Assembly (NCBI GenBank): GCA_001941045.1
Contig: MSHD01000004.1
Coordinates: forward strand, 1-47,963
Reading direction: 5' to 3'
From: Lachnospiraceae bacterium Zagget2
GTDB lineage: Bacteria; Bacillota; Clostridia; Lachnospirales; Lachnospiraceae
Length of the DNA stretch: 47,963 nucleotides
The notes below the pieces were generated by a model that was not told the DNA's origin, searched no databases, and was given only the letters and a program-made list of their open reading frames with translations. Positions 1 through 47,963 of the stretch are shown one piece after another. Position 1 is the first letter of the stretch, and each line of letters starts with the position of its first letter. Made by a program: the position numbers and the translations under genes.

Positions 1-48
1 GGAAGTAAACTTTTCACTTCAGCGGTTTTACTTTGCTCAAAATAGTTG

Positions 49-77
49 TTGACATTTTTGCGGCCGTCTTATATAAT
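49..77 (+). promoter_or_regulatory. Sigma-A promoter of the tRNA operon
   Basis: A perfect -35 (TTGACA, 49-54) and a perfect -10 (TATAAT, 72-77) are separated by 17 bases. The first tRNA begins 31 bases downstream of the -10. A full consensus match fits a strongly expressed stable-RNA operon. Confidence 0.9.
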
Positions 78-108
78 ACATGGTGCGTCCAAAATGAGGG
101 CGGCGAGA

Positions 109-183
109 CGGGGTGTGGCTCAGCTTGGCTAGAGCGCCTGGTTTGGGACCAGGAAGCCGCAGGTTCGAATCCTGTCACCCCGA
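109..183 (+). tRNA. tRNA-Pro (UGG)
   Basis: The cloverleaf is visible: acceptor CGGGGTG (109-115) pairs with CACCCCG (176-182), discriminator A at 183. The anticodon loop TTTGGGA places anticodon TGG at 144-146. The T-loop GTTCGAAT is intact. CCA is not encoded. First gene of a six-tRNA array. Confidence 0.95.
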
Positions 184-199
184 TTTGGAACATAGCCAT

Positions 200-270
200 G
201 CGGGTGTAGTTCAATGGTAGAACACCAGCCTTCCAAGCTGGATACGTGGGTTCGATTCCCATCACCCGCT
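200..270 (+). tRNA. tRNA-Gly (UCC)
   Basis: Acceptor GCGGGTG (200-206) pairs with CACCCGC (263-269). The anticodon loop CTTCCAA gives anticodon TCC. The short D-arm and GTTCGATT T-loop are normal for tRNA-Gly. CCA is not encoded. Confidence 0.95.
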
Positions 271-295
271 TCGGATTTGTAAAGAATCCGAGCGT

Positions 296-369
<74 letters not shown>

Positions 370-395
370 CTGGGGCGGGCAGCCGTCCGGGATAT

Positions 396-470
396 GGTGG
401 GTATAGCGCAGTTGGTCAGCGCGCCAGATTGTGGCTCTGGAGGCCCAGGGTTCGAGTCCCTGTACCCACC
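396..470 (+). tRNA. tRNA-His (GUG)
   Basis: Acceptor GTGGGTA (397-403) pairs with TACCCAC (463-469); discriminator C at 470. A G at 396 can supply the extra G-1 residue that pairs with C73 in tRNA-His. The anticodon loop TTGTGGC gives GTG. Confidence 0.95.
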
Positions 471-485
471 CTGAATCAAAGATAA

Positions 486-557
486 TGGGCTATCGCCAAG
501 CGGCAAGGCACAGGACTTTGACTCCTGCATTCGCTGGTTCGAATCCAGCTAGCCCAG
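486..557 (+). tRNA. tRNA-Gln (UUG)
   Basis: Acceptor TGGGCTA (486-492) pairs with TAGCCCA (550-556), discriminator G at 557. The weak first pair U1-A72 is typical of tRNA-Gln. The anticodon loop CTTTGAC gives TTG. Confidence 0.95.
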
Positions 558-585
558 TTGGGGCGACATGCAGAAAAACAAATAT

Positions 586-658
586 GGGGTATTAGCTCAG
601 GTGGTAGAGCACTTGACTTTTAATCAAGTTGTCCGGGGTTCGAGCCCCCGATGCCTCA
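586..658 (+). tRNA. tRNA-Lys (UUU)
   Basis: Acceptor GGGGTAT (586-592) pairs with ATGCCTC (651-657) through two G-U pairs; discriminator A at 658. The anticodon loop CTTTTAA gives TTT. It is the last gene of the array and is followed by an intrinsic terminator. Confidence 0.95.
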
Positions 659-670
659 TTGTGAAAATTG

Positions 671-711
671 GAGAAAACGCTGTTCAGGCAGCGTTTTCTC
701 TTTTGCTTTTT
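671..711 (+). terminator. Intrinsic terminator of the tRNA operon
   Basis: A perfect 12-bp stem (671-682 with 689-700) encloses a 6-base loop and is followed by TTTTGCTTTTT. It lies 12 bases after tRNA-Lys. Confidence 0.9.
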
Positions 712-824
712 GCAAAAATGAAAACTCCGGCTTCTCTTTTTTGACGCGGAAAAAGTCGAAAAACAGAAAAATTTTAGAAAAATTGCCAATGTACATTTTG
801 AAATTCACAACGTATAATGAAGTA

Positions 825-1005
825 CGAAAAAGAGAGAACGATAGCGATATCCTTTCTCTCTTGATCAGACATATTTATGGGTGGCGCTTACCCCCTAATC
901 CCCCTTAATGAATAAACCCTCCCTTTTGATTATTCAAATAAAGGCGCCATCGATAAAAGCAAAGCAGAAAGCCCAGAGGTTTCCCGCCTCCGGGCTTTCT
1001 TTTTA
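825..1005 (+). ncRNA. Candidate small regulatory RNA with C-rich anti-Shine-Dalgarno loops
   Basis: The 469 bases between the tRNA-operon stop signal and the response regulator hold no convincing ORF but do look like a short transcription unit. A perfect -10 (TATAAT, 813-818) lies upstream, though I see no good -35. Predicted RNA from about 825: a 9-bp hairpin (830-838 with 854-862); a second domain closed by TGGCGC (882-887) pairing GCGCCA (944-949); inside it a 6-bp hairpin (909-914 with 931-936) exposing a 16-base loop containing CCCTCCC; and a terminator at 966-1005. A second unpaired C-rich stretch (CCCCC twice, 891-906) sits in the internal loop. C-rich unpaired loops are a known feature of Firmicute antisense sRNAs that pair with ribosome binding sites (RsaE and FsrA classes). 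Function here is inference; homology to a named family was not recognised. Confidence 0.5.
966..1005 (+). terminator. Intrinsic terminator upstream of the two-component operon
   Basis: Nine base pairs (966-974 with 992-1000) plus an inner GAGG/CCTC stem (976-979 with 987-990) are followed by a T-rich tail. No gene ends just upstream, so it most likely ends the small-RNA transcript at about 825. Confidence 0.85.
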
Positions 1006-1138
1006 CATGGATTTTACATATAGAACATACGCGTTTTACAGGGTGGTATTAGGATGATGGGAGCCCGTGGGAAAATTTTGTTTGCATGGGGAAGCTTTGT
1101 GTTATAGTATGTTTACATAGAGAAGGGCGGAGATGGAA

Positions 1139-1810
1139 ATGGCGCTGATTTATATTGTGGAAGATGATCAGAATATCAGAGAAATCGAGAGTTTTGCGCT
1201 GAAAAACAGCGGATATAATGTGAGGGATTTCGGCTGTGCGAAAGATTTTTATCACCAGCTGGCCGAAAAGGCACCGGATTGCGTGCTGCTGGATGTCATG
1301 CTGCCGGATGAGGACGGGCTGGAGGTTGTGCGAAAGCTGCGTGCGATTCCGGATACGAAGAAGACGCCGATCATCATGGTGACGGCCAAGACGACGGAGA
1401 TCGATAAGGTCAAGGGTCTCGACATAGGCGCGGACGATTACATCACAAAGCCCTTTGGCGTGATGGAACTGATTTCCCGTGTGAAAGCACTGCTGCGGCG
1501 CAGTATGCGGATTGAGGAGGAAAAATTCCTGACAGCGGGAGATATCTTTATGGATGGCGAAAAACACATGGTCTATGTAAAGGATGAGCCCTGTGAGCTG
1601 ACGTTTAAGGAGCATGAGCTTCTGAAACTGCTGATGCAGAACCAGGGGATTGTCATGTCAAGAGATGTGATCATGGAGCGGATCTGGGGCATTAATTTCG
1701 AGGGCGAGTCCCGGACGCTGGATGTGCACATCAAAACGCTGCGGCAGAAGCTGAAGTCAGCGGGGAGTCTTATTAAGACCGTACGGAATGTGGGGTATAT
1801 GATAGAATGA
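1139..1810 (+). CDS. OmpR/PhoB-family response regulator
   Basis: Cytosolic transcription factor, partner of the histidine kinase that overlaps its stop. The receiver domain (about residues 1-120) shows the acidic pair in VEDD, the phospho-acceptor Asp in LLDVMLPDEDG, the conserved Thr in MVTAKT and the Lys in ITKPF. A winged-helix DNA-binding domain follows (about 125-223), ending in the family signature TVRNVGYMIE. Two ATGs compete, 1133 and 1139. The GGAG at 1129-1132 is correctly spaced only for 1139, which gives the usual start (MALIYIVEDD). A plausible weak promoter lies at 1081-1108 (TTTGCA, 16 bases, TATAGT). The gene shares ATGA with the kinase, so the two are probably translationally coupled. 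The regulon is unknown. Confidence 0.92.
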   Translation: MALIYIVEDDQNIREIESFALKNSGYNVRDFGCAKDFYHQLAEKAPDCVLLDVMLPDEDGLEVVRKLRAIPDTKKTPIIMVTAKTTEIDKVKGLDIGADDYITKPFGVMELISRVKALLRRSMRIEEEKFLTAGDIFMDGEKHMVYVKDEPCELTFKEHELLKLLMQNQGIVMSRDVIMERIWGINFEGESRTLDVHIKTLRQKLKSAGSLIKTVRNVGYMIE

Positions 1811-3153
1811 AAAAGAAGATCCGGCGGGAATTCATGCTGGTGGCGCTGCTCACGATTGTGCTGACTGCGGTATCCATGACCGCGGTGTTTTATGAGCTTT
1901 TTAAAAAGGAGGTCATGAATGAGCTGGAGTCTTATACCCGCGTGCTTGGCAGTGCAACGGTATTTGATGTCGCCGCAGCGGAGTCGGCAGAAGGCCTCAC
2001 GGACTGGGAAGTGCGCATCTCCCTGATCGCGGCGGACGGAACCGTGCTCTATGATAACGACGTGGATGTTGGAGGCCTGGACAATCACGGCGATCGCCCG
2101 GAGGTGTCGGAGGCGCTTGAGGAAGGCAGTGGAGAGTCGATTCGCAGGTCGGATACGTTGGACAGCAGCGCTTTCTATTACGCCGTGCGGCAGGAGGATG
2201 GGACGGTGCTGCGCGTGGCAAAAGCGAGCTCGAGCATCTGGCGCATTTTCCTGAGCGCGCTGCCGATCGTTGTGGTCACGGCGATCGTTATTTTCCTTCT
2301 GTGTATGTTGCTTGCAGCACGTGCTACGCGAACCCTGATGGCGCCGATCGACTCGCTGGCGGAGCATCTCGACGAGTGTAATGAAACGCCGGCATATGAG
2401 GAGCTGGTTCCTTTCGTGCAGACCATTCGAAGGCAGCATGAGGACATTCTGAAAAATGCAAGGATGCGGCAGGATTTCACGGCGAACGTCTCCCACGAGC
2501 TGAAGACGCCGTTGACCTCGATCTCCGGTTACGCGGAACTGATTGAGCATCAGATGGCAGCTCAGAAAGATATTCCCCGTTTCGCGGGAGAGATCCATCA
2601 CAGTGCGACCCGGCTGCTGAACATGATCAATGATATCATCCGGCTTTCAGAGCTTGATGTGATGACTCCGGCGGAAGAGTCGATGGAGCGGCTGCCGCTG
2701 CATCAGCTGGCGCAGAACTGTGTCGATATGCTTCAGGTCAGCGCTGAGAAACATCAGGTGACACTGAGTTTTAAAGAAGAATCAGCTTATATCCATGGAA
2801 ATAAGGAGATGGTGGAGGAACTGCTCTACAATCTCTGTGATAACGCGATCCGCTATAACAACCCGAACGGAAGTGTGACGGTTACGGTAGGAGCAAAAGG
2901 CGAAAAGATATTGCTCGAGGTGGCCGATACGGGCATTGGCATTCCGAAGAAACACCAGGAGCGGGTGTTTGAACGTTTTTACCGGGTCGACAAGAGCCGA
3001 TCGAAGGCGACCGGCGGAACCGGCCTGGGACTCGCGATTGTCAAGCATATTGTGGCGCAGCACAGTGCGCAGCTTGAGCTTCAGAGTGAGCCGGGGAAGG
3101 GCACGACGATCACAATTCTCTTTGAAAACGCTGATAAATCTGTTATACTGTGA
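1807..3153 (+). CDS. PhoR-like membrane sensor histidine kinase
   Basis: 448 residues. Two membrane segments (about 9-30 and 149-172) bracket an extracellular sensor domain of about 120 residues. A HAMP-like segment follows, then the H-box with phospho-acceptor His at about residue 230 (NVSHELKTPLTS), the N-box (DNAIRYNN), G1 (DTGIGIP), the F-box (FERFYRVDKSRS) and G2 (GGTGLGLAIVKH). This is the complete architecture of PhoR/ResE-class kinases. It starts four bases before the regulator ends. The signal sensed cannot be read from the sequence. No terminator separates it from the thioesterase 26 bases downstream, so they probably share a transcript. Confidence 0.92.
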   Translation: MKKKIRREFMLVALLTIVLTAVSMTAVFYELFKKEVMNELESYTRVLGSATVFDVAAAESAEGLTDWEVRISLIAADGTVLYDNDVDVGGLDNHGDRPEVSEALEEGSGESIRRSDTLDSSAFYYAVRQEDGTVLRVAKASSSIWRIFLSALPIVVVTAIVIFLLCMLLAARATRTLMAPIDSLAEHLDECNETPAYEELVPFVQTIRRQHEDILKNARMRQDFTANVSHELKTPLTSISGYAELIEHQMAAQKDIPRFAGEIHHSATRLLNMINDIIRLSELDVMTPAEESMERLPLHQLAQNCVDMLQVSAEKHQVTLSFKEESAYIHGNKEMVEELLYNLCDNAIRYNNPNGSVTVTVGAKGEKILLEVADTGIGIPKKHQERVFERFYRVDKSRSKATGGTGLGLAIVKHIVAQHSAQLELQSEPGKGTTITILFENADKSVIL

Positions 3154-3179
3154 TGCAAAGAAAAAAAGGAGGCGGTACT

Positions 3180-3605
3180 ATGGCCTACGTGCATCAGGCA
3201 CAGTATTACGAGACAGATCAGATGGGAATTATTCATCATTCCAATTATATCCGCTGGATGGAAGAAGCCAGGGTTGCGTACATGGACGATCTGGGCTTCC
3301 CCTATAAGAGAGTGGAAGAGGCGGGTATCATGAGTCCCGTGCTGAGCGTGAGCTGTGAGTACAAATCGATGACTTATTTTGGCGATCGCGTGTGTATTGA
3401 TGTGAAGATGACCGCGTTTCATGGAGTAAAATATGAACTCTCCTATATACTGACGGATGAAAAAACCGGGGAAGTACGCGCAACAGGCACTTCCGGGCAT
3501 TGTTATCTCCGGAAGGACGGGCGGCCGGCGAATATCAAAAAGGAGCTGCCGGAGCTCTATCAGACGATTAAAGCACAGATGGAGAAAGAAGGGACATGGA
3601 AGTAA
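3180..3605 (+). CDS. YbgC/FcbC-type acyl-CoA thioesterase (hotdog fold)
   Basis: 141 residues, the normal length for a single hotdog domain. The N-terminus carries the 4-hydroxybenzoyl-CoA thioesterase signature: a catalytic Asp in YYETDQMGIIHHSNYIRW, with the family's HxxY/W spacing. Such enzymes hydrolyse acyl-CoA or acyl-ACP thioesters in the cytosol. The start is fixed by AAAGGAGG ending a few bases upstream of ATG 3180; an upstream in-frame ATG at 3150 lies inside the kinase stop region and has no ribosome binding site. Its last ten bases overlap the DUF1624 gene. The substrate is unknown. Confidence 0.85.
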   Translation: MAYVHQAQYYETDQMGIIHHSNYIRWMEEARVAYMDDLGFPYKRVEEAGIMSPVLSVSCEYKSMTYFGDRVCIDVKMTAFHGVKYELSYILTDEKTGEVRATGTSGHCYLRKDGRPANIKKELPELYQTIKAQMEKEGTWK

Positions 3606-4351
3606 AGCGGGAGCGTCTTCCCCTTCTGGATGCGCTGCGTGGTCTGACAATCATCAGCATGGTCGCCTATCACGGGATGTATGACCTCGTAGAACTCTAC
3701 GGAATGCATGCGGACTGGTACTGGGAGGCACCGGGCTATATCTGGCAGCAGAGTATCTGCTGGACCTTTATCCTGTTGTCAGGCTTCTGCTGGAGTCTGG
3801 GGAGCAGACCGCTGCGGCGCGGACTGCTCGTTTCAGTCTGCAGTCTTGTGGTTACGGCTGTGACATGCGTCTTTATGCCGTCGGAGCGCATTATTTTTGG
3901 CATTCTGACCTTTACGGGAGCTGCGATGCTGGTGTTGATCCCCCTTTCAGGACTGCTGGAGAAAATTCCGGCGGGATGGGGCCTTGCAGCAAGCGCGCTG
4001 CTCTTTTTCCTGACCAGAAACGTGAATATGGGATACTGGGGCTTTGAACAGATCACGCTGGGACGCATGCCGGATGGTCTGTATCAGAATCTCGTTACGA
4101 CCTTTCTGGGCTTTCAGGCCCCGGAATTTTATTCCAGTGATTACTTCTCCCTGTTCCCATGGCTTTTCCTATATCTGTGCGGCTATTTTCTGTATCGACT
4201 GCTGGGAAGCCGTCGGAGCGTGCTGCGTCTGCTGCGGCTGCGGGGTGGATTTCTGGAGACGATCGGCAGGCACAGTCTTCCGATCTATATGCTGCACCAG
4301 ATCGTGCTGATGGCGGTATTTATGGTGGCGGTGTGGATCGGGCTTCTGTAA
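3596..4351 (+). CDS. DUF1624 (heparan-alpha-glucosaminide N-acetyltransferase-like) membrane protein
   Basis: 251 residues with about seven predicted membrane segments. The N-terminal motif (LLDALRGLTIISMVAYH, then a WxxxxxxI segment) is the hallmark of DUF1624, related to the transmembrane acyltransferases that move acetyl groups from cytosolic acetyl-CoA to extracytosolic sugars. The catalytic-type His sits in this first helix. It begins inside the thioesterase gene (ATG at 3596, upstream stop at 3603-3605), which implies coupled translation and possibly a shared acyl-group theme; that link is inference. The physiological acceptor is unknown. Confidence 0.75.
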   Translation: MEVKRERLPLLDALRGLTIISMVAYHGMYDLVELYGMHADWYWEAPGYIWQQSICWTFILLSGFCWSLGSRPLRRGLLVSVCSLVVTAVTCVFMPSERIIFGILTFTGAAMLVLIPLSGLLEKIPAGWGLAASALLFFLTRNVNMGYWGFEQITLGRMPDGLYQNLVTTFLGFQAPEFYSSDYFSLFPWLFLYLCGYFLYRLLGSRRSVLRLLRLRGGFLETIGRHSLPIYMLHQIVLMAVFMVAVWIGLL

Positions 4352-4449
4352 TGACAGTCTCTGAAGTTTGCATCAGTATACGAAGGAAACTGCCAGTGGC
4401 AGTTTCCGAAGTTGACGTTTGGCATGTTTTATGGTATGAAAGAATACAG

Positions 4450-4531
4450 GCGGGCATGGCGGAATTGGCAGACGCGCAGGATTTAGGTTCCTGTGCCGCA
4501 AGGCGTATGGGTTCGAGTCCCACTGCCCGCA
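4450..4531 (+). tRNA. tRNA-Leu (UAG)
   Basis: Acceptor GCGGGCA (4450-4456) pairs with TGCCCGC (4524-4530), discriminator A. The anticodon loop ATTTAGG gives TAG, and a long variable arm (TGCCGCAAGGCGT) marks a class II tRNA. A likely own promoter lies at 4412-4440 (TTGACG, 17 bases, TATGAA). A perfect 10-bp inverted repeat with no T-tract (4385-4407) precedes it. Confidence 0.95.
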
Positions 4532-4534
4532 TTG

Positions 4535-4563
4535 AAAAAAGGCCTCCCGAGGGAAGCCTTTTT
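4535..4563. terminator. Bidirectional intrinsic terminator
   Basis: An A-tract, a GGC-rich stem and a T-tract make this hairpin functional in both directions. It ends the tRNA-Leu transcript on the plus strand and the minus-strand kinase-like gene whose stop is at 4573. Confidence 0.8.
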
Positions 4564-4572
4564 GTGTCCTGT

Positions 4573-5202
4573 TTATTCAATATATCCCTTTTGCCGCAGA
4601 TAGCATTTGATCAGATCAGCGGCATCCTGGATTGTCATATCTCCGGTGTTCAGGCACAGGTCGTAATTCCTGGCAGAGTCCCAGGTTCCTCCGGTGTAAT
4701 AATTGTAGTATTTGTGACGTTGTTTGTCGGTCTCCCGGATACGATCGATGGCCGCATCATGCTCGAGCGAGTAGGTCTGCATCATACGATGAATCTTGCT
4801 CTCGGCGTCTCCGCAGACGAAGATACGGACGATATGCTCGTAATCGCGCAGAACATAGTCGGCGCAGCGGCCAATGATGATGCAGGATTCATTCTCTGCC
4901 AGCTCGCGGATCAGCTCGGACTGGAAACGGAACAGATTCTCCGGGGAGACGATGTCCTTACCGAGAGACGGCTTCTGATCCGCCGGTTTCATGTCCCTGA
5001 CGAGCCGGTACAGCAGATTGTTGCCGGACCGCTCGTTGTGTACGCGGAAAAATTCTTCCAATACGCCGCTCTTGTCAGAAACCATGCGGAAAATATCCTT
5101 GTCGTAATAGTTGATCCCCAGATCTTTTGACAGAGTCTGCGCGATATGCGTAGCGCCTGCGCCGCATTCACGTCCCATGGTGATTGTGAAATTCTTTGAC
5201 AT
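4573..5202 (-). CDS. Cytidylate kinase-like family protein
   Basis: 209 residues. The N-terminus (ITMGRECGAGATHIAQTLSKDLG) matches the P-loop region of the cytidylate-kinase-like family (PF13189), followed by YYDKDIF and a C-terminal helical part. The loop lacks the classical GKS/T ending, as is common in this family, so NMP kinase activity should not be assumed. It is a single-gene unit with a promoter at 5248-5277, a GGAGGGG ribosome binding site just before the ATG and a shared terminator. It is common in Lachnospiraceae; its role is unknown. Confidence 0.8.
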   Translation of the reverse strand: MSKNFTITMGRECGAGATHIAQTLSKDLGINYYDKDIFRMVSDKSGVLEEFFRVHNERSGNNLLYRLVRDMKPADQKPSLGKDIVSPENLFRFQSELIRELAENESCIIIGRCADYVLRDYEHIVRIFVCGDAESKIHRMMQTYSLEHDAAIDRIRETDKQRHKYYNYYTGGTWDSARNYDLCLNTGDMTIQDAADLIKCYLRQKGYIE

Positions 5203-5247
5203 GTCGTATCCCCTCCTTCTGTAATGGCGAGATCTTTATTTACCTGT

Positions 5248-5277
5248 ATTATACCACAGGATTTAGTGGTACTGCAA
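5248..5277 (-). promoter_or_regulatory. Promoter of the cytidylate kinase-like gene
   Basis: On the minus strand a -35 TTGCAG (5272-5277) and a perfect -10 TATAAT (5248-5253) are 18 bases apart. It is divergent from the htpG promoter and lies just upstream of the CIRCE element. Confidence 0.7.
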
Positions 5278-5294
5278 CGAATTTACACGAGCTG

Positions 5295-5321
5295 TTAGCA
5301 CTCGATCAAAATGAGTGCTAA
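5295..5321. promoter_or_regulatory. CIRCE operator (HrcA-binding site)
   Basis: TTAGCACTC, nine bases, GAGTGCTAA: a perfect copy of the controlling inverted repeat of chaperone expression, the target of the heat-shock repressor HrcA. It ends seven bases before the -35 of the htpG promoter rather than lying downstream of the transcription start. Confidence 0.95.
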
Positions 5322-5328
5322 AAAATCC

Positions 5329-5357
5329 TTGACTTTTGAAAACAGCGGGATTATAGT
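5329..5357 (+). promoter_or_regulatory. Sigma-A promoter of htpG
   Basis: TTGACT (5329-5334) and TATAGT (5352-5357) with a 17-base spacer. The predicted start is about 34 bases before the htpG ATG. Confidence 0.85.
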
Positions 5358-5397
5358 ATCTTTAAATTCAAAATTTGAAGAAAGGTGTGAGACAAAC

Positions 5398-7563
5398 ATG
5401 AACGAAAAACAGGGTTCGCTTTCCATTAACAGTGAAAATATTTTCCCGATTATCAAGAAGTGGCTCTATTCTGACCATGATATCTTTTTCCGGGAGCTGA
5501 TTTCCAATGGCTGCGACGCGATTACGAAGCTGAAGAAGCTGGATATGATGGGCGAGTATTCGCTGCCGGAGGACTATAAGCCGCAGATTCAGGTGCTGGT
5601 CAATCCCGAGGAGAAGACGCTGAAATTCATCGATAATGGTCTTGGTATGACAGCCGACGAGGTCGAGGAGTACATCAACCAGATCGCCTTCTCCGGCGCG
5701 ACGGATTTCCTCGCGCAGTACAAGGACAAGACGAACGAGGACCAGATCATCGGTCATTTCGGACTGGGCTTCTACTCAGCCTTCATGGTGGCTGATGAGG
5801 TGCACATCGACACGCTCTCTTACAAGGAAGGTGCGGAGGCGGTGCACTGGGAGTGCGACGGCGGCACGGAGTTCTCGATGGCGGCCGGACAGAAGAGCGG
5901 CGTTGGCACGGAGATCACCCTCTTCCTCAATGAGGACAGCGTTGAGTTCTCCAACGAGTACCGCGCGCGCGAGGTCGTCAGCAAGTATTGCTCCTTTATG
6001 CCGGTGGAGATCTTCCTCGCGAAGGAAAACGCGGAGCAGGAGTACGAGACGATCGATGAGAGTGATCTGAAGGAGGACGACGTCGTCGTGGAGCGCATCC
6101 ACGAGGAGGCGAAGACCGAGGAGATCGAAAATGAGGACGGCACGAAGGAGACGAAGGAGATTTCCCCGGCGCGCGACCGCGTGAAGATCAACAAGCGCCC
6201 GGTTTCCTTGAGCGACACTTCGCCGCTCTGGACGAAGCATCCGAATGAGTGCACCGAGGAGGAATATAAGGAATTTTACCGCAAGGTTTTCCACGACTAC
6301 AAGGAGCCGCTGTTCTGGATCCACCTGAATATGGATTATCCCTTCAACCTCAAGGGCATCCTCTACTTCCCGAAGATCAACCTGGAGTACGAGTCGGCCG
6401 AGGGCGTGATCAAACTCTACAATAACCAGGTGTTCATCGCGGATAATATTAAGGAAGTGATTCCGGAGTTCCTGATGCTTCTGAAGGGCGTAATTGACTG
6501 CCCGGATCTGCCGCTGAACGTTTCCAGAAGCGCGCTGCAGAACGATGGCTTTGTGAAGAAGATCTCCGATTATATCACGAAGAAGGTCGCGGATAAGCTG
6601 AGCGGCATGTGCAAGACCGACCGCGAGAACTATGAGAAATACTGGGACGATATCAGTCCCTTTATCAAATATGGCTGCATCAAGGATGAGAAGTTCTGCG
6701 AGCGTATGATGGAGTATGTGCTGTTCAAGGATCTGGACGGTAAGTACACGACGATGAGCGAGTATCTGGACGCGCTGAACGCGGCGGAGAAGACGAAAGA
6801 AGGCGAAGGCGCCGAAACTGCGGAGGACGAAGCGACGGAGACTTCTGCGGAAGGCGCGGAAGCGGAGGCCGGACAGGCCGCAGAGGAATCCGGTGAGCAG
6901 AGTGTGGAGAACGCCGACGGAAGCGCCGCGGACGACTCCGACGAGGAGGAGCAGGAGCCGCCGAAGACGACGATCTACTATGTGACCGACGAGGTACAAC
7001 AGAGCCAGTATATCAACATGTTCCGCGAGCAGAGTATGAACGCGGTCGTCCTGAAGGACAACATCGACAGCCCCTTCATCAGTCATCTGGAGGCGAAGAA
7101 CGAGAAGGTGAAGTTCCAGCGCATCGATGCCGATCTCACGGAATCCATGAAGGAGGAGACCTCTGAGGAGGAGCTGAAAGCTGAGGTGGACGCGCTTGGT
7201 GCGCTGTTCCGCAAGGCTCTGAACAATGAAAAGCTCGAGGTGAAGGTTGAGAAGCTCAAGAATGAGAATGTCTCCTCGATGATCACCCTCTCCGAGGAGA
7301 GCCGTCGGATGCAGGATATGATGAAGATGTACAATATGTACGGAATGGATCCGTCTATGTTCGGCAATGAGACGACGCTCGTGCTCAACGCAAATAACGC
7401 GCTCGTGAAGTATCTCTTCGAGAATCCGGAAGGCGAGCACACGAACATGATCTGCGAGCAGCTCTACGACCTCGCGATGATCAGCCATGAGCCGCTCGCG
7501 CCGGAGGCGATGACGAAGTTTGTCGCCCGCACGAATGAGATTATGCTGCTTCTGACAAAATAA
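5398..7563 (+). CDS. htpG: Molecular chaperone HtpG (Hsp90) with an acidic insert
   Basis: 721 residues against about 620-630 for typical bacterial HtpG. The N-terminal GHKL ATPase domain is complete: the ATP-contacting Asn in RELISNGCDAI, DNGLGMT, and the lid glycines in GHFGLGFYSAF. The middle domain has the catalytic Arg in LNVSRSALQ, and the C-terminal dimerisation domain follows. Two extra charged stretches explain the length: one around residues 222-262, the usual linker position, and a low-complexity acidic run at about 465-522 rich in Glu, Ala, Asp and Ser. ATG 5398 is chosen over an upstream in-frame ATG at 5311 because that one lies inside CIRCE and before the promoter. Control by HrcA is predicted. 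The stop abuts the convergent DUF5721 stop with no base between. Confidence 0.95.
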   Translation: MNEKQGSLSINSENIFPIIKKWLYSDHDIFFRELISNGCDAITKLKKLDMMGEYSLPEDYKPQIQVLVNPEEKTLKFIDNGLGMTADEVEEYINQIAFSGATDFLAQYKDKTNEDQIIGHFGLGFYSAFMVADEVHIDTLSYKEGAEAVHWECDGGTEFSMAAGQKSGVGTEITLFLNEDSVEFSNEYRAREVVSKYCSFMPVEIFLAKENAEQEYETIDESDLKEDDVVVERIHEEAKTEEIENEDGTKETKEISPARDRVKINKRPVSLSDTSPLWTKHPNECTEEEYKEFYRKVFHDYKEPLFWIHLNMDYPFNLKGILYFPKINLEYESAEGVIKLYNNQVFIADNIKEVIPEFLMLLKGVIDCPDLPLNVSRSALQNDGFVKKISDYITKKVADKLSGMCKTDRENYEKYWDDISPFIKYGCIKDEKFCERMMEYVLFKDLDGKYTTMSEYLDALNAAEKTKEGEGAETAEDEATETSAEGAEAEAGQAAEESGEQSVENADGSAADDSDEEEQEPPKTTIYYVTDEVQQSQYINMFREQSMNAVVLKDNIDSPFISHLEAKNEKVKFQRIDADLTESMKEETSEEELKAEVDALGALFRKALNNEKLEVKVEKLKNENVSSMITLSEESRRMQDMMKMYNMYGMDPSMFGNETTLVLNANNALVKYLFENPEGEHTNMICEQLYDLAMISHEPLAPEAMTKFVARTNEIMLLLTK

Positions 7564-8061
7564 TCACAGGACTTCAAACGGGATTTTCTGCTGATGAAAG
7601 AACCTCTGGACCATGTCTTCCCAGGCATGGTCCAGTTTTTTGTCCAGCGTGAAGACGGTGAGGGAGGTGCCGGTCGTGCAGGTCAGGATGCGCCTTTCGT
7701 AGACCACGTTCAGAATCAGAGCGCGCACCTGTTCGGCGGGAACCTCGATGCCGGACCGCAGGAGCAGTCTTTCCACATTCGCGGGCGCAAGCTGCAGGCT
7801 GAAGCGGAAGGCAAGCGGCGTCCGCTTTCCTTTGATCAGCGAAAGACAGAAAGGGCGTACTTCCGCCCAGTAGGAGAGTGCGCGCTCACCGAGCAGCTCC
7901 TGTTCTTCGGTGTTGTAATAGTTTTTTTGCAGGAACCCGTCGATCTGAAAGGTATTGAAGGTGGTAACACTTCCCTCGAGAAGGAGGAAGTGGTCAAAGA
8001 CGTCGCTCAGGAGCAGTTTTTTCATGAAATCCCCGACGTCCGCGATCTTGAGAGCGATCAT
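7564..8061 (-). CDS. DUF5721 family protein
   Basis: 165 residues with no signal peptide or membrane segment, so probably cytosolic. The sequence pattern (MIALKIADVGDFMKKLLLSD..FDHFLL) is that of DUF5721, a family found in Lachnospiraceae and relatives without assigned function. The start is set by GGAGG eight bases before ATG 8061; a longer in-frame start further upstream has no such site. Its stop codon directly abuts the htpG stop on the other strand. Confidence 0.75.
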   Translation of the reverse strand: MIALKIADVGDFMKKLLLSDVFDHFLLLEGSVTTFNTFQIDGFLQKNYYNTEEQELLGERALSYWAEVRPFCLSLIKGKRTPLAFRFSLQLAPANVERLLLRSGIEVPAEQVRALILNVVYERRILTCTTGTSLTVFTLDKKLDHAWEDMVQRFFHQQKIPFEVL

Positions 8062-8139
8062 ATGGATACCTCCGCGGAAGATGATACTTTTATTATAAAG
8101 GAAAAAGCTGCTTTTTTCCATAGAATTGTTAAAAAAGTA

Positions 8140-8168
8140 TTGCATATAAGCAATGACTGTGCTACTAT
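8140..8168 (+). promoter_or_regulatory. Promoter of the degV-family gene
   Basis: TTGCAT (8140-8145), 17 bases, TACTAT (8163-8168), 58 bases upstream of the DegV start. Confidence 0.55.
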
Positions 8169-8226
8169 CATGTAGTATTAAAAACTACGTTAATAAATTA
8201 AAAAATCAAAAAAGGCGGTATCGGTT

Positions 8227-9069
8227 ATGAGCTATCGGATTGTGGTGGACAGCTGCGGAGAATTCACGGAGGAGATGAAGCATGACCCGCATTTTGTCCA
8301 TACGGCGCTGCACCTGGAGATAGATGGAGAACAGTTTACGGACGACGAGTCTTTTGACCGTCAGGATTTTCTGCGAAAGATGAAGGCGAGTCCGAATTGC
8401 CCGAAGTCAAGTTGCCCATCGCCGGAGGATTACCGGAGAGCTTTTGAGGAGGGAGAGCCGGGAAATCGTTACGCCGTGACACTTTCCGCTGAACTGAGCG
8501 GTTCCTATAACAGCGCGGTGCTGGGCCAGAATCTTTATCTGGAAGAGCATCCGGATGCCCGTGTACACGTCTTCAATTCGTGTTCGGCATCGGTCGGCGA
8601 GACCCTGATCGCTCTGAAAATTCAGGAGTGTGAGGAGGCTGGCATGGAATTTCCGGAGACGGTGCAGCGGGTAGATCAGTACATTCAGGAGCAGAACACT
8701 TACTTTGTGCTGGAGACGCTGGAAAATCTGCGAAAGAGCGGCAGGCTCAGCTCCGTGAAGGCGGTCGTTGCGTCTGCATTGAATATCAAACCGGTCATGG
8801 GAGCGACTCCACAGGGAACGATCATTCAGCTTGGTCAGGCGCGGGGCATGCAGAAGGCGCTGCGCGCCATGGTGGAACGGATGGCGGCAGAGCTGAAAAA
8901 TCCGGCGGAGAAGGTACTCGGCCTGGCGCACTGCAACAACCGGGAGCGGGCAGAGTTTGTGAAAGGAGAAATTCAGAAGCTGCTCAGGGTGAAGAATATT
9001 GTGATCCTGGAAACTTCCGGTGTGAGTACGCTGTATGCGGCGCAGGGCGGGATCATTATGGTTGTGTAA
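8227..9069 (+). CDS. DegV family fatty-acid-binding protein
   Basis: 280 residues, the usual DegV length. The N-terminal IVVDSCGEF corresponds to the family's conserved D(S/T) motif, CPKSSCPSPEDYRRAF to the TSQPS-like lipid-head-group site, and AELSGSYNSA and NLRKSGRLSS are further family blocks. DegV/FakB proteins bind a fatty acid and present it to the kinase FakA. No FakA (DAK2) gene is next to it. It has its own promoter and terminator, so it is monocistronic. Confidence 0.9.
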   Translation: MSYRIVVDSCGEFTEEMKHDPHFVHTALHLEIDGEQFTDDESFDRQDFLRKMKASPNCPKSSCPSPEDYRRAFEEGEPGNRYAVTLSAELSGSYNSAVLGQNLYLEEHPDARVHVFNSCSASVGETLIALKIQECEEAGMEFPETVQRVDQYIQEQNTYFVLETLENLRKSGRLSSVKAVVASALNIKPVMGATPQGTIIQLGQARGMQKALRAMVERMAAELKNPAEKVLGLAHCNNRERAEFVKGEIQKLLRVKNIVILETSGVSTLYAAQGGIIMVV

Positions 9070-9104
9070 TATGTGAATAAATTATTAACAATTATAAAAT
9101 ATAC

Positions 9105-9132
9105 AAAAGGTGCGTGTCAGCGCGCCTTTTTT
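9105..9132 (+). terminator. Intrinsic terminator after degV
   Basis: A 10-bp stem (9105-9114 with 9121-9130, one G-U pair) with a 6-base loop, whose 3' arm forms the T-tract. Confidence 0.85.
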
Positions 9133-9172
9133 GTGTTATAATGTGCCGATAGGGAGAAAGGGCGGGTTGATT

Positions 9173-9445
9173 ATGGTTTACAAAAATATGACAATGAATC
9201 AAGAGCGCGGGCTTTGCCTTCGGTCGGCAGGGGGGCTGGTCGGAGAGGCAAATAAGCATGAAAGTCATGTGATGCTGCATCGCGGCGAGCATGTGATGAA
9301 CTGCAAGAGCCTGATGAGTCTGCTGGCGTTCCCGGTGTGTCCGGGAGACAGGATCCGGATTGAATGTGAAGGCCCGGACGAGGGGCAGGCGTTATCCGGC
9401 GTGGTGTTTTATCTGACAAGTCTCGGTGCAGCAGACGCGGGATAA
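9173..9445 (+). CDS. Crh-like HPr paralogue lacking the catalytic histidine
   Basis: 90 residues, aligning end to end with HPr of the sugar phosphotransferase system. At the phosphocarrier site the expected GLHARPA reads GLCLRSA, so His15 is Cys15. The regulatory-serine block is kept (NCKSLMSLL), with Ser falling exactly at position 46. In Bacillus, Crh likewise lacks His15 but keeps Ser46 and acts as a co-repressor with CcpA after HPrK phosphorylation. By analogy this protein should be unable to carry phosphate but could signal carbon status; that is inference. ATG 9173 is preferred because an earlier in-frame ATG (9110) lies in the upstream terminator. An extended -10 (TGTTATAAT, 9134-9142) gives it its own promoter. 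Confidence 0.85.
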   Translation: MVYKNMTMNQERGLCLRSAGGLVGEANKHESHVMLHRGEHVMNCKSLMSLLAFPVCPGDRIRIECEGPDEGQALSGVVFYLTSLGAADAG

Positions 9446-9451
9446 ACAGGT

Positions 9452-9489
9452 ATGCGGTTTGCAGCACAGCGCTGAAACCGCATTTTCTG
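9452..9489 (+). terminator. Intrinsic terminator after the HPr-like gene
   Basis: Nine base pairs (9452-9460 with 9475-9483) with an inner CAGC/GCTG stem and a T-rich tail. Confidence 0.75.
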
Positions 9490-9501
9490 TTGAAAAAATT
9501 C

Positions 9502-9530
9502 TTGACAGATTTCGTGAAATTTTATATTCT
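9502..9530 (+). promoter_or_regulatory. Promoter of the Rpn-like gene
   Basis: A perfect -35 TTGACA (9502-9507) and TATTCT (9525-9530) with a 17-base spacer, about 100 bases before the start codon. Confidence 0.6.
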
Positions 9531-9632
9531 GAATAAGTCTTAAAAAGCAGATCAGAGGTCGAGATTTCTGACCCAAATACCCTGGTTATTTTGTTTATAT
9601 GACATGTCTGGCAGCAAAGAGGAAGTAAAAAG

Positions 9633-10355
9633 ATGGATATGAGTGAAGATATCTGGATGCTGAGAGAGATCTTTCAGCTTTCGAATCATGCCCTTCTGGG
9701 TATGGTAAATCAGTTGTTTGGTACTGCATATAAGGCAGAGGAGCCTGTATGGCAGGAACAGGAAAGCAGGAGCGTGTGTCTGCGGATTGGCGAGGAATGC
9801 CGCTATGAGTTCCGGGGACGCAGACTGGACGGCTGTTTTCAGATCAGTGCAGAGGAACACAGATATATTTTTGACTATGAGAGCCGGATGATAAGGCCTG
9901 TAATCGAAATTCGGGAGCCGCGTGTGCTCTGCTTTGGGAAAAAGGAGGAGGAACAGCGTGCGACACTGGAGTTTCCGGGGAAGGAGCGGGTAACGCTGAA
10001 GGTCCATACCCTTGGGCTGGAGGAGTATTCGCCGGGCAAACTGGAAGAGCAGGGCCTGATCCTGTTCCTGCCCTTTTTATTTTACAGTTTTGCCGGAAAA
10101 AGAAAAAGGAAGAAAGAGGAGTGGGAACACTTTCTGATCCAGGATGTTTCCGGAGCTCTGGAGAAAGGATTTCGAAAGGGAAGTCTGACGGCATTCGACC
10201 AGCAAAGAATGAAGCAGCTTTGCCGACATATGGCCTGGAAGCTGTTGTGCCGGGAGAGCTGGATGAGTGATATCGAGAATCAGGAGATGATTCTGCACGC
10301 GCTGGAAGCGGATCTGGATTTTCTTCGCAGACTCAGTGTTTCCGGTACGCTTTAA
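9633..10355 (+). CDS. Hypothetical protein, possibly a degenerate Rpn/PD-(D/E)XK-type protein
   Basis: 240 residues, soluble. The order of features resembles the Rpn (PD-(D/E)XK recombination-promoting nuclease/transposase) proteins common in Clostridia: an N-terminal FQLSNHALLGMVNQLFGTAY, a RLDGCFQI strand where the catalytic Asp would lie, RYIFDYESR where the ExQ/ExK strand would lie, REPRVLCF, then LILFLPFLFYSF. The expected E-x-K is not evident, so nuclease activity is doubtful. A GAGGAAG ribosome binding site precedes ATG 9633; the ATG two codons later is an alternative. The family call is weak and no phenotype can be assigned. Confidence 0.4.
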   Translation: MDMSEDIWMLREIFQLSNHALLGMVNQLFGTAYKAEEPVWQEQESRSVCLRIGEECRYEFRGRRLDGCFQISAEEHRYIFDYESRMIRPVIEIREPRVLCFGKKEEEQRATLEFPGKERVTLKVHTLGLEEYSPGKLEEQGLILFLPFLFYSFAGKRKRKKEEWEHFLIQDVSGALEKGFRKGSLTAFDQQRMKQLCRHMAWKLLCRESWMSDIENQEMILHALEADLDFLRRLSVSGTL

Positions 10356-10486
10356 ATGTGTGGGAAAGTTCACATTTTAGACACAGACTTATCAATTTTT
10401 TCACACACTTGCCCGATACAATATATGGGAAAAAGTGAGCGGTCAGGCCGCGCGCGCTGTGGAAATAGTATGAGGAGGATCTTTCT

Positions 10487-10583
10487 GTGAAACTACCCAA
10501 TTTATCAAAGTCTACAAAAGAAGAAAAGGCCGCCCTGAAAGCGGAAAAGAAGGCAAAAAAAACAGGAGGCGGAAGCCGAGAAG
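10487..10583 (+). other. Frameshifted N-terminal extension of the adaptor gene
   Basis: A GTG at 10487 sits six bases after a strong GAGGAGG (10473-10479) and opens a Lys/Ala-rich frame. That frame runs through an eight-A tract (10555-10562) and soon stops. Removing one A joins it seamlessly to the adaptor frame (reading KAKKQEAEAEKMKVKK), which strongly suggests the intended start is GTG 10487. Either the base count is wrong, the tract is slippery, or the natural gene is shortened. Confidence 0.7.
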
Positions 10584-12203
10584 ATGAAGGTGAAGAAGCC
10601 CGGGCTTGGATATAAGCTCAAAAAGCACAAAAAACTGCTCATCGTGCTCGGCGTTATTCTTGTCATCGCGGCGGTGCTGGGGATTCGTCAGTATATGCGG
10701 TACCAGGCAAGGCAGACGATGCTCACGCAGATGACGCAGGTGGAGACGGTGCAGGTGACACAGCAGAACCTGATCGAGTCCATCAGCGTGACCGGTACGA
10801 TCGCGAGCGCAGACGCCCGGGACGTGTCGACGACCGCCTCGGATGTCGAGGTACTTGAGGTCAATTACGAGGTGGGCGACTATGTAAACGAGGGCGATGT
10901 CATCGTCGTGCTCGATACGACCGACCTGGAGCTCAAGCTGACAGAGGCGCAGAACAGTCAGGCGCTCAGCGAATACAATGAGAATAAGTCGATTGAGAAT
11001 GCCCAGACGAATTATGATGAGGCAGTGACAGATGGAACGGACGATTACCAGAAGGCACAGGATAATCTGGAGGACGCCAGGGAAGCACTGGCGGAGGCTG
11101 ACGAAGACCTGGAGAAGGCGGCCAAGACGCTGAAGAGCCGGGAAGAGAAGCTGGCGGAGGCACAGGCAGCGCAGGAGTCAGCCTATAATGCGTGGCAGGC
11201 GGCAGGCGGCACGACTGATCTGGATGAGTACGATGCCTATGAGTCGGCCTCTCTTGCAGTGAGCAATGCGCAGAGCTCTTATACAGAGGCACATCAGGAA
11301 TACCTGCAGCTCAAGGAAGTCGACGATAATGCAGTGGACGCCTATGAGTCTGCGGTCGAGGCACTCGAGGATGCATCCACGCAGAATGACCGAAACATCT
11401 CCAGCGCCGCAGATTCTCTGGAACAGGCAGAAATGGAACAGAAATACTCCAATGATTCCAGCGATCAGACGATCCAGAATTATCAGGATCAGATTGCGGA
11501 CTGTACGGTGACAGCGCCGATCTCCGGCGTGATCACGGCGATGAATGTCTCCGTCGGCGACACTTATACGAGCGCGGGTTCGACTCTGTTCAGCATTGCG
11601 AATAACGAGAATTTCATTGTGGAAGCCAGTGTGGATGAATATGACATCAGCAGCATCGAGGAAGGCCAGACAGCGGCGGTGATCGTGGAAGCGCTCGGTG
11701 AAGACGAGCTGCCGGCGACCGTGTCCTTTGTCTCCCCGACCGTGTCGAGCGCGAGTTATGGCAGCTCGACCTACTCGATTGAGATCGCGCTTGACGACGC
11801 CAACACCGATCTGCGCATTGGTATGACAGCCAAAGTCAGTATCATTCTGGAGGCGGCTTATGACGTGCTGACCGTGCCCTATGACTGCATTACGACAGAT
11901 GAGGACGGCAACTCCTGGGTGACGATCGATCAGAATGGTGAAGAGGTCGCGGTGCAGGTAGAGACCGGTATGGAGGGTGACTACTATACCGAAATTTCCG
12001 GCGACGGCATCGATGAGACGACAATGGTTTATTACAACACGATGATGGTGAATAATGAGGCGACGGGCAGCACTTCCTCTGATGATTCCGGCTCCCTCCT
12101 GAACTTTGACATGGGTGGCGGTATGACCGGCGGAGGAATGACCGGTGGCGGAGGCGGCATGCCCAGCGGCGGCGGAGGCGGCGGCATGGGCGGCGGCTTT
12201 TAA
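10584..12203 (+). CDS. MacA/HlyD-like membrane fusion (adaptor) protein
   Basis: 539 residues in this frame; a further 32 belong upstream if the A8 frameshift is repaired. One membrane anchor (about 18-37) is followed by a lipoyl half-motif, a long alpha-helical hairpin (about 110-290) of Asp/Glu/Ala/Lys heptads, the second lipoyl half (TVTAPISGVITAMNVSVGD) and beta-barrel domains, ending in a tail of Gly with Met repeats. It links an ABC-type pump to the cell exterior. It is the first gene of an adaptor-ATPase-permease operon, 14 bases before the ATPase. Spacing from the nearest AGGAGG to ATG 10584 is 14 bases, too long for good initiation, another sign that this ATG is not the native start. 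Confidence 0.85.
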   Translation: MKVKKPGLGYKLKKHKKLLIVLGVILVIAAVLGIRQYMRYQARQTMLTQMTQVETVQVTQQNLIESISVTGTIASADARDVSTTASDVEVLEVNYEVGDYVNEGDVIVVLDTTDLELKLTEAQNSQALSEYNENKSIENAQTNYDEAVTDGTDDYQKAQDNLEDAREALAEADEDLEKAAKTLKSREEKLAEAQAAQESAYNAWQAAGGTTDLDEYDAYESASLAVSNAQSSYTEAHQEYLQLKEVDDNAVDAYESAVEALEDASTQNDRNISSAADSLEQAEMEQKYSNDSSDQTIQNYQDQIADCTVTAPISGVITAMNVSVGDTYTSAGSTLFSIANNENFIVEASVDEYDISSIEEGQTAAVIVEALGEDELPATVSFVSPTVSSASYGSSTYSIEIALDDANTDLRIGMTAKVSIILEAAYDVLTVPYDCITTDEDGNSWVTIDQNGEEVAVQVETGMEGDYYTEISGDGIDETTMVYYNTMMVNNEATGSTSSDDSGSLLNFDMGGGMTGGGMTGGGGGMPSGGGGGGMGGGF

Positions 12204-12217
12204 TCCGGAGGTGTCGT

Positions 12218-12931
12218 ATGGCTGAAAATGAGAGAGAAGTAATCATAGATCTTCGCGGCATTGTGAAGCGCTTCTATATCGGCATGCCGAATGAGCTGGA
12301 GATCCTGCATGGTATCGATCTGCAGGTGCGCGACGGGGAGTTTGTATCGATCGTTGGCGAGTCCGGTTCCGGAAAATCGACGATGATGAACATCATCGGG
12401 ATCCTGGACCGGCCGACGGAGGGCGAGTATACGCTCGAGGGCGTGGACGTCGCGCGGGCGAAGGATAAGGATCTTTCGCTCATCCGGAATAAGAAGATAG
12501 GTTTTGTGTTCCAGACCTACAATCTGATCAGCCGCACCAGCGCGATCAAGAATGTGGAGCTGCCGATGCTGTACGCCGGCATGGGCAGGAGGGAGCGCCA
12601 TGAGCGCGCAAAGGAGCTGCTCGCCATGGTCGGCATGGCGGAACGCATGAGCCACAGCCCGGATGAGCTCTCCGGCGGACAGAAACAGCGCGTGGCCATC
12701 GCACGGGCAATGGGAAACGATCCATCCATCATTCTGGCGGATGAACCGACCGGCGCGCTGGATTCGCAGACCGGGCGCATGGTCATGGATATTTTCCATA
12801 AGCTGAATGAGGAGCAGGGAAAGACGATCGTACTGATCACGCATTCCCAGGAGCTCGCGGAGGAGACGCAGCGCATCGTGACGCTCAAAGACGGCCGGAT
12901 CATCGGCGAGAGGAGGGGTTCCGGATGCTGA
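12218..12931 (+). CDS. MacB/LolD-type ABC transporter ATP-binding protein
   Basis: 237 residues with every ABC motif: Walker A GESGSGKST, Q-loop FVFQTYNLI, signature LSGGQKQRVAIARA, Walker B IILADEPTGALD and the switch His in VLITHS. This is the FtsE/LolD/MacB subfamily that powers mechanotransmission rather than classical transport. A GGAGGTG site precedes the ATG. Its stop overlaps the start of the permease (ATGCTGA), so the two are coupled. Probable role: export of a peptide, toxin or lipid with the adaptor and permease; the substrate is unknown. Confidence 0.92.
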   Translation: MAENEREVIIDLRGIVKRFYIGMPNELEILHGIDLQVRDGEFVSIVGESGSGKSTMMNIIGILDRPTEGEYTLEGVDVARAKDKDLSLIRNKKIGFVFQTYNLISRTSAIKNVELPMLYAGMGRRERHERAKELLAMVGMAERMSHSPDELSGGQKQRVAIARAMGNDPSIILADEPTGALDSQTGRMVMDIFHKLNEEQGKTIVLITHSQELAEETQRIVTLKDGRIIGERRGSGC

Positions 12932-14214
12932 TAGGCGAAAATATCATGCTGGCCCTGAACGGCCTGCGCGCGAATAAGATGCGTTCCATGCTGACGATGC
13001 TGGGCATCATCATCGGCATCGCAGCGGTCATCGCGATCATGACGCTGGGCGACTCGATCAGCGGCTCGGTGACGGACTCCATGTCTTCCATGGGAGCCAA
13101 TAATATCACGCTTGGCGTCTCACAGAAGAGCACGACGGAGGAGACGACCGAGAGCGGTCTGACCTTCTCGATGGGGCCGCGCTTTACGACCATGCAGGAC
13201 GACGATTATATTACGGATGAGATGCTTGACGACCTGACAGAGCGTTACCCGGACTACATCGATGGGTATGTACTGGAGGAGTCTGTCGGGAGCGGCACGG
13301 CGCAGGACGGAGATCTCTATGCTTATGTATCGGCGACGGGACTCAATGCAGATGGTATTGAAAATGAAGAGCTGACCATTCTGGCCGGCCGGACGCTGAC
13401 GGAGCAGGATCAGACGGAGGGCAGGAAGGTCTGTCTGGTGTCGGACCTCTTCGTGGACAATATGTTTGACAGCAACAATATGTCGGCGGTCGGGCAGACA
13501 GTTGATGTGCTTTTCAGCGATCGTTATTACACCTACACGATTGTAGGCGTCTACGAGTACGAGAGCACCTTCTCCTCTTCCTCGGATGAGGACACGGAGA
13601 CGACGCTCTACCTGCCGCTTCTTACAGCCCGGGATCAGAACCACACAACGACGGGCTACAGCCAGCTTACCCTGCTGATGAATACGGGCGCGGATGTCAG
13701 TACGAGCGATTTCTGCGATACGCTGGAGACCTATCTGAACAATCGATATTATGCAGAAAATGAAAGCTATGAGATCAGTGCGACGAGCCTGGAGTCTGTG
13801 GTCGAGAGTCTGACGGAAATGCTCTCGACGATTACCCTTGCGATCTCGGCGATTGCAGCGATATCACTGTTGGTGGGCGGCATCGGCGTCATGAATATCA
13901 TGCTTGTGTCCATCACAGAGCGCACGCGGGAAATCGGTACCCGCAAGGCGCTGGGTGCGACGAACGGCTCGATTCGTTTCCAGTTTATCGTGGAGGCGAT
14001 CGTGCTCTGCATCGTTGGAGGTATTATCGGTATTATTTTGGGAATTGTCCTTGCGACGGTGGCCATGAATTTCATGGGCTATTCGGTGAAACCGTCCGTG
14101 ACGGGCATTATCATATCGGTCAGCTTCTCGATTTTCATCGGCGTGTTCTTCGGCTATTATCCGGCGAACAAGGCGGCAAAGCTGAACCCGATCGACGCGC
14201 TGCGCTACGAATAA
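12925..14214 (+). CDS. MacB/FtsX-like ABC transporter permease
   Basis: 429 residues with the four-helix MacB plan: an N-terminal amphipathic start and first helix (about 25-48, TMLGIIIGIAAVIAI), an extracytoplasmic MacB_PCD domain (about 50-300) rich in Asp/Thr/Ser, then three C-terminal helices from about residue 305. The hallmark block GGIGVMNIMLVSITERTREIG precedes the RKALGAT coupling helix, and the C-terminus ends PIDALRYE as usual. It completes the tripartite exporter with the adaptor and ATPase. Confidence 0.92.
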   Translation: MLIGENIMLALNGLRANKMRSMLTMLGIIIGIAAVIAIMTLGDSISGSVTDSMSSMGANNITLGVSQKSTTEETTESGLTFSMGPRFTTMQDDDYITDEMLDDLTERYPDYIDGYVLEESVGSGTAQDGDLYAYVSATGLNADGIENEELTILAGRTLTEQDQTEGRKVCLVSDLFVDNMFDSNNMSAVGQTVDVLFSDRYYTYTIVGVYEYESTFSSSSDEDTETTLYLPLLTARDQNHTTTGYSQLTLLMNTGADVSTSDFCDTLETYLNNRYYAENESYEISATSLESVVESLTEMLSTITLAISAIAAISLLVGGIGVMNIMLVSITERTREIGTRKALGATNGSIRFQFIVEAIVLCIVGGIIGIILGIVLATVAMNFMGYSVKPSVTGIIISVSFSIFIGVFFGYYPANKAAKLNPIDALRYE

Positions 14215-14264
14215 GCGGTTGAATCAGGTCTGTTTTTGTGGTATGCTGAGGCTGGAGGTGCTTT

Positions 14265-15434
14265 ATGAGGATAAGTCGCAGAAAACTATGCGGTATCATA
14301 TTGGCAGTGGCGCTGGCAGCGGGTTTTTCTGCCTCGGCGTCCAGCATCACCAGCATCCAGAAGCAGAAGGAGCAGAACGAACAGGCGCTGTCGGAGATTC
14401 AGTCTGAGATCAGCAGCCTGGAGGATCAGAAGAGCGAGCTTAGCAGTGAGGTCAGCAGTCTGAGCGATGAGCTGACGGAGACGATCCTGAACATTTCTGT
14501 GCTGGAGAGCGACCTTGAGGATAAAGAGGTCGAGATCGAAGAGGCACAGGAGGACTACGAGGAGGCGAAAGCCACCGAGGAGAAGCACTACGAGTCCATG
14601 AAGCTCCGTATTCAGTACTTATATGAGGTGGGGCAGGAAAGTTATGTGGAGATGCTGCTGACTTCGGACAGCATCGCGGAACTGATCAATAAGGTGGATT
14701 ACGCAGAGGAACTCCAGGAATATGACCGGAGGCTTCTGGAGGAATATCAGGAGGCGAAGGAGGCCGTGGTCGAGTTGCAGGAGCAGCTCGAGGAGGAAAA
14801 ATCCGAGCTTCTCGAGATGGAGGAACAGCTCGAGGAGGAAAAAGCCAGTCTCGAGACGGTGATTGCCCAGAAGGAAAGCGAGATCGAGGACTTTGAAAGC
14901 CAGCTGAGCGCGGCGCAGACGAAGGCGAGCGAATACCAGAAGAAGATCAAGGAGCAGACAGCGCAGATTAAGAAACTGCAGGAAGAGGCTCAGAAAGCAG
15001 CGGCTTCGACTTCTTCCTCGAGCAGCAGTTCCTCGAGCAGCAGCTCTTCTTCCACCAGCTCGAGCAGCACTGCAACGGTGTCCGGCGGAACCGGTCTGGG
15101 CGCGTCGATCGCGTCTTTCGCTCTGAAATATGTCGGATATCCCTATGTGGCAGGCGGAAACAGCCTGACAAATGGCACGGACTGCTCCGGCTTTGTGCAT
15201 CTGGTCTATGCAAATTTTGGCATCTCGGTGCCGCGGCAGTCCAGCTCCCTTGCTTCCGGAGGGACGGCGGTCAGCGATGCGGATAAGCAGCCGGGCGATG
15301 TGATCTGCTATTACGGACATGTGGGCATCTATATAGGAAATAATCAGATCGTTCATGCCAGTACGGCCAGTACGGGAATCAAGGTCAGCAATATGTATTA
15401 TCGAAGTATTCGCTGTATTCGGAGATATTGGTAA
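14265..15434 (+). CDS. Secreted coiled-coil NlpC/P60 peptidoglycan endopeptidase
   Basis: 389 residues. A signal peptide (about 1-26, cleavage near ASA-SS) leads into a long coiled coil (about 27-245, Glu/Lys/Gln/Ser heptads, PcsB/CwlO-like), a poly-Ser linker (about 248-270) and an NlpC/P60 domain with catalytic Cys307 (GTDCSGF), His352 (YYGHVGIY) and His364 (IVHAST). It should cut stem-peptide cross-links outside the cell. The FtsX-like permease just upstream is suggestive, because PcsB/CwlO-type hydrolases are activated by FtsEX; here a different MacB-type permease is the neighbour, so the link is speculative. GGAGGTG lies before the ATG. The gene follows the permease by 50 bases. Confidence 0.9.
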   Translation: MRISRRKLCGIILAVALAAGFSASASSITSIQKQKEQNEQALSEIQSEISSLEDQKSELSSEVSSLSDELTETILNISVLESDLEDKEVEIEEAQEDYEEAKATEEKHYESMKLRIQYLYEVGQESYVEMLLTSDSIAELINKVDYAEELQEYDRRLLEEYQEAKEAVVELQEQLEEEKSELLEMEEQLEEEKASLETVIAQKESEIEDFESQLSAAQTKASEYQKKIKEQTAQIKKLQEEAQKAAASTSSSSSSSSSSSSSSTSSSSTATVSGGTGLGASIASFALKYVGYPYVAGGNSLTNGTDCSGFVHLVYANFGISVPRQSSSLASGGTAVSDADKQPGDVICYYGHVGIYIGNNQIVHASTASTGIKVSNMYYRSIRCIRRYW

Positions 15435-15443
15435 AAAATTTAT

Positions 15444-15472
15444 TTGACAAAAACGTCATGTGTGTTTATGAT
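15444..15472 (+). promoter_or_regulatory. Sigma-A promoter of the liv operon
   Basis: A perfect -35 TTGACA (15444-15449), 17 bases, then TATGAT (15467-15472). It starts ten bases after the NlpC/P60 stop and precedes livJ by about 60 bases. Confidence 0.85.
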
Positions 15473-15475
15473 GGT

Positions 15476-15508
15476 AACCGGTATACTTTAGTATGCCGGT
15501 TATTTTTT
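15476..15508 (+). terminator. Intrinsic terminator overlapping the liv transcription start
   Basis: An 11-bp stem (15476-15486 with 15491-15501, one G-U pair) with a 4-base loop and a T-tract. Its 5' arm begins at the predicted liv start (about 15479), so it ends read-through from the exporter/NlpC unit while a transcript from the liv promoter would lack part of the stem. Confidence 0.8.
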
Positions 15509-15532
15509 CATAGATAGAAGGAGGAAAGCATT

Positions 15533-16735
15533 ATGAAAAAGTTACTTTGTCTTATGCTGACGGCGGTTGTTGCATTCTCTGCTGTCGCATGCGGAAGCTC
15601 CAGCTCGAGTTCGTCCGAGGAGGCGGAGAGCACGGAGAGCACTGAGTCTGAGGAGAGCACGGCAGAGAGCGGTGAGACCTTCAAGATCGGCGTGATCGGA
15701 CCGATGACCGGTGATTATGCGCAGTATGGCCTTGGCGTATACAATGCGGCGCTGATCGCGGCTGAGGAGATCAATGCTGCGGGCGGTATCAACGGCTACC
15801 AGATCGAGATCCTGGACGCCGGCGATGACCAGGGTGATCCGGAGAAGGCAGTTAACGCTTACAATGACCTGCTCGACAAGGGCATGCAGATCCTGGATGG
15901 TACCGTGACGAGCGGCGCCTGCATCGCAGTCAGCGCGGAAGCGGCGGAGAAGACCTTCCTGTTCACCCCGTCCGGCAGCGCAGTAGACTGCATTACGGCT
16001 GGTTCCAATGAGTTCCGTATGTGCTTCACGGATCCGATGCAGGGATCAAAGTCCGCACAGTATATTTCTGAGAATGGTCTTGCAACGAAGGTTGCTGTGA
16101 TCTATGACTCGGCTGCGGATTACAATGTAGGTATCCATGATTCTTTCGTTGAGGCGGCTGCGGAGTACGGTCTGGAGGTCGTAGCTGACGAGGCTTATAC
16201 GACGGACAGCAACACGGACTTCTCTGTACAGCTCAATAAGGTGAAGGAGAGCGGCGCGGAGCTTCTGTTCCTGCCGAACTACTACTCTGATGACGCGCTG
16301 ATCCTTCAGCAGGCAAGCGATATCGGACTTGACATTCTGTTCTTCGGCGTGGACGGCATGGATGGTATCCTGGCTGTGGAGAACTTCGACACGAGCCTCG
16401 CAGAGGGCGCGATGCTGCTGACCCCGTTCTCGGCGACTGCTGAGGATGAGCTGACGCAGTCCTTTGTTGCCGCTTACGAGGAGGCTTACGGTGAGACCCC
16501 GAACCAGTTCGCGGCGGATTCCTATGATGTGATCTACGCAATCAAGCTGGCGGCTGAGGATGCGGGTATTACCCCGGATATGAGCAATGAGGATATCAGT
16601 GCTGCGCTGACGGCTTCCATGCTGAACATTACGCTGGAAGGCCTGACCGGTACCTCGACCTGGACTGAGGACGGCGAGTGCGACAAGTCCCCGAAGGCTG
16701 TCGTGATCGAGAACGGCGCTTACACGATGATGTAA
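15533..16735 (+). CDS. livJ: Branched-chain amino-acid ABC transporter substrate-binding lipoprotein
   Basis: 400 residues. A lipoprotein signal ends in the lipobox FSAVAC (Cys20), followed by a Ser/Glu-rich tether and a type I periplasmic-binding fold (Peripla_BP_6): FKIGVIGPMTGDYAQYG at the N-lobe, then AAEEINAAGG and EILDAGDDQGDPEKA. It captures Leu/Ile/Val or a related amino acid outside the membrane for LivHMGF; the exact ligand is not readable. RBS GGAGGAAAG lies just before the ATG. First and probably most highly expressed gene of the operon, since a hairpin follows its stop. Confidence 0.93.
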   Translation: MKKLLCLMLTAVVAFSAVACGSSSSSSSEEAESTESTESEESTAESGETFKIGVIGPMTGDYAQYGLGVYNAALIAAEEINAAGGINGYQIEILDAGDDQGDPEKAVNAYNDLLDKGMQILDGTVTSGACIAVSAEAAEKTFLFTPSGSAVDCITAGSNEFRMCFTDPMQGSKSAQYISENGLATKVAVIYDSAADYNVGIHDSFVEAAAEYGLEVVADEAYTTDSNTDFSVQLNKVKESGAELLFLPNYYSDDALILQQASDIGLDILFFGVDGMDGILAVENFDTSLAEGAMLLTPFSATAEDELTQSFVAAYEEAYGETPNQFAADSYDVIYAIKLAAEDAGITPDMSNEDISAALTASMLNITLEGLTGTSTWTEDGECDKSPKAVVIENGAYTMM

Positions 16736-16783
16736 GAGGCGCTTCAGCGCAGGTTTTCGAGTTTTTGGCTTAACTTTTAAGAG

Positions 16784-16819
16784 GGGCGGTGGTGGCGTAA
16801 GCGCCGGGTCACCGCCCTT
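16784..16819 (+). terminator. Intercistronic hairpin between livJ and livH
   Basis: GGGCGGTG (16784-16791) pairs with CACCGCCC (16810-16817) around an inner GGCG/CGCC stem, followed by a short T-run. The weak tail suggests partial termination or 3' protection of livJ mRNA, as often seen after binding-protein genes. Confidence 0.65.
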
Positions 16820-16839
16820 TCCGTTTTACGAGGTGTACT

Positions 16840-17724
16840 ATGAGTTTTCTTTCTTATCTAAAAGATGGGATCAGTCTGGGCAGCGTCTATGCGATCATCG
16901 CCCTCGGCTACACGATGGTGTACGGAATCGCGAAGATGCTGAATTTTGCGCATGGAGATGTTATCATGGTCGGCGCGTTTGTGATCCTCACGGCGATCAC
17001 GAAGGCGGGCCTCTCCCCGGCGGTTTCGATTATCCTGGGCGTAGTGTTCTGCACGGTTCTGGGTATTACGATTGAGATGGTTGCGTACCGGCCGCTGCGC
17101 AAGGCGGCTTCCAAGCTGGCAGTGCTGATCACGGCGATTGGCGTCAGCTACCTTTTGCAGAATCTGGCGCTGCTGATCTTCGGGGCGGACGCGAAGAGCT
17201 TTGTGACGGTGATCGACGTTCCCTCACTTGTTCTCTTTGATGGGCAGCTCACGATCAAGGGCATCGCGCTCGTGACCATTGCGGTGTGTATCGTGATCAT
17301 GATCGCGCTGACCTGGTTCGTGAAAAGGACAAAGCCGGGACATGCCATGCAGGCGGTTGCCGAGGATCAGGACGCTGCACGGCTCATGGGTATCAATGTC
17401 AATGCGACGATCTCCCTTACCTTTGCAATCGGTTCCGGGCTTGCTGCGATTGCCGGCTTGCTGCTCTGTTCCATGTATCCGTCTTTGACGCCGTACACCG
17501 GCTCTATGCCGGGTATCAAGGCGTTTGTCGCCGCGGTCTTCGGCGGGATCGGTTCGATCTCCGGCGCGATGGTAGGCGGCCTGCTGCTCGGCGTCATTGA
17601 AATCTTTGGAAAGGCCTATATTTCTTCCCAGGTGGCGGACGCGATCGTATTTGCGGTACTGATTCTTGTACTCCTGATCAAACCGACCGGGCTCTTCGGG
17701 AAAAATATTCAGGAAAAGGTGTAG
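16840..17724 (+). CDS. livH: Branched-chain amino-acid ABC transporter permease LivH
   Basis: 294 residues with about eight membrane helices. It has the LivH opening GSVYAIIALGYTMVYGIAKMLNFAHG and the EAA-type coupling region (KRTKPGHAMQAVAEDQDAARLMGIN), ending GLFGKNIQEKV. It forms the translocation channel with LivM. GAGGTG lies before ATG 16840. It is separated from livJ by 104 bases containing the hairpin and from livM by ten bases. Confidence 0.94.
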   Translation: MSFLSYLKDGISLGSVYAIIALGYTMVYGIAKMLNFAHGDVIMVGAFVILTAITKAGLSPAVSIILGVVFCTVLGITIEMVAYRPLRKAASKLAVLITAIGVSYLLQNLALLIFGADAKSFVTVIDVPSLVLFDGQLTIKGIALVTIAVCIVIMIALTWFVKRTKPGHAMQAVAEDQDAARLMGINVNATISLTFAIGSGLAAIAGLLLCSMYPSLTPYTGSMPGIKAFVAAVFGGIGSISGAMVGGLLLGVIEIFGKAYISSQVADAIVFAVLILVLLIKPTGLFGKNIQEKV

Positions 17725-17734
17725 GGCAGCGGAT

Positions 17735-18811
17735 ATGAAGAAGAAAATGATAAACAGTACATCGAAAAACAATCTGTTGACCTATCTGATGGTGCTCGTG
17801 ATTTTCGTGATCGTACAGACCCTGTCCGCGACCGGAAATCTCTCCAACCTGCTCACCGGCCTGCTTGTCCCGCTCTGCGTCTATACGATCGCGGCAGTAT
17901 CGCTGAACCTGGTGGTGGGTTTCTCCGGAGAGCTGAGCCTTGGACACGCGGGTTTCATGTGCGTGGGTGCTTTCTCGAGCGCGATCTTTTCCAACGCGAT
18001 GGCTGATGTGATCCCTTCTCTTCCGAGATTGATCCTTGCGATTCTGATCGGCGCGCTGGTGGCGGCAGTGTTCGGACTGCTGATCGGTATCCCGGTGCTG
18101 CGTCTGCGCGGCGACTATCTCGCGATTGTCACGCTGGCCTTCGGCGAGATTATCAAGAATCTGATCAATGTCATGTATGTCGGCGTGGATGAGAACGGGC
18201 TTCATGTGGCTGCAGATTCGGCTGGCCTTGGTCTTTCGGAAAACGGCCAGGAGATTCTGAAAGGGGCGCTCGGTATCTCCGGTACATCGGCACTCTACAG
18301 CGATATCAAGAGCTGGTTTTTCCCGATTGGAATTGTGCTTCTTCTGATTACACTGTTCATCGTGCAGAACCTGGTGAATTCGCGGAGCGGACGTGCGATC
18401 ATGGCTGCGCGTGACAACCGGATTGCGGCGGAGTCGAACGGCATCAACGTGACGAAATACAAGCTGATGGCCTTCACGATCTCGGCGGCGCTGGCCGGGG
18501 TGTCGGGTGTTCTCTACGCACATAACCTTTCCATGCTGAAGGTTTCCGTCTTCGATTATAACATGTCCATTCTCATCCTCGTGTACGTGGTGCTGGGCGG
18601 TATCGGAAACGTTCGCGGTTCCATCATTGCAACGATCATTCTGTATGCGCTGCCGGAGCTGCTGCGCGGTTTCTCGACCTACCGTATGCTGATCTACGCG
18701 GTCGTGCTGATTGCGATGATGCTCTTTAACTGGGCGCCCGCGGCGCGCGACTGGAGGAGCAGGGTGCTGGAGAGAATCAAGTCTCTCCTGCCGAAGAAGG
18801 GGGTGGAGTGA
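17735..18811 (+). CDS. livM: Branched-chain amino-acid ABC transporter permease LivM
   Basis: 358 residues, about nine to ten membrane helices. LivM blocks are clear: LNLVVGFSGELSLGHAGFMCVGA, the coupling helix SRSGRAIMAARDNRIAAESNGIN and GGIGNVRGSIIA. It pairs with LivH. Its stop overlaps the GTG/ATG start region of livG, so translation is coupled. Confidence 0.94.
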   Translation: MKKKMINSTSKNNLLTYLMVLVIFVIVQTLSATGNLSNLLTGLLVPLCVYTIAAVSLNLVVGFSGELSLGHAGFMCVGAFSSAIFSNAMADVIPSLPRLILAILIGALVAAVFGLLIGIPVLRLRGDYLAIVTLAFGEIIKNLINVMYVGVDENGLHVAADSAGLGLSENGQEILKGALGISGTSALYSDIKSWFFPIGIVLLLITLFIVQNLVNSRSGRAIMAARDNRIAAESNGINVTKYKLMAFTISAALAGVSGVLYAHNLSMLKVSVFDYNMSILILVYVVLGGIGNVRGSIIATIILYALPELLRGFSTYRMLIYAVVLIAMMLFNWAPAARDWRSRVLERIKSLLPKKGVE

Positions 18812-18813
18812 CC

Positions 18814-19578
18814 ATGGCGATGCTGGAAGTGAAAAACCTGGGAATCTCCTTCGGAGGACTGCGTGCAGTCGACGATTTCAATCTGAAGATTGAAGAGGGC
18901 CAGCTCTATGGCCTGATCGGTCCGAACGGCGCCGGCAAGACGACGGTCTTCAACATGTTAACCGGCGTTTATAAGCCCACGGACGGAAAGATCTTTCTGG
19001 ACGGCGTGGACATTACAGGGAAGAATAACGTCGAGATTAATAAGGAAGGCATTGCCCGTACTTTCCAGAATATCCGTCTGTTTTCCGATATGACGGTGCT
19101 GGACAATGTAAAGGCCGGTCTTCACAATCAGAAGGAATATATTTACTCGACGATTACCGGTATCCTGCGGCTGCCGCGTTATCATAAGGCAGAACGCGCG
19201 ATGGACGAAAAGGCGATGGAGCTTCTGAAGGTCTTTGATCTCGACGGAGAAGCCGATTATAAGGCGTCCAATCTGCCCTACGGAAAGCAGCGCAAGCTCG
19301 AGATTGCCAGAGCGCTGGCCACGAACCCGAAGCTGCTGCTTCTGGACGAGCCTGCGGCGGGCATGAATCCGAACGAGACACAGGAACTGATGAAGACGAT
19401 CCGTTTCGTGCGGGACGAATTCCACATTACGATTCTGCTGATTGAGCACGATATGAAGCTGGTTGCAGGCATCTGTGAGGAGTTGACGGTGCTGAATTTT
19501 GGACAGATTCTGACGAGCGGAGAGACTTCTGATGTGCTGAAGGATCCGAAGGTCATCACGGCCTATCTCGGAGAGTAG
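18814..19578 (+). CDS. livG: Branched-chain amino-acid ABC transporter ATPase LivG
   Basis: 254 residues with Walker A GPNGAGKTT, a LivG-type signature (LPYGKQRKLEIARAL), Walker B LLLLDEPAAGMN and switch His (LLIEHDM). The AAGMNP sequence and the C-terminal ending KVITAYLGE are LivG hallmarks. ATG 18814 follows GGTGGAG with good spacing; an in-frame GTG six bases earlier is the alternative start. It works as a heterodimer with LivF. Confidence 0.93.
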   Translation: MAMLEVKNLGISFGGLRAVDDFNLKIEEGQLYGLIGPNGAGKTTVFNMLTGVYKPTDGKIFLDGVDITGKNNVEINKEGIARTFQNIRLFSDMTVLDNVKAGLHNQKEYIYSTITGILRLPRYHKAERAMDEKAMELLKVFDLDGEADYKASNLPYGKQRKLEIARALATNPKLLLLDEPAAGMNPNETQELMKTIRFVRDEFHITILLIEHDMKLVAGICEELTVLNFGQILTSGETSDVLKDPKVITAYLGE

Positions 19579-19590
19579 GAGGGACGTAAG

Positions 19591-20301
19591 ATGGCAATGC
19601 TGGAAATCAAAGATCTGGAAGTCTACTATGGCGTGATTCAGGCGATCAAGGGAATTTCCTTCGAGGTGAACGAGGGAGAAATCATTGCACTTATCGGCGC
19701 GAACGGCGCCGGCAAGACGACGATCCTCCATACGATCTCGGGCCTGATCGCTCCGAAGAAGGGCAGCGTGAGCTTCGAGGGAAAGGAAATCACGAAGACG
19801 CCCGCCTACAAGATCGTCGAGTCGGGGATCGCGCAGGTGCCGGAGGGGCGCCGCGTGTTCGCTTCCTTAAGCGTTCTGCAGAACCTGCGGCTCGGCGCTT
19901 ACACGAGAAAGAATAAGCAGGAGATCGAGGAGACGCTGCAGATGGTTTACAGCCGTTTTCCACGTCTCGAGGAACGTAAGAATCAGCCGGCCGGCACGCT
20001 CTCCGGCGGCGAGCAGCAGATGCTCGCGATGGGCCGTGCGCTTATGTCGGAGCCGCGTATTCTGCTGATGGACGAGCCCTCGATGGGACTTTCCCCGATT
20101 TTTGTAAACGAGATCTTCGATATCATCCAGAAGGTCAGCGAGGCCGGGACAACCGTGCTGCTCGTGGAGCAGAACGCGAAGAAGGCGCTCTCGATCGCGG
20201 ACAGGGGCTATGTTCTTGAGACCGGCCGCATCGTGCTGGAGGGCAAGGCTTCCGAGCTGATGAACGATGAGTCGGTGAAGAAGGCCTATCTCGGAGAATA
20301 A
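19591..20301 (+). CDS. livF: Branched-chain amino-acid ABC transporter ATPase LivF
   Basis: 236 residues: Walker A GANGAGKTT, signature LSGGEQQMLAMGRAL, Walker B ILLMDEPSMGLS, switch region LLVEQNA. The VPEGRRVFASLSV segment is diagnostic for LivF. AGGAGG precedes the ATG, 12 bases after livG. Last gene of livJHMGF, followed by a terminator. Confidence 0.94.
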   Translation: MAMLEIKDLEVYYGVIQAIKGISFEVNEGEIIALIGANGAGKTTILHTISGLIAPKKGSVSFEGKEITKTPAYKIVESGIAQVPEGRRVFASLSVLQNLRLGAYTRKNKQEIEETLQMVYSRFPRLEERKNQPAGTLSGGEQQMLAMGRALMSEPRILLMDEPSMGLSPIFVNEIFDIIQKVSEAGTTVLLVEQNAKKALSIADRGYVLETGRIVLEGKASELMNDESVKKAYLGE

Positions 20302-20314
20302 ATATTTAGGCTGT

Positions 20315-20368
20315 AAAAAACCGTTGGCATGTGGTAAAATGGAGAAAATCACATGTCGGCGGTTTTTT
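20315..20368 (+). terminator. Terminator of the liv operon
   Basis: AAAAAACCG (20315-20323) and CGGTTTTTT pair around an inner GCATGTG/CACATG(T) stem, with a large apical loop and a T6 tail. It lies just before glgB. Confidence 0.75.
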
Positions 20369-20395
20369 GTATTCCGGCGGCGGAAGGGGAGGCTT

Positions 20396-22330
20396 ATGGG
20401 AAAGCAGTCATTGAGCGAAGCGTCAGGAGGAGAGCTCTGGTGCGCAGTCACGGACATGGACCAGTACCTTTTCGGACAGGGAACGCACTATGAGATCTAC
20501 AAAAAGCTCGGAGCGCATCCGGCTGAGTATGAGGGGGAGCAGGGCGTCTACTTTGCAGTATGGGCGCCGAATGCCAAAGGCGTGCGTGTGGTCGGCGACT
20601 TCAACAGCTGGGGCAGTGACGGTTACAAGATGCAGCGCCTCGAGCCGCTCGGCATTTATGAGGTCTTTATACCGGGACTGAAGCCGGGGAATCTCTATAA
20701 ATATCTGATTGAGACGAAGAAGGGTGACTATCTCTATAAAGCGGATCCCTTTGCGTTCTACGCGGAAATGCGTCCGGGCACGGCCTCGCGTATCGCGGAT
20801 ATCGATCATTTCACCTGGAGCGACGAGCGCTGGATGGAGAAACGAAAGAGCTGGAATGCCGCCGAATCTCCGATGTCGATCTACGAGGTGCATCCCGGCT
20901 CCTGGAGGCGCCACGAGCATGACGAGGATGAGGACGGCTATTACAATTACCGTGAATTCGCGGTGGAGCTGACGAAGTATGTGAAAGAGATGGGTTATAC
21001 CCACATCGAGCTGATGGGGATCGCAGAGCATCCCTTCGACGGCTCCTGGGGTTATCAGGTGACAGGCTATTTCGCACCGACCTCGCGTCACGGTTCGCCT
21101 GCAGACTTCCAGTATATGATGGATTATTTCCATAAGAATAATATCGGCGTCATCCTCGACTGGGTACCGGCGCACTTCCCGCGGGATGCGCACGGACTTG
21201 CGAATTTCGATGGAACGCCGCTCTATGAGCATCCGGATTCCAGGCGAGGTGAGCATCCGGACTGGGGCACAAAGATTTTCAACTATGAGAAGTCGGAGGT
21301 GCGGAATTTCCTGATCGCGAATGCGCTCTACTGGCTGAATCACTACCATGTGGACGGACTGAGGGTGGACGCAGTGGCCTCGATGCTCTACCTGGATTAT
21401 GGCAAGCGCGACGGTCAGTGGCTGCCGAACAAATACGGCGGAAATCAGAACCTCGATGCGATCTGGTTCTTCAAGCACCTGAATTCGATCATCCGCGGCC
21501 GCAAGGACGGCTCGATGATCATTGCGGAGGAGTCGACGGCCTGGCCGGGTGTCACGAAGGATCCCGATGAAGACGGCCTCGGCTTTACCTTCAAGTGGAA
21601 CATGGGCTGGATGAACGATTTCCTCGAGTATATGAAACTTGACCCTTATTTCCGCAAGGACAATCACAATAAGATGACCTTCGCGATGAGCTATGCTTAC
21701 AGTGAGAATTACATCCTCGTGTTGTCTCACGATGAGGTTGTGCATCTGAAGTGTTCGATGCTGAACAAGATGCCAGGCTATCTGGTGGACAAGTTTGCGA
21801 ATCTCAGAGCCGGATATACCTTTATGATCGGTCATCCGGGCAAGAAGCTGCTCTTCATGGGAAATGAATTCGCGCAGTTGCGGGAGTGGAGCGAGGACCG
21901 GGAGCTCGACTGGTACCTGCTCGACGAGGAGCGGCATCGGCAGATGCAGAACTACGTGAAGGCGCTGCTGCATTTATATCGGAAATATCGTTGCCTCTAC
22001 GAGCTGGACGATCACTGGGAAGGTTTCCAGTGGATCAATGTGGATGACTGCTTCCGCAGCATCTTCAGTTTTGTGCGCTACAGCAAGTCGAAGCGAAAGA
22101 GCCTTCTGTTTGTCATGAATTTCACGCCGATGGAATACGCGGATTACCGGGTCGGCGTGCCCAAGAAGAAGAACTATCGTCTTGTGCTCGATGGCGACGC
22201 CGCGGAGTTTGGCGGAAATGGCCGTGAAAAGGCAGAATTTTTTGAGGCAAAAAAGGGCGCCTGCGACAACCAGCCGTACTATCTGGAATATCCGCTTTCG
22301 CCCTATGGAGTGGCGGTGTTTGAGTTTTAG
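20396..22330 (+). CDS. glgB: 1,4-alpha-glucan (glycogen) branching enzyme
   Basis: 644 residues. An N-terminal CBM48 (about 40-130; VYFAVWAPNAKGVRVVGDFN) precedes a GH13 catalytic barrel with the nucleophile Asp325 in DGLRVDAVASM, the acid Glu in IAEESTAWPG and the transition-state Asp in LSHDEVVH, then a C-terminal all-beta domain. It cuts alpha-1,4 chains and rejoins them as alpha-1,6 branches in glycogen. Start ATG 20396 has GGGGAGG five bases upstream; a longer frame begins inside the liv terminator and is unlikely. No other glg gene is adjacent. Its TAG stop overlaps the stop of the convergent minus-strand gene. Confidence 0.95.
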   Translation: MGKQSLSEASGGELWCAVTDMDQYLFGQGTHYEIYKKLGAHPAEYEGEQGVYFAVWAPNAKGVRVVGDFNSWGSDGYKMQRLEPLGIYEVFIPGLKPGNLYKYLIETKKGDYLYKADPFAFYAEMRPGTASRIADIDHFTWSDERWMEKRKSWNAAESPMSIYEVHPGSWRRHEHDEDEDGYYNYREFAVELTKYVKEMGYTHIELMGIAEHPFDGSWGYQVTGYFAPTSRHGSPADFQYMMDYFHKNNIGVILDWVPAHFPRDAHGLANFDGTPLYEHPDSRRGEHPDWGTKIFNYEKSEVRNFLIANALYWLNHYHVDGLRVDAVASMLYLDYGKRDGQWLPNKYGGNQNLDAIWFFKHLNSIIRGRKDGSMIIAEESTAWPGVTKDPDEDGLGFTFKWNMGWMNDFLEYMKLDPYFRKDNHNKMTFAMSYAYSENYILVLSHDEVVHLKCSMLNKMPGYLVDKFANLRAGYTFMIGHPGKKLLFMGNEFAQLREWSEDRELDWYLLDEERHRQMQNYVKALLHLYRKYRCLYELDDHWEGFQWINVDDCFRSIFSFVRYSKSKRKSLLFVMNFTPMEYADYRVGVPKKKNYRLVLDGDAAEFGGNGREKAEFFEAKKGACDNQPYYLEYPLSPYGVAVFEF

Positions 22331-23112
22331 AAATCCGCCCCGGCGATTACCTTCGGAATATGATGCATATCCGCAGCGATATCCGTGAAGGAGCTGAAAT
22401 AGCTGCCGATGATTTTGCGGGTGTTTGCCAGGCAATAAAGATCAAGCAGGGCATCGTGCATGCCTTCGGCGCTGTCTCTTCGGAGGCAGCGCTTTTCATT
22501 GGAAAGAATACGGCCAGGGAAGGCGCTGCGAAGCGCGGCCTCTTCTGCGCGGTCGTCGGTCGCCAGATAAAACATGGTGTCCGGATCGCTCTCAAGTTCC
22601 TTTTTCATGGAGTGCAGGAAGGCGTCCGTCGAACTTCTGCCGATTGCAGGCTGATTGTCCGTGCGGCGAATGTGGACGCCGACGCAGGAGGTGCCGAAGC
22701 GTGCGGTCATTTCATCGATGCGTGCCTGCAGGGCTTCTGTCGGGCGGAAAAGATGATAATCCTCAGCCGGATAGAACCATTCCCAGGTGAAAATATAGGT
22801 ATTTCCGCATAAGGAAGCGGCGTATGCCGGATCCAGCCCATCGGAATTGCGATGCGCTGTGATCTCTTCATTTGTCAGATGATTTCTGGCAGTTTTCTGG
22901 TAAAAAAGCTTGCGGGGGTCGGCCACGGAGCGGATGCTCGTGATCTCGAATTCTGTTACAGGCTGAAACAGTTCTTCGAAAGGACAGTTCAGTTCTGCAT
23001 TGCAGAGCCAGAGCACACGGAGCTCTTCCTGCCGCTCCTTTGCCAGTCTCCACCCGGAATTTATCACGCGCATTCTATTGCATAAACCGCCTGAAGGTTG
23101 TATGATTATCAT
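22327..23112 (-). CDS. Fucosyltransferase-like glycosyltransferase
   Basis: 261 residues, soluble. The N-terminal IIIQPSGGLCNRMRVINSG resembles the GDP-sugar-binding start of NodZ/GT11/GT23-type enzymes, and VGVHIRRTDN carries the HxRR motif that contacts the GDP-fucose pyrophosphate. The C-terminal IIGSYFSSFTDIA matches their conserved serine-rich end. ATG 23112 follows GAGGT with good spacing. The donor could be GDP-fucose, but the family call rests on motifs only. It is divergent from the glycan cluster and probably belongs to it functionally. Its stop overlaps the glgB stop. Confidence 0.65.
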   Translation of the reverse strand: MIIIQPSGGLCNRMRVINSGWRLAKERQEELRVLWLCNAELNCPFEELFQPVTEFEITSIRSVADPRKLFYQKTARNHLTNEEITAHRNSDGLDPAYAASLCGNTYIFTWEWFYPAEDYHLFRPTEALQARIDEMTARFGTSCVGVHIRRTDNQPAIGRSSTDAFLHSMKKELESDPDTMFYLATDDRAEEAALRSAFPGRILSNEKRCLRRDSAEGMHDALLDLYCLANTRKIIGSYFSSFTDIAADMHHIPKVIAGADF

Positions 23113-23198
23113 TGTATGACCTCGCTTATTTATGATGTCGGAAATAATAGACATAGTATAGCATAACGGGCGGGCAACTTGCAACGGATGGTAGAAAA

Positions 23199-24419
23199 AT
23201 GGCGTTAAAGGTTCTGGAGATCAATACAGTCTGCCAGGGGGGCAGCGTTGGACGTATCACGGTCGATATCAGCCGTACGCTGAAGGAAAACGGCGATGAG
23301 TGTCTGATTGCCCATGGTCGGCGGGCTGCGCCGGAGGACGTTCCTGCATTCCGCTTTGGTACAAACCTCGATATGGGCATGCATGTGCTTGCTACCTTTT
23401 TGAAGGGAGAGCACGGCTTTGCCTCGCGGCGGCAGACCGAAAGGCTGATTGATAAGATAAAAGAATATGATCCGGATGTGATTCAGCTTCATAATATCCA
23501 TGGCTTTGTGCTCCAGGCTGAGCTGCTGTTTGACTATCTGAAAAAGGCAGGCAAACCGGTCGTATGGACACTGCATGATTGCTGGTCTTACACGGGGCAC
23601 TGTGCGTTCTACGACTACAATGGCTGCGCGGAGTGGAAGAATGGCTGCAGGACATGCCGGGAGTATCGAAAGACTTATCCCTACGCTCTCTTCCGGAATA
23701 ACACGGCTCAGAATTTTGAGCGAAAGCGTGCTGCGTTTACGGGCGTGCCGAATCTGACCATCGTAACGCCGTCCGCGTGGCTGGCTGACCAGCTTTCGCT
23801 TTCTTTTCTGCGGGAGTATCCGATGAAGGTCATCCCAAACGGAATAGACCTTGAGGTGTTCAGACCGCGGGAAAGCGTGCTCAGGCAGGAGCTCGGCCTT
23901 AAGAATCAGTTTGTGGTTCTCGGCGTGGCGAACGTCTGGGAGCGCCGAAAGGGTCTTGCATATTTCCGGAAGCTGGCGGAAATGCTGCCGGATGATATCA
24001 GAATTGTGCTGATCGGGCTTGACCGGAAGCAGCGGCGCAGCCTGCCGGAGGGCGTGATTGGACTTGAAAAAACGGAGAATGCACAGCAGCTTGCCGAATA
24101 CTATACGATGGCTGATGTCTTTGTGAACGCGACGCTGGAAGACAATTTCCCGACAACGAATCTGGAGGCGCTTGCCTGTGGTACGCCTGTCATCACTTTT
24201 GATACGGGCGGAAGCCCGGAGAGTCTTGATGAGACTTGCGGCCGGATTGTGCCGAAGGGCGATGTCAGGGCATTACATGAAGCCATTCTGGAGGAAAGAA
24301 GAACCCCGCATAGCAGGGAAGCCTGCCTGAAGAGAGCGGGGCGTTATGAAAAAGAGGGGCGCTTTCAGGAATATGTGGAGCTCTATCACAGGCTGGCCTC
24401 CAGTCAGGAGATAAAATGA
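23199..24419 (+). CDS. GT4-family (group 1) glycosyltransferase
   Basis: 406 residues, two Rossmann-like halves (GT-B fold). N-terminal nucleotide: GGSVGRITVDISRTL; the C-terminal half has PNGIDLEVFRP and the donor-binding block EDNFPTTNLEALACGTPVITFDTGGSPE with the EX7E-like glutamates. No membrane segments. It transfers sugars from a nucleotide donor to a lipid-linked or surface glycan acceptor. The ATG overlaps the next gene by four bases (ATGA). First gene of an eight-gene plus-strand glycan run; the RBS is weak. Confidence 0.88.
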   Translation: MALKVLEINTVCQGGSVGRITVDISRTLKENGDECLIAHGRRAAPEDVPAFRFGTNLDMGMHVLATFLKGEHGFASRRQTERLIDKIKEYDPDVIQLHNIHGFVLQAELLFDYLKKAGKPVVWTLHDCWSYTGHCAFYDYNGCAEWKNGCRTCREYRKTYPYALFRNNTAQNFERKRAAFTGVPNLTIVTPSAWLADQLSLSFLREYPMKVIPNGIDLEVFRPRESVLRQELGLKNQFVVLGVANVWERRKGLAYFRKLAEMLPDDIRIVLIGLDRKQRRSLPEGVIGLEKTENAQQLAEYYTMADVFVNATLEDNFPTTNLEALACGTPVITFDTGGSPESLDETCGRIVPKGDVRALHEAILEERRTPHSREACLKRAGRYEKEGRFQEYVELYHRLASSQEIK

Positions 24420-25162
24420 ATACCAAACCGAAAGTCTCGGTCGTTACGACCACCTATAATGATATAGAAAATCTGCGGCGGATTCTCACACAGGTGAGCG
24501 CTCAGAGTTATCCCGATATGGAACACATCGTCGTCGACGGCGGCTCCACGGACGGCACGGTGGAGCTCCTGCGTGAGGTTTCGTCAGAAAAGGGAGAGAA
24601 GCTGCGCTGGATATCGGAGCCTGATCATGGCATTTATGACGCGATCAACAAGGGAATCCGTATGGCTACCGGCGATATCATTGGTTACTGCTGCGATCGC
24701 TATGCCCATGAGCAGGTGGTGGAGCATATGGTCAGGGTCATAACGGAGGAGGGCACCGACGGCGTGCACGGTGATCTCTGCTATGTGGATGGAGAGCGTA
24801 TTGTCCGCACCTGGAAACAGGGGCAGGGGTACATCCGCAGCGGCTGGATGCCCGGGCATCCGACTCTGTATCTTCGCCGGGAAGTCTACGAACGTTACGG
24901 TCTCTACAAGACGGATTACCGGATCTCCGGCGATTACGAATTCATGGTACGAATATTATACAAAAATCAGGTAAGATTATCCTATCTTCCGGAAACACTG
25001 ATTTATATGAGCTACGGCGGCACGAGCAATAAGAGCCTGGCCGCTTACCTCGAATCCCTGAAGGAAGGCCACCGCGCTCTGAAGGAAAACGGCGTTCCCT
25101 TTGCCTGCGTCACGGACGCGCTGCGGACTCTCCGGGTGCTGGCGCAATTTGTAAAAGTATGA
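24416..25162 (+). CDS. GT2-family glycosyltransferase (WcaA-like)
   Basis: 248 residues, GT-A fold: VSVVTTTYNDIENLRRIL at the start, VDGGSTDGT as the donor-binding motif, SEPDHGIYDAINKG, and a GDLCYVDGERI strand where the DxD-type metal site is expected. No membrane helices. Probably adds a sugar to the same surface polymer as the preceding GT4. Linked by ATGA overlap. Confidence 0.88.
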   Translation: MNTKPKVSVVTTTYNDIENLRRILTQVSAQSYPDMEHIVVDGGSTDGTVELLREVSSEKGEKLRWISEPDHGIYDAINKGIRMATGDIIGYCCDRYAHEQVVEHMVRVITEEGTDGVHGDLCYVDGERIVRTWKQGQGYIRSGWMPGHPTLYLRREVYERYGLYKTDYRISGDYEFMVRILYKNQVRLSYLPETLIYMSYGGTSNKSLAAYLESLKEGHRALKENGVPFACVTDALRTLRVLAQFVKV

Positions 25163-25200
25163 TATTCTTAGATGAGTAACTACAGGAGATCTGTTTTGAT

Positions 25201-25902
25201 ATGAAGAAGCTTGTCATCATTCCCGCCTACAATGAGAGCGGCAATATTCTTCGCGCTGTCGCGGATATCCGCGAGCATGCGTCGGATTTCGATTATGTAA
25301 TTGTGAACGACTGTTCCACCGATGCGACTCTGCGTCTGTGCCGCGAGCATAATCTGAATCATGTGAACCTGTCTGTGAATCTCGGAATCGGCGGGGCCGT
25401 ACAGACCGGTTATCTCTATGGCATACAGAATGGTTACGATCTGGCTGTGCAGTTTGACGGAGACGGACAGCATGACGCGGCATATCTCCCGCGAATGGCG
25501 GACGAGCTTATCCGGACCGGCAGTGATATGGTCATCGGCTCCCGCTTCATCGAAAAGGAAGGCTTTCAGTCTTCCGGCCTGCGGCGGATCGGTATTCGTT
25601 ATTTTTCGCGTATGATCCGGCTGCTGACCGGTGTGCGTGTGACGGATCCGACTTCGGGAATGCGCATGGTAAACCGGGATGTGATGGCTGTCTATGCGAA
25701 TAATTATCCGAAGGATTACCCGGAGCCGGAGAGCGTGGTCGCGATCCTGCGTATGGGAAAAAAAGTGACGGAGATTCCGGTGGTCATGCGTGAGCGCCGG
25801 GAGGGCGATTCCTCAATCGGGGGAGTGATCTCCGTCTACTATATGATCAAGGTGACGCTTGCGATTCTGATGGAGTGCCTGCGAAAGGAGCATGTCTTAT
25901 GA
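25201..25902 (+). CDS. GT2-family polyprenyl-phosphate sugar transferase (DPM1-like)
   Basis: 233 residues. KKLVIIPAYNESGNI, NDCSTDATL, NLGIGGAVQTG and QFDGDGQHD are DPM1-type motifs (DGDGQHD holds the metal-binding acidic residues). This class loads a sugar from a nucleotide onto polyprenyl phosphate at the cytosolic face. It has no C-terminal membrane helices; the DUF2304 protein encoded by the overlapping next gene may provide the anchor, as that pairing is common. Confidence 0.85.
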   Translation: MKKLVIIPAYNESGNILRAVADIREHASDFDYVIVNDCSTDATLRLCREHNLNHVNLSVNLGIGGAVQTGYLYGIQNGYDLAVQFDGDGQHDAAYLPRMADELIRTGSDMVIGSRFIEKEGFQSSGLRRIGIRYFSRMIRLLTGVRVTDPTSGMRMVNRDVMAVYANNYPKDYPEPESVVAILRMGKKVTEIPVVMRERREGDSSIGGVISVYYMIKVTLAILMECLRKEHVL

Positions 25903-26294
25903 TGACTTTCAGGCTGCAGGTTGTGATTGGCCTTGCGCTGCTCGCAGTCCTTGCGATTCTCGTCAACATGATACGGAAGAGAAGTCTGGAGCTGAAATAT
26001 GCGCTGGTGTGGATGCTGATGCTGATCGCCCTGTTCATTTTTGACTGTGCGCCGACGCTGCTCGATGTGGTGTCCGGTCTGATCGGTATCTATGCGCCGG
26101 TCAACATGATATTCTTCCTGGGCTTTTGCTTCTCTCTGCTGATCATTTTTTCTCTGACGGTAGCGCTTTCACGTCTGTCAAACAGTATCCGGACGCTGGA
26201 CCAGATGGTGGCGCTGAATGAGAAGCGCCTGCAGGATCTCGAAAAGCAGCTTGCGCAGACGGAAGAAAAAAAGTCCGGGGACGAGGAGTCCTGA
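25899..26294 (+). CDS. DUF2304 small membrane protein
   Basis: 131 residues. Three predicted membrane helices (about 5-23, 33-52, 64-88) and a C-terminal charged coiled segment ending KKSGDEES. The arrangement, with IRKRSLELKYALVW after the first helix, is that of DUF2304, usually encoded beside DPM1-like GT2 genes. ATG 25899 overlaps the preceding stop (ATGA). Likely partner or membrane anchor of the GT2 at 25201-25902; this is inference. Confidence 0.8.
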   Translation: MMTFRLQVVIGLALLAVLAILVNMIRKRSLELKYALVWMLMLIALFIFDCAPTLLDVVSGLIGIYAPVNMIFFLGFCFSLLIIFSLTVALSRLSNSIRTLDQMVALNEKRLQDLEKQLAQTEEKKSGDEES

Positions 26295-26328
26295 TCATAT
26301 TTTACTGGAACGGAAAGGGAGATACAGG

Positions 26329-27285
26329 ATGGAACGGGAGAAAAATCAGATTTTATACTTGGTGATACCCTGCTACAACGAGCAGGAGGTGCTGCCGGAG
26401 ACTTCGAGGCGACTGAAGGAAAAGATGGAAAGTCTGATGGAGCGCGGCATGATCTCCCGCGAAAGCCGGATCATGTTTGTCAATGATGGCTCGAAGGATC
26501 GCACCTGGGAGCTGATTGAGGAACTGCATGCAGGCGATCCGCTCTTTCAGGGCGTGAAGCTTTCGCGCAACCGCGGGCATCAGAACGCGCTGCTCGGCGG
26601 GCTTATGACAGCGAAAGAGTATGCAGACATGACGATCTCTCTGGATGCCGACCTGCAGGATGATATTGATGTGATTGACCAGTTTGTGGAGAAATATTAC
26701 GAGGGCTGCGAGATTGTTTACGGCGTGCGCAGCGCGCGTACGACGGATACCTTCTTTAAGCGTTTTACGGCCGAGGGTTTTTATAAGCTGATCAACTTTA
26801 TGGGCGGCGAGGTTGTGTTCAACCACGCGGATTACCGTCTGATGAGCAAACGTGCGCTGGACGAACTGGAGGGCTACAAAGAGGTGAACCTGTTCCTGCG
26901 CGGCATTGTTCCGATGATCGGTTTTAAGACGGATATCGTGACTTATGAGCGCCACGAGCGTTTCGCGGGCGAGTCAAAATATCCGCTGAAGAAGATGCTG
27001 GGGCTTGCGGCGGACGGCATCACGTCTCTGTCGATCAAGCCGATTCGCTTTATCATGTTTACCGGTGCGATGATCTTCCTCTGCAGTATTGTGATGCTGA
27101 TCTATTCGCTGGTGCAGCACTTCCTGGGGAATACGAGTGTCGGCTGGACCTCGCTTATTGTCTCAATCTGGGCGCTCGGCGGTCTGCAGCTTCTGGCGAT
27201 CGGTGTGATCGGAGAGTATATCGGAAAGGTCTATCTGGAGACCAAGGAGCGACCGAAATACATCATTGAAAAGGTACTCAGATAA
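26329..27285 (+). CDS. GtrB-like GT2 glycosyltransferase with two C-terminal membrane helices
   Basis: 318 residues. A GT-A domain (about 1-230) with LVIPCYNEQEVLPET, FVNDGSKDRTW, LSRNRGHQNALLGG and SLDADLQDD, followed by two membrane helices (about 240-262 and 275-297). This is the GtrB/YfdH/CsbB plan that makes undecaprenyl-phosphate glucose or a similar lipid-linked sugar. AAGGGAG lies before ATG 26329. The last base overlaps the next start. Confidence 0.88.
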   Translation: MEREKNQILYLVIPCYNEQEVLPETSRRLKEKMESLMERGMISRESRIMFVNDGSKDRTWELIEELHAGDPLFQGVKLSRNRGHQNALLGGLMTAKEYADMTISLDADLQDDIDVIDQFVEKYYEGCEIVYGVRSARTTDTFFKRFTAEGFYKLINFMGGEVVFNHADYRLMSKRALDELEGYKEVNLFLRGIVPMIGFKTDIVTYERHERFAGESKYPLKKMLGLAADGITSLSIKPIRFIMFTGAMIFLCSIVMLIYSLVQHFLGNTSVGWTSLIVSIWALGGLQLLAIGVIGEYIGKVYLETKERPKYIIEKVLR

Positions 27286-29465
27286 TGGAGAAGAAATTAT
27301 CCATCGGAAAGCATGAGATAGAAGCGTCACAGCTTTTCTTTCTGGCGGCGGTCACGCTGCTGGCGCTGGGAGTGCGCGTCTGCCTCCGCTCTTTTATCTC
27401 AGATGACTGGACGATCTACTGGAGCGACTGGCTTTCCCAGCTCACTCAGCGCGGTTTTGCCGCACTGGCGGACGACTTTTATGACTATGCGCCGCCGGTG
27501 ATGTATCTTCTGTATCTGATCACATTACTGCCCCTGAATGCGATGACCGCGTTCAAGGGGATTTGCTGTCTCATGGATTTCGCGGGGGCAGTGCTTATCG
27601 GGAAGCTGGTCTTCACCTGCACCGGCAGCAGAAGGCGGAGTATGCTGGGCTACGCCTGCTTTCTGTTTCTGCCAACTGTTATACTGAATTCAGCCGCCTG
27701 GGCACAGTGTGATATTCTCTACACCGTGCTGATTCTGGCGAGCATATATTTCCTGCTCACAGACCGGAGCTGGACAGGCATGTGGTTCTACGGCGCGGCT
27801 TTTGCGGTCAAGCTGCAGACGCTGTTTATCTTTCCCTTCCTCATTATCCTGTGGGTACGGAAAAAAGTTGATCTGAAGCAGTTCCTTACCCTGCCGGTCA
27901 TGTACTTTCTGGGCATTTTTCCAGCCTGGATTGCGGGCAGGCCGCTCATGGAGCTGATCGGCATCTATGCATTCCAGGGGAGTAAGGATCGCTGGTCGCT
28001 CTCCATCAAATTTCCGAATATCTATCAGATCATTGGCAATAATTTTTTCCTCGATGAGTATGCGACAGCGGGGGTATATCTGATCCTCGGGATTCTGATG
28101 ATCCTGATGTTTTATCTGGCGTACCGGAGGGTACGCGTGACGAAGGAATATGTGATTCTTCTGATCGTCTTCTTCGGTATGGTGGCGACTTATTTCCTGC
28201 CGCACATGCACGAGCGCTACCTCTATGTAAGCGATGCGTTTCTGCTCGTCTATGCATTGATGCGCCTGCAGCGCTTTCCGTGGTTCATTGCATCGAGTTT
28301 TCTGGGCGTCGTCGGCTATGGGCAGTACCTGACGAAGAATGATCCGCTCGTGCCCTACTGGGCGCTGGCTTTTGTGCAGCTTGCATTGATCGTGCGGATT
28401 GGACTCGACCTGTGGAATTATGTCCATACCCCGGCAAATCTCTCCGACGAGGAGGAGAAGGAGGAGCGCTCTCTTCGCACGCTGATTTTTTATCGTTTTC
28501 ATGTCGGGAGCTTTTCTTTTGATTTTCTGGAGGGGCTGCTCGCCATTTGCATCACCGCGGTCGGAGTATTGCTGCGCTCGGTTTTTTCTGTAAATGGGAC
28601 GATTTTCCCGGCTTTGGTGATCGCGATTGCGACCCTGCTGGTGTGGACCCTGACGCGCAGTGGGAGGCGGACGCTGCTCGCCTACGCGGTTTTCATGATT
28701 CTGCCGACGATTGTCGCGGATACTGCGATTTTGCCGGAAAGCGCCGCAGTGGGAGCAGTATTGTTTCTGTGCGCGCTGGAGGAGCAGGGGGAGAAAAGTA
28801 CCGGTTCCTGGATCTTTACGCTGCTCGCTGCCCTGACGCTGCTTGACGACGTGCGCTATGTGGGGCTCCTGTTCCTGTGCGCGCTGCTCTGGCAGCGCAG
28901 AAGGCTGCAGACGAGTCAGTTTACCGTGATCTTTGCCGCGGGGCTGGCGCGCCTTATCTACAGCTACCGTATCTGGCTGTGGGCCGGCTATACCCTGACA
29001 ACCTTCCACTGGCCGAATATCTATGAGATTGTAGGGAAAGAGGCGGTTATGACGCAGCAGGTTGATCCGCTCGCGATCGTGGGACTGTTTCTCGCGGCGG
29101 GGCTTCTGCTTATGACGCTGTGGGTTTTTGCACAGGGAAACATTCCGACGGACGACGCCTCGCTGCTGCGCTTCTGTCTCTTTTTCGGGCTCGCGGCGGG
29201 CTTCTTCCTTCCCTATATGGATCAGTCCTACGGCTATGTCTACTGTGTGCTTGCAGTTATTCTGGCCATGAAAGAACCGCGCGAGTTCTGGATTCCGCTG
29301 CTTTTGCAGATCGTGACTTATGCCGGTTATCAGGATTGCGTGAACGGGGAGTCGATGACACCGATGTGGGTGTTCGCACTGCTGCAGCTTGGCATTCTGG
29401 CTTATCTGGGGACGCGTCTGCTGCGTGAAGCGAAGGTGGTGAATCTGTGCGCCGGGAAAAATTAG
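27285..29465 (+). CDS. Duplicated GT-C (Gpi18-like) membrane glycosyltransferase
   Basis: 726 residues with about 18-20 membrane helices. The first half (about 1-395) looks like a complete Gpi18-like mannosyltransferase: an early DDWTIYWSDW loop with the acidic residues expected of GT-C enzymes, PNIYQIIGNN, and LPHMHERYLYVSDAF. The second half (about 410-720) repeats the plan with altered motifs: PNIYEIVGKE, LPYMDQSYGYVYCVL, and no equivalent of the DDW loop. It should take lipid-linked sugars such as those made by the GT2 enzymes upstream and transfer them outside the membrane. It overlaps the acyltransferase gene by 19 bases. Confidence 0.7.
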   Translation: MEKKLSIGKHEIEASQLFFLAAVTLLALGVRVCLRSFISDDWTIYWSDWLSQLTQRGFAALADDFYDYAPPVMYLLYLITLLPLNAMTAFKGICCLMDFAGAVLIGKLVFTCTGSRRRSMLGYACFLFLPTVILNSAAWAQCDILYTVLILASIYFLLTDRSWTGMWFYGAAFAVKLQTLFIFPFLIILWVRKKVDLKQFLTLPVMYFLGIFPAWIAGRPLMELIGIYAFQGSKDRWSLSIKFPNIYQIIGNNFFLDEYATAGVYLILGILMILMFYLAYRRVRVTKEYVILLIVFFGMVATYFLPHMHERYLYVSDAFLLVYALMRLQRFPWFIASSFLGVVGYGQYLTKNDPLVPYWALAFVQLALIVRIGLDLWNYVHTPANLSDEEEKEERSLRTLIFYRFHVGSFSFDFLEGLLAICITAVGVLLRSVFSVNGTIFPALVIAIATLLVWTLTRSGRRTLLAYAVFMILPTIVADTAILPESAAVGAVLFLCALEEQGEKSTGSWIFTLLAALTLLDDVRYVGLLFLCALLWQRRRLQTSQFTVIFAAGLARLIYSYRIWLWAGYTLTTFHWPNIYEIVGKEAVMTQQVDPLAIVGLFLAAGLLLMTLWVFAQGNIPTDDASLLRFCLFFGLAAGFFLPYMDQSYGYVYCVLAVILAMKEPREFWIPLLLQIVTYAGYQDCVNGESMTPMWVFALLQLGILAYLGTRLLREAKVVNLCAGKN

Positions 29466-30595
29466 TCTATCTGGATGGCCTTCGGGGAATGGGCTGCACG
29501 ATCGTGTTCCTGTGCCATTTTGTATATGCTTTTTATTATGGAATGTACCAGTATCAGGAGGCAGCCTGCCATCTGCCGGGCAACCTCGATATTGTGATTG
29601 GCAAATCGCCGTTGAATCTTCTTTTTAATGGGAATACGGCAGTGCGCCTGTTTTTTGTCCTGAGCGGTTATCTGCTCTGCCGGAACTTTTTCTTAAGCGG
29701 TGATACTTCGACCCTGAAAAGGAGTGCGTTGCGCCGTTATTCGCGGCTGATGCCGCCGGTGCTGGCAGTGAATCTGCTCATATTTTTTCTGATGGCGGCC
29801 GGGTTGTATCAGAACGGGGCGGCTGCTGCGCTGGCAGGCTCGGAGGAGTGGTTTGCCGGTTTCAATGCCTTTGCGCCGTCTTTTCCGGGCATGCTGTGGG
29901 AATCGCTTATCGGTTGTTTCCTGTTTGGAAGCAATGATTATCTCGGTGTACTCTGGACGATGCGCGTGCTGTTCCTGGGGGCTTTTCTCGACTATGTGCT
30001 GGCGGGACTTATCGGAAAGCAGCGCTGGCGCTGGGCAGTATATGCCATGATCGCGCTTCTCCTTCTGCGCACGGATTTCCTGTCAATCTTTCTCGGTTAT
30101 GTGCTCTGTGATTTTATGCATACGGATGGAAGGCTGAAAGACGCGCTGTGCGGGAGCAGAGTACTGAATGGAATACTGTTGGCGGCAGGGCTTTATTTTA
30201 TGAGCTACCCGTCGGCTGGCTTCGGTTATGAGGGAACGATCTGGGGGATCCTGCCCTTTGTCTTTGTCAACTACTATCACATTCTGGGTGTGCTTTTATT
30301 TGTGTTCGCGGTGCTGAATCTTAAGCCGGTGCAGCGTTTTTTCTCACTGGGTATCTTCCGTTTCCTGGGGAGACTCTCTTATTCGCTGTACCTTATTCAC
30401 TTTCCGGTCATCGCGACGTTTGGCGCGTGGTTCCTCCTGACCTTTGAACCGCGGCTGGGCTATAATCTGACAAGCTTCGCGAATCTGGTACTGACCGGTC
30501 TCATCACAGTGGGCCTGTCTGCGCTGAGCGCGCGTTTCGTGGAACCGCTTGGAAAGAAAGGGGAGGTGCTGTTTGAACGCATTGTCCGCAAATAA
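29447..30595 (+). CDS. Acyltransferase-3 family membrane protein
   Basis: 382 residues, about ten membrane helices. The N-terminal LVYLDGLRGMGCTIVFLCHF carries the R-x-x-A/G and His of the acyltransferase-3 (OafA/YrhL) family, which moves acetyl groups from the cytosol onto surface sugars. GTG 29447 is the start; it sits in the tail of the previous gene behind GGTGG. It overlaps the next gene by 23 bases. Confidence 0.82.
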   Translation: MRREKLVYLDGLRGMGCTIVFLCHFVYAFYYGMYQYQEAACHLPGNLDIVIGKSPLNLLFNGNTAVRLFFVLSGYLLCRNFFLSGDTSTLKRSALRRYSRLMPPVLAVNLLIFFLMAAGLYQNGAAAALAGSEEWFAGFNAFAPSFPGMLWESLIGCFLFGSNDYLGVLWTMRVLFLGAFLDYVLAGLIGKQRWRWAVYAMIALLLLRTDFLSIFLGYVLCDFMHTDGRLKDALCGSRVLNGILLAAGLYFMSYPSAGFGYEGTIWGILPFVFVNYYHILGVLLFVFAVLNLKPVQRFFSLGIFRFLGRLSYSLYLIHFPVIATFGAWFLLTFEPRLGYNLTSFANLVLTGLITVGLSALSARFVEPLGKKGEVLFERIVRK

Positions 30596-31586
30596 AGAAA
30601 ACGGCAGACTTCTCTGGATTGACTTTGGGCGCGCAGTGGGGATGCTTATCGTGCTGCTCGTGCACGCCGGGGTGGGGCCTTCGGTCGTCCGGTTCTATGG
30701 CGGTATGTTTTACATGCCGATCTTCTTTATGGCGGCAGGCTGTGTGTATCACCGCCGGGCGGAGGAGCCTCTGACGATATTTATCCGGAAAAAAGCGAGA
30801 AGACTCCTGCTGCCGTATTTTGGGGCGAGTTTCTTTTTGTGGCTGTTCTTCTGCGTGAAGGATATGGAGCTGAAGCTGTTCTCTCTCTTTGGAATTTTCT
30901 ATTCGAGAAATCAGATGTACCGGGCCGGTTTCGCGGGGGAAAATCCGGTACTGCTCGATGTTCTGAACGCACCGCTCTGGTTTCTGACGGCGCTCTTTCT
31001 CGTCTATCTGTGGTATGAGATCGCGGAGCGCAGCGGGAAAAAGAAGCTGCTGCTCGCGCTGGGGCTGCTCTTCTCGCTCCTGTGGCATTATGGGACAGAA
31101 CTTTTGCTGCCCTGGAGTCTGGACGCAGTTCCGTATTTTGCCTGCTTTTTCTTTGTGGGAGAGGAACTGCGGGAGGGGCGAAGCATTTTGGAGAAAAAGC
31201 GCATTCTTTTGCCCGCGCTCATTCTCTTTTTTGTCAGCGCAAGGCTGAACGGCAGTGTAAACCTGTCCTGCGGGGACTATGGAGCGAGTATGCTGCTCTA
31301 CCTGCTGACGGGCAGCCAGGGTTCCTTCCTGGTATTTGTCGCCGGAGCATGGCTGGAGGTGCATTTCGCGCGCGCGGCGCGCGTCATCGCATTGGCAGGG
31401 CAGGAGACGCTGACGATTCTCTGTTTCCATATGTTTCTGTTTATGTTTATCCGGGCGGGGGCTGCAATACTGGGACTGGGTGAGATTCTGACGGATGTGC
31501 TGCTCATCGCAGGCAGCCTGATTGCTTTGACGGCTGTGGGACATGTATGGCATATCTGGAGAAAAGGGCGAGGTAAGGAAAAATGA
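30573..31586 (+). CDS. Second acyltransferase-3 family membrane protein
   Basis: About 337 residues and ten membrane helices. LLWIDFGRAVGMLIVLLVHAG is the family signature (R-A and the conserved His), matching the shorter Fucose-4-O-acetylase-like branch. The start chosen is TTG 30573, six bases after GGAGG; no ATG or GTG is suitably placed. It shares ATGA with the phosphatase gene. Tandem acyltransferases suggest two different acylation positions or substrates. Confidence 0.8.
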   Translation: MNALSANKENGRLLWIDFGRAVGMLIVLLVHAGVGPSVVRFYGGMFYMPIFFMAAGCVYHRRAEEPLTIFIRKKARRLLLPYFGASFFLWLFFCVKDMELKLFSLFGIFYSRNQMYRAGFAGENPVLLDVLNAPLWFLTALFLVYLWYEIAERSGKKKLLLALGLLFSLLWHYGTELLLPWSLDAVPYFACFFFVGEELREGRSILEKKRILLPALILFFVSARLNGSVNLSCGDYGASMLLYLLTGSQGSFLVFVAGAWLEVHFARAARVIALAGQETLTILCFHMFLFMFIRAGAAILGLGEILTDVLLIAGSLIALTAVGHVWHIWRKGRGKEK

Positions 31587-32389
31587 AGTATAAGCTGATT
31601 GCGATGGATCTGGACGGAACTCTTAATAATGACGGGAAGAAGATTACTCCGCGTACCCGGCAGGCATTGATGAGAGCGCAGGAGCAGGGAATCCGGCTTG
31701 TGCTTGCCTCGGCGAGGCCGGGTCCGGGTCTGAACCGCGAGAGCCGTGTGATCGATCTGGCTGCGCACCACGGAATTCACATGGCTTACAATGGAGGACG
31801 GATCACCGATGCGGCGACGGGTGAGACGCTGTTTGAGACAAGTATGCCCTGTGAACTGGCGCGGAAAGTTCTGCGACATCTTGAGCATTTTCCGGTAACG
31901 CCGATTCTGGATGATGGGCGGCAGTTCTATGTACATGACAGGACCGCCTATAAGGTGGAGTACGAATGCCGCAATAATGAGATGGAGTGCACGGAGGTGG
32001 ATAATCTGGCGGAGTTTCTCTCCTTCTCTCCAATCAAGATTCTCATGTCCGGAAAGGAGGAGGAACTTCCGTCGCTGATGGAAGAGATCGGGCGGCCGTT
32101 CCGTGACAGCCTGAGCGTTGTGATGACCGCTCCGTTCTATCTTGAGATCATTCCGAAGGAGATCAATAAAGGACAGGGACTGCTTGATGTCTGCCGTGTC
32201 TGCGGAGTGGATCCTGCGTGCGCGATTGCTTTTGGTGACGCGCAGAACGATATTCCGATGATCCGCGCGGCCGGACTTGGAGTTGCCATGGGAAATGCCT
32301 GCAGAGAGCTGAAGGAGGCTGCGGATCTGGTGACGCTCAGCAACAATGAGGACGGAATTGCGCAGGTACTGGAGGAACTGGGGATATAG
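31583..32389 (+). CDS. Cof-type HAD family hydrolase
   Basis: 268 residues. Motif I AMDLDGTLNND (nucleophile Asp and general acid Asp), the central C2B cap, Lys in PKEINKGQGL, and motif IV GDAQNDIPMIRAAG define a Cof/YbjI-type phosphatase acting on small phosphorylated metabolites, often sugar phosphates or FMN/PLP. It overlaps the acyltransferase gene but shares no clear pathway with it; it may simply be the last gene of the operon. Confidence 0.9.
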   Translation: MKYKLIAMDLDGTLNNDGKKITPRTRQALMRAQEQGIRLVLASARPGPGLNRESRVIDLAAHHGIHMAYNGGRITDAATGETLFETSMPCELARKVLRHLEHFPVTPILDDGRQFYVHDRTAYKVEYECRNNEMECTEVDNLAEFLSFSPIKILMSGKEEELPSLMEEIGRPFRDSLSVVMTAPFYLEIIPKEINKGQGLLDVCRVCGVDPACAIAFGDAQNDIPMIRAAGLGVAMGNACRELKEAADLVTLSNNEDGIAQVLEELGI

Positions 32390-32400
32390 GCAATCCTAAA

Positions 32401-32429
32401 TTGCCATTTTTTTCAGCCTGTGGTATTAT
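32401..32429 (+). promoter_or_regulatory. Promoter of the small hypothetical gene
   Basis: TTGCCA (32401-32406), 17 bases, TATTAT (32424-32429), 42 bases before the start codon. Confidence 0.6.
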
Positions 32430-32470
32430 GAAGAAAACAGCATTGAAATTGAAAAAAGGCGGTGGAGAAT

Positions 32471-32773
32471 ATGGGAAAGAATAAAAGGGAATTTGCGCTG
32501 ATCTGCAAGGATGGAGAGGAACTGAAGGTGAATCTCTATGAGGTTCCCGCGGATATGCGGGACACGGAAGTGAAGGACACCCTGTTTCAGGCGGCGCGGG
32601 ATTTTCTCTCTACACGGGCAGAGCAGAGAGGCGTTGGCTTTGAGTATGACGTGTTTTGCTGGGAGAACTTAAGCACAGTTCCGGAGAGCTGCTTTGAAAA
32701 ATATGGGATCCGTGTGATTCAGAATCATCTGAGCAGCGTGCAGGTTGACGCGAAGGCCAGTCTGCTGGACTGA
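32471..32773 (+). CDS. Hypothetical protein, 100 residues
   Basis: A small soluble protein with no recognised domain. Acidic, with a central helix-prone part (about 35-58) and a Cys/Trp/Phe segment (DVFCWENLS). ATG 32471 has GGTGGAG just upstream; an in-frame GTG at 32462 is within that site and is rejected. It has its own promoter and a strong terminator, so it is a deliberate, separately expressed gene. No function can be proposed. Confidence 0.7.
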   Translation: MGKNKREFALICKDGEELKVNLYEVPADMRDTEVKDTLFQAARDFLSTRAEQRGVGFEYDVFCWENLSTVPESCFEKYGIRVIQNHLSSVQVDAKASLLD

Positions 32774-32803
32774 AGAAAAGCAGGGACAGGATTCGGATAA
32801 TCA

Positions 32804-32845
32804 GAGGGGAAACAACAGCCGGGAAGGCCGTTGTTTCCCCTCGTT
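32804..32845. terminator. Strong bidirectional terminator
   Basis: A perfect 13-bp stem (32804-32816 with 32830-32842) and an inner GCC/GGC pairing. It separates the small hypothetical gene from the convergent cytX. Confidence 0.8.
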
Positions 32846-32849
32846 GCGT

Positions 32850-34028
32850 TTATTGCTTCTCAGAAGCCGGGATCAGCTTTGCCAGAACGAGGCAGATCAG
32901 CACGGTGATCACCATATCCGGCAGCGTGTTGCCGACGATCAGGTCGACGTTCATCAGGAAACGGTACAGGATGAAGCCGATGACCCAGACGATCAGGTTG
33001 CGGACATTGACCGATTCAGCGCTGGCGTCTTCCTTCAGAATGAAGAAGGACGCGATCTGCACGGCGATCATCGGGGCGAAGACTGAGCCGATCAGATAGA
33101 GAAAATCGGTGATGTCGTCCATCGGGAACAGGATGGCGCCGACCGTGCCGATGACCGTTGCGGCGATCGCGATCCATTTGCCGTTCAGCTTCGCGGAGAC
33201 GGATTCACTCGAAATACCGGCGGACCAGGCGTCGAGGAAGGTCGTGGTGACTGTGGAGAAGATGACAATGACAAGGCCTATGACGCCGAGGCCGGCTCTC
33301 AGCAGAATCTGTGCGATGTCGGATTCTCCGGTGCAGATAGCGGCTCCCATGCCGATGACATACATCCAGCAGCTGACGAGGCCGTAGACCAGCACGCTGG
33401 CGGCGGTGGCCTTCACAGGTTCCTTTGCCTCCCTGGTGTAGTCGCTGATCAGCGGCAACCAGGACAATGGCATGGCGACGCTCAGTTCTACGGCAGCGCC
33501 AAAGCTCATGCCTTCGCCGGAGATTTCAAAAATATTTCCGGAGCGGAAGATGACGAAGCAAAGAACGATGGTCAGGCAGAAGAGCGCGGCCATCGCGACG
33601 GTGTTGATCTTTCCGAGATTGCGGATGCCGATCAGGATCCAGAGGATGATCAGCGCGCCGATCACGAGGCACCAGAGCCAGGAGCCGGTCTTGAAGACGC
33701 CGTCGGCGGCCAGCGCGCCGTCGTAGATCATGATGGCGGTCCAGCCGACGAGCTGCAGGATATTCAGGATGGAGAAGAGCAGGCTGCCCTTCTGGCCGAA
33801 GCTCATTTTTACGGTTTCCATGGCGCTGCGGCGGGAGTAGCCGCCGATGAGTCCGGCGGCGAACATCATCGCGCAGCCGATGACATGGCCGATCAGGATT
33901 GCGGCGAGGCCGTTAAAAAAGCCCATGCCTGCGAAATAGGTGCCGGTGAGAATCTCCGCGATGGAGACGCCCGCACCGAACCAGATGAGGCCGTTCTCAA
34001 AGATCGAAGTCCCGTTGTTGTTATTCAT
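32850..34028 (-). CDS. cytX: Hydroxymethylpyrimidine transporter CytX
   Basis: 392 residues, about 12 membrane helices, NCS1 (cytosine permease) superfamily. The start GLIWFGAGVSIAEILTGTYFAG is typical of CytX, the putative HMP transporter found under thiamine control. ATG 34028 follows GGAGG; eight bases overlap thiD. It imports the pyrimidine half of thiamine for phosphorylation by ThiD. It is last in the TPP-regulated salvage operon. Confidence 0.88.
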   Translation of the reverse strand: MNNNNGTSIFENGLIWFGAGVSIAEILTGTYFAGMGFFNGLAAILIGHVIGCAMMFAAGLIGGYSRRSAMETVKMSFGQKGSLLFSILNILQLVGWTAIMIYDGALAADGVFKTGSWLWCLVIGALIILWILIGIRNLGKINTVAMAALFCLTIVLCFVIFRSGNIFEISGEGMSFGAAVELSVAMPLSWLPLISDYTREAKEPVKATAASVLVYGLVSCWMYVIGMGAAICTGESDIAQILLRAGLGVIGLVIVIFSTVTTTFLDAWSAGISSESVSAKLNGKWIAIAATVIGTVGAILFPMDDITDFLYLIGSVFAPMIAVQIASFFILKEDASAESVNVRNLIVWVIGFILYRFLMNVDLIVGNTLPDMVITVLICLVLAKLIPASEKQ

Positions 34029-34833
34029 GCTGCGCCTCCTTTGCGTACTCACCCTTCAGGTCAAAGACATGGTTCATGGGGCCGGAGCCCTTGCCGAGAT
34101 CCAGCATCGCGCCGAGCGCGCCTGATATGTAGGCTTTGGAGCGGATGATGGCCTCCTTCAGGGGGAAGCCCTTCGCGAGGTTTGCCGCGATCGCGCTCGA
34201 GAGCGTGCAGCCGGTGCCGTGGGTGTTGGGATTGTCGATACGTTTTCCCTCGATCCAGCTGAGCTCACCGTCCGCACAGAGCAGATCGTTGGCATCGTTG
34301 ACCGAGTGGCCGCCCTTGCAGAGGACGGCGCAGTGCCAGGAGTCGCTGATTATCCTCGCCGCGGCTTCCATGTCCGCGGCGCTGTGAATCTCCATGCCGG
34401 AGAGAACCTCCGCCTCCGGAATATTCGGCGTCAGGACGGTGGCCAGCGGGAGCAGCTCGCTTTTCAGCACCGCGATTGCGTCGTCGCTGATGAGTTTTGC
34501 GCCGCTCGTTGCGACCATCACAGGGTCGACGACAATATTTCTCGGCTCATATTTCCGGAGCTCTTCGCTGATCTCGCGGATCAGCGCTCCCGAGCTGACC
34601 ATGCCGATCTTCACCGCATCGGGAAAGATGTCAGTGAATACCGCCTCCAGCTCGTCGTGTAAAAATGCAGGAGTCGCCTCCAGGATACTGATGACGCCGG
34701 TTGTGTTCTGGGCAGTTAAGGCCGTGACCGCGCTCATGGCGTAGACGCCGTTGGCAGTCATGGTCTTGATATCCGCCTGGATACCGGCGCCTCCGCTGGA
34801 ATCACTTCCGGCGATTGATAATGCTGTCTTCAT
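34021..34833 (-). CDS. thiD: Hydroxymethylpyrimidine/phosphomethylpyrimidine kinase
   Basis: 270 residues, ribokinase-like fold. SIAGSDSSGGAGIQADIKT, VDPVMVATSGAKL and the anion-hole block NTHGTGCTLSSAIAANLA are diagnostic. It phosphorylates HMP twice to HMP-pyrophosphate, the substrate of ThiE. AAGGAG precedes the ATG. It is separated from thiE by 106 bases holding a hairpin with a T-tract, so its expression may be reduced relative to the upstream genes. Confidence 0.95.
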   Translation of the reverse strand: MKTALSIAGSDSSGGAGIQADIKTMTANGVYAMSAVTALTAQNTTGVISILEATPAFLHDELEAVFTDIFPDAVKIGMVSSGALIREISEELRKYEPRNIVVDPVMVATSGAKLISDDAIAVLKSELLPLATVLTPNIPEAEVLSGMEIHSAADMEAAARIISDSWHCAVLCKGGHSVNDANDLLCADGELSWIEGKRIDNPNTHGTGCTLSSAIAANLAKGFPLKEAIIRSKAYISGALGAMLDLGKGSGPMNHVFDLKGEYAKEAQHE

Positions 34834-34906
34834 CGTTTTTTCTCCTTTCGTATTTCAGCACTATTTTTCTATAGCGACGGAAGGTGGTGCCCCCGGCCCG
34901 CCGCTG

Positions 34907-34927
34907 AAAAAGCGGTTCAAAAACCGC
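34907..34927 (-). terminator. Intercistronic terminator-like hairpin between thiE and thiD
   Basis: On the minus strand GCGGTT pairs with AACCGC around a 4-base loop and is followed by TTTTT. It could attenuate transcription into thiD-cytX. Confidence 0.55.
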
Positions 34928-34939
34928 GTTTTTCCTGCC

Positions 34940-35569
34940 TTAGAGAGGCTGTCGTAAAAAGGCTTCTACAGCCCTCGTCTTATCCTCCGCAGCGAAGAGT
35001 CCGCTGATGACGGCGACGCCCGCAATGCCGGTTCCCTGAAGCGCTGCCACATTGTCAAGGGAAATGCCGCCGATCGCTACCGCGGGGATTGAGACCGCTT
35101 CGCAGATCGCGCGCAGCTCCTGCGGGGACAGGTTCGTGGCGTCCAGTTTGGTATGGCTGCCGAAAACAGCGCCGCAGCCGATGTAGTCCGCCCCGGCGCG
35201 CTGCGCCGCAAGGGCCTCTGTCACATTGTGTGCGCTGCCTCCGATGAGATACCGATCTCCGAGAATCTTCCGGGCCTCGCTGATCGCCATATCCGACTGT
35301 CCGACGTGGACGCCGTCCGCCTGAACCTTTATGGCGATGTCGGGGCGGTCGTTGATGATCAGCGGGACGTTGTACTGCGTGCAGAGATCCCGCAGAGTGG
35401 AGGCTTCGCGGAGCAGCAGCTCGTCATCCATATGTTTTTCTCTTAGCTGGACGCAGGTGACGCCCGCCTTCAGCAGCTCCTCGACCACTGAGGCGAGGGT
35501 CTCGCCGGGCCGCAGCCAGCTGCGGTCCGTCACCGCGTAAAGCCGTAAAGTATCTGAAGTAATGTTCAT
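34940..35569 (-). CDS. thiE: Thiamine phosphate synthase
   Basis: 209 residues, TIM barrel. LYAVTDRSWL at the start, VQLREKHMDDELL, LIINDRPDIAIKVQADGVHVGQSD and GGISLDNV are ThiE motifs. It couples HMP-PP with thiazole phosphate to make thiamine phosphate. It overlaps thiM by four bases. A second, more divergent member of the family (TenI) lies at 40711-41301. Confidence 0.95.
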   Translation of the reverse strand: MNITSDTLRLYAVTDRSWLRPGETLASVVEELLKAGVTCVQLREKHMDDELLLREASTLRDLCTQYNVPLIINDRPDIAIKVQADGVHVGQSDMAISEARKILGDRYLIGGSAHNVTEALAAQRAGADYIGCGAVFGSHTKLDATNLSPQELRAICEAVSIPAVAIGGISLDNVAALQGTGIAGVAVISGLFAAEDKTRAVEAFLRQPL

Positions 35570-36339
35570 GATAATGTTCCTCTTTCCCGAAAAATGCGTT
35601 CCGCCGCGTCGAACAGATATTGATGGAAGGTTCCCATGCCTCCCTGTTCGCGGTCGGTGCGCCTGCCTGCCTCCGCGGCACTTTCCCGCCAGAGCCGTCC
35701 CGCCGTCAGCGCCGCGTCAAACGCGGGCAGTCCTTCAGCGCAGAGCAGAGCGCACAGAGCGGAGAGCATGCAGCCTCCGCCGGTCAGGCGGGAGATGCGG
35801 GAGTCTCCTTCCGTCAGCAGGACGACGTGCTCGCCGTCCGATACCGCATCCGTATTTCCACTCACCAGAGCCACACAGCGGTATATTTGTGCGAGCTTTC
35901 TCGCGAGGGTCTCCTGCTCGGAGACTGAAAGCGTGACGCTGCTCTCGACGCCGCCGGAGACGGTGTTTTTGAGCCCCAGCAGCGCGCGCGCCTCTTCCTG
36001 ATTACAGCGGATGATCGAGACCTGAACCTGCGAGAGCAGTTTCGCGAGTCCTTCCCTGCGAAAGGCGCTTGCGCCTGCGCCCACCGGATCGAGTACGATC
36101 GGATGCCCGAGCTCCATGGCCTTTTTCCCGGCCAGGATGCAGGCCTCAAACTTTTCCCTGTCCGGTACGCCGGTATTCAGAAGCGTCGCCTGACAGATCG
36201 CGGTGATTTCCGCGGCTTCTGCGGGCTCCTGCGCCATGATCGCGCTACCGCCTGCGGCCAGCAGGATATTGGCGGTGTCCTGCATGGTCACCGGATTGGT
36301 CAGGCAGTGGACCGCCGGCCTTCTGTTCGCAGCACTCAT
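35566..36339 (-). CDS. thiM: Hydroxyethylthiazole kinase
   Basis: 257 residues, ribokinase-like. HCLTNPVTMQDTANILLAAGGSAIM and VLDPVGAGAS are ThiM motifs. The anion-hole segment reads TGGGCMLSALC where TGTGC is more usual, keeping the catalytic-type Cys. It phosphorylates salvaged thiazole alcohol. One base lies between it and thiW, giving a direct import-then-kinase pair. Confidence 0.94.
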   Translation of the reverse strand: MSAANRRPAVHCLTNPVTMQDTANILLAAGGSAIMAQEPAEAAEITAICQATLLNTGVPDREKFEACILAGKKAMELGHPIVLDPVGAGASAFRREGLAKLLSQVQVSIIRCNQEEARALLGLKNTVSGGVESSVTLSVSEQETLARKLAQIYRCVALVSGNTDAVSDGEHVVLLTEGDSRISRLTGGGCMLSALCALLCAEGLPAFDAALTAGRLWRESAAEAGRRTDREQGGMGTFHQYLFDAAERIFRERGTLS

Positions 36340-36340
36340 T

Positions 36341-36850
36341 TCAGCGCGCTCCCTTCAGCTGCCGCAGGACGCCGCCCTTTTCCAGAACTGTGATCAGCAC
36401 GAAAGCCAGGATGCTGCCCGCAACCGTGGAGATGAGGAAGGGCACGATGTAGACGAAAAGTCCCGCGGGCTCCGCGCCCATCAGAAGCTTCGCCACCGGC
36501 CAGGCCGCCAGACCGCCGAGCACTCCGGTGCCCAGCGCTTCGCTCACGCAGGTCAGGCTGAGATTCTTTGTCGCCGCGTACATGAGGCCGCAGCAGAGCG
36601 CGCCGACCATGCTGCCCGGGAAGGCCATCAGCGTGCCCAGACCCAGCAGATTTCGGAGGAGGCTCGCGCAGAAGGCGATCCCCACGCCCCACCAGGGGCC
36701 GAGGATGACTGCCGTGAGGATATTTACCATGTGCTGCACCGGCGCACACTTGCTGCCCGCCACCGGAAAGCTCAGGAGGCTTCCCACTACAGCCAGCGCC
36801 GTCAGTACGCCCGCCATCGCCAGTTTTCTTGTCGCATCGTTCTGTTTCAT
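36341..36850 (-). CDS. thiW: Thiazole ECF transporter substrate-binding component ThiW
   Basis: 169 residues, five to six membrane helices. KLAMAGVLTALAVVGSLLSFPVAGSKCAPVQH is the ThiW pattern of ECF S components; it needs an energising module (EcfAA'T) encoded elsewhere. It is thought to import hydroxyethylthiazole. ATG 36850 follows AAGGAG; longer frames enter the riboswitch and are rejected. First gene of the salvage operon. Confidence 0.9.
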   Translation of the reverse strand: MKQNDATRKLAMAGVLTALAVVGSLLSFPVAGSKCAPVQHMVNILTAVILGPWWGVGIAFCASLLRNLLGLGTLMAFPGSMVGALCCGLMYAATKNLSLTCVSEALGTGVLGGLAAWPVAKLLMGAEPAGLFVYIVPFLISTVAGSILAFVLITVLEKGGVLRQLKGAR

Positions 36851-36870
36851 AACAATTTTCTCCTTCCCAT

Positions 36871-36899
36871 AAAAACAGGAGACGCCGGGGCGTCTCCTG
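36871..36899 (-). terminator. Expression-platform terminator of the TPP riboswitch
   Basis: An 11-bp palindromic stem (36876-36886 with 36889-36899) and a T5 tract on the minus strand, placed between the aptamer and the thiW ribosome binding site. It is a transcriptional off-switch when TPP is bound. Confidence 0.9.
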
Positions 36900-36911
36900 C
36901 AATCGTTCCTG

Positions 36912-37004
36912 TACATCGTCCCTACGTTGGCATTATCCAAATCAGGTATAAGGGTCGAGACTCCTTAGCCTCCTCTCAGCCCGTCGCACGAGCTCCCCTG
37001 TCTG
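36912..37004 (-). promoter_or_regulatory. TPP riboswitch (THI element) controlling thiWMED-cytX
   Basis: On the minus strand the conserved order is seen: GGGGAGC, GGGCTGAGAGG, GACCCTTATACCTGAT, TGGATAATGCCAACGTAGGGA. These are the pyrimidine-sensing and pyrophosphate-sensing helices and the P1 closing strand of the thiamine pyrophosphate aptamer. Confidence 0.97.
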
Positions 37005-37014
37005 GTTTTCTAAA

Positions 37015-37043
37015 AGTATACTACAATTTTCTGTGGCCTGCAA
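37015..37043 (-). promoter_or_regulatory. Promoter of the thiamine salvage operon
   Basis: Minus strand TTGCAG (37038-37043), 17 bases, TATACT (37015-37020), a few bases upstream of the riboswitch. Confidence 0.75.
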
Positions 37044-37087
37044 TGGACATTTTCGCGGATTCACGAATTTTTGTTCAACAGAATGAT

Positions 37088-37116
37088 TTGTCAGGCAAAA
37101 TCTGATGTGATATGAT
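37088..37116 (+). promoter_or_regulatory. Promoter of the Smr-domain gene
   Basis: TTGTCA (37088-37093), 17 bases, TATGAT (37111-37116), divergent from the thi promoter. Confidence 0.65.
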
Positions 37117-37153
37117 GAGAGCGCATAGGACAGAGGAAGGGGCTGGGACGGTA

Positions 37154-37411
37154 ATGTTATCAGAACCGATTATTACAATAGATGTGCATGGCATGACGGT
37201 TGAAAAGGCGCTGGCTGCGATCCATAAGAAAGTGAATGGTGCCGGAAAGGCGGTCTACGAGGTTCGCGTGATCCATGGCTTTCACGGCGGTACGCGGATA
37301 CGCTCTGCGGTCAGGGACGAGTTCGGGTATGGACGGGAGCCAAAGGTAAAGCGTGTACAGCCGGGCGATAACGAGGGCATCACCAGACTGATCCTGAAAG
37401 ATCTGTTTTAA
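37154..37411 (+). CDS. Small Smr/MutS2-C-terminal-domain protein
   Basis: 85 residues, a stand-alone Smr domain: IDVHGMTVEKALAAIHKKV (the DxHG motif), EVRVIHGFHGGTRIRSAVRDEF (the HGxGG-type glycine loop). Smr domains nick DNA or cleave RNA; the minimal domain here could be an RNase or a binding protein. The ATG at 37112 is in the promoter -10, so 37154 is chosen, although its RBS is weak. Confidence 0.75.
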   Translation: MLSEPIITIDVHGMTVEKALAAIHKKVNGAGKAVYEVRVIHGFHGGTRIRSAVRDEFGYGREPKVKRVQPGDNEGITRLILKDLF

Positions 37412-37519
37412 GTTTGTGCGAGTTATCGGAACTGTCTTTTTGAACTTGTTGTTGATTACCGCTGATGAAATGAGTAAACTATAAGCATAAGTGATGGTGG
37501 TTGGAAAGCGGGTGACAGG

Positions 37520-39028
37520 ATGCTGACATGGAATGACCTTTTGGAAAAAATTTATATGGGTGAAAAAGCAGATATGGAATGCAAGCTTGCCGGGAAAGCG
37601 GTTCCGCAGTCAGTTTATGAAACTTACTGTTCGTTTGCAAATTCAAAGGGCGGCGACATCGTGCTTGACGTAGAAGAAGACAAAAGCAAGTCCAATCCGA
37701 AAGAGCGATTTATTCTTCGCGGGGTTTCTGATCCGGAAAAGCTGCGCGAAGATTTTTGGAATACGATTAATAGTCAGAAGGTAAACGCGAATATTCTGGT
37801 TGATGATGATGTATATATTGTTGAAAACGGTGATATTGCATTGCTTGTAATCCACGTGCCCAGAGCGGATTACACGATGCGCCCTGTCTATAAGGGAGAA
37901 AATCCGTTTAAGGGAACCTATAAGAGAAATCATGAGGGGGACTATCACGCGAAAGAGTATGAGGTCAGGGCCATGATTCGTGACCAAAGTTCAGAGGGGA
38001 ATGACAGTACCATTCTCGAGGGCTTCACGATGAATGACATTGACATGGATTCACTGAGAAGATATCGTGTTATGTTTAATACAAGTCATCCGGATCATGT
38101 ATGGAGAGAACTGCCAGATCAGGAATTCCTGGAGATGCTGGGCGGTTATCGCAAAGATCGCAGGGATAAGTCGGAAGGACTTACAATAGCGGGACTTATG
38201 ATGTTCGGAACAGGACTTGCAATTCGCGATGAATTTGATAATATTTTCATGGACTATCGCGATGAAACAGGGGCAGGCGAGGCGCAGCGCTGGACAGATC
38301 GGGTTACTTATGATGGAACCTGGGAAAATAATCTGTTCAACTTTTTCATGAAGGTTTCGCCCAGACTGACGGAGAACCTGAAAAGACCGTTTGCCTTGAA
38401 GAACATGAAGCGGATAGATGACACACCGGTGCACGAAGCAATCCGCGAGGCGTTCGTGAACCTGATTATTCATTCGGACTATCGGATGGACGCCGGGGTG
38501 CTTAAGATTATCAAGACAGCAGATGGATTCACTTTTACAAATCCGGGAAGCTTAAAGCTGCCGAAGGAACAGATTTACAGCGGCGGGAACTCGAAAGCGA
38601 GGAATCCGCATATGCAGACGATGCTTCGGATGATTGGTTTTGGAGACAATGCGGGCTCCGGTTTTCCAAAGATACTGAATGTATGGGCCGATAATGGGTG
38701 GCAGTGCCCAGAGCTTGATGAGGATACTGTTATGAATCAGGTCACGCTGACATTGCTGCTGTCGACAGGACAATCGGAAGACTTATCAGCGGAATCAGCG
38801 GAAAAATCAGCGGAATCCATGCACTTAGAACTGTTGAATTCTCTTTCAGCAAGGCAACGGGAAATTTTCGAGTTTATGGAAAAAGGTAAGCCATACAGTT
38901 CACAGGAAATCGCAGATGTATTAGGGGTAAAACTGCCGCGAACCAGACAGCTGCTTAACGAATTGATTTCTCTGGGACTGATTCAGGCCACTGCTGCGAC
39001 CAAAAACAGGAGATATATAAAGATATAA
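37520..39028 (+). CDS. AlbA_2 (Schlafen-type) / GHKL ATP-binding transcriptional regulator
   Basis: 502 residues. N-terminal AlbA_2 domain (about 8-135): ADMECKLAGKAVPQSVYETYCSFANSKGG. An HATPase_c_4-like domain follows (about 290-400; EAIREAFVNLIIHSDYR, then FTNPGSLKLP and GDNAGSGFPKI). A C-terminal winged helix (about 440-500) comes after a SAESAEKSAES linker. This is the COG2865 architecture, often found near mobile elements; its biochemical role is not settled. The DNA looks visibly more AT-rich than the flanking genes and the region downstream is transposon debris, so horizontal acquisition is likely. Confidence 0.85.
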   Translation: MLTWNDLLEKIYMGEKADMECKLAGKAVPQSVYETYCSFANSKGGDIVLDVEEDKSKSNPKERFILRGVSDPEKLREDFWNTINSQKVNANILVDDDVYIVENGDIALLVIHVPRADYTMRPVYKGENPFKGTYKRNHEGDYHAKEYEVRAMIRDQSSEGNDSTILEGFTMNDIDMDSLRRYRVMFNTSHPDHVWRELPDQEFLEMLGGYRKDRRDKSEGLTIAGLMMFGTGLAIRDEFDNIFMDYRDETGAGEAQRWTDRVTYDGTWENNLFNFFMKVSPRLTENLKRPFALKNMKRIDDTPVHEAIREAFVNLIIHSDYRMDAGVLKIIKTADGFTFTNPGSLKLPKEQIYSGGNSKARNPHMQTMLRMIGFGDNAGSGFPKILNVWADNGWQCPELDEDTVMNQVTLTLLLSTGQSEDLSAESAEKSAESMHLELLNSLSARQREIFEFMEKGKPYSSQEIADVLGVKLPRTRQLLNELISLGLIQATAATKNRRYIKI

Positions 39029-39079
39029 GCAGTGCATAAATATTGCCCAAAATAAATCGCAGATGTGGACGGGTTTCCA

Positions 39080-39303
39080 GATTCCCTTTCATAGCATGGA
39101 ACGGATTCTCGATCTGTGTCAGACCACTCCAGCTTTCCCGCAATGGCGGATATGGCTTCTTCAAAGGAGAAGAAGTGTTCATTTCGGAGCGTGGCGATGA
39201 TCCAAGCCGTGTCGAACTTGACGGAACACTTGGCGCTCGATTTGTCATCAGGAGCCTTTAGCCTTGTTAGTTCCCGGTGAACTCTCGGAAAGTCAATGGA
39301 CAT
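39080..39303 (-). pseudogene. IS21-family transposase (IstA-like) remnant
   Basis: The minus-strand translation contains KAPDDKSSAKCSVKFDTAWI and RNEHFFSFEEA, matching the part of IstA transposases after the catalytic core. The match continues in another frame (ENPFHAMKGNLE for the family's RPF...xGSR segment), so the copy is frameshifted as well as truncated. No inverted repeats or istB were seen. Part of the gene-poor stretch 39029-39924. Confidence 0.55.
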
Positions 39304-39326
39304 CCGGTTGGAATCAGCTTTGACGT

Positions 39327-39419
39327 GTGCAGGGTAAACTGATTGAGAAGATTACAGTTTACGATGACTATTTCCTGGTGAAATTTAAATCGGGGTTACA
39401 GACGAAAGCGCCGATGTGA
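39327..39419 (+). pseudogene. Serine recombinase C-terminal fragment
   Basis: A 30-residue open frame (LIEKITVYDDYFLVKFKSGL) resembles the C-terminal strand-helix of large serine recombinases of Clostridial integrative elements. The rest of the enzyme is missing: a stop lies directly upstream in frame. It marks debris of an integrated element. Confidence 0.45.
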
Positions 39420-39840
39420 AAAAACTGAAAAAATCAAATCTGATAAGGCCCGTCCCCTATCTGTATTTTTCGATATCGGGGAGACTTCTATGTACGACAC
39501 ACGCGAATGAAAATTCTGACTATGGGGCCCAGGGCAGCTATACCGATGATAAGGGAAATTCACTTTCCTCCGCAACCATCATTGATCTGTACGAAATGGT
39601 AGAAAATGACAATGTGTATGCCTGTTTTGAGCTTTGGAAAAGGTTTCATAATGACGCCGGGCAGGGTGAAACGGTTCTGCAGGCTCTTACACGGGCTGCC
39701 GAAATTATTTTACAGGATCCATCTGCATATCCTTCGGACATAGCTAGTGTCATTTTCCGGGAAGCAGGAAAGCTGGTTTTAAGTGATGACCAGGAAAAAG
39801 GCTTTGAATTGCCTGGCACACATCAAGCACCTCCTCTTCT
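39416..39840 (+). pseudogene. Unrecognised open-reading-frame remnant in mobile-element debris
   Basis: A plus-strand frame opens at GTG 39416, overlapping the end of the recombinase fragment. The stretch 39545-39810 has protein-like composition (SATIIDLYEMVENDNVYACF) but no recognised family. The frame then runs into sequence antisense to the neighbouring membrane-protein gene, so the natural C-terminus has been lost. Treat as a fragment. Confidence 0.3.
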
Positions 39841-39924
39841 TTGCTCATTGACAGGTTCGCGTTCACGCAAGCGTTTAGCACATCGACTTCATTTCGCCCA
39901 GGATGCCGGGAACTTTCGTCTGCG

Positions 39925-40500
39925 TTATCCGAACTGTTTTCTGGCTTTCAGCAGGCGCAGGGGCGACAGCAGCTTCATAAAGTCAGTCGCGATAAAGACG
40001 CCAAGGTAAAAGATAAGCAGGCCCTGGGCGGAGAACTCTGTAAATGTGATATACAGGCCGAGCGTCGAGAAGAGTATGCCCAAAACGATGAAGAAGAGCA
40101 TACCTGAGCGCGCCTTTTTCCCGGCTGCATAAAGAGACTGCAGCTCCTGCCTGGATCTCGACCGTCCTGTTGAAACGCTCAGTATATAAGTGCCCTGTTT
40201 TCTCAGGCTTCGCTCCATGAGGATATACACGGCGACAATCTCCCATAGCATGCCGATAAAAATCATAGCGACGAAAGACAGACCGTTCGCGAAGAACATG
40301 TCTCCGAACAGGATTCCCAGCAGTGAGGCGAGCGGACCTGCCGCCGCCATTATGCCGGGCGTCACCCTGAAATGCTCTTTTGTATATTCGCTAAGATTGA
40401 CGCTGTATACCTTTCCATCAGACAGACTATAAAAGTGCTGATATCCGGGGCTGGCTCCGCATAACTGCACCAACCGCCCGGTTTTTCTGTGTTCTGCCAT
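39925..40500 (-). CDS. Hypothetical four-helix membrane protein
   Basis: 191 residues. A soluble N-terminal part (about 1-45) precedes two pairs of membrane helices (about 50-70 and 72-92; 130-150 and 153-172). No family recognised. GGAAGGA precedes ATG 40500. It lies downstream of the truncated DUF3990 gene and the thiazole operon on the same strand, with only 25 bases between; whether it is co-transcribed is unknown. Confidence 0.6.
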   Translation of the reverse strand: MAEHRKTGRLVQLCGASPGYQHFYSLSDGKVYSVNLSEYTKEHFRVTPGIMAAAGPLASLLGILFGDMFFANGLSFVAMIFIGMLWEIVAVYILMERSLRKQGTYILSVSTGRSRSRQELQSLYAAGKKARSGMLFFIVLGILFSTLGLYITFTEFSAQGLLIFYLGVFIATDFMKLLSPLRLLKARKQFG

Positions 40501-40525
40501 TGGATTCCTTCCATTTTCCCTGTTT

Positions 40526-40723
40526 TTAACCTTCTATTTCATTATACAGAAACGCGTTCAGGATATTCTGCGGGGCATCGTATCTCCTGGCCCAGCGCTC
40601 CGCCTGCTCCCGAATAATCGTACAGTAAAATCCAGGACCAAAGTCTTTGGTGTTTCGGCCTTTTATAACTTTGGGATGTGTGACAGCAGTATAGTTGCCG
40701 TGGCAAACAGTTATCTTTCCCAT
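40526..40723 (-). pseudogene. Truncated DUF3990 protein
   Basis: 65 residues. The opening VCHGNYTAVTHPKVIKGRNT and KDFGPGFYCTIIREQAERWA match the N-terminus of DUF3990 proteins (ADP-ribosyltransferase-like fold, typically about 150 residues). The C-terminal half is absent and the frame closes at a TAA, so the fold cannot be complete. It overlaps the start of tenI's end by 13 bases. Probably a remnant of the accessory island. Confidence 0.6.
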
Positions 40724-41301
40724 ATGCGAAGCTCCCCCTCCGAAGCCCGCATCAGCGAGGACATCAGACAGATGCCCGCCGCGCCGGCCTCCGCGCAGAG
40801 CGGCGCGTTCTGCGGCGTGATGCCGCCGATGGCGTAGACCGGGATAGGTACCGTTTCGCAGACTTCTTTAAGAAACGAGATTCCGCGGGGCGGCAGCCCC
40901 TTCTTGCAGTCCGTGGCAAAGACATGTCCGGCGGTCACGTAGGCCGCGCCCGCCGCCTCGGCTGCCATAGCCTCCTCCGGAGCGTGGATGGAGGCACCGA
41001 GCACGTCGAAGTTTCGTTTCTCCGCTTCCTCCATCGCGAGCAGTACGCGCAGCGGGAGGTGGAGTCGCCGGATACCGAGGCGCAGCGCGGCCTCTCCGTA
41101 GGTATGCAGCGTCAGCGGCACGCCATATCTCCCGCAGATCATTTTTGCCCGGGCGGCCAGCGCCTCGTACTCTGCTTCGCCTAAATCTTTTTCTCGCAGG
41201 ATGATGCCGTCCACTCCGGCGCGCGCCACCCGGACAAGCTGGGCGGGGAAGTTTTCCGCCAGCTTCCGGTTGCTCACGCAGATGATTTTACACGTAGACA
41301 T
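40711..41301 (-). CDS. tenI: Thiazole tautomerase TenI (ThiE-like)
   Basis: 196 residues, TIM barrel related to ThiE but with TenI features (IICVSNRKLA, GIILREKDLGEAEY, LHLPL where ThiE has VHVGQ, GHVFATDCKKGLPPRG). It aromatises the thiazole product of ThiG. It overlaps thiH by 14 bases and closes the thiSFGH operon, which supports TenI over a second ThiE. Confidence 0.85.
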   Translation of the reverse strand: MSTCKIICVSNRKLAENFPAQLVRVARAGVDGIILREKDLGEAEYEALAARAKMICGRYGVPLTLHTYGEAALRLGIRRLHLPLRVLLAMEEAEKRNFDVLGASIHAPEEAMAAEAAGAAYVTAGHVFATDCKKGLPPRGISFLKEVCETVPIPVYAIGGITPQNAPLCAEAGAAGICLMSSLMRASEGELRIWER

Positions 41302-42541
41302 AATCGTTCAGCACCGGCTGCAGGCCTTCGTCCGACATGTCCGCGTACATCTGCCCGAAGCTTCTGCCGTCGGAGATCTCGAACTGTTCGTCGCCCGCCT
41401 CGGCGTCTTCCTTTCCCTCGTATTTGCTCTCGTGGTCCCCGATACCGGTGGAGACGCCGGCGGAAATCTTGGTCGCCGCTACTTTTACGATGCCGTTACG
41501 GAAATGCTCCGACTCGCGGGAGGACACGGTGATGCCCACATAGGGCAGGAAAATCCGATAGGCGCAGAGTACCTGGCAGAGTTCGCGCTCGTGAACGTCG
41601 AGCGGATTGATCTTGTCATTGTTGATGATCGGGCGCAGTCTGGGGCAGGAGAGTGAGTATTCCGCGTGCGGATATTTGCGCTGCAGATAATAGACGTGCA
41701 GCGCCGAGGCGAGCGCGTCCTTGCGGAAATCGGAGAGCCCGAGCAGCGCGGAGAAACCGACGCCGCGCATGCCGCCGCGGATTGCGCGCTCCTGCGCCTC
41801 GAAGCGGTAAGGGTAGACGCGCTTGTGGCCCATGAGGTGAAGCGTCTCATATTTATCTGAATTGTAGGTCTCCTGAAAGACCGTTACATAGTCTGCGCCG
41901 CACTCGTGGAGGTAGCGGTACTCGTCGGTGTTCACCGGATAGATTTCCAGTCCCACGTTGCGGAAATACTTCGCCGCCAGCTTACAGGCCTCTCCGATGT
42001 ACTCGACGCTGCTCATGGAACGGCTCTCGCCGGTCAGGATCAGGATCTCCTCCATGCCGGAGTCCGCGATGACCTTCATCTCGTGTTCGATCTCGCCGCT
42101 GTCCAGCTTTTTCCGGATAATGTCGTTGTAGCAGTTGAAGCCGCAGTAGACGCAGTAATTCTCGCAGTAGTTGGCGATGTAGAGCGGCGTAAACAGGTAG
42201 ACCGTGTTGCCGAAATGCTTGCTGGTCTACGTCTTCGCCCGCTGTGCCATTTCCTCGAGATGCGGAGCTGCGGCGGGGGAGAGCAGCGCCTTGAAATCTT
42301 CTACAGAGCAGGTATCGTTTGCCAGCGCGCGCCGCACGTCGGCGTCCGTATAGCTCTCGTGATCGTAGCTGTTCATCTGGCCAAGCACCCGCTCCATGAT
42401 ATCGGAGTCGATGCGCTCCATGCCCTCCATGTACTCCATGTGGTTCGTCCGGCTGGACGGATCCTGCTCCAGGCGATGCTTCTTCGCGAGCGCCTTTTCC
42501 GAGAGCTTGTCTGAATCCACAAAAAACTGATTTTCCGCCAT
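41288..42541 (-). pseudogene. thiH: 2-iminoacetate synthase ThiH, interrupted by an in-frame amber codon
   Basis: Radical-SAM tyrosine lyase that makes the dehydroglycine used by ThiG. The reading frame is continuous from ATG 42541 to 41288 (418 codons including the stop) except for one TAG at 42227-42229, codon 105, just before the radical-SAM core. Sequence on both sides is clearly ThiH: HLEEMAQRAK, then the TAG, then SKHFGNTVYLFTPLYIANY and the cluster motif CENYCVYCGF (CxxxCxxC). No frameshift is involved. AGAGG precedes ATG 42541. Possibilities: a base-call error, a genuine nonsense mutation, or suppressor read-through; the first two are the simplest. A restart at ATG 42079 would lose the [4Fe-4S] cysteines. 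Confidence 0.85.
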
Positions 42542-42554
42542 GTCTGTCACCTCT

Positions 42555-43325
42555 CTAGTCCCGCAGGAAGCCGGTCAGCGGATCGGAGGCGGAGGCGCCG
42601 CGCTCGAGTACGCGGCCAAGGCCGGAGAGGTAGGCTGCGCGTCCCGCTTCAATCGCGTTCTTAAATGCGCCCGCCATGGCCGGAATGTCGCCTGCCGTGG
42701 CGATCGCTGTATTCGCCATGACAGCCGCAGCACCCATCTCCATTGCCTCGCAGGCCTGGGAGGGGCGGCCGATGCCGGCATCCACGATGATCGGCAGGTC
42801 GATCTCGTCGATCAGAATCTGGATGAATTCCTTCGCCGCCAGTCCCTTGTTGGAGCCGATGGGGGAGGCGAGCGGCATGACCGCGGCGGCTCCGGCGTCC
42901 TGAAGGGCGCGCGCCGCGTAGAGGTCCGGGAACATGTAGGGCAGCACGACGAAGCCCTCCTTCGCCAGAATTTCAGTTGCTTTCACGGTTTCCGCATTGT
43001 CAGGCAGGAGGTATTTGCTGTCGCGCATGATCTCGATCTTCACGAAATTTCCGCAACCGAGCTCGCGTGCCATGCGGGCGATACGCACCGCCTCATTCGC
43101 GTCGCGCGCGCCCGAGGTGTTCGGGAGCAGCGTCACGTGCTCAGGAATGTAGTCAAGGATACTCTCATTTTTCTTGGTGTTCGTCCGGCGCACGGCCAGC
43201 GTGATGATCTCAGCCCCGGCGTTCTCCACCGCCGCTTTGATCAGTTCCATCGAGTATTTGCCGGACCCCAGGATAAAGCGGGAGGAAAATTCCTTTCCGC
43301 CCAGGGTAAAAGTGTCTTTGTTCAT
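42555..43325 (-). CDS. thiG: Thiazole synthase ThiG
   Basis: 256 residues, TIM barrel. [43 protein letters not shown], the Schiff-base Lys segment (GNFVKIEI), [11 protein letters not shown] and [12 protein letters not shown] are invariant ThiG blocks. It condenses DXP, dehydroglycine and ThiS-thiocarboxylate. GGAG is spaced correctly only for ATG 43325. The start overlaps the thiF stop region by a few bases. Confidence 0.96.
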
Positions 43326-43327
43326 TG

Positions 43328-43969
43328 TCATTCTCCTTTGATAATCAGTTCCAGTATTTTGTTTGCCTGATGCGCCGCGCAGAGCATGACCCGCGGGGCC
43401 ATCAGGCCGCCATTTTTTTCCAGCGTGGACACGCCGTCGCCGCACAGATAGTAGTGGGGCAGGATGCGCCGCGTGCGGATGCTGCCGCTGTCCCCGTAAC
43501 CGGCCATACCCGAGGCACCGACCAGATATTTTTCCGGAAAGACGGTCAGCACGCAGTTCGTCAGCATCGCCTTCTGCTCTGCCCGGTCGAAGGCCTCGCA
43601 GATGTAGAGATCGTCCTTCAGCAGTGCCGGAATATTCTCCTCGTCAAGCTTCACGAAGTCGGTGCGTACATCGAGGTAAGGATTGAAACGGCACAGCTCG
43701 TCGCGCAGCGCCTCCGGCTTTGGACGGTCGAGACCCGCGATGGGGTACTGCTGGCGGTTCAGGTTCGTCAGGTCGACGCGGTCGAAGTCGATGAGGTGAA
43801 GTCCGCCGATGCCGCAGCGCGCCAGTGCGATGGCAACGTTTGAGCCGAGTCCGCCAAGGCCGCAGACCGCGACGCATGCGGCGCTGATCCGCTCCTGCAC
43901 GGCTTTCGTGTGCCGAAGCTCCAGCGCTTCCTGTATGCTCTCCCGGCTGGGAATCGTTTCCACTGCCAT
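43328..43969 (-). CDS. thiF: Sulfur-carrier adenylyltransferase ThiF
   Basis: 213 residues, E1-like Rossmann fold: [23 protein letters not shown] (nucleotide loop), [15 protein letters not shown] (Arg/Asp of the adenylation site) and [12 protein letters not shown]. It adenylates the ThiS C-terminal Gly. The paired CxxC zinc motifs of the E. coli type are not visible, fitting the shorter clostridial ThiF form. GGAGG in the thiS tail precedes ATG 43969; only two bases separate the genes. Confidence 0.9.
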
Positions 43970-43971
43970 CT

Positions 43972-44166
43972 TCAGCCGCCTCCCACGAAACTCACGATCT
44001 CCAGCACGTCGCCGTCCGCGAGCAGCTGATTTCCGTAATCGTTTTTGGGTACGATCTGCTCGTTGCACTCCACGGCCAGCCGATCCAGGGTGTAGCCCTC
44101 GCGCTGTAGGTATGCCAGCAGGGTCATGCCGGCCACATCCTCCGGATTTCCGTTGATTTTCACCAT
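43972..44166 (-). CDS. thiS: Sulfur carrier protein ThiS
   Basis: 64 residues, ubiquitin-like fold, ending SFVGGG, so the essential C-terminal Gly-Gly is present for adenylation and thiocarboxylation. ATG 44166 (MVKINGNPE) is correctly spaced from GAGAGGAG; the ATG six bases upstream is too close to it. First gene of the de novo thiazole operon, preceded by a leader terminator. Confidence 0.93.
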   Translation of the reverse strand: MVKINGNPEDVAGMTLLAYLQREGYTLDRLAVECNEQIVPKNDYGNQLLADGDVLEIVSFVGGG

Positions 44167-44185
44167 GCGCATCACTCCTCTCCAT

Positions 44186-44240
44186 AAAAAAATGCCACAC
44201 GAAAAGCTACACCCGCGGTGGTGTACCCCTTCGTGCGGCA
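44186..44240 (-). promoter_or_regulatory. Leader terminator upstream of thiS (candidate attenuator)
   Basis: On the minus strand an 11-bp stem (44230-44240 with 44193-44203, one G-U pair) encloses an inner TACACC/GGTGTA hairpin and is followed by T7. Placed after the promoter and before the thiS RBS, it implies controlled read-through. Part of the 5' arm can also pair with 44254-44260 (GCGGCAG/CTGCCGC), but that segment sits at the predicted transcription start. No TPP-aptamer motifs are present. Confidence 0.7.
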
Positions 44241-44261
44241 GTCCTGTCACACTCTGCCGCT

Positions 44262-44290
44262 ATTTTAAACTCCGGAGAAATATTTGTCAA
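44262..44290 (-). promoter_or_regulatory. Promoter of the thiSFGH-tenI operon
   Basis: A perfect TTGACA (44285-44290), 17 bases, TAAAAT (44262-44267) on the minus strand. Confidence 0.8.
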
Positions 44291-44309
44291 TCGTTTCTGG
44301 AAATCGAGG

Positions 44310-44338
44310 TTGAAGCTCCGGAAATTCCCGTGTACAAT
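44310..44338 (+). promoter_or_regulatory. Promoter of nagA
   Basis: TTGAAG (44310-44315), 17 bases, TACAAT (44333-44338), 39 bases before the nagA ATG; divergent from the thiS promoter. Confidence 0.65.
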
Positions 44339-44377
44339 TAGATTATTGCCTGGTATAAAAGAAATCGAGGACTGAAT

Positions 44378-45505
44378 ATGGAAATTATCGGTGCAAAGGT
44401 ATACACGGAGAAGGGCGTTTTCGAGAAGAGAAGTGTCTGCACGGCTGGCGGACGGATTGCTGAAGTCAGTACAGATGGAAGGATTATCGACGGCGCGGGC
44501 TGTTATCTGATCCCCGGACTGATTGATATTCATTTTCACGGCTGCATGGGGCATGATTTCTGTGATGGTAGCGCGGAAGCCATCGAAGCGATGGCGTGCT
44601 ACGAGGCATCCCGCGGTGTTACCGCGATGATCCCGGCGACGATGACGCTGGGGCGGGAGGAGCTTCTTCACATATGCAGGACGGCTGCGGCATATTCCGC
44701 CCAGAAGGGCGCGGCGCTCTGCGGCATCTATCTGGAGGGACCCTTTGTCTCCCGTCAGAGACTGGGGGCACAGAATGGCGACTATGTCAGAATGCCGGAT
44801 GTGGGATTCTTCCGGGAGCTGCAGGAGGCCTCCGGACAGATGATCAGGCTGCTCGCCATCGCGCCGGAACTGCCGGGCGCGGAGGAGCTGATCCGGGAAT
44901 TAAAGGATGAAGTGGTATTATCTGTGGCGCACACCGCAGCGGACTATGAGCAGGCGATGTGGGCTTTTCAAAATGGCGTCCATCATGTGACGCATCTTTA
45001 CAACGCTATGTCCGGTCTGAACCATCGTGCTCCAGGGGTCGTGGGAGCGGCGGCGGACGCTTCTTCCGTAGAGGTGGAGCTGATCTGCGACGGTATCCAT
45101 GTCCATCCGGCCGTCGTGCGCCAGACCTTTAAGATGTTTGGCGACGACCGGATTATCCTGATCAGCGATTCGATGGAGGCCACGGGCATGCCGGACGGCG
45201 ACTATATGCTGGGAGGGCAGAGGGTAGTCAAGAAGGGCAGACGCGCGACGCTGGCGGACGGGACGATCGCGGGTTCCGCGACGGATCTGATGGACTGTCT
45301 GCGGACCGCGGTGCTCGATATGGGAATTCCGCTGGAGAGCGCGGTGAAATGTGCGACGGTCAATCCTGCGAAATCGGTGGGGATATTTGACCGGTATGGA
45401 AGCATTGCTGTGGGAAAAGTCGCAGATCTGCTGCTTTTGCATGAGGAAGATCTGAGATTAAAACAAGTCATACTGCGGGGAGAACTCCTGCCCGTTCCGA
45501 TGTGA
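44378..45505 (+). CDS. nagA: N-acetylglucosamine-6-phosphate deacetylase
   Basis: 375 residues, amidohydrolase fold. Metal and catalytic motifs are complete: LIDIHFHGCMGHDF, CGIYLEGPFVS (metal-binding Glu), SVAHTAADY (His), HVTHLYNAMSGLNHRAPG and the catalytic Asp in LISDSMEATGMPDG. It removes the acetyl group from GlcNAc-6-P to feed glycolysis or wall synthesis. GAGGA precedes the ATG. No nagB is adjacent, so it forms a single-gene unit ended by a shared terminator. Confidence 0.95.
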   Translation: MEIIGAKVYTEKGVFEKRSVCTAGGRIAEVSTDGRIIDGAGCYLIPGLIDIHFHGCMGHDFCDGSAEAIEAMACYEASRGVTAMIPATMTLGREELLHICRTAAAYSAQKGAALCGIYLEGPFVSRQRLGAQNGDYVRMPDVGFFRELQEASGQMIRLLAIAPELPGAEELIRELKDEVVLSVAHTAADYEQAMWAFQNGVHHVTHLYNAMSGLNHRAPGVVGAAADASSVEVELICDGIHVHPAVVRQTFKMFGDDRIILISDSMEATGMPDGDYMLGGQRVVKKGRRATLADGTIAGSATDLMDCLRTAVLDMGIPLESAVKCATVNPAKSVGIFDRYGSIAVGKVADLLLLHEEDLRLKQVILRGELLPVPM

Positions 45506-45531
45506 TACTTATTTTTTAGCAGCACAGGTCA

Positions 45532-45568
45532 AAAATTCTCAGCGCGGTCCGTCACGCTGAGAATTTTT
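45532..45568. terminator. Bidirectional terminator between nagA and the tannase-like gene
   Basis: A perfect 13-bp stem (45532-45544 with 45555-45567) flanked by A and T tracts, serving both convergent genes. Confidence 0.9.
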
Positions 45569-45597
45569 TGGCCTTCATTTCCAGAAAAAGATTCTGT

Positions 45598-47963
45598 TTA
45601 GTTTGCGTTGAACAGCTCGGACAAGGTGTCCTCATGCTCCTGCAGTATCGCAAGCAGGAAAGTATCCCAGTGACGTGCGTCCTGCGTGTCGCTGCCAAAG
45701 ACATAATCTTCCTGGCCGTAGTCGATGACGTCAAATCCCGGCATGGCCTTGCTTGCACCTGCCGTGCGGTAGGAGGCAGCGTCCGCGAGGGAGAAGGAGA
45801 CGTTTGCCGTGTCTTCATAGTTTACCCAGGAGCTGAGATCCGTGCCGGTGGCCTCCGTCGCGTCGCCGTTCGCGGTCTGCGCTTCCGCCGCTGCGGCAGT
45901 AATCTCCGTAATCTCCGCTTCGGCCGCATATTCCGCGTACATCTGGTCGACGTAGAGCGCGAAGGAGCTGCTGAAGATCTCGGACGGCACATGGCCGCCG
46001 TTCCACTGCCACTCGATGTTGCAGTCGACGCCCGCGTTCAGCATGGCGATCTGCAGGTTGAGGGAGGTGAACATGGACATGTCGCCCTCTGAGGCGCCCA
46101 TCAGGATACGCACCCAGGACGGGTCTTCCGTATCGTCTTCGCCGATGTAGTTCAGCGGGTTGTACAGGGAGACGATGTTGTTTCCATATTCGTCGCCCGC
46201 GAGAATTTCCGCGATGTCGGCCTCATAGGCTTCCAGCATTTCTTCATAAGAGGAATAATTTGTCGAATCGGTCGAGCCGGAGGCGGACTGTGTCGTGCCC
46301 GCATCGGGCGTGCCGACGTCCATCGTGTCGCCGGCGGTTTCGACGTTTTCGTTTGTGATGGAGGAAGTGCTCTCCGATGAATCTCCCGGCAGATCGCCAT
46401 CTGCAAGGTTGGGAGCCGCGCCATCTGTATTGCTGTCCGGCAGACTCTTGCCCGCGGAAGCAGTGTCATCCGTGCTGGCGATATCCATGGCATCATCCGG
46501 CAGTTCGCCGCGTCCGCCGCCGCCTTTGCCACCCCGTATGCCTCCGCCGCCTGCGTCTGTATCGGTCAGACCGCCATCCGGCAGGCTGTCAGTATCGAGG
46601 TCATCGGGCAGCACGCCGTCTCCCATGCCGCCAGGCATGCCATCGGTCTGGCCATGCCGCCGCCCATAGCTCCGGGCATACCGCCACCCATACCGCCGCT
46701 GCTCGCCGCTGCGTAGCGGCCTTCCAGGAATGCTTCGGCCTTATCCGCGGTCGTCATCGCAGCGACTTCATCATCCGAAAGTGCGTTTCCGTCCGTGTCA
46801 AACCAGGTCCAGCCCTCCGCGTAGTCGAGATTGTCGAGATACCACTGCAGATTCGAGACAAACTCGGCGAGATAGAGGTCGAGGTAGCTCCCACCGTAGC
46901 CGTTGGTGTCGGTGTAGAGCTCCTCGTCATATTCAATCGTCAGCGCGATCGTGCTCGTCAGCGCACCGTCGCCGTCGAGGTCAAAGCCGACATCGGCCTC
47001 AGCTACACTTAAGTTCTGTTCATTAATATAGTTCATATAGGCTTCCGACAGGTATTCGGCGAGCTGAGCCTGGAAGTCCGTGCCGAAGCTGTAGTCCGTG
47101 TCGAGATAATACTCGAAGGCCAGCGCCATGTCCGCCTCGTAGAGCGAAGTGATTGCGCTGTAAGCGATGCAGCCCCATGCGCCGTCGGAGAGATCGACCT
47201 CCTCGCCGTCGATCGTGACGGTTGTCGTATAGGAGCCGTCCTCCGTCAGATAGACACCGACCGCGCCGACTTCTTCCTGGTAGGGATAGAAGTCCGGGTT
47301 ATTCGAGGTGGCCGCGAACATCGTCGCATGAGCGCCGCCGCCCGAACCGCCGGTGGAGACGAGATAGTCCACATTTCCGGGAAGATTGCCAAGCAGAATA
47401 TTATACTTGACGAAACGTGCCGCCGCTTTCTGGTCGGACAGGCAGGAGGGAGCGTCGCCGGTGTAATACGTATTTCCCTCGCTGTCGGTAGCGGTATCCT
47501 GCTTGCCGCGGTTGCCGCAGGAGACGTTGATGTAGCCCTCGGCTGCGTAGGTCGAGGAAGCCTGCGTGTTGGTCGAGGAACTGTAACCCGCCGCGCCGGT
47601 GTTCAGGATGATCGGGGCGGTCGCGGCTGTGTAAATCTGACCGTTTGTGCTTGTGATTTCAGCGTCGTAATCAATGATGAGCGCGCCGTTCACCGCATCG
47701 GAATAGTTATCTGCTGTCACATCGACTGTTCCGTCGCCGCTGGTGTCAATGCCGCTCACGTAAGCGCCGGGCACGCAGACCGAAACGCCCTCCTCGTCCT
47801 CAATCTCCGGATAGGCGACCGCGGAGACAATGGACATGGTCCAGGCGTCGGAATCGGCGCTGTAGCTCCAGGTATAGTCGGTATTGTTGGCAAGATTCAG
47901 GGTCTCTTCGATATATTCCTTGTCAGAGATCAGTGCGGAGCCGGAGCTTGTGCCCGCATCGGT
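45598..47963 (-). pseudogene. Secreted tannase-like alpha/beta hydrolase, frameshifted; 5' end outside the window
   Basis: The reading frame enters from the window edge and stays open to a Gly/Met-rich stretch near 46640-46700, where the sequence switches to the -1 frame and continues to TAA/stop at 45598. The upstream part has the nucleophile elbow VSTGGSGGGAHATMF and the DGAWGCIAYSAI segment of tannase/feruloyl-esterase-like proteins; the downstream part has GFDVIDYGQEDYVFG (Asp region) and ARHWDTFLL (His region). Neither half has all three catalytic elements alone. Adding one G near 46647 would give GGGMGQTDGMPGGMGDG in one frame, so a single-base deletion or sequence error is likely. A low-complexity Asp/Gly/Ser linker (about 46250-46640) separates the halves. 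Natural substrate and signal peptide cannot be seen. Confidence 0.6.

Follow-up and report, generated by a model that had tools for sequence, protein, structure and literature searches.

The window analyzed here, a 47,963-nt stretch of DNA from Lachnospiraceae bacterium Zagget2, contains at 825..1005 on the plus strand what appears to be the gene of a small RNA of about 180 nt (176-207 nt among 13 aligned homologues), which is probably a stand-alone, trans-acting sRNA whose redundant C-rich motifs would pair with the Shine-Dalgarno (SD) regions of mRNAs. Comparison with homologues supports the predicted gene boundaries, a promoter motif, covarying stems and a near-invariant C-rich core with predicted exposure. 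What we infer is its transcription, its pairing with mRNAs, the choice of SD regions as targets and a mostly repressive action. We consider it a putative new family of C-rich Firmicute sRNAs, a class already known, and its status as a gene is drawn from the comparative evidence.

Organization of the sRNA gene

As read from sequence and fold, positions 785-1005 of the window comprise, all on the plus strand, a promoter, a 5' hairpin of variable sequence, a C-rich stem-loop in two storeys and a hairpin read as the terminator. The conserved -35 region GCCAATGTACA (785..795), identified by a pattern scan and in the promoter alignment, includes the hexamer TGTACA (790-795), and the -10 hexamer TATAAT (813..818) is found both by sequence reading and by the scan. 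The 5' hairpin (826..866; 38.5% mean identity) is followed by the main stem P1 (874..957, with arms at about 874-889 and 942-957), which is indicated by the fold and by comparison and closes the C-rich domain. In the large loop of this domain lies the C-run block CCCCCTAATCCCCC (891..904), which folding predicts to be unpaired, with CCCCC at 891-895 and at 900-904. The alignment further defines a 28-base core, ATGAATAAACCCTCCCTTTTGATTATTC (908..935), which is the inner hairpin with a 14-base loop, ACCCTCCCTTTTGA; CCCTCCC is located at 917-923, within the inner loop at 915-930. A terminator hairpin with TTTT (966..1004) ends the gene, its stem spanning 966-1000 and its loop containing Cs in all forms seen (UUCCC here, UCCCC or CCCCC in others). 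The earlier note had described a C-rich small RNA unit of about 180 nt at this place, and its -10 hexamer, stems and C-runs read as it claimed.

The promoter, TGTACA-17-TATAAT, has 10 of 12 matches and a spacer of 17. The scan is weak by itself, with 3 promoter-like sites in 3 kb where 3.1 are expected by chance; the promoter call carries weight because the motif is conserved across homologues, CAATGTACA-N14-19-TATAAT being exact in 12 of the 15 homologous loci. TATAAT is found in 14 of them, and the fifteenth (L006) is cut off. The remark in the earlier note that no -35 was evident is thus wrong. When the CAATGTACA promoter element was searched as a regulon marker, 15 places were found, of which 12 are the small RNA and three are single others. 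Transcription would start near 825.

Because the tRNA operon upstream has its own promoter with 12 of 12 matches (49-77) and a scan-listed terminator (670-701), the small RNA is regarded as a unit separate from that operon. A 133-codon frame that runs antisense through the tRNA cluster (129-530, minus strand) looks spurious. The strong terminator that had been claimed for the small RNA is present as a stem followed by TTTT, but its plus-strand U-tract falls below the rule of the pattern scan, which lists the stem on the minus strand only; the plus-strand terminator is our reading of the hairpin plus TTTT. In homologues from outside the window clade, the 3' arm of this stem is U-rich, but no U-run follows the full stem. 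With a putative promoter and a putative terminator of its own, the RNA appears to have the stand-alone gene organization of C-rich Firmicute sRNAs. Since the 966-1000 stem scores as a minus-strand terminator, it may also stop transcripts that arrive from the opposite side. The minus strand of 891-923 carries four G-runs (GGGAGGG, GGGGG, GGGGG), a possible DNA G-quadruplex sequence.

Predicted structure and covariation

The fold of 825-1003 has an energy of -58.1 kcal/mol and a z-score of -6.29, with none of 200 shuffled sequences as stable, and the z-scores in four relatives are -9.05, -7.07, -6.73 and -5.51. The 5' hairpin is predicted in all 12 folded homologues; its stability in L007 and L008 does not stand out from that of shuffled sequences, of which 39 and 45 of 200 were as stable. 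P1 and the terminator stem were recovered by RNAalifold from the 13-sequence alignment, which leaves out two of the 15 loci: L002, whose searched 210 bases are identical to those of L001, and the cut-off L006. Together these stems contain 24 pairs; all 311 cells are paired, and in seven pairs both partners have changed (29 cells). None of 500 shuffles attained the observed percentage of paired cells, number of cells changed on both sides or covariation score, while two of the five covariation measures were matched by shuffles (changed pairs in 25 of 500 and pair types in 227 of 500). The compensatory changes in P1 are GGCGC/GCGCC in the window clade versus GATAC/GTATC or one-step variants in the rest; many covarying cells reflect this one clade split, so that the independent events are fewer. 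In the terminator, the pair at alignment columns 185-207 occurs as four pair types. A chance origin is rejected, since homologues with compensatory changes exist, and the occurrence of G-U pairs in P1 assigns the RNA to the plus strand.

When a longer P1 and the inner hairpin are considered, 96% of 272 cells pair. Both stems proposed in the earlier note, 882-887/944-949 and 909-914/931-936, are present; P1 covaries, whereas the inner stem is invariant in all six pairs, so that the comparison neither supports nor refutes it. The arms of the inner stem are as invariant as its loop, which is more than pairing by the loop requires. Across the 13 homologues, the predicted mean unpaired probability of the C-run block is 0.80-0.94, that of the inner loop is 0.79-0.98 and that of the terminator loop is 0.84. 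As far as these predictions go, the CCCUCCC loop and the C-run block would be exposed C-rich motifs of the kind that marks the Firmicute sRNA class.

Conservation of the core

The mean pairwise identity of the 28-base core is 0.995, with one substitution among 13 sequences, compared to 0.668 for the promoter, 0.385 for the 5' hairpin and 0.832 for the terminator; it is 0.258 in the next 100 bases, so conservation stops after the terminator. As the core was chosen for its conservation, it was compared with tRNA stretches of equal length. Whole tRNA genes of the cluster have identities of 0.944 (His), 0.978 (Gln) and 0.971 (Lys) in 11-12 loci, and the 28-column windows of six tRNA genes have medians of 0.960-0.987 and best values of 1.000 for Pro, Gly, Arg and Lys, 0.988 for Gln and 0.979 for His (10-12 loci). 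The core is thus conserved on a par with the best 28-base tRNA stretches and does not exceed them. Across the homologues, richness in C also persists beyond the core, in the C-run block and in the loop of the terminator.

Search for targets

No target conserved across the genus was found by the loop-complement, orthologue and extended-SD searches. The complement of the loop (a 14-mer with up to one mismatch) is not enriched in 17 genomes, with 18 non-self places versus 21 for the reversed control, and five of the 15 non-self sites that were read (of 18) lie just before an ORF start. Two genes were considered individually. The gene adhE was rejected, as it pairs well only in G010 (-24.3 kcal/mol), an 80% complete assembly without a match to the sRNA, while other orthologues with the start in place reach -10.5 to -14.3. 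The gene mtlA pairs in the close orthologues of G014, G001 and G010 (-19.8 to -25.7), and was rejected as a genus-wide target because eight distant homologues reach only -9.8 to -14.0. In the genome of the window itself, neither of the two reached the cut-off.

The extended-SD pattern AAGGGAGGG-N3-10-ATG occurs at 82 places versus 44 for the reversed control, an excess that ordinary SDs explain. Of these sites, 81 were fetched (the 82nd overlaps one of them) and 70 have an ORF of 40 aa or more. These ORFs include five clusters of similar proteins, one of which combines ABC ATPases of two kinds. Only one cluster, a ferredoxin-like gene (G001, G007 and G013), has members in both main clades, and it was rejected: an upstream coding frame ends at its site, the conservation of which therefore has another cause.

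A frozen core without one long conserved complement would fit a regulator of several targets that pairs through one or another segment of the core; it would also fit a protein partner. The latter leads to an alternative in which the core hairpin is the site of a single RNA-binding protein, or serves to titrate another RNA, and in which the C-runs do not act as mRNA seeds. That the six pairs of the inner stem never vary, which loop pairing would not need, and that no target is conserved across the genus both speak for such a role. Titrating RNAs such as CsrB are unlike this RNA, which has one core per molecule and one convincing locus per genome, and the persistence of Cs in the C-run block, beyond the core, as well as in the loop of the terminator also argues against this alternative, which we regard as unlikely.

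The C-rich loop resembles the anti-SD sequence of 16S rRNA, CCUCC, and this resemblance, together with the tRNA-like conservation of the core and the presence of several C-motifs, might suggest a free-standing anti-SD mimic that affects a very large number of mRNAs or initiation as a whole. Such a mimic would be an abundant RNA and a global brake on initiation that arose in the genus after tRNA-Lys, and its core would be tightly held because it meets the initiation signals of many mRNAs, or a ribosomal or initiation partner. The identical facts fit an ordinary multi-target sRNA, however, and we think that neither the mimic, nor the proposed brake, nor this account of the core is at all probable.

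Distribution and gene neighborhood

A DNA search with the whole RNA gave one match in its own genome. Within the genus, a homologue is found in 15 of the 17 genomes, including all 12 of high quality (completeness of 90% or more, contamination of 5% or less); in the two genomes without a match, completeness is 80% and 77%. The same 15 of 17 genomes were found with a covariance model built on the core, and its extra match in G005 (E of 0.1) is at chance level. The earlier note had staked its proposal on the conservation of the stems and C-runs in relatives; in these homologues, P1 and the terminator covary and the C-runs are kept.

Outside the genus, the DNA search of 299 genomes of the family returned only the own genome and eight short matches (E of 0.0008-0.007), and the core pattern with up to three mismatches matched one of 392 genomes of the order, the window's own. 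Covariance model R1 matched five of 397 family genomes, two of which are genus members; the other three matches (E of 0.0015-0.003) were rejected, as they are at chance level for 397 genomes and, by eye, are gene start regions or a plain hairpin. Each genome in this family search yielded several hundred to several thousand candidates, of which 11 were scored, and the filters were stricter, so diverged relatives could be missed. The whole RNA has no match in phages or plasmids, and the exact 28-base core was not found in viral contigs.

The gap after tRNA-Lys was also surveyed in other genera: 60 genomes were searched, 50 matched and 30 loci were listed, one of them the window's own. Of the remaining 29, L149 and L154 were left out of the reading, L162 was without the search motif and L150 ended at the tRNA. 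In the 25 loci left, no comparable RNA was found within about 480 nt after tRNA-Lys, and tRNA-Leu(tag), which is at 4450 in the window, lies within 480 nt in 12 of them. The best reading of these searches is that the RNA has no convincing relative outside the genus and is genus-restricted; the genus seems to have acquired it in the gap that follows tRNA-Lys.

In all 14 loci with a contig that extends far enough, genes of the tRNA cluster are found upstream of the RNA. The -10 hexamer is located 135-234 nt after the last ARAGORN-reported tRNA in 13 loci, the distance of 234 nt belonging to L003, where tRNA-Lys is broken by N. In L012, the only such locus of the 14, the contig starts inside tRNA-Lys and the -10 hexamer follows about 1.2 kb later (L012:45-1289). 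The contig of L006 starts inside the small RNA, and its first 49 bases (L006:1-49, genome G006), directly before the C-run, are unlike the other homologues, which may be a contig-end artefact or a rearrangement.

Downstream, ORFs of 70 aa or more were surveyed, the three longest per locus. The first sizeable gene encodes a PhoB-like response regulator in seven of the 15 loci (L001-L006 and L014), a Na/Pi cotransporter in L007 and L012, and other proteins in L008-L011, L013 and L015; in L010 and L011, the response regulator is the second downstream gene. In the window, a PhoB/PhoR-like two-component pair occupies 1133-3150, and the best NCBIfam match of its regulator is PhoB, below the cut-off (222.5 vs 296.2 bits). 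The position between a tRNA operon and a two-component system, as described in the earlier note, holds in the window clade, whereas only the tRNA side is constant in the relatives. Although the first neighbor is phosphate-linked in nine of the 15 loci, this theme may be inherited gene order and is a lead only.

The RNA ends about 130 nt before the start of the response regulator gene, as a cis-acting leader (an attenuator or riboswitch) of that gene might. A role in cis is argued against by the replacement of the downstream gene while the RNA is kept (across species: regulator, Na/Pi cotransporter, sortase, acetyltransferase and thioesterase), as well as by a promoter-like site before the regulator (1081-1108), which comes from the scan with its chance frequency; we consider such a role very improbable. 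Least probable of all is a small peptide gene, the frame of which would run from an ATG at 908 through MNKPSLLII into a short tail that varies: the ATG and these residues are identical in 14 of 14 loci, with a synonymous single change in L003, and the frames are 16-19 codons long in seven of them, but no SD was found in any of the 14, the 20 nt upstream are C-rich, the nine codons show almost no synonymous change, frame lengths range from 10 to 66 (171 in the cut-off L006) with differing tails, and the surrounding stems covary as RNA.

Relation to known sRNAs and proposed mode of action

At the gathering cut-off, Rfam release 15 (4227 families), which includes models of LhrC and RsaE, gave only tRNA and TPP matches in the window; the TPP riboswitch is at 36902-37009 on the minus strand, with 66.3 bits. 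For positions 660-1135, a search with E up to 10 gave 16 matches, all far below the cut-off (best, 23.5 vs 76 bits), and all 70 matches in the 14 homologous loci are tRNA. The earlier note had recognized no named family, and the covariance models agree with it as far as the small RNA is concerned. In the literature searched, nothing was found on this small RNA; a microbiome-wide set of candidate structured RNAs may contain it (PMC8040213).

Three comparisons can be drawn. LhrC of Listeria monocytogenes, in the expression of which the LisRK system is involved, has three UCCC sites and can bind a G-rich SD region with any one of them, and its C-rich motifs are likewise repeated in a stem-loop, a single-stranded stretch and a terminator loop; it exists in five copies, however, compared to a single copy in the window genome (PMC4132741). 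The window RNA also differs from LhrC in its two-storey loop and near-invariant 28-base core, and has no Rfam match. Like RoxS/RsaE, which has several C-rich regions (four in RoxS) able to pair with G-rich mRNA sequences (PMC5419742) and is known for redox control (PMC4409812), the window RNA has more than one C-run, but it has no match to the covariance model. With FsrA and other UCCC-motif Firmicute sRNAs it would share a C-rich seed directed at the SD as the presumed mechanism (PMC4132741), whereas it is without a family match and found in one genus only.

SD pairing is taken as the most likely mechanism because the exposed, redundant C-rich motifs match the plan of LhrC. We propose that a promoter of its own directs transcription of the RNA from near 825, that a terminator of its own ends it near 1004, and that the RNA folds into the 5' hairpin, the C-rich two-storey stem-loop and the terminator with its C-containing loop. 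Pairing with the G-rich SD regions of several mRNAs would start at the exposed C-runs, namely CCCCCUAAUCCCCC, the ACCCUCCCUUUUGA loop and the loop of the terminator, and would block translation of these mRNAs or change their stability, similar to the action of the redundant C-rich motifs in LhrC and RoxS.

The regulatory RNAs of Lachnospiraceae look hardly charted in the searchable literature, where the papers retrieved on the subject deal with Bacteroides or with CRISPR. A family with 13 aligned homologues, covariation and a near-invariant putative seed region makes its targets directly testable, and the tRNA-grade conservation of the core in an RNA found in one genus only suggests that its partners may be many, or very constrained.
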